Part shown: in pieces, positions 1-34,600 of the stretch | Layout: every line of letters starts with the position of its first letter | Numbering within the stretch: position 1 is the first letter of the stretch | Assembly: GCA_026786275.1 (NCBI GenBank) | Contig: JAJAYJ010000182.1 | Span: 1-34,600 of the forward strand | DNA from: Nocardioides sp. | GTDB lineage: Bacteria > Actinomycetota > Actinomycetes > Propionibacteriales > Nocardioidaceae | Direction: 5' to 3' | Length of the DNA stretch: 34,600 bases | Translations under genes and position numbers: made by a program | Notes under the pieces: generated by a model | What the model was told of the DNA's origin: nothing | The model's database searches: none | The model's input: only the letters and a program-made list of their open reading frames with translations

Positions 1-86
1 ATAAAAACACACCGGCCCCGGGCCCCCCCCGCCCCCCCCCAGCACCCCCCCCGGGGCCCCGGGGGGGCCACCTCTAGCCTGGGGCC

Positions 87-866
87 GTGCTCATCCTCCT
101 GCCCCCCAGCGAGGGAAAGTCCGCACCGAGGCGCGGCAAGCCTCTGGACCTCGACACGCTGAGCTCACCCGGCTTGACCCCGGCTCGGGACGCGGTGCTG
201 AACGCACTGGTCGAGCTGAGCTCCGGCGACGCCGAGCACGCGGCGAGAGTGCTCAACGTGCCCAGGACACAGCCCGGGTTGGTCGACCTCGACGCCCGGG
301 TCCGGACGTCGCCGACCGCCCGCGCCGAGGCCGTCTACGCCGGGGTGCTCTACGAGGCGCTCGACCTGCCCACCCTGTCGACCGCGGCCAGGCGGCGGGC
401 GACCTCACGGCTGCTCGTCACCTCCAGCCTCTTCGGACTGGTCGCACCGGGCGACCGGATCCCGGCCTACCGGCTCTCCGGAGACGCCGTCCTGCCCGGT
501 CTGGGCAGCGTGGCCGGACACTGGCGCGCGCACCTCGACGTACCGCTGAGCGAGACGCTCGGGGACGGACTCCTGGTGGACCTGCGCAGCAGCACGTACG
601 CCGCGTTCTGGCGACCGCCGGCCCGCCTGGCCACCCGGGTGGCGACCGTGCGGGTGCTGCACGAGAGCGACGGGCGACGGGCGGTGGTCAGCCACTTCAA
701 CAAGGCGACCAAGGGCCGGATCGTGCGCCAGCTCCTGGAGGACGGTGCCCGTCCCCGCACGCCGTCCCGGCTGGCCGAGGACCTGACCCGCCTGGGCTGG
801 CGGGTCGAGGTCGGGCCACCGAGCGCCCGGGGCACCCAGCTCGACGTGGTGGTCGACGCGCTCTAG
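87..866 (+). CDS. yaaA: YaaA family protein (peroxide stress / DUF328)
   Basis: 259-aa ORF with GTG start; N-terminus MLILLPPSEGKSAP, plus SSLFGLVAPGDRIPAYRL and SHFNKATKGRIVRQL, all typical of YaaA. Confidence 0.9.
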   Translation: MLILLPPSEGKSAPRRGKPLDLDTLSSPGLTPARDAVLNALVELSSGDAEHAARVLNVPRTQPGLVDLDARVRTSPTARAEAVYAGVLYEALDLPTLSTAARRRATSRLLVTSSLFGLVAPGDRIPAYRLSGDAVLPGLGSVAGHWRAHLDVPLSETLGDGLLVDLRSSTYAAFWRPPARLATRVATVRVLHESDGRRAVVSHFNKATKGRIVRQLLEDGARPRTPSRLAEDLTRLGWRVEVGPPSARGTQLDVVVDAL

Positions 867-1378
867 CCTGTCGCTCCGCCCGTCAGGTGTCCGCGGACCA
901 GTGCCGCGACGGCCGGCACGTCGACCGGTCCGGTCGTGTCCACCTCGATCAGCGGACCCACGCCGAGCGGCTCGACCGGCGTAGCCCAGAGCTCGTCCGC
1001 GGCCCGGAGACCGTCCAAGTGGCGCGGGTCGCGGGTCCGCGCCCAGTAGCGCGCGCGGGCGAGGTCGACGTCGAGCCGGCACCGGACCTCGATGACCGGG
1101 CCGGGCAGCGCCAGCACCAGGGGCCGCGAGGCCGCGAACCAGGTGCTGTCGATGACCGCCCCCGGACAGCCGCGCGCGACCCGCAGCACCACCGCGACCG
1201 CGGTCCGACCGAGCCGGCGTGACTCCTCCAGGCTCACCGAGGCCCCGAGGCCGTCCATCAGGGCTTCCTTGACGTCGTCCTTGGACAGGTAGGCCGTGCC
1301 GAGCTCCGCGGCCAGGCTGCGGGCCAGCGTCGTCTTGCCCGACCCCGGCCAGCCACCGACGAGCGCGTACCCCTTCAC
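863..1378 (-). CDS. AAA/P-loop kinase-like ATPase
   Basis: Walker A GGWPGSGKTTLA. Likely GTG start at 1378 (VKGYALVGG...); the longer ORF to 1462 overlaps the upstream gene. Stop codon overlaps the yaaA stop. Confidence 0.75.
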   Translation of the reverse strand: MKGYALVGGWPGSGKTTLARSLAAELGTAYLSKDDVKEALMDGLGASVSLEESRRLGRTAVAVVLRVARGCPGAVIDSTWFAASRPLVLALPGPVIEVRCRLDVDLARARYWARTRDPRHLDGLRAADELWATPVEPLGVGPLIEVDTTGPVDVPAVAALVRGHLTGGATG

Positions 1379-1388
1379 CGCGGCCGGG

Positions 1389-2576
1389 TCACCACGCAGA
1401 CGCCGCGGCGTCGAACCCGTCCCGGCCCGGCGGCAGCGCGTTGTAGAGCCGCAGCGAGCCACGCACCCCCGCGGCCGCGGTCGGGTCGGGGTAGAAGGAC
1501 ACGACCGTCACCGACGCGGGCGACAGTTCCATGCAGAACACCGCGCCGAGCGGCGCGCCCAGCGCGTGCGCGACCAGCGTCTTGATCGGGGTGACGTGGC
1601 TGAGCACCGCGACCGTGCGACCGGCGTGCGCCTCGAGCACGGACGACAGCCCGCTCAGCACCCGTGCCTCGACCGTGCGGAACGACTCGCCCCCTTGGGG
1701 AGCGGTGTCCAGGGAGCCCAGCCAGGCGTCCAGACCGGCCTGGTCCCGGTCGGCCACCTCGGCGAACGTCAGGCCGTCCCAGACGCCGAACTCCATCTCG
1801 GCGAAGCCGGGCTCGACCTCCACGTCGCGACCCAGGACGTCCGCGAGAATCTGCGCGGACTCCGCCGTCCGGCGTACCGGGGAGGCCACGACGGCGTCGA
1901 TCTTCTCCGCGAGCGGTGCGAGCCACTCGGCCGTGGCGCGGACCTGGTCGCGACCCTCGTCGCTGAGGGCCGGGTTGGCGGAGGCCAGACCACCGGAGAA
2001 CCGCTTGGCCGCCGTGTGCGGCGTGACCCCGTGCCGCACCAGGATCAGGGTCGTCGCCGCCGCACCACGCGACCAGCCTCGGGCCGGGGCCTGCGCGGTC
2101 CTCTCGTCGGGCGACTCGACCGCCTCGATCAGCGAGTCGCGGTCGGTCTGCGTCGTGGTGACGCCGCTGCGGGTACCGTCGAGGGCCTCGTTGGCCAGCC
2201 GGTCGGCGTGCCCGTTGCGCTCCCGCGGCACCCAGGTGTACGTCGTGCCCGGCGGCGCGAGCTCGGTCGCCTGCATCGCGAGCAGCCGCATGTCGGTGTG
2301 CTTGATCTTCCAGCGCCCCGACATCTGCTCGACCACGAACCGGGAGTCCATCCGGACCTCGACGTCCGAGCCGGGGGCGTGCGCGACGGCCAGGCGCAGA
2401 CCCGTGACCAGCCCGGAGTACTCGGCGACGTTGTTGGTCGCCGCCCCCAGCCGCTGCGCGGACTCGGCGATCACCGCTCCGGTCTCTGCATTCCGCAGCA
2501 CCGCGCCGTACGCCGCCGGGCCCGGGTTGCCGCGCGACCCGCCGTCGACCTCGACGACGACCGGGCGTGCGGTCAC
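1389..2576 (-). CDS. Bifunctional RNase H / acid phosphatase (Rv2228c-like)
   Basis: N-terminal RNase HI domain (VEVDGGSRGNPGPAAYGAVL, WVPRERNGHADRLANEAL) fused to a histidine phosphatase domain (LILVRHGVTPHT, LSHVTPIKTLVAHAL). GTGA overlap with the upstream gene. Confidence 0.93.
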   Translation of the reverse strand: MTARPVVVEVDGGSRGNPGPAAYGAVLRNAETGAVIAESAQRLGAATNNVAEYSGLVTGLRLAVAHAPGSDVEVRMDSRFVVEQMSGRWKIKHTDMRLLAMQATELAPPGTTYTWVPRERNGHADRLANEALDGTRSGVTTTQTDRDSLIEAVESPDERTAQAPARGWSRGAAATTLILVRHGVTPHTAAKRFSGGLASANPALSDEGRDQVRATAEWLAPLAEKIDAVVASPVRRTAESAQILADVLGRDVEVEPGFAEMEFGVWDGLTFAEVADRDQAGLDAWLGSLDTAPQGGESFRTVEARVLSGLSSVLEAHAGRTVAVLSHVTPIKTLVAHALGAPLGAVFCMELSPASVTVVSFYPDPTAAAGVRGSLRLYNALPPGRDGFDAAASAW

Positions 2577-3316
2577 AACCCCGACTCAGGCGTGCGCACC
2601 AGGATCCGGGTGCACTCCTCGCACCGCACCACCGTGTCCTCGGGCGCTGCCTTGATGACCGCCAGCTCCGCGTTGTCGATGTTGAGCTGGCAGCCGGTGC
2701 ACCGGCGCTGGCGCAGCTCGGCGGCGCCCACGCCGCCCCGCTTCGCCCGGACCCGGTCGTAGACCTTCATCAGGTCCTCGGGCATGCCCTCGACCGCAGG
2801 TCCCCGCTCGGCGGCGCGCCGGGCCCGCACGATGTCGATGTCGCCGGTCTTGTCGTCGCGGGACGCGGTCAGCTCAGCGATGCGGGCGTCCGCGATCGCG
2901 ACCTGCTCGACGACGGCGTCCAGGATGCTCTGCGCCTCCTCGAGCTTCTCCATGACCTCGATCTCGTCGTCCTCGAGGCTGGAGATGCGGCGCTGCAGCG
3001 ACTCCATCTCGCCCTGCAGGTGGTGCAGGTCCTTGGGGTTGGTGATCAGGCCCTTGTCCATCCGGTCCTGGTCGCGGACGCGACGCGCCTTGACCGACTC
3101 GACGTCGGCGTCGACCTTGGCCTGCTCGACGGTGAGGTCGTCGACCTCGATCTGCAGGTCGCGCCGCTGGTTGTCGAGCTCGGTGCGCGAGAGCTCCAAC
3201 GCGCCAAGCTCGGCGAGCTCGGGCAGGTGGGAGCGCTGGTGCCTCAGCTGGGCGTCCTGGGCGTCCAGCGCCTGGACGTCGAGCAGCTTCAGCTGGGCGG
3301 TCGGGTCGGCTTTCAG
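2573..3316 (-). CDS. C4-type zinc ribbon, coiled-coil protein (Rv2229c-like)
   Basis: Long coiled coil, then CTGCQL...CEECTRILVR zinc ribbon. CTG start at 3316 preceded by GAGGAG (SD), with no in-frame ATG/GTG nearby. Confidence 0.85.
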   Translation of the reverse strand: MKADPTAQLKLLDVQALDAQDAQLRHQRSHLPELAELGALELSRTELDNQRRDLQIEVDDLTVEQAKVDADVESVKARRVRDQDRMDKGLITNPKDLHHLQGEMESLQRRISSLEDDEIEVMEKLEEAQSILDAVVEQVAIADARIAELTASRDDKTGDIDIVRARRAAERGPAVEGMPEDLMKVYDRVRAKRGGVGAAELRQRRCTGCQLNIDNAELAVIKAAPEDTVVRCEECTRILVRTPESGL

Positions 3317-3335
3317 CGGGGACTCCTCGTCGGGT

Positions 3336-4460
3336 TCACGGGCGGAACGTCCACGGGTCGGTGCACCGTGTGCTGACCCGGGTCTCCACCGTATCGCCCC
3401 AGGCTGCGCGCAGCCGAGCCTCCACCACGGGCAGCCACGTCCACTCGGCCGCCCAGTGCGCGACGTCGACGAGCGCCGGGCCGTCCTTCTCGAGGAACTC
3501 CGCCGCAGGGTGGTGGCGCACGTCGCTGGTGACGTAGACGTCGGCATCGGTGCCGAGCACCGTGTCGAGCAGGAAGTCGCCCGCACCCCCGCACACCGCG
3601 ACCCGGCGCACCGGCCGGGGCGGGTCGCCGCCGCCGCGCACGCCGTGGGCGGTGAGCGGCAGCGCCGCGGCCACCTGCCGGGCGAACTGCGCCAGCGACA
3701 CCTCCTCCACGGTGCCGATCCGACCGACCCCGGAGGTGGTGTCGCCGACGTCGGCGAGCGCGATGACGTCGTACGCCGGCTCCTCGTAGGGGTGCACCTC
3801 GAGCATCGCGGCCACCGCGGCCGTGCGCCGGGCCCGCGGCAGCACCACCTCGATGCGTGACTCGGGCACCAGCTCGACCGCACCCACGGTGCCGATGTGG
3901 GGGTTGGCGCCGACCATCGGTCGGAAGCGACCCTCGCCGGTCCCGGTGTAGGACGCCTGCTCGTAGTCCCCGATCTGACCCGCGCCGGCGCGCCCCAACG
4001 CCTCGCGGACCCGGCCGGCCGCGTCGGTCGGCACGAAGACGGTCAGCTTGTCCGTGGGCGTGCCCGCTCCGGGCTGGATCGGGCCCACGTCGCTCAGCCC
4101 CAGCGCCGTGGCCAACGCCTCCGACACCCCGCCGACCGCGCGGTCGGCGTTGGTGTGGGCCGTCAGCAGGGCGCAGCCGGCGTCGGCCAGCACGCCCAGG
4201 GTGCGGCCCTTGGGCGTGGTGCGGGCCACGCCGTGGACAGGGGTCAGGAAGAGCGGATGGTGCACCACCAGCAGGTCGGCGTCCATCTCGGCGGCCTCCA
4301 GCGCCACCTCGAACGACGGGTCCACCGCGAACAGGACCCGCCGCACCGGCGCCTGCGGATCACCCGAGACCAGGCCCACCGCGTCCCAGGCTTCGGCCGT
4401 GCCGGGCGGGTACCACGTGTGCAGGAGGTCCACCGCGTCGTCGAGGGTGTGGTCGGGCAT
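3336..4460 (-). CDS. Nif3-like dinuclear metal center hexameric protein
   Basis: MPDHTLDDAVDLLHTWYPPGTAEAWDAVGLVSGD, HHPLFLTPVHGV, AHTNADRAVGGVSEALA, typical of Nif3/DUF34. Confidence 0.93.
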   Translation of the reverse strand: MPDHTLDDAVDLLHTWYPPGTAEAWDAVGLVSGDPQAPVRRVLFAVDPSFEVALEAAEMDADLLVVHHPLFLTPVHGVARTTPKGRTLGVLADAGCALLTAHTNADRAVGGVSEALATALGLSDVGPIQPGAGTPTDKLTVFVPTDAAGRVREALGRAGAGQIGDYEQASYTGTGEGRFRPMVGANPHIGTVGAVELVPESRIEVVLPRARRTAAVAAMLEVHPYEEPAYDVIALADVGDTTSGVGRIGTVEEVSLAQFARQVAAALPLTAHGVRGGGDPPRPVRRVAVCGGAGDFLLDTVLGTDADVYVTSDVRHHPAAEFLEKDGPALVDVAHWAAEWTWLPVVEARLRAAWGDTVETRVSTRCTDPWTFRP

Positions 4461-4497
4461 GCGGTGAGGCTAGCCGCCACCGACCTAGGCTCTGATC

Positions 4498-4803
4498 ATG
4501 CCCGTCGTGAAGATCAACGCCATCTCGGTGCCGCCGCAGGCGCACGAGGAGCTCGAGAAGCGCTTCGCCGAGCGCGCCCACACCGTCGACGGGACGCCCG
4601 GCTTCCTCGGCTTCCAGCTGCTGCGCCCGGTCGCCGGCGACGACCGCTACTTCGTGGTCACCCAGTGGGCCGACGATGCGTCGTTCGCCGCCTGGCGGGA
4701 CGGCGACGCGGTGGCCGCGCACGCCGGTGAGCGCGCCAACCCGGTCTCGAGTGGCGCCAGCCTGCTGGAGTTCGAGGTCGTCCTCGACGTCAAGCCGTCC
4801 TGA
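4498..4803 (+). CDS. Antibiotic biosynthesis monooxygenase (ABM) domain protein, IsdG/MhuD-like fold
   Basis: 101 aa; AHTVDGTPGFLGFQLLRPVAGDDRYFVVTQWADDASFAAWRDGD matches the ABM-domain pattern. Confidence 0.85.
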   Translation: MPVVKINAISVPPQAHEELEKRFAERAHTVDGTPGFLGFQLLRPVAGDDRYFVVTQWADDASFAAWRDGDAVAAHAGERANPVSSGASLLEFEVVLDVKPS

Positions 4804-4824
4804 CGTGAGCGGCGGCGGCGGCCG

Positions 4825-6381
4825 TCAGTTGACCTGGCGGCCCTCGCCCTCCCAGTAGGGCTGGCGGAGCTTGAACTTCTGGAGCTTGCCGGTCGCGGTC
4901 CGGGCCAGCTGGTCGCGGAACTCGATGGACGTGGGGGCCTTGTAGCCGGCGGCCTTGTCCTTGCACCAGGCGATCAGGTCGGACTCGGAGACCTCCTGGT
5001 CGGCCTCGAGCACGACCAGGGCCTTGATCGTCTCGCCCCACTTCTCGCTGGGTACGCCGATCACCGCGACCTCGGCGACGGCGGGGTGCGAGAAGATCAC
5101 GTCCTCGACCTCGATGGACGAGACGTTCTCGCCGCCGGTGATGATGACGTCCTTGCGGCGGTCGCTGATGGTGAGGTAACCGTCCTCGCCCAGCACGCCC
5201 CCGTCTCCGGTGTGGAACCACCCACCGGCCAGCGAACGAGCCGACTCGTCGGGGTTCTCCCAGTAGCCCTGCAGCACGACGTTGGAACGGGCCAGGACCT
5301 CCCCGGCCGCCTCCGGGGACTGGTCGATTGCGATCGTGCAGCCCAGGGCGGGCGCACCGGCCCTGGTCAGCTTGCCGGCACGCTCCTCCGCCGACAGGTG
5401 GTCCCACTCCTCGCGGGTGCGGTTGACGGTGAGCAGGGGCGAGGTCTCGGTCAGGCCGTAGATCTGGATGAACTCCCAGCCGAGCTCCTGCTCGACCCGG
5501 GCCACGGTCTGGGTCGGGGGCGGTGCGCCGGCCATGATGATGCGGACCGTGTCACGGCCCGGGATCTCGCCCTCCCACGACTGGGCCGCCTCCAGCACCG
5601 CGGCCGCGACCGCAGGGGCTGCACACATGACGGTGACGCCGTGGTCACGGACCCGGCGCAAGATCTCGGCGCCGTCGATCTTGCGGATCACGATGTGCCG
5701 GGCGCCGACCCCGGACATCGCGAACGGCATGCCCCAGCCGTTCGCGTGGAACATCGGCAGCGTGTGCAGGTAGACGTCGCGGTCGCTGGCGGTGACGTGC
5801 ATCGCGAAGGTGACTGCGTTGGTCCAGATGTTGCGGTGCGTGATCTGCACGCCCTTGGGCCGCGCCGTGGTGCCGGAGGTGTAGTTGATGGTCGCGGTGG
5901 CGTTCTCGTCGTGCTCCCACGGCTCCGGCTCCACGCCCTCGGCGGCGAACATGTCCTCGTCGCGGCCCAGCACGAAACGGTGCTCGGCCGTGACGCCCGC
6001 CAGGGACTCGTCGAGCTCGGGGTCGACCAGCACCACCCTGGCCCCCGAGTGCTCGATGATGTAGCGGACCTCCTCGGGTCGCAGCCGGAAGTTCACCGGC
6101 ACCAGCACCCGACCGTAGCCGGAGACGCCGAAGAACGACGTCAGCAGTCGCGAGCTGTTGTGGCTCACCACCGCCACCCGGTCGCCGACCCCAACACCGA
6201 GCTCGTCGAGCTTGGCCGCCTGCCGTTTGGCCAGCGCGCCGATCTCGGCGTACGTCAGCTCACCGCGGTCGTTGCCCAGGGGCGCTGCGGGCTGGTCCGG
6301 CTCGTCGACCACCCCGACCCGCTCGCCGTACGCCTGGACGGCGCGGTCGATGAAGTCGGACACACACATCGGGACGAGCAC
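4825..6381 (-). CDS. AMP-binding acyl-CoA synthetase (FadD family)
   Basis: INYTSGTTARPKGVQITHRN, GWFHTGDGGVLGEDGYLTISDRRKDVIITGGENVSSIEVE, RTATGKLQKFKLR. GTG start with AAGGAG upstream. Confidence 0.92.
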   Translation of the reverse strand: MLVPMCVSDFIDRAVQAYGERVGVVDEPDQPAAPLGNDRGELTYAEIGALAKRQAAKLDELGVGVGDRVAVVSHNSSRLLTSFFGVSGYGRVLVPVNFRLRPEEVRYIIEHSGARVVLVDPELDESLAGVTAEHRFVLGRDEDMFAAEGVEPEPWEHDENATATINYTSGTTARPKGVQITHRNIWTNAVTFAMHVTASDRDVYLHTLPMFHANGWGMPFAMSGVGARHIVIRKIDGAEILRRVRDHGVTVMCAAPAVAAAVLEAAQSWEGEIPGRDTVRIIMAGAPPPTQTVARVEQELGWEFIQIYGLTETSPLLTVNRTREEWDHLSAEERAGKLTRAGAPALGCTIAIDQSPEAAGEVLARSNVVLQGYWENPDESARSLAGGWFHTGDGGVLGEDGYLTISDRRKDVIITGGENVSSIEVEDVIFSHPAVAEVAVIGVPSEKWGETIKALVVLEADQEVSESDLIAWCKDKAAGYKAPTSIEFRDQLARTATGKLQKFKLRQPYWEGEGRQVN

Positions 6382-6453
6382 GGTGGCTCCTTCGGGACAA
6401 GGACGTGACGGGCGCCACTGTAGTGACGTCCACGTGGGACCGTTGCCGTCCGG

Positions 6454-6480
6454 ATGAGAGCTTTCTCATCGTTTTCTCAC
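6454..6480 (+). promoter_or_regulatory. Candidate response-regulator box 1 (inverted plus tandem repeats)
   Basis: ATGAGAGCT-TTCTCAT-CGTT-TTCTCAC: 11-bp-period direct repeat plus inverted half-site. The 16-mer ATGAGAGCTTTCTCAT recurs identically at 10561-10576. Confidence 0.55.
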
Positions 6481-6513
6481 GTCCGGCCCATGATGCGGCA
6501 GGATCGTGTCCTC

Positions 6514-7011
6514 ATGCACCGAATCTGGAAGCTCGTCATCGCCCTCGCGCTCGTGCTGCCGATGGGTGCGTTCGTCGCGGGGTCGTTGATGGCCTCCGCC
6601 GCTGACGACCCCGTACCCCGACCTCCGATCGTGATCTCCCAGAGCCCGACCTCGACGCAGGAGCCGGTCCCGGTGGACCCCGCACCCCCGGCCGGCCCAG
6701 CACCGGCCCAGGCCTCTGTCCCGGCGCCCCAGACGGGTGCGACGTCCGCCTCGCCCCCGCCGCCGGCGTCCGTGGCGCCCGCCCCGCTCACCGGGGACAG
6801 CGACGCCGACCGCGACGACCGCTCGGGCGGTTCCCGCGACGGCAGCAACAGCGGCAGCGACGACGACGACGTCACCGTCGTTCCCCCGCGGCCCGAGCGG
6901 GTCGAGGACAACCGCGGCCCGCGCGAGGATCGCGACGGTCCGTCCCCCTCGCCGACGGATGACGACGGGGACGAGGACGACCACGACGGGGACGATGACG
7001 ACGACGACTGA
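6514..7011 (+). CDS. Secreted Pro-rich / Asp-rich low-complexity protein
   Basis: Signal peptide MHRIWKLVIALALVLPMGAFVAGSLMASAADD, then Pro/Ala-rich and Asp-rich segments ending DDDGDEDDHDGDDDDDD. Start uncertain (ATG at 6490 also possible). Confidence 0.7.
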   Translation: MHRIWKLVIALALVLPMGAFVAGSLMASAADDPVPRPPIVISQSPTSTQEPVPVDPAPPAGPAPAQASVPAPQTGATSASPPPPASVAPAPLTGDSDADRDDRSGGSRDGSNSGSDDDDVTVVPPRPERVEDNRGPREDRDGPSPSPTDDDGDEDDHDGDDDDDD

Positions 7012-8530
7012 GTCGACCGCAGCCCAGCCGCCACCTCCCACGAGCGCCCGACCGCCCCGGTCGGGCGTTTCCGTCCGCACCCGGATCGCCGCGACGGTCG
7101 CACTGCTCGTGACCGTCGCGCTCGCCGGAGCCGGCCTGATCGTCTTCGTGGTCGAGGGTGAGCGGATCGAGCAGCAGGCCGTGGACGAGGCCGAGCAGGA
7201 GCTCGACGAGTTCGCCAACCTGGTTAACCAGGGCATCGACCCCGAGACAGGCAGTCGCTTCCCGTCCGTGGACGGTCTGTTGAACCTCTACCTGAGCCGC
7301 AACGTGCCCGACGACGACGAGGCGCTCGTGGGTTGGATCGGGAGCGCTCCGGCCCTGCAGTTCCCCGACGACGGGCTGACCGACGACCCGACCTTCCTGG
7401 CCGCCGCGGCCCCCCTCGTCCGGGCCGGCGGCAGCGCCCGGATCGACACGCGCCAGGGCACGACGCTCGTCACGGCCAAACCCGTCGTGCTCGAGACCGA
7501 GACCGGCGCCCTCGTCGTGGTGAAGTACCTGGACGCGGACCGGGCCGAGCTGCTCGACACCATGCGGACCTTCACGATCGTCGCGTTGCTCTCCCTGCTG
7601 GCCGTGGTCGCGGTGGCCACCTGGGTCTCGGGCCGGCTGCTCGCCCCCCTGCGCGTGCTGCGCGAGACCGCCGACGAGATCACCGAGACCGACCTGGCTC
7701 GACGCATCCCCGAGACCGGCAACGACGACATCACCGCCCTGACCCGCACCGTCAACGGCATGCTCGACCGGATCGAGTCGGCGTTCGTGGGGCAACGACG
7801 GTTCCTCGACGACGCCGGTCACGAGCTGAGGACCCCCTTGACGGTCCTGCGGGGCCACCTCGAGCTGCTCGATCCCGAGAGCCGGGAGGACGTAGAGGAG
7901 ACCAGGGCGCTGCTGCTCGACGAGATCGACCGGATGGCGCGCCTGGTCGGGGAGCTCACCCTGCTGGCGAAGAGCGACCGGCCCGACTTCGTGACCCCGG
8001 GCCCCGTGGATCTGGAGGCGCTGACCCACGACGTGCTCGCGAAGGCCCGCGGCCTGGGTGAACGAACCTGGAGCCTCGACGGCTCCGGGCAGGCCACGGT
8101 GACCCTCGACGAGCAGCGGATCACCCAAGCCCTGCTCCAGCTCTGCGACAACGCCGTCAAGCACACCCGGGAGGGTCAGCTGATCGCCCTCGGCTCGTCG
8201 TACGACGACGACTGGGTCGAGCTGTGGGTCCGCGACACCGGCCCGGGCGTGCGCGCCGCTGACCGCGACATCATCTTCGCCCGCTTCGGACGCGGCACGG
8301 TGCCCGAGGACGACGAAGGCTTCGGCCTGGGTCTGTCCATCGTCGAGGCGATCGCGGCCGCGCACGGTGGCACCGTGCACCTGGAGGACGGTCGCCCCAC
8401 CGGCGCCTGCTTCGTGATCACCCTGCCCGCCGCGGACGCGCTCGCCGACCCGGACGCGCTCCCGCAGACCCACGCCGACGAGACCACACCGACCACCACC
8501 CGGGAGGACCCCGCATGGCCCGCATCCTGA
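6995..8530 (+). CDS. Sensor histidine kinase (HAMP, HisKA, HATPase_c)
   Basis: Two TM segments flanking an extracytoplasmic domain; H-box DDAGHELRTPLTVLRGHLELL, N-box LLQLCDNAVKHT, G-boxes DTGPGV / GFGLGLSIV. ATG at 6995 overlaps the end of the upstream gene. Confidence 0.93.
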   Translation: MTTTTESTAAQPPPPTSARPPRSGVSVRTRIAATVALLVTVALAGAGLIVFVVEGERIEQQAVDEAEQELDEFANLVNQGIDPETGSRFPSVDGLLNLYLSRNVPDDDEALVGWIGSAPALQFPDDGLTDDPTFLAAAAPLVRAGGSARIDTRQGTTLVTAKPVVLETETGALVVVKYLDADRAELLDTMRTFTIVALLSLLAVVAVATWVSGRLLAPLRVLRETADEITETDLARRIPETGNDDITALTRTVNGMLDRIESAFVGQRRFLDDAGHELRTPLTVLRGHLELLDPESREDVEETRALLLDEIDRMARLVGELTLLAKSDRPDFVTPGPVDLEALTHDVLAKARGLGERTWSLDGSGQATVTLDEQRITQALLQLCDNAVKHTREGQLIALGSSYDDDWVELWVRDTGPGVRAADRDIIFARFGRGTVPEDDEGFGLGLSIVEAIAAAHGGTVHLEDGRPTGACFVITLPAADALADPDALPQTHADETTPTTTREDPAWPAS

Positions 8531-9183
8531 TCGTCGAGGACGAGGCCCGGATCGCCTCGTTCGTGGCCAAGGGCCTGCGCGCCGACGGCCACACCACGAC
8601 CGTCGCCACCACCGGTGAGGACGGGCTCGACCACGCCCTCAGCGGCGACTTCGACCTGATGGTCCTCGACGTGGGGCTGCCCGGCATCGACGGGTTCGAG
8701 GTGCTCGACCGACTGCGCAACCAGGCCTCCCGGCTGCCGGTCATCATCTTGACCGCGCGAGACTCGGTCGCCGACACGGTCACGGCACTCGAGGGTGGCG
8801 CCGACGACTACATGCCCAAACCGTTCCGCTTCGCCGAGCTGCTGGCCAGGGTACGGCTGCGGCTGCGGACCGCGGGGAGTGCGGCGCAGGCGGCCGACGA
8901 CGCGCTGAAGGCCGCCGGCGTGCACCTCGACCTGCGTACCCGGCGCGCCAGCATGGGCAACCGTGAGGTCGACCTGTCGGCCCGCGAGTTCGCGCTCGCC
9001 GAGATCTTCATGCTCAACGCCGGTCAGGTGCTCTCCCGCGAGCAGCTACTCGACCAGGTCTGGGGCTTCGACTTCGACCCCGGCTCCAACGTCGTCGACG
9101 TCTACGTCGGCTACCTGCGCAAGAAGTTCGGGGCGGAGACCATCGTGACGGTCCGCGGCATGGGATACCGCTTCGCCACCTGA
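8515..9183 (+). CDS. OmpR/PhoB-family response regulator
   Basis: Receiver domain RILIVEDEARIASF...LMVLDVGLPGIDGFEVL plus winged helix LSAREFALAEIFMLNAGQVLSREQLLDQVWGFDFDPGSNVVDVYVGYLRKKFG. Overlaps the HK stop. Confidence 0.95.
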   Translation: MARILIVEDEARIASFVAKGLRADGHTTTVATTGEDGLDHALSGDFDLMVLDVGLPGIDGFEVLDRLRNQASRLPVIILTARDSVADTVTALEGGADDYMPKPFRFAELLARVRLRLRTAGSAAQAADDALKAAGVHLDLRTRRASMGNREVDLSAREFALAEIFMLNAGQVLSREQLLDQVWGFDFDPGSNVVDVYVGYLRKKFGAETIVTVRGMGYRFAT

Positions 9184-9194
9184 GCTCGCTCAGG
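9179..9194. terminator. Inverted repeat containing both convergent stop codons
   Basis: CCTGAGC-TC-GCTCAGG; the RR TGA (9181-9183) and STK TGA (complement 9190-9192) both lie inside the stem. Confidence 0.35.
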
Positions 9195-10065
9195 CGGTCC
9201 GGAAGCCGCTGAACCGGGCCCGGGGCTGGCGCTCGAGGACCGGCTCGAGGGCCTCGGCGAGCTCGTGCGGCAGCGGCCGACCGGCCGGGTCCTTGTCGAG
9301 CGCGGCGGTGAGGATCTTCACGACCTCGTCGGGCGTGTGGTCGGGAAGGTCCCGGGGCGCATCGACGAGCTGGGGGTAGCGGACCCCACGGTCGTCCGCG
9401 TCACGGACGCCGTCGTCGAAGGGCCGGTAACCGGCCACCGCCTCGAAGACCGTGGCGCCGAGGCCCCACACGTCACTGGCGTGCCCGGGTGCGACGCCCC
9501 CACCCGGGTCGCACTGCTCGGGTGACATGTAGGCGTCGGTGCCGATCGCGTACCGCAGCCCGGCCGCCGCCTCGACGGTGCGGGCCACCGACAGGTCGAT
9601 GAGCCGGGCCGGGGCACCCATGATGATGTTGCTCGGCTTGATGTCGAGGTGCGTCCACCCGAGGTGGCACAGGTAGTGCACGGCGCTGGCCATCTCGATG
9701 GCCAGCGGCAGGTACTGCTGTTGCTGCAGTGGTCCGTGACGCCGGATCAGCGACGACAGGCGGGGCCCGTCGATCTGCTCCAGCACCACGTGCGGCCGGT
9801 CACCGTCGAGCCGGTGACGCAGGCCGCGCACGACGACCGGATGGTTGACGACGGCCAGGGCCTCGACCTCGCGCCGCAGCCCGCGCAGGCTCGACTCGTC
9901 GGCAACGAGACCAGGGCGGATCACCTTGACCACGACGGGTGCGTAGGTGATCTCGTCGAAGGCCAGGTAGGCCTCGTAGGAGGAGCCGCCACCCAACAGG
10001 CGCACTGCGGTCAGCTCTGCGGTGATCTCGTCGCCCTCGCCGAGGTGCCAGCTGTTCTTCCGCAT
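9190..10065 (-). CDS. Soluble Ser/Thr protein kinase
   Basis: GGGSSYEAYLAF P-loop, VVVKVI Lys, WTHLDIKPSNIIMG catalytic loop, IDLSVART (DLS at the DFG position), TDAYMSPEQCDPG, SDVWGLGATVFEAVAGYRPF. No TM or PASTA segment. Confidence 0.9.
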   Translation of the reverse strand: MRKNSWHLGEGDEITAELTAVRLLGGGSSYEAYLAFDEITYAPVVVKVIRPGLVADESSLRGLRREVEALAVVNHPVVVRGLRHRLDGDRPHVVLEQIDGPRLSSLIRRHGPLQQQQYLPLAIEMASAVHYLCHLGWTHLDIKPSNIIMGAPARLIDLSVARTVEAAAGLRYAIGTDAYMSPEQCDPGGGVAPGHASDVWGLGATVFEAVAGYRPFDDGVRDADDRGVRYPQLVDAPRDLPDHTPDEVVKILTAALDKDPAGRPLPHELAEALEPVLERQPRARFSGFRTA

Positions 10066-10095
10066 CGCTCAACCCTCCGGTGTCGCGCCGACGAC

Positions 10096-10470
10096 TCAGC
10101 GACGGGTGTCGTTGCGGGAGTTGTCGTTGGTGTGGTCGGCCGAGAGGTCCCGGTTGTTGTTGCCCGGACCGTCGTTGGTGAAGTCCTTGGTCAGGTCACC
10201 CCGGCTCAGGTCGCGGTCGCGGGAGACGCCGGTGACACGGCTGTTGGTGCCGTCGTTGGCCGACACGCTGTTGCCGGTGTCCTGGGTCATGCCGTCGTCG
10301 TTGGTGTCGTCGTCATCGTCGTCGTCGACGGTCATGACGACCTTGGCGGCGTCGTCGTCGCGCTTGTACGCCGCGTCGTCGGCGAACGCCGACGGACCCT
10401 GGAAGGCGAGCAGCCCGGTGGCCACCGCTCCTGCGACTCCGAGCGTCCCGATGCTGATGATCCTCTTCAT
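10096..10470 (-). CDS. Small secreted Asp/Asn-rich protein
   Basis: Signal peptide MKRIISIGTLGVAGAVATGLLAFQGPSAFADDA, then VDDDDDDDTNDDG and a DN/ST-rich C-terminus. GAGAGGA SD before the ATG at 10470. Confidence 0.7.
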   Translation of the reverse strand: MKRIISIGTLGVAGAVATGLLAFQGPSAFADDAAYKRDDDAAKVVMTVDDDDDDDTNDDGMTQDTGNSVSANDGTNSRVTGVSRDRDLSRGDLTKDFTNDGPGNNNRDLSADHTNDNSRNDTRR

Positions 10471-10549
10471 GATGGTGTCCTCTCGTCGGGCCGCGGCCCT
10501 GGTTCGCATGCTGACCCCGTGCACGATGCTCCCACCCAGTGAGCCCACG

Positions 10550-10576
10550 ATGAGGGGCACATGAGAGCTTTCTCAT
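10550..10576 (-). promoter_or_regulatory. Candidate response-regulator box 2
   Basis: On the minus strand: ATGAGAAAG-CTCTCAT-GTGC-CCCTCAT, the same layout as box 1 (inverted half-site, then two direct half-sites with 11-bp period). Shares a 16-mer with box 1. Confidence 0.55.
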
Positions 10577-10587
10577 GAGCTCCCCGG

Positions 10588-10622
10588 GTCAGCGACCCGA
10601 GTCAGCGACCCGAGTCAGCGAC
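10588..10622. repeat. 13-bp tandem repeat, about 2.7 copies
   Basis: GTCAGCGACCCGA at 10588-10600 and 10601-10613, then a partial third copy GTCAGCGAC; intergenic. Confidence 0.7.
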
Positions 10623-10645
10623 GGGGTCGACCACGGCGGGCACCG

Positions 10646-11575
10646 TCAGGAACGACGCCAGGCGGCGAGCCGCGAGCGCGACCGGTCCGCGACCGGCGAC
10701 TCCGACTGCTCCCACACCCGACGCCACTGGGCCACCTGGGGGCCCGACGGATCCGGTGTGGCCCCGGTCGCTGCCCGGCGGCGCGCCTCCCACCAGGTGC
10801 TGCGGTCCTCGTCGAGCAGCGCGGCGACCGCGTCCTTGATCCGGGGCGCGAAGTCGCGCACCGACTCGCCCTCGGCCGGCCGCATCGGCTCGCCGAAGCG
10901 GACCGTGAGCTGGCGCCGCCCCGGCGCGGGCCATCCCTGCCCTCGCGGCATCGCGGCGAAGGTGCCGCGGTGCGCGACCGGCACGACCGGCACCCCGTGC
11001 TCGTGGGCGAGGAAGGCGGCGCCCATCCGGAACTGCCCGATCCAGCCGTCGTTCGAGCGGGTGCCCTCCGGGAAGATCACCAGGCTCCATCCCTGGTCGA
11101 GGACCTCTCCGGGGGTGGTCGCCATCGAGCCGCCACGACGGTCGATCGGGAAGGTGTTGAAGACGATCGAGGACCCGACCGCGCGCCACCAGGTGTCGAA
11201 GAAGTAGTCAGCCGCGGCGGCGACCGCCGTACGTCGTCGCCACGCGTCGGGCAGCGACAGCAGGATCAGCGGGGTGTCAAGGTGCGAGGCGTGGTTGGCC
11301 ACGAAGATGACCGGGCCCTGGATCCGCTCCAGGATGTCGAGGCCCTCGACCCGGGTGCGGACCTGGGAGCGGAACAGCGGCTCCAGGCCGCCCTTCTGGG
11401 CGACCTCCCGGGCGAGCATGGCCGGTCGGCGGCGCGACCAGTCGCTCGGGAAGACCGTGCTGCGCTGCGGCAGCACGAACTGCTCGGCCGAGCGGGGCAC
11501 CTGGGAGCGGCGGCCCCAGCGCCAACCCCTGGCCACCTGGCGGACGTCGTGGACGCCGTCGGAGAAGAAGTTCAT
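10646..11575 (-). CDS. 1-acyl-sn-glycerol-3-phosphate acyltransferase-like (PlsC family)
   Basis: NHASHLDTPLIL and FPEGTRSNDGWIGQFRMGAAFLA acyltransferase motifs. Confidence 0.9.
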   Translation of the reverse strand: MNFFSDGVHDVRQVARGWRWGRRSQVPRSAEQFVLPQRSTVFPSDWSRRRPAMLAREVAQKGGLEPLFRSQVRTRVEGLDILERIQGPVIFVANHASHLDTPLILLSLPDAWRRRTAVAAAADYFFDTWWRAVGSSIVFNTFPIDRRGGSMATTPGEVLDQGWSLVIFPEGTRSNDGWIGQFRMGAAFLAHEHGVPVVPVAHRGTFAAMPRGQGWPAPGRRQLTVRFGEPMRPAEGESVRDFAPRIKDAVAALLDEDRSTWWEARRRAATGATPDPSGPQVAQWRRVWEQSESPVADRSRSRLAAWRRS

Positions 11576-11585
11576 GACCGGGGGT

Positions 11586-13169
11586 TCACCTCACGTGCGC
11601 CAGCAGGTGCGGCGGGTTGTGCAGGTAGGTGATCGACGGGCTGGTGCCGACCGTGGAGGACGCCATCTCGAGGGCGTCGGACAGCGTGGTCGCGGCCCGG
11701 AAGCCCAGGCGGGCCGCCACCCGGCGGTCACCTCCGACCCAGATCACGTCGTCGACGTGGTCCATCGCGTGCGCCGCCCAGTACCACATGTAGAAGGGGT
11801 GCACCCCGTGGTAGGCGTGCGAGGTCCGGTAGAGGTGGCGGTACCACGGGTCGTCGGCGAACTGCTGCTCGTACTTCGCGCCCACCACCGCCGGATCGGT
11901 CGACTCGGCGAGCACCTCCTCGTAGAAGTCGACGTACGACGGGTGGTGCAGCTGGTTGAAGCCCTCGTTCAGCGGGTGGTAGAGGATCACCGCCCCGCCC
12001 TTGCGGACGACCGGCTGGTCGAGGTAGGAGTTGAAGTAGTAGCCCAGACCCATGCAGGTGGCGAGGATCGGGTTCATCGACGAGTTCACGTTGTAGGGCC
12101 CGAGGTAGGGCACGCCCATCACGAGCACATCGGACTGGCCCTGCACCTCGACGAGGTGCTGCTCGTGCACCTTCTCCAGGGTCTTGGTGTGCACGGCCTC
12201 GACCTCGCCGGCGTTGACGCCGGTCAGTCCGTAAACCGAGCGCAGGTCGTGGAAGAGCTTGTGCTTCACCTTGGCCGGTGCCAGCGACAGGCCGCGGCGC
12301 ATCCCGAGCATCGTCGCCTGGTCCTTGACCGACCACTCCCACTCCCGCTTCATCATGAAGTCGTAGGGCTTGGGAAAGACGTTGTTGTCGAGCGTGGTCT
12401 CGATCTGGAAGATCTTGACGGCGTCGCGCACCACCGCACCCATCCGCCAGGCCGACTGGTGCATCGCGGAGTGCTTGTGGTCCATGAAGGAGCGTGACTG
12501 CACCATCGTGTGGGCGTTGTGGTGGTGCTTGAGGGACGCGTACGACGCCAGCCCGATCGGCACCGACTTGTGGCCACCGTCCATGGCGACCAGGTTGACG
12601 TTGACGTAGACCAGCAGGTCGGACTCGGCGGCCCGCTTGTTGATCTCGATGTCTTCGCCCTTCTCGGTGAGACCGAGGTGGGCCAGGTTGTCGCGGTCCT
12701 CCGCGTCGTGGTTGTAGAGCTTGCCCTGGGGGAAGAACGAGCGGAACACCCGCTCCCCCACGATGTGCTTGAGCTCCGCCGGTGTCATCCGGCGGTGCAG
12801 CGCGTTGGCGCCGATCAGCTCGACGTCGTCGACGCCGGCGTCGGCGGCCATCGTCAGCACCTGCTCGATGATCCGCGCCCGGATGTCGGGGGCCCGCATG
12901 GTCGGCAGCGGAAGCGAGATGTCGTCGAAGGCGATGGTCAGCTTCATGCCCGCGAACAGCAGCTCGGGCAGCGGGTCCATGCCGAGCGGGTGCAGCAGCG
13001 CGTCCCGGATCGCCTCCTCCACGTCGGGCACGCAGCTGATCGACTCCGGCGGGTACACCACCCGGGTGCCGAGCGGGAAGGAGTCCTCGAGCCTGAAGCC
13101 GAGGCCCTGGTGCACCAGCAGCGGCGGGGTGCGGTCGTCGACCTCGAGAACGAATCCTGGCCTGCTCAT
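11586..13169 (-). CDS. LarA-like (DUF2088) putative nickel-pincer racemase/epimerase homologue
   Basis: 527 aa from MSRPGFVLEVDD with AAGGAG SD; MDGGHKSVPIGLASYASLKHHHNAHT matches the LarA His/Lys cofactor region. Confidence 0.75.
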   Translation of the reverse strand: MSRPGFVLEVDDRTPPLLVHQGLGFRLEDSFPLGTRVVYPPESISCVPDVEEAIRDALLHPLGMDPLPELLFAGMKLTIAFDDISLPLPTMRAPDIRARIIEQVLTMAADAGVDDVELIGANALHRRMTPAELKHIVGERVFRSFFPQGKLYNHDAEDRDNLAHLGLTEKGEDIEINKRAAESDLLVYVNVNLVAMDGGHKSVPIGLASYASLKHHHNAHTMVQSRSFMDHKHSAMHQSAWRMGAVVRDAVKIFQIETTLDNNVFPKPYDFMMKREWEWSVKDQATMLGMRRGLSLAPAKVKHKLFHDLRSVYGLTGVNAGEVEAVHTKTLEKVHEQHLVEVQGQSDVLVMGVPYLGPYNVNSSMNPILATCMGLGYYFNSYLDQPVVRKGGAVILYHPLNEGFNQLHHPSYVDFYEEVLAESTDPAVVGAKYEQQFADDPWYRHLYRTSHAYHGVHPFYMWYWAAHAMDHVDDVIWVGGDRRVAARLGFRAATTLSDALEMASSTVGTSPSITYLHNPPHLLAHVR

Positions 13170-13210
13170 GGTCGTGTCTCCTTGTGGTGGGCCGTAGCGA
13201 GCGTCGTCAT
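13166..13210 (-). other. Candidate leader ORF (MTTLATAHHKETRP)
   Basis: 14-codon ORF whose TGA overlaps the LarA-like ATG (ATGA), located in the LarA-like gene's 5' region. Confidence 0.25.
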
Positions 13211-13239
13211 GCGGAGTGCCTGGCAAGGCGGAGGAAGGA

Positions 13240-13305
13240 GTCGGGCCGGGGTTTGCCCGACGACTGACGACAACGCCGCCAGGCGCCCGCAGGGCGGCGC
13301 GTCGT
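13240..13305 (-). promoter_or_regulatory. Two consecutive hairpins in the intergenic region upstream of the LarA-like gene
   Basis: GTCGGGC-N8-GCCCGAC at 13240-13261. ACGAC..GCCGCC-N12-GGCGGC..GTCGT, with an internal loop, at 13267-13305. Confidence 0.4.
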
Positions 13306-13330
13306 AGGCCTGATGGAAAGGAGTCACGGC

Positions 13331-14545
13331 CTAGCTGCTCCTGGGGTCGAAGGCCACCTTGACGGTGCCGAGGCGGCCCGCTGCGTGGGCGTGGTCGAGG
13401 GCTTCACGCCATCGGTGGAGGGGATAGCTGGCCACGTTCTTGGCCAGCTGCACGACGGCGTCGTGCGCGACCAGCTCGGTCGCGAGGTCGAAGGCGCTGC
13501 GGGAGCGGCCCTCGGCGCCGGTGACCGGCTCGTGCTGGGACGAGGCGTAGGTGCCGACGATCTCGAGCTCGCGGAACCACGCCGCGGAGAGGTCGGCCGG
13601 TGCGGGCATCCCCGACAGCACCACGCGGCCACCGGCGCGGGTGGCCTGCAGGGCGGTCTCGAGGGACTGTCTGCTGCCGACCGCGTCGACGGCGACGTCC
13701 ACGCCGCCGAGCAGGTAGGGCGAGGAGAAGTCGGGCTTGAGCTGGAAGGCACCGGTCAGCCGACGGACCCGGCGCAGCACCTCGCCGGGCTGCACCACCT
13801 CGGTCGCCCCCAGCTCGGTGGCCAGCTCACGCTGGTGGCCGTGTTTGGCGACCACGATGATCTCGTCGGCCCCGGTCAGCTCGCGCAGCGCCAGCGTCGC
13901 GAACAGGCCGACCGACCCGGCCCCGCTGACCAGCACCCGGTCGCCGTCGCGGACCCCCGCGCGCAGGGCGGTGTGGACGGCGCACGCGACCGGCTCGATG
14001 AGGAGTGCCTGCTCGTCGGAGTACCCCTGCGGCACGGGGTGCAGCTGGCTGCGGTGGGCCACCAGCTCCTGGCCCCACCCGCCACCGGTGTCCTTGCAGA
14101 ACCCGGTCTGCAGACCGGGCGCGAGGTGGCCCACGGTGATCCGGGAGCAGCGGTTGGTGCGGCCCTCGGCGCAGTTGTCGCACGGCTCAACCCCGCGGAC
14201 CACGCAGGTCAGGACCGGGTCGATGACGACCCGGGTGCCGGCGGTGAGGTCCTCGCAGTCGTCGAGCAGCTCGGCGACGACCTCGTGGCCGGGCACGAAC
14301 GGCATCGAGACCACGGCCGAGAAGTACAGGCTCGTCCTGCCCGAGAGCGCACCCAGGTCGGAGCCGCAGATGCCGGACAGCCGGGTCCGCAGCCGGGCCC
14401 AGCCGGGCCGGTCCACGCGGGGCGGGTCGATCGTCACCAGCCGCAGCGGTGCGGCGTACCCGCTGAGGAGCCCGGGCAACCGTGACCCGACGGCCTTGCC
14501 GGCCACCGTGCGGGGCAGGGAGCGGAACATCTCCAGTGCGAGCAT
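13331..14545 (-). CDS. Zinc-dependent MDR alcohol dehydrogenase-like protein
   Basis: LSGICGSDLGAL, VPGHEVVAEL, CDNCAEGRTNRC zinc site, VLVSGAGSVGLFATLAL Rossmann motif. ATG overlaps the upstream TGA. Confidence 0.9.
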   Translation of the reverse strand: MLALEMFRSLPRTVAGKAVGSRLPGLLSGYAAPLRLVTIDPPRVDRPGWARLRTRLSGICGSDLGALSGRTSLYFSAVVSMPFVPGHEVVAELLDDCEDLTAGTRVVIDPVLTCVVRGVEPCDNCAEGRTNRCSRITVGHLAPGLQTGFCKDTGGGWGQELVAHRSQLHPVPQGYSDEQALLIEPVACAVHTALRAGVRDGDRVLVSGAGSVGLFATLALRELTGADEIIVVAKHGHQRELATELGATEVVQPGEVLRRVRRLTGAFQLKPDFSSPYLLGGVDVAVDAVGSRQSLETALQATRAGGRVVLSGMPAPADLSAAWFRELEIVGTYASSQHEPVTGAEGRSRSAFDLATELVAHDAVVQLAKNVASYPLHRWREALDHAHAAGRLGTVKVAFDPRSS

Positions 14546-16827
14546 CACGAGCGACCTCCGGCGAGGTCGAGGGTCCGGCTCGAGGAGCTCGAGCTCTGCC
14601 AGTCGACGATCTTCCAGTGCGCCTTGCGGGCGTGGCGGTACAACGTGACGTCGGGGCGCACCGCGACCGGGTTGCCGACTGCGGCCAGCAACGGCAGGTC
14701 GGAGTGCGAGTCGGCGTAGCCGAACGAGGCGGCCATGTCGATGCCGTGCTCGGCGGCGTAGGAGTGCATCCACGCGGCCCGCGACTCCCCCACCAGCGGC
14801 GAGGAGGACAGGTAGCCCGTGCACACGCCCCGGTCGTCGACGGCCAGCTCGGCGGCCTCGATGTGGTCGAAGAGCGGGAGCAACGGCCGGGTCAGCGGCC
14901 GGATCGCCCCGGTGATCAGCACCGTCCGGTGCCCGGCGTCGCGGTGCTGGCGAATCCGGCGTACGGCGGCCGGCGAGAGCCGGGACAGCACGTGGTCCGA
15001 GAGGTGCTCGTCGGCGATCTCGTCCAGGGTGTCGCGGCGGGCACCCTCGTACTCCCGGTAGACCGTGCGCAGGAACGCACTGCGCTCGCGCCGCTCGGCC
15101 TGCACCAGGCTGGGCACCTTGCTCGCGATCCGGCCGAGCTCGGCCACGCGCTGGGAGCCGGACAGCTCACGCAGCCGGACCCATAGGTAGGTCTCGATCA
15201 CGTTGGAGGAGAGCAGGGTGCCGTCCATGTCGAAGAATGCCGCGACCGCCGCCTTGTCCTGCGGCACGGCCTTGAGGCCCGAGGTCGCCGTACGACGGCG
15301 CGCGGCCCTCAGCTCGTCGAGCTTCCGGATCGGCTCGGTGACCGCCGGGCAGTGGATGTCGCGCAGGTAGACGTCCCAGTCGATGACCGCGGTGTCGAAG
15401 GCGAAGGTCTGCTGGTCCTCGCTGGACAGGGACCGGTAGAGCTCCAGGGTGTGGGCGTCGTGGAAGCGCAGCTCGGCCTGGGTGTACTCGGCGTAGATGT
15501 CGAGGTAGCGGCGCAGGAACTCCAGGCGCCGGCGCTGCAGCTCCAGCTTGCGGGCCAGCTCGCGGGCCCGGTCGCTGCGGGGGGCGTGCGAGACCAGGTA
15601 GTCGGCCACCTTGTAGGCCCGCTCACCGGTGGAGAGCACCCGCTCGACGGCGTGGGCGCCCGGGAACCGCCACTCCGGCAACCGGGTGGCGCCCTGGTCG
15701 CCGGCCTTGAAGGGGTGCTTGTCGAAGTAGGCGCGCATGTTGACGTAGAGCCGGTGGAAGGTCAGCGGCTGACGCTCGCCCGACGAAATGTGGAAGTACG
15801 CCGCCTCGCCCACCTCGGGCGGGTGGGCGAGCACCGCGACGATCGCCGAGACCACGTGGTCGATGGGGACGATGTCGACGATCGTGTCGGCGGCCGCCGG
15901 GAACTCCGGCAGCTCGCCGCGGCCGTAGGCCAGGATCAGCGGCTCGGCCATCTTGAAGCCCTCGATCCAACCCGGGTAGGGCCGCTCCAGGGACGACTCG
16001 ATGATGCTGGGTCGCACGATCGAGGCCCGGGCGGTGCGGGCGTGCTCCTCCACCACCCGCTCACCGAGCGCCTTCGTGAACGTGTAGCAGTCGGTCCAGC
16101 CCAGGCTGCGGGCCCGCTCGGCACCGGCCTGCACGAGCTCGTCCTTGACCCAGGCCTTGCGGGCGGCCTCCGTCGCGGCCGCCGCGGTCAGCGCACCGGC
16201 CCGGCTGTGCTCCCGCTCGGCCTTCTTGCGCTCGGCCACGAGCACGTCGGTCCCGCGCGAGCGGTCCTCGATCGCCTGGCGCTGGGCCAGGCCCCACGCC
16301 AGCTCGGCCTCCAGGTCGCCCGCGCGGGCGACGGGACCCTCGGGGATGCTGCCCCGGCGGCGGCCGGCGACGTAGGCGGTGGAGATGTGAACGTAGTGGA
16401 TGTTCTCGCCGGCCTCGCGGACCCGAGCCAGCAGCTCACGAGTACCGACGACGTTGGTGCGGAAGCCGTCGTCCACGGGCGGGTCGAAGGAGACGTCGCC
16501 GGCGCAGTGCACCACCGCGTCCAGGCCCTTCGGCAGCTCGGGTGCGGCAGCCAGGTCACCCTCGAGCACGGCGACCCGGGCTGCCATCAGCGCCTCGACA
16601 CCACCGGCGGCCTCGACACACCCGGCGAAGATCGGCTTCTCCAGCAGCTTGGCGATCCGCGCGGTGCCGGGCGTCGAGCCCTTGGGCCGGACCAGCAGGG
16701 TGACCCGGACCCCGGGCACCTCGCTGAGCATCAGGTGCAGCAGGGCCTCGCCCACGAAGCCGGTGACCCCGGTGACCAGCACGTGCTGACCCCGGAGCCG
16801 CTCGGCAATGCTGCCGCCTGCGCTCAT
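14545..16827 (-). CDS. Fatty acyl-CoA reductase (NAD-binding_4/FAR) fused to HAD-IB hydrolase
   Basis: N-terminus VLVTGVTGFVGEALLHLML, HISTAYVAG, YTFTKALGE. C-terminus FFDMDGTLLSSNV, ITGAIRPLTRPLL, FGYADSHSDLPLL. GGAGGG SD before the ATG at 16827. Confidence 0.88.
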   Translation of the reverse strand: MSAGGSIAERLRGQHVLVTGVTGFVGEALLHLMLSEVPGVRVTLLVRPKGSTPGTARIAKLLEKPIFAGCVEAAGGVEALMAARVAVLEGDLAAAPELPKGLDAVVHCAGDVSFDPPVDDGFRTNVVGTRELLARVREAGENIHYVHISTAYVAGRRRGSIPEGPVARAGDLEAELAWGLAQRQAIEDRSRGTDVLVAERKKAEREHSRAGALTAAAATEAARKAWVKDELVQAGAERARSLGWTDCYTFTKALGERVVEEHARTARASIVRPSIIESSLERPYPGWIEGFKMAEPLILAYGRGELPEFPAAADTIVDIVPIDHVVSAIVAVLAHPPEVGEAAYFHISSGERQPLTFHRLYVNMRAYFDKHPFKAGDQGATRLPEWRFPGAHAVERVLSTGERAYKVADYLVSHAPRSDRARELARKLELQRRRLEFLRRYLDIYAEYTQAELRFHDAHTLELYRSLSSEDQQTFAFDTAVIDWDVYLRDIHCPAVTEPIRKLDELRAARRRTATSGLKAVPQDKAAVAAFFDMDGTLLSSNVIETYLWVRLRELSGSQRVAELGRIASKVPSLVQAERRERSAFLRTVYREYEGARRDTLDEIADEHLSDHVLSRLSPAAVRRIRQHRDAGHRTVLITGAIRPLTRPLLPLFDHIEAAELAVDDRGVCTGYLSSSPLVGESRAAWMHSYAAEHGIDMAASFGYADSHSDLPLLAAVGNPVAVRPDVTLYRHARKAHWKIVDWQSSSSSSRTLDLAGGRS

Positions 16828-16925
16828 CGCTCGCCCTCCGTGCCCCTCGACCATCCGGCGCGCTGCCGGTTCGAGCAGCACGCTAACGGGTCGTGCGGAG
16901 CGCTCGCGCACCCCGTGTCGCGGAT

Positions 16926-16950
16926 GTGACAGGGCCTCGGAGACTGTCAC
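16926..16950. promoter_or_regulatory. Candidate operator: GTGACAG-N11-CTGTCAC
   Basis: Perfect 7-bp inverted repeat about 100 bp upstream of the FAR-HAD start. Confidence 0.45.
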
Positions 16951-16972
16951 GCACCGGTGCCCCGCCGACGGG

Positions 16973-16988
16973 CCCGCCCCCGGGCGGG
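16973..16988 (-). terminator. Possible terminator hairpin after the FAD-linked oxidase
   Basis: CCCGCC-CCCG-GGCGGG; no U-tract. Confidence 0.3.
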
Positions 16989-17022
16989 TGCCGGCCCAGG
17001 ACCTACCGGGACGTGCTGGTGC

Positions 17023-18399
17023 TCACAGGACGGCTCCCGGATTCAGGATCCCGTCCGGGTCGAGGGCGTGCTTGACCTTGCGGCTCAGCGCCATCACGTC
17101 CTCGCCGAGCTGTGCCGGCAGAGCGTGCTTCTTGGTGCGGCCCACACCGTGCTCGCCGGTGATGGTGCCGCCCAGGGCGATGGCCAGCATCATCACCTCG
17201 TCGAACGCGAGCCGGGCCCGCCGCGCGACGTCGGGGTCGTTCGGGTCGAAGACGATGATCGGGTGCGTGTTGCCGTCACCGGCGTGGGCGACCACGGGGA
17301 TCATCACGTCGTGCTCGGCGGCGATCTTGGCGATGCCGTCGACCAGGTCGGGCAGCAGCGGCACCGGGGCGCCGACGTCCTCGAGCAGCAGGGTGCCCTT
17401 GAGCTCGAGGGCCACGAAGGCGTTGCGCCGAGCCGAGACGAACATCTCGGACTCCCCCGGGTCCGTGGTGACCGCGACCTCGGAGGCCCCTGCGGCCTCG
17501 CACGCGACGCGCATCGCCTCGATCTCGAGCTCGCGGGCCGCCCCGGGCGCATCGGACTGCGCAACCATCAGGGCGCCGGCCGAGCGGTCCAGCCCGTGGG
17601 ACTTCCAGTCCTCCACGGCGTTGACGGCGGCGTTGTCCATCAACTCCATCATCGAGGGCCGCAGCTGCGCCCCGATGGCAATCACGGCGTACGAGGCGTC
17701 CGTCATCGAGTCGAACGTCGCGACCAGCGTCGCCCGGTCGGTCTGGGCCGGGATCAGCCGCAGCACCGCGCGGGTGATGATGCCCAGGGTGCCCTCGCTG
17801 CCCACGAACAGCTTCAGCAGCGACAGGCCGGCGACGTCCTTGATCCGCTTGCCGCCCAGGGTGACCAGGGTGCCGTCGGCCAGCACCACGTCGAGGCCGA
17901 GCACGTAGTCGGTGGTCACGCCGTACTTGACGCAGCACAGGCCGCCGGCGTTGGTGGCGACGTTGCCGCCGATCGAGCAGATCTCGAAGGACGATGGGTC
18001 GGGCGGGTACCAGAGCCCCTGTGCCGCGGCGGCGGTCTTGACCTCGACGTTGAAGGCGCCGGGCTCGACGACCGCGACCCGGGACGCCGTGTCGATCTCG
18101 ATGCTGCGCATCCGCTCCAGGCTGAGCACGACGCCGCCGTCGACGGCCGACGAGCCGCCGGACAGCCCGCTGCCGGCGCCCCGAGGCACGACGGGCACAC
18201 CGTGCCGGGTCGCCCAGCGCATGGTGATCTGCACGTGGGTCGCGTCCGTGGCCCGTACGGCGGCGACCGGCGTGCCGGCTCCGTCGTCCTTCGACCAGTC
18301 GAAGCGGTAGTTCTCCAGCGTCGCCGGCTCGGTGGCCACCACTCCCGGTGGCAGCGCGTCGACGAGCTCGGCCAAGATCTCGGGTGTCATGTCGGCCAC
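17023..18399 (-). CDS. FAD-linked oxidase, GlcD / D-lactate dehydrogenase type
   Basis: VPRGAGSGLSGGSSAVDGGVVLSLERM, GGNVATNAGGLCCVKYGVTTDYVLGL, AHAGDGNTHPI, GTITGEHGVGRTKK. Confidence 0.92.
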   Translation of the reverse strand: MADMTPEILAELVDALPPGVVATEPATLENYRFDWSKDDGAGTPVAAVRATDATHVQITMRWATRHGVPVVPRGAGSGLSGGSSAVDGGVVLSLERMRSIEIDTASRVAVVEPGAFNVEVKTAAAAQGLWYPPDPSSFEICSIGGNVATNAGGLCCVKYGVTTDYVLGLDVVLADGTLVTLGGKRIKDVAGLSLLKLFVGSEGTLGIITRAVLRLIPAQTDRATLVATFDSMTDASYAVIAIGAQLRPSMMELMDNAAVNAVEDWKSHGLDRSAGALMVAQSDAPGAARELEIEAMRVACEAAGASEVAVTTDPGESEMFVSARRNAFVALELKGTLLLEDVGAPVPLLPDLVDGIAKIAAEHDVMIPVVAHAGDGNTHPIIVFDPNDPDVARRARLAFDEVMMLAIALGGTITGEHGVGRTKKHALPAQLGEDVMALSRKVKHALDPDGILNPGAVL

Positions 18400-18474
18400 C
18401 CAAGCACAGGTGTGGGAGCCGTCACTTCATCCCCAGGATGATCGACGGGCGCTCTTGGGCGAGCCCGGGCGGTG

Positions 18475-18855
18475 TCAGCCCTTGCGCTCGCGCTTCACCC
18501 GTCGACGTACCTGCAGGAGCCGCAGGCTGCTCGCCGTGGCGGTCAGGAAGATGCCGGCCGCGGTCGCGATGAGCAGCAGCACCGCCTGCGGTGCGGTGCC
18601 CTCCCAGACCAGGAACTCGATGCTCGACGGCTCGGTGTTCTGCACGATGAAGATGATCAGCAGGACCAGCACCACACCGAGTCCGATGACGGCGGTGTAG
18701 AACCCGCTGGTGCGGGAGGCCCGTAGCGGGTCGTGGGCCCGGCGCTCGCCCTTGCTGGGGGTTGCGCGCTCGGGGCTCGACGAGGTCGGCGAGGTCGGCG
18801 TGGGGGTGGCGGGCTCGGCGTGGTCCGGAGTGGGCTCGGACTGCGGGCTGGTCAT
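18475..18855 (-). CDS. LapA-domain membrane protein
   Basis: Two TM segments; VLVLLIIFIVQNTEPSSIEFLVWEGTAPQAVLLLIATAAGIFL fits LapA/DUF1049. Confidence 0.75.
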   Translation of the reverse strand: MTSPQSEPTPDHAEPATPTPTSPTSSSPERATPSKGERRAHDPLRASRTSGFYTAVIGLGVVLVLLIIFIVQNTEPSSIEFLVWEGTAPQAVLLLIATAAGIFLTATASSLRLLQVRRRVKRERKG

Positions 18856-18981
18856 GGCGCTATCGAACCACGCGCGCACCCCGGTCGGTGCACCCGCGCG
18901 GGTGCCGGGGGGCGGCGCACCGGACCCCGCGCCGGCCACCCCCGGCGGCGATCGACCGGAGGTGCCCTCGGAGTCGGATCG

Positions 18982-19053
18982 TGGGCGCGGAGGGGATCGA
19001 ACCCCCGACCACCTCGTTGTAAGCGAGGGGCTCTACCGCTGAGCTACACGCCC
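18982..19053 (-). tRNA. tRNA-Val (anticodon TAC)
   Basis: Minus strand GGGCGTGTAGCTCAGCGGTAGAGCCCCTCGCTTACAACGAGGTGGTCGGGGGTTCGATCCCCTCCGCGCCCA folds as a cloverleaf; anticodon loop CTTACAA. Confidence 0.93.
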
Positions 19054-19130
19054 GAGCGGGCCACACCCTAGACGAGAACCGCCGAGGGCCGGACCTGGCC
19101 GCAGGCACGCTAGGCCGGTCGAGTCCTGTC

Positions 19131-19598
19131 TCAGTCGACCGCAGCACCCAGCTGGCGGACGTGCTCGTCGAGGTCGCGGCCCTCAGGCAACGCGTTGTGC
19201 ACGGCCCAGACGACCCTGCCGGCCCGGTTCACGACGTACGACGAGCGTCGCGGGCAGCCGTTCTCGTCGTCGAAGACGTCGTAGGCCCGGGTCACCTCGC
19301 CGTGCGGCCAGAAGTCGGAGAGCAGCGGGAAGTTCAGACCGTCCTGGTCGGCGAAGGCCCGCAGCGAGAACATCGGGTCGCAGGAGATCGCGAGCACCTC
19401 GGTGTCGAAGGTCAGGAACTCCGCCAGCCGGTCCCGGATGCCGGCCATCTCGCCGGTGCAGACCCCGGAGAAGGCGTACGGGTAGAAGATCAGGGCGACC
19501 GCCTTGGTGCCGCGGTACGACGACAACGTGACGTCCTGACCGAACTGGTCGCGCAGCGTGAAGTCGGGCGCGATCTCGCCGAGCACGAGCCCGCTCAC
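19131..19598 (-). CDS. Peroxiredoxin (AhpE-like)
   Basis: APDFTLRDQFGQDVTLSSYRG, FYPYAFSGVCTGEMAGIRD; GTGA overlap with the fadD stop. Confidence 0.9.
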   Translation of the reverse strand: MSGLVLGEIAPDFTLRDQFGQDVTLSSYRGTKAVALIFYPYAFSGVCTGEMAGIRDRLAEFLTFDTEVLAISCDPMFSLRAFADQDGLNFPLLSDFWPHGEVTRAYDVFDDENGCPRRSSYVVNRAGRVVWAVHNALPEGRDLDEHVRQLGAAVD

Positions 19599-21244
19599 GC
19601 GTCACCCTGGGCAGGCGACGGCTCGTGCCACGTGACGAGCTCTCGCTTGAGCACCTTGCCGGTGGCGTTGCGAGGCAGCTCGTCGACCACGACGATCTCG
19701 CGCGGGACCTTGTACCGGGCCAGGTTGTCCCTCACCCAGCCCTTCAGTGCGTCCTCGTCGCAGGAGCGGTCGTCGAGCACGACGAAGGCTCGCAGACGTT
19801 TCCCGAAGTCGACGTCGTCCACACCGATCGCGGCCGCCTCGACCACGTGCGGGTGCCGGGCCAGGCAGTCCTCGACCTCGTGGGGGAACACGTTCTCGCC
19901 GCCCGAGACGATCATCTCGTCATCGCGACCCTCGACGTGGAGGCGACCGTCGGCGTCGAAGCGCCCCACGTCGCCGGTCGACATCAGGGCGCCGATCATG
20001 TCCTTGCGTCCCCCTCCGGTGTAGCCCTCGAAGAGCAGCCCGTTGCCCACGAAGATCCGGCCCACCTCGCCGGCCGGCACCTCGGCACCGGCGTCGTCGA
20101 AGATCTTCACGGTGGTCGCGTACGCCGGGAACCCGGCGGCCGAGGGGGCCGCCCGCAGGTCCGCTGGCGTGGCGATCGAGGCGTAGGCCACCTCGGTGGA
20201 GCCGTAGGTGCTGTAGAGGTGGTCCCCGAACCGGTCCATCCAGCTCGTCGCCAGGTCACCGGGCAGGGCCGAGCCGGACGAGGCCACCACCTGCACCCGG
20301 GACAGGTCGTGGCGCGCGAGCGTTGCCGGCGCCAGCGCGAGGATCCGTTGCAGCATGACCGGGATGACGACCATCGACTCGCACTTCTCGGTCCGCACGA
20401 CCCGCAGGCAGGCCTCCGGGTCGAACCTGCGCTGCAGCACGATCGTGGAGCCGAGCAGCATCGACAGCGCCAGGTGCGCGAAGCCCCACGTGTGGAACAA
20501 CGGCGCCGCGATGTGGGTGCGCCAGCCGTGGCGCAACGGCATCGCGTGCAGCAGGGACACCGCGGCACCGACGCCGGCCTCGCTGCGAGGAGCGCCCTTC
20601 GGCGTGCCGGTCGTGCCCGAGGTCAGGATCACGATCCGGGCGTGGCGCCGCGGCGGGGTCAGGTCGTGGCCGGGGTAGCGGTCGATCAGTGTCTGCACCG
20701 TGGGTGCACCGGTCTCGCCCGCGTGGTCGCCCTCGGACCAGGCGACCACCCGGTGCTGCACGTCGACACCCGCCACGAGGTCGGCGAACTCCTCGTCGTA
20801 GATCAGCACCGACGGCCTGTCCCGCTCCAGCACCTCGACGAGCTGCGGGCCGGCGAAGGCGGTGTTGAGGTAGATCACGTCGGCGCCGAGCTTGGCGGCG
20901 CCGATGCTGGCGTCGATGAAGCCACGGTGGTTGCGGGCCATGATGGCCACCCCGTCGCCCTCGCCCACCCCGAGGTCGGCCAGCGCGCGGGCCAGGCAGT
21001 TCGAGCGAGCCTGCAGCTCACCGAAGGTCAGCGACCCCAGCTCGTCGACCAGACCGACCCCGTCGGGGTTGCGCACGGCCAGCGTGGTGAAGCCCCCGGC
21101 CGGGCCGGGGCCCCAGGCCCGCAGGGCCAGCGCCAGCCGGGCCAGCACGAGGGGCGAGTAGGGCCGGACCACCCCGGCCCGCGTCAGCACCGTCGCAGTG
21201 GTGCCGGCGGTGGCCACTCCGGCCAGGATCTTCTGGAGTACCAC
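19595..21244 (-). CDS. AMP-binding acyl-CoA synthetase (FadD family)
   Basis: ILTSGTTGTPKGAPR, STYGSTEVAYASIA, GRDDEMIVSGGENVFPHEVED, PRNATGKVLKREL. Confidence 0.92.
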   Translation of the reverse strand: MVLQKILAGVATAGTTATVLTRAGVVRPYSPLVLARLALALRAWGPGPAGGFTTLAVRNPDGVGLVDELGSLTFGELQARSNCLARALADLGVGEGDGVAIMARNHRGFIDASIGAAKLGADVIYLNTAFAGPQLVEVLERDRPSVLIYDEEFADLVAGVDVQHRVVAWSEGDHAGETGAPTVQTLIDRYPGHDLTPPRRHARIVILTSGTTGTPKGAPRSEAGVGAAVSLLHAMPLRHGWRTHIAAPLFHTWGFAHLALSMLLGSTIVLQRRFDPEACLRVVRTEKCESMVVIPVMLQRILALAPATLARHDLSRVQVVASSGSALPGDLATSWMDRFGDHLYSTYGSTEVAYASIATPADLRAAPSAAGFPAYATTVKIFDDAGAEVPAGEVGRIFVGNGLLFEGYTGGGRKDMIGALMSTGDVGRFDADGRLHVEGRDDEMIVSGGENVFPHEVEDCLARHPHVVEAAAIGVDDVDFGKRLRAFVVLDDRSCDEDALKGWVRDNLARYKVPREIVVVDELPRNATGKVLKRELVTWHEPSPAQGDA

Positions 21245-21356
21245 GAGACGTCACGACCTCTTCCGACGACGAGCCAACCACGGGAGGCCGACGGCACCGA
21301 GACTAGTGGATCGCCCAGGTCGCGACAGGCGGTGCCGGGGCCAGGTTCAGGCTGGG

Positions 21357-21392
21357 GTCACCCGCGTGGTCACCCGCGTGGTCACCCGCGTG
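21357..21392. repeat. 12-bp tandem repeat, 3 copies
   Basis: GTCACCCGCGTG at 21357, 21369 and 21381, just 3' of the DUF3052 stop. Confidence 0.85.
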
Positions 21393-21393
21393 C

Positions 21394-21834
21394 TCAGGCC
21401 GGGGTCTTGGGGGCCAGCAGCCGGGTCGCGCTCCAGTCCTTGCTGACCGCGGCGGTGGTGGTCTGGGCGAGGCCGGCAATCGGCGCGGCCTCGGCGATGT
21501 CGGCGGGGTCGACGGCGTTGGGCCGACCGACCTTCGGAGTGAGCAGCCAGATGGACCCTCCTCCGACCAGGTCGGTGAGTGCGTCGACGAGCCCGTCCAC
21601 GAGGTCGCCGTCCTCGTTGCGGAACCACACGAGCACGGCGTCGACCACGTTGCCGTAGTCACCGTCGACCATGTCGGCGTCGATCGTGTCCTCGATCGAG
21701 ACGCGCACCGCGTCGTCGGCGTCCTTGTCCCAGCCGAGCTCCTGGACGACCATGCCCGGCGTGATCGACAGCCGGTCGGCCGGGCCTCCTGCCGAGCCTG
21801 TCTGGGTGGTCTCCTCACCCCGGGTCGAGCTCAC
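21394..21834 (-). CDS. DUF3052 domain protein (Rv2239c-like)
   Basis: LGWDKDADDAVRVSIEDTIDADMVDGDYGNVVDAVLVWFRNEDGDLVDGLVDALTDL; GTG start with a GGAGGA SD; divergent from aceE. Confidence 0.82.
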   Translation of the reverse strand: MSSTRGEETTQTGSAGGPADRLSITPGMVVQELGWDKDADDAVRVSIEDTIDADMVDGDYGNVVDAVLVWFRNEDGDLVDGLVDALTDLVGGGSIWLLTPKVGRPNAVDPADIAEAAPIAGLAQTTTAAVSKDWSATRLLAPKTPA

Positions 21835-21972
21835 GTGTTCCTCCAGACGACAGGTCGCCGCCCGCTGCTCGGACGATGACGTGGCCTGTAGTCCATCGGA
21901 GTTGCGGCGCAGACGCAACCCCACGCAGATCCCGGCCGCGTCACGGCTACGTCACGGATGTCTGGCAGCGCC

Positions 21973-22003
21973 CGGACCTGCGGCGTACGTCGTCGCAGGT
22001 CCG
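21973..22003. promoter_or_regulatory. 10-bp perfect inverted repeat upstream of aceE
   Basis: CGGACCTGCG-N11-CGCAGGTCCG in the 243-bp divergent region. Confidence 0.5.
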
Positions 22004-22077
22004 AGCCGTCCGCGTGCCCCGGCGGACCTACTGCCGGGTAGATTCCGTGGTGCACACGAGCGTGCGACGATGGTCAG

Positions 22078-24867
22078 GTGAGCGAAGACCCATCCTCCAC
22101 GTCAGCCACCCGCGTCGGCACCGCCTCGGTCATCCACGAGGGCTTGCCGACCCAGCTCCCCGACATCGACCCCGACGAAACCCAGGACTGGCTGGACTCC
22201 TTCGACTCGATGCTCGCCGAGCGCGGTCGTGAGCGAGCCCGGTACGTGATGCTGCGCTTGCTCGAGCGGGCGCGACAGACCCAGGTCGGCGTACCGGCCC
22301 TGCGCAGCACCGACTACATCAACACGATCCCGCCCGAGCGCGAGCCCTGGTTCCCCGGCGACGAGGAGGTCGAGCGCCGGATCCGCGCGTTCATCCGCTG
22401 GAACGCCGCGGTGATGGTCTCCGACGCGAACCGCAAGGGTCTCGAGGTCGGCGGTCACATCGCGACGTACCAGTCCTCGGCGAGCCTCTACGAGGTCGGC
22501 TTCAACCACTTCTTTCGTGGCCACGACCACCCGGGCGGTGGCGACCAGATCTACATCCAGGGCCACGCCTCCCCCGGCATCTACGCCCGAGCCTTCCTCG
22601 AGGGCCGGCTCACCGAGCAGCAGCTGCTCTACTTCCGCCAAGAGGTGCAGCACGGACCAGGCGCCGGACTGCCCTCCTACCCGCACCCGAGGCTGATGTC
22701 GGACTTCTGGGAGTTCCCGACGGTCTCGATGGGCCTGACCGGCATCAACTCGATCTACCAGGCGCGCTTCAACCGCTACCTGCACAACCGGGGTGTCAAG
22801 GACACCGACCAGCAGCACGTGTGGGCGTTCCTCGGTGACGGCGAGATGGCCGAGCCCGAGTCGATCGGCGCGATCCGGATCGCGGCCCGCGAGGAGCTCG
22901 ACAACCTGACCTGGGTCATCAACTGCAACCTGCAGCAGCTCGACGGCCCGGTCACGGGCAACGGCAAGATCATCCAGGAGCTCGAGGCCAACTTCCGCGG
23001 CGCCGGCTGGAACGTGATCAAGGTGATCTGGGGTCGCGAGTGGGATGCCCTGCTCGCCCAGGACGTCGACGGGGTGCTCGTCAACGCGATGAACAGCACC
23101 CCCGACGGCGCGTTCCAGACCTACTCCACCGAGGACGGTGCCTACAACCGCGAGCACTTCTTCGGTCAGGACCCGCGGCTGCGCAGGATGGTCGAGCACA
23201 TGAGCGACCGTCAGATCGAGAAGCTGCCCCGCGGTGGTCACGACTACCGCAAGGTGTACGCCGCGTTCGACGCGGCCAGCAAGCACGTCGGGCAGCCGAC
23301 GGTGATCCTGGCCCACACCATCAAGGGCTGGACGATCGACGCGCTGGAGGGCAAGAACGCCACCCACCAGATGAAGAAGCTGACCCGCGACGACCTGAAG
23401 AAGTTCCGCGACCGGCTCTACCTGCCGATGAGCGACAAGGACCTCGACGACGCCTACGACACCACCGGGGCGGCGCCGTTCTACCACCCCGGCGCGCAGT
23501 CGGCCGAGATCGAGTACATGCTCGAGCGGCGCCGTCAGCTCGGCGGCTCGATCCCCCGGCGCGAGGTCCGCGCCAAGGTGCTGACCCTGCCCGGCGACAA
23601 GTCCTACGCCGAGCTCAAGAAGGGCAACCAGAAGCACCCGGTCGCCACCACGATGGCCGCCGTCCGACTGCTGCGCGAGTGGATGAAGGACCCCGAGATC
23701 GGCCAGCGGGTCGTGCCGATCGCGCCCGACGAGTACCGCACCTTTGGGATGGACTCGCTGTTCCCGAGCGCCAAGGTCTACAACCCGGGCGGCCAGCAGT
23801 ACGAAGCGGTGGACCGCAAGCAGCTGCTCGCCTACAAGGAGTCGATGCAGGGCCAGATGCTGCACGAGGGCATCTCCGAGGCGGGAGCGATGGCGTCCAC
23901 GACGGCCGCCGGCTCGTCGTACTCCACGCACGGCGAGCACATGATCCCCTTCTACATCTTCTACTCGATGTTCGGTTTCCAGCGCACCGGTGACTCGATC
24001 TGGGCCATGGCCGACCAGCTCGCCCGCGGCTTCCTGATCGGGGCCACGGCGGGTCGCACCACGCTGACCGGTGAGGGCCTGCAGCACGCCGACGGACACT
24101 CGCCGCTCCTGGCGGCGACCAACCCCGCCGTCGTGCACTACGACCCGGCGTTCGCCTACGAGGTCGGCCGGGTGATGCGCTCCGGGCTCGAGCGGATGTA
24201 CGGCTCGACGGAGCAGCACCCGCACGGCGAGGACGTCATCTTCTACATGACCGTCTACAACGAGCCGGTCGCGCAGCCGGCCGAGCCCGACGACGTCGAC
24301 GTCGCGGGGATCCTGAAGGGCATCCACAAGATCTCGACCGCGGATGGCGCCGGCCCCCGGGTCCAGCTGATGGCCTCCGGCGTCGCGTTCCCCTGGATCG
24401 CGGAGGCGCAGCGCCTGCTGGCCGAGGAGTGGGGCGTCCAGGCCGACACCTGGTCGGTCACCTCGTGGAACGAGCTCGCCCGTGACGCGGTCGCCGCCGA
24501 GCACTGGAGCCTGCTGCACCCCGCCGAGGAGTCGCGGACGCCGTACATCACGACCAAGATGGCCGGCTCCGCGGGACCGGTGGTCGCGGTGTCCGACTAC
24601 ATGCGGGCCGTTCCGCTGCAGATCGCCCGCTGGGTGCCGGAGGACTACCGCGTCCTGGGTGCCGACGGCTTCGGCTTCGCCGACACCCGACCGGCCGCGC
24701 GCCGGTTCTTCCAGATCGACGCGCAGTCGGTCGTCGTCCAGGCCCTCCAAGCCCTGGCCGATGCGGGCGAGCTCGACCGCTCCGTGGTCGAGAAGGCGTT
24801 CTCCGCGTACCGCATCGACGACCCGACGGCCGTGGCCGGGGTCATGCAGGAGGGCGGCGACGCCTGA
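22078..24867 (+). CDS. aceE: Pyruvate dehydrogenase E1 component, homodimeric type
   Basis: 929 aa; [96 protein letters not shown]. Confidence 0.97.
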
Positions 24868-24885
24868 CTGCTGGGGCGGGTCTGC

Positions 24886-25848
24886 CTACGCCGTGATGTC
24901 GCGCACCGGGGCGAGCGGGCCGACCGGCGCGGTCAGCGGGGCCTTGAGCATCCGCCGCCACCGGGCCCGGCTGTACGCCGCCGGTGCGGTCGCGCTGACG
25001 AACTCGCACAGCAGCCGGACGAACCGCTCCGGGTCGTCCTTGTGCGGGAAGTGGCCGGCGCCCGGGATCACGTCGACGTGAGCCTCGGGGGCCAGGGCGG
25101 CGGCGTTGCTGGCGTGCCGGACCGGGATGACCATGTCGTCGCGGCCCCACACGACCGCCATCGGCATCGCTTCCGTCAGGTAGGCACGGTCGGCCATCGT
25201 GATGATCTGGCCCCGCCAGTCCACCACCGCGCGGACGACGTGGCGGACCGCGGCGCGCGAGCGCGGATCCTTGAACGACTCGACGATGTCGGCCACCGCG
25301 TCGAGGTCGTGGGTCACCCGCAGCGGCACCCGCGCCAGGGTCCGCAGCGCCGTGGTGTTGACCTGCCGCACGACCGGCAGGGTCAGGACTCCCATCAGCT
25401 GGTGGAACCCGGGCGCGGTGATGGCCCGGATCGCCGGCGTGACCTCGGGACCCAGCCCGCCCGAGGCGACCAGCATCATCCGCTCGGTCCGCTCGGGAAA
25501 CTGGTAGGCGAACTGCATGGCGACGCCGCCGCCGAAGCTGTGGCCCACCACCGTCACCTTGTCGATGCCCAGCACCGTCAGCAGGTCGCGCATCCCGTTG
25601 GCGTAGCCGCCGACGCTGTAGTCGGCGCGAGGCTTCGCCGACTGGCCGTGGCCCAGCAAGTCGGGCGCGATCACGGTGAAGTGCTCAGCCAGCCCGGACA
25701 GGACAGGGGACCAGGTCGTGTGGTCGCAGCCCAGGCCGTGCAGCAGCAGGATTGCTGGTCCCGAGCCCGCCTTGACGAAGGCGCGGCGGTGCCCGTGGAT
25801 GGTGACGAACTGGACCGAGACCTCGCCCGCATCGGGTGCTTGGCGCAC
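24886..25848 (-). CDS. Alpha/beta-fold hydrolase
   Basis: LLLHGLGCDHTTWSPVL, VVGHSFGGGVAMQFA nucleophile elbow, PGAGHFPHKDDPERF catalytic His. Confidence 0.92.
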   Translation of the reverse strand: MRQAPDAGEVSVQFVTIHGHRRAFVKAGSGPAILLLHGLGCDHTTWSPVLSGLAEHFTVIAPDLLGHGQSAKPRADYSVGGYANGMRDLLTVLGIDKVTVVGHSFGGGVAMQFAYQFPERTERMMLVASGGLGPEVTPAIRAITAPGFHQLMGVLTLPVVRQVNTTALRTLARVPLRVTHDLDAVADIVESFKDPRSRAAVRHVVRAVVDWRGQIITMADRAYLTEAMPMAVVWGRDDMVIPVRHASNAAALAPEAHVDVIPGAGHFPHKDDPERFVRLLCEFVSATAPAAYSRARWRRMLKAPLTAPVGPLAPVRDITA

Positions 25849-26047
25849 TTTCCCCCCTCCGGACGTCGATAGGTCCGCGATTCAACCAGATGCCGGGTCG
25901 CCTCGGCATACCCTCGGGGTCCCGGTCTGGTCTCGAGCACCGAGGACGTCCCTGCCGGCCCGGGTCTCGTGGGCCGGGCCCGACGCCGCCGAGCCGGTCG
26001 CTGACCCGTTCGGCACCCGGCCGGTGCCCGGGTGGGAGGATGACCCG

Positions 26048-27235
26048 GTGCCCCCCGGAACAGCCGCCGCCTCGCTGCGGCGCTCCACCGGCGTGCTGAG
26101 CACCATGGCGACCGCCCGGATGGATGCCGACCTGCCGTGGTTCGGCGACCTGAGCGCGCAGGACCGGTCCTGGGTCGGCCTGATCGTGCAGGCCGGCATC
26201 CGCGGGTTCGTCGACTGGTACGCCGATCCAGCCAGCGCCACCGGCCCGGCCAGCCCGGGCCCCACGGGGGGCCAGGCCCTGGCGGACCAGATCTTCGGGG
26301 CCGCTCCGCGGGCCCTGGCCGGGGTGATCACCCTGCAGCAGACCGTCGACCTGGTCCGCCTGTCCATCGAGGTCGTGGAGCGCAACATCGACCAGTTGCT
26401 CGACCCGACGGACCTGCCGGCCGTGCGGGAGGCCATCTCGCGCTACGCCCGCGAGGTCGCGTTCGCGACGGCCGAGGTCTACGCACGCGCGGCCGAGGCC
26501 CGCGGCGCCTGGGACGCGCGGCTCGAAGCCCTGGTGGTGGACGCCGTCCTGCGGGCCGAGGCCGACGAGACCCTGCTGTCCCGGGCCAGCGCGCTCGGGT
26601 GGGCGGCCCGCGGGCCGGTGGTGGTCGTGCTCGGCACCGTCCCCGCGCGGCGTACCGAGACCGACCTGTTCGCCGAGGTACGCCGGGTCGCCCAGGCCGC
26701 GGGCATGGATGCCCTGTGCGCGGTCCAGGGCGACCGGCTGGTGGTCCTGCTGGGCGGCATCGACGACGCCCGTGCGGCCTGCGAGGTGATCCTCGGCCAG
26801 CTCGGGGGCGGACCCGTCGTGGTCGGGCCGGTCGCGACCGACCTGGCCGGTGCCCACATCTCGGCCCGGGCCGCGCTCGCGGGCTGGCGGGCCGCTCCCG
26901 GCTGGCCGCAGGCGCCACGACCGGTGCTCAGCTCCGAGCTGCTGCCCGAGCGGGCGCTGGCCGGCGACGGGCATGCGCGCCGGCACCTGGTCGAAGAGGT
27001 CTACCTCCCGCTGCTGCAGGCCCGGGGCGCCCTGATCGAGACCCTCACCGCCTGGTTCGACCAGGGCTGCGCGGTCGAGGCGACCTCCCGGGCGCTCTTC
27101 GTGCACGCCAACACAGTGCGGTACCGGCTGCGGCAGATCGCGGACCTGACCGACCTGCTGCCGACCGACGCCCGCGACGGGCTGACCCTGCAGCTGGCCC
27201 TGGTCCTGGGCCGCCTGTCCGGACGGGACCTGTGA
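26048..27235 (+). CDS. PucR-type helix-turn-helix regulator, FasR/Rv2242-like
   Basis: C-terminal PucR HTH: TLTAWFDQGCAVEATSRALFVHANTVRYRLRQIADLT. GTG start at 26048 with GGAGG SD; sits directly upstream of fabD. Confidence 0.85.
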   Translation: MPPGTAAASLRRSTGVLSTMATARMDADLPWFGDLSAQDRSWVGLIVQAGIRGFVDWYADPASATGPASPGPTGGQALADQIFGAAPRALAGVITLQQTVDLVRLSIEVVERNIDQLLDPTDLPAVREAISRYAREVAFATAEVYARAAEARGAWDARLEALVVDAVLRAEADETLLSRASALGWAARGPVVVVLGTVPARRTETDLFAEVRRVAQAAGMDALCAVQGDRLVVLLGGIDDARAACEVILGQLGGGPVVVGPVATDLAGAHISARAALAGWRAAPGWPQAPRPVLSSELLPERALAGDGHARRHLVEEVYLPLLQARGALIETLTAWFDQGCAVEATSRALFVHANTVRYRLRQIADLTDLLPTDARDGLTLQLALVLGRLSGRDL

Positions 27236-27251
27236 GCCGCCCTCAGCGATG

Positions 27252-27270
27252 TTTGTAGGAACCTCACAAA
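27252..27270. promoter_or_regulatory. Candidate operator upstream of fabD: TTTGT-N9-ACAAA
   Basis: AT-rich inverted repeat TTTGTAGGAACCTCACAAA in a short GC-rich intergenic region. Confidence 0.4.
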
Positions 27271-27336
27271 GATCCTCGGGCGAGTTGGTGGGGGTCGGAC
27301 GCGCGGTCGGCGCCCTGGCGTGGGCACAGTGGTCTC

Positions 27337-28521
27337 GTGCTCGTCATCGTCGCTCCCGGTCAGGGTGCCCAGACTCCCGGATTCCTGAAGCCGTGGCTGG
27401 AGGACCCGACGTTCGCCGCCCGCCTGGACTGGCTCGCGACCGTGGCGGGGATCGACCTGGCGCACTACGGCACCGAGGCGGACGCCGAGACGATCCGTGA
27501 GACCCAGGTCGCCCAGCCGCTCCTGGTGAGCACCGGTCTGGTGGCGGCCCTCCACCTGTTCCCGCACCCCAACGACGCCTTCGAGCGGATCGGCGCCGTC
27601 GCCGGCCACAGCGTCGGCGAGCTCACGGCTGCGGCGGGCGCCCGGGTGATCACCGCCGAGCAGGCGATGGTGCTGGTCCGCGAGCGCGGCCGGGCGATGG
27701 CCCAGGCGAGTGCGACCACGCCTACCGGGATGACCGCCGTGCTCGGAGGCGATCGTGAGGAGGTGCTGGCCGCGCTGGCCACCCACGGCCTGGTCGCCGC
27801 CAACGACAACGCCGCCGACCAGATCGTCGCCGCGGGCACCCTGGAGCAGCTCGAGGCCTTCAGGGCCGACCCGCCGGCCAAGGCCCGCCTGGTCCCGCTG
27901 AGCGTCGCCGGCGCGTTCCACACCCAGCACATGTCCTCGGCCAGCGACCGGATGGCCCAGCTGGCCCGGTCGGTCTCGGTGCACGACCCCCGGACCCGCG
28001 TCATCTCCAACAAGGACGGCCAGGTCATCCACAACGGTCCGGCGGTGCTGCAGCGGATCGTCGGCCAGATCGCCCGCCCGGTGCGGTGGGACCGGTGCCT
28101 CGAGACGATGGAGGACCTCGGGGTGACCGGCATCCTCGAGATGCCACCCGCCGGCACCCTGACCGGCATCGCCAAGCGCGCCCTGCCCGGCGTCGAGACG
28201 TTCGCGCTCAAGGGCCCTGAGCTCCTCGACGCCGCCCGGGCGTTCTGCGAGAAGCACGGCGAACCCTCTCCGATGACCTCCACGCCCACCTGGCGGATGG
28301 TCGTCTCGCCGGTCAAGGGCACCTTCCACCGGGACCCGGAGGCCGGTGACCTCGACATGCTCTCCGCCGGTGCGCTGATCGGCGACGTCGCCAGCCTGCG
28401 CGACCGCATCCCGGTCAAGGCCGGCCACGGTGGACAGGTCGTGGAGTGGCTCGTCGAGGACGGCGACCCGGTCTCGCCCGGCCAACCCCTGCTGCGCCTG
28501 CACCCCGAGGGCGTGGCGTGA
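27337..28521 (+). CDS. fabD: Malonyl-CoA:ACP transacylase with C-terminal BCCP-like (biotinyl/lipoyl-fold) extension
   Basis: APGQGAQTPGFLKPWL, AGHSVGELTAAAGA, GAFHTQHM. C-terminal about 80 aa SPVKGTFHRDP...GGQVVEWLVEDGDPVSPGQPLLRL resembles BCCP. Confidence 0.93.
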   Translation: MLVIVAPGQGAQTPGFLKPWLEDPTFAARLDWLATVAGIDLAHYGTEADAETIRETQVAQPLLVSTGLVAALHLFPHPNDAFERIGAVAGHSVGELTAAAGARVITAEQAMVLVRERGRAMAQASATTPTGMTAVLGGDREEVLAALATHGLVAANDNAADQIVAAGTLEQLEAFRADPPAKARLVPLSVAGAFHTQHMSSASDRMAQLARSVSVHDPRTRVISNKDGQVIHNGPAVLQRIVGQIARPVRWDRCLETMEDLGVTGILEMPPAGTLTGIAKRALPGVETFALKGPELLDAARAFCEKHGEPSPMTSTPTWRMVVSPVKGTFHRDPEAGDLDMLSAGALIGDVASLRDRIPVKAGHGGQVVEWLVEDGDPVSPGQPLLRLHPEGVA

Positions 28522-29522
28522 TGGTCGAGCTCGCTCGCGCCCCGGGGGCGCCCGCCGCCCGGATCCTGGGTCTGGGAAGCTACCGCGCGTCCCGGGTCGT
28601 GCCCAACAGCGAGATCGTCGGCCGGATCGAATCCTCCGACGAGTGGGTCCAGCAGAGATCGGGGATCAAGGAGCGTCGCTGGGTCGCCGAGGGTGAGACG
28701 CTCCGGTCGATGGCGGTGGCCGCGGCCGAGGCCGCGCTGCAGCGCGCGGGCCTCGTGGGTGCCCAGGTCGACTGCGTGATCGTGGCGACCGTGACCCACA
28801 TGATGCAGACACCGGCGCTGGCCACCCTCGTGGCGCTCGACATCGGCACCGAGCAGGCGGCGGCCTTCGACATCTCGGCCGCGTGTGCGGGCTTCTGCCA
28901 CGGCGTCTCCATGGCCTCGGACATGGTCCGCGCCGGCAGCGCCGCCCACGTGCTCGTGATCGGCGCCGAGTTGCTCTCGGAGTTCACCGACCCCGACGAC
29001 CGGGGTACCGCGTTCATCTTCTCCGACGGGGCCGGGGCCATCGTCGTCGGCCCGAGTGAGACCCCGGGCATCGGGCCGGTCGTGTGGGGCTCCGACGGCG
29101 CCCAGTACGACCTGATCCGGCAGCGCGAGGACTGGCGTGACGTCGTACGCACCGATGCTCCGGTCGTCCCGCACCTGGTAATGCAGGGCAACTCCGTCTT
29201 CCGGTGGGCGTCGTTCACGATGGCCAAGGTAGGCCTGGAGGCGGTCCAGCGGGCCGGCATCACCGTCGACGACCTCGACTGCTTCGTGCCGCACCAGGCC
29301 AACAACCGGATCACCGACGCGATGGCGCGGGCGATGAAGCTGCCCGACACGGTCAAGATCGCCCGCGACATCATCGAGCAGGGCAACAGCTCGGCCGCCT
29401 CGATCCCCCTCGCGCTCGACCGGATGGTCGCCGAGGGCGACGCCCGCTCCGGTGACACCGCGCTCCTGATCGCCTTCGGCGCCGGCCTCGCGTACGCCGC
29501 ACAGGTCGTCGTCGTGCCGTGA
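28521..29522 (+). CDS. fabH: Beta-ketoacyl-ACP synthase III
   Basis: SAACAGF active-site Cys, PHQANNRI His, GNSSAASIPLAL Asn; TGATG overlap with fabD. Confidence 0.94.
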   Translation: MVELARAPGAPAARILGLGSYRASRVVPNSEIVGRIESSDEWVQQRSGIKERRWVAEGETLRSMAVAAAEAALQRAGLVGAQVDCVIVATVTHMMQTPALATLVALDIGTEQAAAFDISAACAGFCHGVSMASDMVRAGSAAHVLVIGAELLSEFTDPDDRGTAFIFSDGAGAIVVGPSETPGIGPVVWGSDGAQYDLIRQREDWRDVVRTDAPVVPHLVMQGNSVFRWASFTMAKVGLEAVQRAGITVDDLDCFVPHQANNRITDAMARAMKLPDTVKIARDIIEQGNSSAASIPLALDRMVAEGDARSGDTALLIAFGAGLAYAAQVVVVP

Positions 29523-29604
29523 CCGGCACCCCCTGTTGCATCACCCAGCTCGACCCCCAGCTCGACACCCACCGCACCACTCACCAAGAGAAGGAACACG
29601 CCTG

Positions 29605-29850
29605 ATGGCCACCACCGAAGAGATCCGCGCCGACCTCGCCGAGATCGTCAACGAGGTCGCTGGCATCGACGCCGACGACGTGCAGCTCGACAAGTCGTTC
29701 GTCGACGACCTCGACGTCGACTCACTGTCCATGGTCGAGGTCGTCGTCGCTGCCGAGGAGAAGTTCGGCGTCTCGATCCCCGACGACGAGGTCAAGAACC
29801 TGAAGACCGTCGGGGACGCGGTCGCGTTCATCGAGCGGGCCCAGGCCTGA
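29605..29850 (+). CDS. acpP: Acyl carrier protein
   Basis: 81 aa; DLDVDSLSMVEVV phosphopantetheine site; AAGGA SD. Confidence 0.96.
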   Translation: MATTEEIRADLAEIVNEVAGIDADDVQLDKSFVDDLDVDSLSMVEVVVAAEEKFGVSIPDDEVKNLKTVGDAVAFIERAQA

Positions 29851-29884
29851 GCCGAGTCTCACCCCACCAGGAGCCAGACACCTC

Positions 29885-31123
29885 ATGAGCCGCACTCGCG
29901 TCTTCGTCACCGGCATGGGCATGACCACCCCGGTCGGTGGCGACCTGCCCAGCACCTGGGAGGCCCTGCTCGCGGGCCGCTCGGGGATCCGCCACCTCAC
30001 CGAGGACTGGGCCGAGGAGCTGCCGGTCAAGATCGCCGGCCGGGTCGCGGTCGAGCCGACCGAGGTGCTCGAACGCGTCAAGGCCCGACGCCTCGATCGC
30101 AGCGCCCAGTTCGCCATGGTGGCCGCGATGGAGGCCTGGCGTGACGCTGGTCTCGAGGGGGTCCAGCTGGACTCCGAGCGCGTGGGCGTCGCCTGCGCCT
30201 CGGGCATCGGCGGGGTGACCACACTTCTGGACAACTACGACGTCCTCAAGGCGAAGGGGGCGCGTCGGGTGTCCCCCCTGGCGGTACCGATGCTGATGCC
30301 GAACGCCCCCGCGGCCAACATCAGCCTGTACGTCGGCGCGCGCGCCGCGGTCAACACCCCGGTGTCGGCCTGTGCGTCGGGCAACGAGGCCATCGCCCTG
30401 GCCCTGGACCAGATCCGTCTGGGCCGGGCCGACGTGGTCGTCGCCGGCGGCACCGAGGCGGCGATCCACCCACTGCCGATGGCGGCGTTCGCCAACATGA
30501 TGGCGCTGTCGAAGAACGCCAGCGACCCCACGACCGTGTCCCGACCGTGGGACACCGCACGGGACGGGTTCGTGCTGGGTGAGGGCGCCGGCATCCTCAT
30601 CCTGGAGTCCGAGGAGCACGCCCGGGCCCGCGGCGCCCGGATCTACGCCGAGGTTCTCGGCGCCGGCATCACCGCCGACGGGCACGACATCGCCCAGCCG
30701 GACCCACAGGGCCGCGGCGGCGCGCGTGCCATCCTGCGCGCGTTGGGCGAGGCCGAGATCTCGGCGACCGACATCGTCCACATCAACGCCCACGCCACGT
30801 CGACGCCGCAGGGCGACATTGCCGAGGGCCTGATGATCCACGCCACCCTCGGCGCGCAGGCTCCGCACGTGGTCGTCACCAGCACCAAGTCGATGACCGG
30901 TCACCTGCTCGGGGCAGCCGGCGCGATCGAGTCGATCGCGACGGTGCTCGCCCTGCACCACCGCACGGTGCCGCCGACGATCAACCTCGACGACCGCGAC
31001 CCCCAGGTCGACCTCGACATCGCCACCGCGGTCCGCGAGCTGCCCTCCGGCGACATCGCGGCCCTCAACAACTCGTTCGGCTTCGGCGGCGCCAACGTCG
31101 CCGTCGCCTTCGGCAGCGCCTGA
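29885..31123 (+). CDS. fabF: Beta-ketoacyl-ACP synthase II
   Basis: VSACASGNEAIALA, HINAHATSTPQGD, NSFGFGGANVAVAF. Confidence 0.95.
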   Translation: MSRTRVFVTGMGMTTPVGGDLPSTWEALLAGRSGIRHLTEDWAEELPVKIAGRVAVEPTEVLERVKARRLDRSAQFAMVAAMEAWRDAGLEGVQLDSERVGVACASGIGGVTTLLDNYDVLKAKGARRVSPLAVPMLMPNAPAANISLYVGARAAVNTPVSACASGNEAIALALDQIRLGRADVVVAGGTEAAIHPLPMAAFANMMALSKNASDPTTVSRPWDTARDGFVLGEGAGILILESEEHARARGARIYAEVLGAGITADGHDIAQPDPQGRGGARAILRALGEAEISATDIVHINAHATSTPQGDIAEGLMIHATLGAQAPHVVVTSTKSMTGHLLGAAGAIESIATVLALHHRTVPPTINLDDRDPQVDLDIATAVRELPSGDIAALNNSFGFGGANVAVAFGSA

Positions 31124-31136
31124 GAACGGGAGCACG

Positions 31137-32564
31137 ATGACCACGACCGAGACCGCCGACCCTGCTGAGGTCGTCCGCGACCCACGCCACCCGGTGAGCC
31201 GCCTCGAGGCGCTCCTCGACGCCGGCACGGTGCACCTGATCAGCGACGACGACGACTCGGGGATGCTGGCAGCCGTGGGCACCGTCCACGGCACCCCGGT
31301 CGTGGCGTTCTGCTCAGACGCCACCGTGATGGGCGGTGCCATGGGTGACCTGGGGTGCCGGGTCGTCGTCGACGCCTACCACCGGGCCCTCAGCGACCGG
31401 ATCCCGATCATCGGGCTCTGGCACTCCGGCGGAGCCCGGCTAGCCGAGGGCGTGCTGTCCCTGCACGCCGTGGGCCGGATCTTCCACGCGATGACCCAGG
31501 CCTCCGGCCGGATCCCGCAGATCTCGGTGGTGCTGGGCCCTGCTGCCGGTGGCGCGGCGTACGGTCCGGCGCTCACCGACGTCGTCATCCTCGGCCCCGC
31601 CGGCCGGATCTTCGTCACCGGGCCCGACGTGGTGCGCTCGGTCACCGGCGAGGACGTCGACATGCTGCGCCTGGGTGGTCCCGAGCCGCACGGGCGACGC
31701 TCCGGGGTGGTGCACATCGTCTCCGAGAGCGAGCAGGAGGCGCTAGACCGCGCCCGCGACCTGGCCGCACTGCTGGGCACGCAGGGCGGCCTCCGGGTGG
31801 ACCAGGTCGAGGACCGCGACCTGGGCGGGCTGCTCCCCGAGTCGCGCAAGCGGGCCTACGACGTGCACCCGCTCGTGCAGGGACTCCTCGACGACGACAC
31901 CATGGTGGAGCTGCACACCCGGTGGGCGCCCAACATCGTCACCGCGCTGGGGCGTCTCGGCGGTCGCACCGTCGGCGTCGTCGCCAACAACCCGCTGCGC
32001 CTGGGCGGCTGCCTGGATTCCCTATCGGCCGAGAAGGCCTCCCGCTTCGTGCGGATGTGTGACGCGTTCGGGGTCCCGCTGGTGGTCCTGGTGGACGTGC
32101 CGGGCTACCTGCCGGGCGTGGGGCAGGAGTGGGACGGCGTCGTGCGCCGCGGCGCCAAGCTGCTGCACGCGTTCGCGGAGTGCGTCGTGCCCCGCGTCAC
32201 CCTCGTCACCCGCAAGACGTACGGCGGGGCCTACATCGCCATGAATGCTCGCTCGCTCGGGGCCACCCGGGTCTTCGCTTGGCCGGGTGCCGAGGTGGCG
32301 GTGATGGGCGCGGTCGCGGCGATCCGGATCCTGCACCGGCGCCGGCTCTCCGAGGTCGCGCCCGAGATGCGTAGCCGGGTCGAGGCGGAGCTCGCGGCCG
32401 AGCACGAGCGGATCGCGGGTGGGGTCGACAAGGCCGTCGAGATCGGGGTGGTCGACGAGGTCGTCGAACCGGGCCGTACCCGCACGATGATCGCGGCCGC
32501 CATCGATGCGGCCATCCAGGCCGACGGTGTGCAGCGCGGCCGGCACGGCAACATCCCGCTCTGA
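31137..32564 (+). CDS. Acyl-/acetyl-CoA carboxylase carboxyltransferase subunit (AccD6-like)
   Basis: GLWHSGGARLAEGV, GPAAGGAAYGPALTDVV, VDVPGYLPGVGQEWDGVVRRGAKLLHAFAE, TRKTYGGAYIAMNARSLGA. Confidence 0.93.
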   Translation: MTTTETADPAEVVRDPRHPVSRLEALLDAGTVHLISDDDDSGMLAAVGTVHGTPVVAFCSDATVMGGAMGDLGCRVVVDAYHRALSDRIPIIGLWHSGGARLAEGVLSLHAVGRIFHAMTQASGRIPQISVVLGPAAGGAAYGPALTDVVILGPAGRIFVTGPDVVRSVTGEDVDMLRLGGPEPHGRRSGVVHIVSESEQEALDRARDLAALLGTQGGLRVDQVEDRDLGGLLPESRKRAYDVHPLVQGLLDDDTMVELHTRWAPNIVTALGRLGGRTVGVVANNPLRLGGCLDSLSAEKASRFVRMCDAFGVPLVVLVDVPGYLPGVGQEWDGVVRRGAKLLHAFAECVVPRVTLVTRKTYGGAYIAMNARSLGATRVFAWPGAEVAVMGAVAAIRILHRRRLSEVAPEMRSRVEAELAAEHERIAGGVDKAVEIGVVDEVVEPGRTRTMIAAAIDAAIQADGVQRGRHGNIPL

Positions 32565-32619
32565 GCCGGAGAACGCGCGCTCAGCCCGCTACATCGTGCG
32601 GCACACGTCCAGCGTCGCT

Positions 32620-32658
32620 GGCGGGCGCCGCCCCGGCCCCCGGCCGTCGCGGCCCGCC
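32620..32658. terminator. Candidate bidirectional terminator between accD and the DUF3145 gene
   Basis: GGCGGGC ... inner GGCC-CCC-GGCC ... GCCCGCC, between convergent genes. Confidence 0.35.
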
Positions 32659-32675
32659 GTCCGGCTCCGGCCGAC

Positions 32676-33206
32676 TCAGACCACCTGGTGCAGCCAACGC
32701 ACGGGTGCGCCCTCGCCGGCGTGCCGGAACGTCTCCAGCTCGTCGTCCCACGGCTTGCCGAGCAGCTTGTCGATCTCGATCAGCACGGTGGTGTCGCCCA
32801 GGGCGGCCTTGACGACCGCAGCCTTGAGCCGGTCCTCGGGGATCATGATGTCCCCGTGCAGCCCGGTCACGGCGTGGAAGATGCCGAGGCCGGGGGTGGA
32901 GGAGAAGCGCGCGCCCTCGGTCGACGCGGTCGGCTCCTCGGTGATCTCGAAACGCAAGTGGTCCCAGCCCCGCAGCGCCGAGGCGATCGCCACCGCGGTG
33001 CCGGCGTCACCGGTCCATGAGAACTCCGCGCGGTAGGTGCCAGCCTGCGCGGGCTGCGGGGTCCACTCCAAATCCACGGGCACCCCGAGCACCCCTCCAG
33101 CCGCCCACTCCAGGTGGGGGCACAGGGCCGAGGGTGCTGAATGAATGTACAGAACGCCCCTCGTCGCCGAACGGGTGGCGAGACGGGTCGAGGCAGGTGC
33201 GGTCAC
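32676..33206 (-). CDS. DUF3145 domain protein
   Basis: RGVLYIHSAPSALCPHLEWAAGGVLGVPVDLEWTPQPAQAGTYRAEFSWTGDAGTA; GTG start with AGGAG SD. Confidence 0.85.
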   Translation of the reverse strand: MTAPASTRLATRSATRGVLYIHSAPSALCPHLEWAAGGVLGVPVDLEWTPQPAQAGTYRAEFSWTGDAGTAVAIASALRGWDHLRFEITEEPTASTEGARFSSTPGLGIFHAVTGLHGDIMIPEDRLKAAVVKAALGDTTVLIEIDKLLGKPWDDELETFRHAGEGAPVRWLHQVV

Positions 33207-33395
33207 CGTGGGTCTCCTTTTCTCCGGCGTGAGCTACGCCTTCCCCGGCGATCTCGTAGCGGAGAGAGAAGTTCCTGCGAATGAACAGTGGTATCACCCA
33301 CCATTGTGACGGATGGGGCGCCTGAGCACCAGTCCTGAAGAGCGTGTACCCGGGTCGCCGTGTCTGAGCTTCCGGGATCGAGCGCCGCCAGGACC

Positions 33396-34376
33396 TCAGA
33401 GAGCGGACTTCTCCAACGCCTCGGCCCTTGCCGCGGCGTCCGTGATCTCGTCGGAATCGATTGCGTGAGCCCGGTGGAACCACTCCGCGGCATCCTGGGG
33501 ACGGCCGGCCTCCTCGAGGGTGTCCGCGTACGCGTAGCGCAGCCGCACGACCCAGGAGCCTCGTGACTTGTTGTTGAGCGGCGCGAGCTCGAGGGTGCGC
33601 AGGGCGGCGTCGAACTGGCCCATGTCGCGTCGGGCACCGGCCTCGACGATCGTCATCTCGGCCTTGGCCTCGGGAGCGAAGTTGGCGACCGACGGGCTCT
33701 TCGCCAACTTCAACGCCTGCTCAGGCTGCTTCATGGCGCGGTGACAGTCCGCCATGATCGGCAGGTAGGCGGTGGCCCCGTTCATCCGCTTGGCCGCCCT
33801 CAGGTCGGAGAGCGCCTCCGGGTAGTGACCCGCTGCATAGGCTGCCTCTCCGGCCGCCTCCCGCACCACGGCGATCCGTGGGGCCCGGATCCGGGCGGCC
33901 CGGGCGTGCTGGAACGCGGTCTCCGGATCGTCGTCGATGCACATGCCCGCAGCGACCAGATGCCGGGCGACCCGGTTGGCCAACTTCTCGGGCAACGCCC
34001 TCAGCTGGCTGAGGATCACCTTGTCCAGCTCGGAGCCGGTGATCTCCGGGGAGAGATCCGGACCGTCGTACGCCACTTGGTCCGCGGTCCGCTCAGCGGG
34101 GTCACGACGAGGCCGGTCGGACTGCTGACGGCGGTCGTCGCCCCCACGAGGATCGGTACGCCGGCCGCGGCTGTCGTCGCGACCTCTGCTGTCGTCGCGA
34201 CTACGACCTGCCGACGGACGGCCCTGCCCTCCCGCGGCTCCACGGCCCCGCTGCTCGGACCGACCGGCACCGGCTCCACTCTCATCGCTGCTGGCAGGCT
34301 TGGCGGGGCCTCCACGCGTCGTGGGGCGTCGCGCCCCGTCACGCGGCGCCCGCTGGTTGCGACGTTCCTCAGCCAC
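33396..34376 (-). CDS. Disordered Arg/Gly-rich N-terminus plus TPR-like helical repeat protein
   Basis: N-terminus SRDDSRGRDDSRGRRTDPRGGDDRRQQSDRPRRD; C-terminal TPR-like repeats. GTG start with GGAGAGG SD. Confidence 0.7.
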   Translation of the reverse strand: MAEERRNQRAPRDGARRPTTRGGPAKPASSDESGAGAGRSEQRGRGAAGGQGRPSAGRSRDDSRGRDDSRGRRTDPRGGDDRRQQSDRPRRDPAERTADQVAYDGPDLSPEITGSELDKVILSQLRALPEKLANRVARHLVAAGMCIDDDPETAFQHARAARIRAPRIAVVREAAGEAAYAAGHYPEALSDLRAAKRMNGATAYLPIMADCHRAMKQPEQALKLAKSPSVANFAPEAKAEMTIVEAGARRDMGQFDAALRTLELAPLNNKSRGSWVVRLRYAYADTLEEAGRPQDAAEWFHRAHAIDSDEITDAAARAEALEKSAL

Positions 34377-34422
34377 GTCGGCACCTCTCCTGGTCGATCC
34401 CGACCACATGTCTGGAAAATGA

Positions 34423-34452
34423 CGTAGAGGCCACCTTGCGGTGGCCTCTACG
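34423..34452 (-). terminator. Intrinsic terminator of the rRNA operon
   Basis: CGTAGAGGCCACC-GCAA-GGTGGCCTCTACG (13-bp perfect stem), then TCATTTT on the minus strand, just 3' of the 5S. Confidence 0.85.
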
Positions 34453-34460
34453 AAGTGTAT

Positions 34461-34579
34461 GTCCGGCGGCGTCCTACTCTCCCACAACCTCTCGGTTGCA
34501 GTACCATCGGCGCTGAAAGGCTTAACTTCCGGGTTCGGGATGGGACCGGGTGTTTCCCTCTCGCTATGGCCGCCGTAAC
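34461..34579 (-). rRNA. rrf: 5S rRNA
   Basis: Minus strand TTACGGCGGCCATAGCGAGAGGGAAACACCCGGTCCCATCCCGAACCCGGAAGTTAAGCC...GCGCCGATGGTACTGC...GGGAGAGTAGGACGCCGCCGGAC. Confidence 0.95.
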
Positions 34580-34600
34580 CCTGGTACCCGCCACCTACCC

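Follow-up and report, generated by a model that had tools for sequence, protein, structure and literature searches.

A predicted pseudo-biotinyl domain fused to FabD and its evolutionary link with an AccD6-type carboxyltransferase in Actinomycetes

The window analysed here, a stretch of 34,600 nucleotides from Nocardioides sp., is contig C182 in the draft genome of an actinobacterium, 2.7 Mb in 189 contigs. Its plus strand carries a fatty acid synthesis operon, in which the gene for a PucR-type regulator (25676-27235; PF13556 and PF17853, with the true start probably further downstream) stands upstream of fabD (27337-28521, encoding 394 aa), followed by fabH, acpP, fabF and a carboxyltransferase gene, all on the same strand. 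The fabH frame (28518-29522; TIGR00747) begins with a GTG at 28518 or an ATG at 28521, overlapping the fabD stop codon as GTGATG, and is followed by the genes for the acyl carrier protein (29605-29850; NF002147), FabF, or KAS II (29885-31123; TIGR03150), and the carboxyltransferase (31137-32564). An earlier note on this DNA, made from the sequence alone, had already placed a carboxyltransferase there; the gene proves to be an ortholog of M. tuberculosis AccD6 situated in the fas operon, matching the structure 4fb8 at E 4e-191, as against 4e-116 for the next paralog. Convergent to accD6 is a gene for a DUF3145 protein (32679-33206, minus strand; PF11343, E 6e-70). Elsewhere on the minus strand are a Lar_N protein (lactate racemase N-terminal domain; 11589-13226) in an uncharacterised setting, and an 801-aa fusion (14548-16950) in which a part resembling fatty acyl-CoA reductases (NAD_binding_4, Sterile) precedes a HAD phosphatase-like domain at the C-terminus.

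The single reading frame of FabD comprises a malonyl-CoA:ACP transacylase core (approximately aa 1-302; 27337-28242), a linker variable in both length and sequence (approximately aa 303-315; 28243-28281), and a C-terminal tail (aa 316-394; 28282-28518), of which the domain proper spans approximately aa 316-391 (28282-28509). The core shows acyltransferase homology together with the catalytic Ser and His and the substrate Arg of a FabD, with S92, R117, and H195 invariant in an alignment of 64 sequences. It exceeds the Pfam cut-off for PF00698 and matches TIGR00128 at 1e-49 and 169 bits, under the equivalog cut-off of 261 bits. Its nearest structures are the FabD proteins of S. coelicolor (1nm2, 56% identity) and M. 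tuberculosis (2qc3), which share the fold of the core at 49-56% identity but stop near aa 302-316, without the tail. For every one of the 64 aligned sequences, TIGR03131 (malonate decarboxylase epsilon; NCBIfam) scores slightly above TIGR00128 (fabD), both below cut-off, and automatic naming of the family may go wrong for this reason.

The earlier note had reported that the frame continues past the core, and the open reading frame bears this out, with the sequence as quoted there. The GC content of the tail at codon positions 1, 2 and 3 (0.80/0.48/0.94) matches that of the core (0.75/0.50/0.95), indicating that the tail is coding sequence, and an assembly or frame artefact is ruled out by the occurrence of tailed homologs in many genomes. 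The note had also suggested that the tail be compared with Biotin_lipoyl profiles and that its structure be predicted, and both approaches point to a biotin carboxyl carrier protein (BCCP). In single-sequence HMM searches, the tail alone matches NF005457/PRK07051 (the biotin carrier of acetyl-CoA carboxylase, ACC) at E=1e-10 and the BCCP family TIGR00531 at 1e-5; it reaches the Pfam cut-off for PF13533 (Biotin_lipoyl_2) at 5e-7 and matches PF00364 at 1e-3. Across a family alignment of 60 tails, PF13533 matches 60 and PF00364 59, and comparison of this family with three genuine BCCPs, all carrying the MK motif, gives an hhalign probability of 98.9 and an E of 2.7e-17. An AlphaFold2 model of the tail built from the 60 sequences has a pLDDT of 92 and a biotinyl hammerhead fold, for which the top PDB match in Foldseek is 1BDO, the biotinyl domain of E. 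coli ACC, and nearly all the matches after it are other biotinyl domains. Chance resemblance is ruled out by the profile-profile comparison and the fold search. Sequence, profile and predicted fold thus give strong support to the view that the tail is a BCCP-like domain. With the ACC biotinyl domain (BCCP/AccB) it shares the predicted hammerhead, the SP-x-x-GTF start, a hairpin at the biotin site, and a second half of the form x-V-L-V-x-D-G-x-x-V-x-x-G-Q-P-L. Unlike BCCP, it is fused to FabD, and it is shorter before the hairpin, where hhalign opens a six-residue gap opposite PDSPPFVAE-type sequence in the BCCPs compared.

The further difference from BCCP lies in the biotinyl site itself. VEVMKLMIPV of BCCP aligns without a gap to VASLRDRIPV of the tail, so that, as the earlier note had observed, the EAMKM turn is lost: the site reads ASLRD, and the biotinyl lysine is replaced by R355 (28399-28401), which lies in the hairpin joining strands 347-352 and 357-361. 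All 64 sequences of the FabD alignment have R355, and Arg occupies the position in 134 of the 137 tails from loci that bear AccD6. Since lysine is found there in none of 144 tails, biotinylation at the usual site is ruled out, and the near-invariance of the arginine indicates that the replacement is conserved and not decayed. The domain therefore has the hammerhead fold of a functional BCCP, as predicted, but not the biotinyl Lys in an [AV]MK motif, and the description of it in that note as a non-biotinylated BCCP-like domain is upheld by the profiles, the predicted fold and R355. Of the tailed genomes without AccD6, only 4 of 7 retain this Arg (Fisher p 0.0013, kinship ignored).

In the full-length AlphaFold2 model, both domains of FabD are confident while the linker between them, at approximately 311-317, is not: pLDDT is about 56 in the block 311-320 and below 50 in segment 315-317. 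The pTM of 0.78, despite high pLDDT, together with this low-confidence linker, suggests to us that the tail is mobile, without fixed packing on the core.

The tailed FabD occurs widely across the class Actinomycetes and is not peculiar to the Nocardioides genome of the window. Among 59 genomes, comprising that genome and 58 relatives, the tail is present in 49, while FabD ends near aa 311 in the other 10. At the level of the class, 79 of 297 sampled genomes match FabD at E<=1e-120, almost always over its full length; some more distant tailed FabDs (L110, L111, L114) score below this level. The tail is seen in named loci from, among others, Nocardioides, Kribbella, Jiangella, Actinopolymorpha, and Leekyejoonella, and also metagenome-assembled genomes labelled Intrasporangium and Nanopelagicales; in all 80 named loci fetched, the tail is part of FabD, with AccD6 downstream in every case where the contig is long enough. 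None of the solved FabD structures among the best Foldseek matches has the tail, and no published description of a tailed FabD was found among the open-access papers searched. Each part is of a known kind, but the joining of FabD to a pseudo-biotinyl domain, how widely this occurs, and the link with AccD6 all seem to be undescribed.

This link emerges from comparison across the order. In operon loci, accD6 lies downstream of most tailed FabDs and of no tail-less FabD examined, and in those genomes with a tail-less FabD that were checked, no AccD6 ortholog was found elsewhere either. Of 248 genomes, 134 have both tail and AccD6, 5 have the tail only, none has AccD6 only, and approximately 109 have neither; the last group includes 35 without FabD at E<=1e-60, and absence of the tail was inferred from score for the weakest FabD matches, except in fetched loci. 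One genome counted among the 134 (G210) is ruled out as a case of AccD6 without the tail, its contig ending inside the tail. Many genomes of the same family (genus code g9, also g11 and G099) lack both a FabD at E<=1e-60 and an AccD6 ortholog, and perhaps use a different type of fatty acid synthase. The fabD gene ends with the tail, accD6 lies three genes further on, and the intervening fabH, acpP, and fabF persist in nearly all genomes; a single deletion removing both is thereby ruled out. Because the tree of the FabD core follows families and genera, with the state lacking both requiring 10 changes, at least 6 of them on starred branches, the tail and AccD6 must have been lost together several times. 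In 8 independent AccD6 contrasts, the tail changes in the same direction in 4.7 and in the opposite direction in 0.1 on average, a borderline result by sign test (median p 0.06). General loss of the carboxylase is ruled out as well, with the biotinylated alpha subunit present in 28 of 28 genomes tested and AccE, the epsilon subunit, in 28 of 28 with one match each; where positions are comparable, AccE adjoins a different, AccD5-type carboxyltransferase. As both subunits are kept regardless, the loss is specific to AccD6 and the tail. We regard the evolutionary link between the two as well supported within the order. Two genomes (L054 and L098) lack AccD6 yet keep a consensus-like tail. In other families of the class (f7, f16, f18, f19, and part of f25), AccD6 occurs with a tail-less FabD, and the FabD structure from mycobacteria comprises just 302 residues; AccD6 thus does not need the tail generally.

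We consider it probable, if only slightly so, that the tail is a tethered, inert biotinyl domain that binds the AccD6-type ACC, holding FabD there, aiding assembly of the AccD6 holoenzyme, or both. In such an arrangement, FabD would be otherwise normal, with a catalytically inert biotinyl domain on a flexible linker. From the docking ability of biotinyl domains, we infer that the tail would bind the carboxylase, most likely through AccD6 itself, on or close to the face that the true biotin carrier, part of the alpha subunit, visits. The physical coupling to the carboxyltransferase that the earlier note had proposed is favoured indirectly, on evolutionary grounds, by the specific and repeated joint loss with AccD6 and by the missing Arg in some tailed genomes that lack AccD6. 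Docking would keep FabD where malonyl-CoA arises and/or aid assembly of the holoenzyme, so that the presumed benefit is channelling or assembly, with regulation also to be considered. The accD6 gene has no adjacent epsilon gene, and mycobacterial AccD6 fails to bind AccE, shows a non-reciprocal contact with AccA3, and has an unclear holo complex (PMC4347857). The tail resembles AccE (PF13822) in being a small non-catalytic piece that may aid assembly, as AccE is proposed to do for the alpha and beta subunits of carboxylases; unlike AccE, which is a separate single gene beside the AccD5-type carboxyltransferase in the genomes tested, the tail is unrelated in sequence and has no match to PF13822. 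A bolder version, which we put forward tentatively as a possibility, is that, in much of the class, FabD belongs to the AccD6-type ACC as a true subunit, with malonyl-CoA made and passed to ACP in one complex, and with the tail replacing the epsilon subunit.

The closest working analogue of the tail would be the BADC proteins of plants, pseudo-BCCPs that lack the AMKL motif and affect ACC either as glue or as inhibitors (PMC11926652). Compared by description, both are BCCP-like, have lost the biotinylation motif, and are linked to acetyl-CoA carboxylase, in the case of the tail by co-occurrence with AccD6; BADCs, however, are free plastid proteins of a heteromeric ACC, whereas the tail belongs to FabD in every one of the fetched loci, never to a separate small protein, and is linked to an AccA3/AccD6-type carboxylase. 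By this analogy, the pseudo-biotinyl domain could replace or join the real BCCP on the carboxylase and tune ACC by the amount or occupancy of FabD, with no channelling. Joint loss with AccD6 fits such a regulator equally well, while for a domain that is fused to FabD and not free, co-localisation is the simpler benefit, and BADC contacts BCCP via its thumb region; on balance, we find this explanation unlikely.

Rates of evolution bear on a role within FabD itself, in which the tail would stabilize or regulate the enzyme or its docking to ACP, and the loss of AccD6 would reflect a general change in fatty acid synthesis. The strongest rate correlation is indeed that of tail with core (0.40). A mirror-tree correlation of distances between the tail and AccD6 disappears once the core is controlled for, which counts against the docking reading, though the rate tests are ambiguous overall. 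Relative to FabF, the core evolves faster in genomes without tail and AccD6 (0.94 versus 0.82, kinship ignored), an observation that concerns L039-L048 and L067-L078, while in tailed genomes lacking AccD6 the value is 0.78, resembling the other tailed ones. The predicted mobility of the tail speaks against any fixed packing on the core, and a role of this kind does not predict a tail in all AccD6-bearing genomes of the order, leaving it quite unlikely. We judge it very unlikely that whole operons were simply exchanged for tail-less, accD6-less ones with no functional link: both genes share one operon, and the independent events that are well supported are modest in number (6-8), but in strains without the tail the FabD core groups inside the family or genus to which they belong, and the intervening genes have been retained in nearly all. 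That the tail is a functionless relic of an old biotin-carrier fusion is highly improbable, for although it has been lost several times and evolves faster than the core (median dN/dS 0.43 versus 0.24), its dN/dS is below 1, and approximately 20 positions, the replaced site included, do not vary across 60 tails drawn from several families.

With a tethered domain that docks on the AccD6-type carboxylase as our preferred reading, the tail of FabD becomes a concrete candidate partner of AccD6 in actinomycetes other than mycobacteria, for which the tail-less, AccD6-less relatives are natural controls. If malonyl-CoA synthesis and ACP loading are indeed physically coupled, this would constitute a new control of flux in bacterial type II fatty acid synthesis and would help to clarify the AccD6 holo complex, and pseudo-biotinyl domains, represented by BADC in plants, would also serve lipid synthesis in bacteria.
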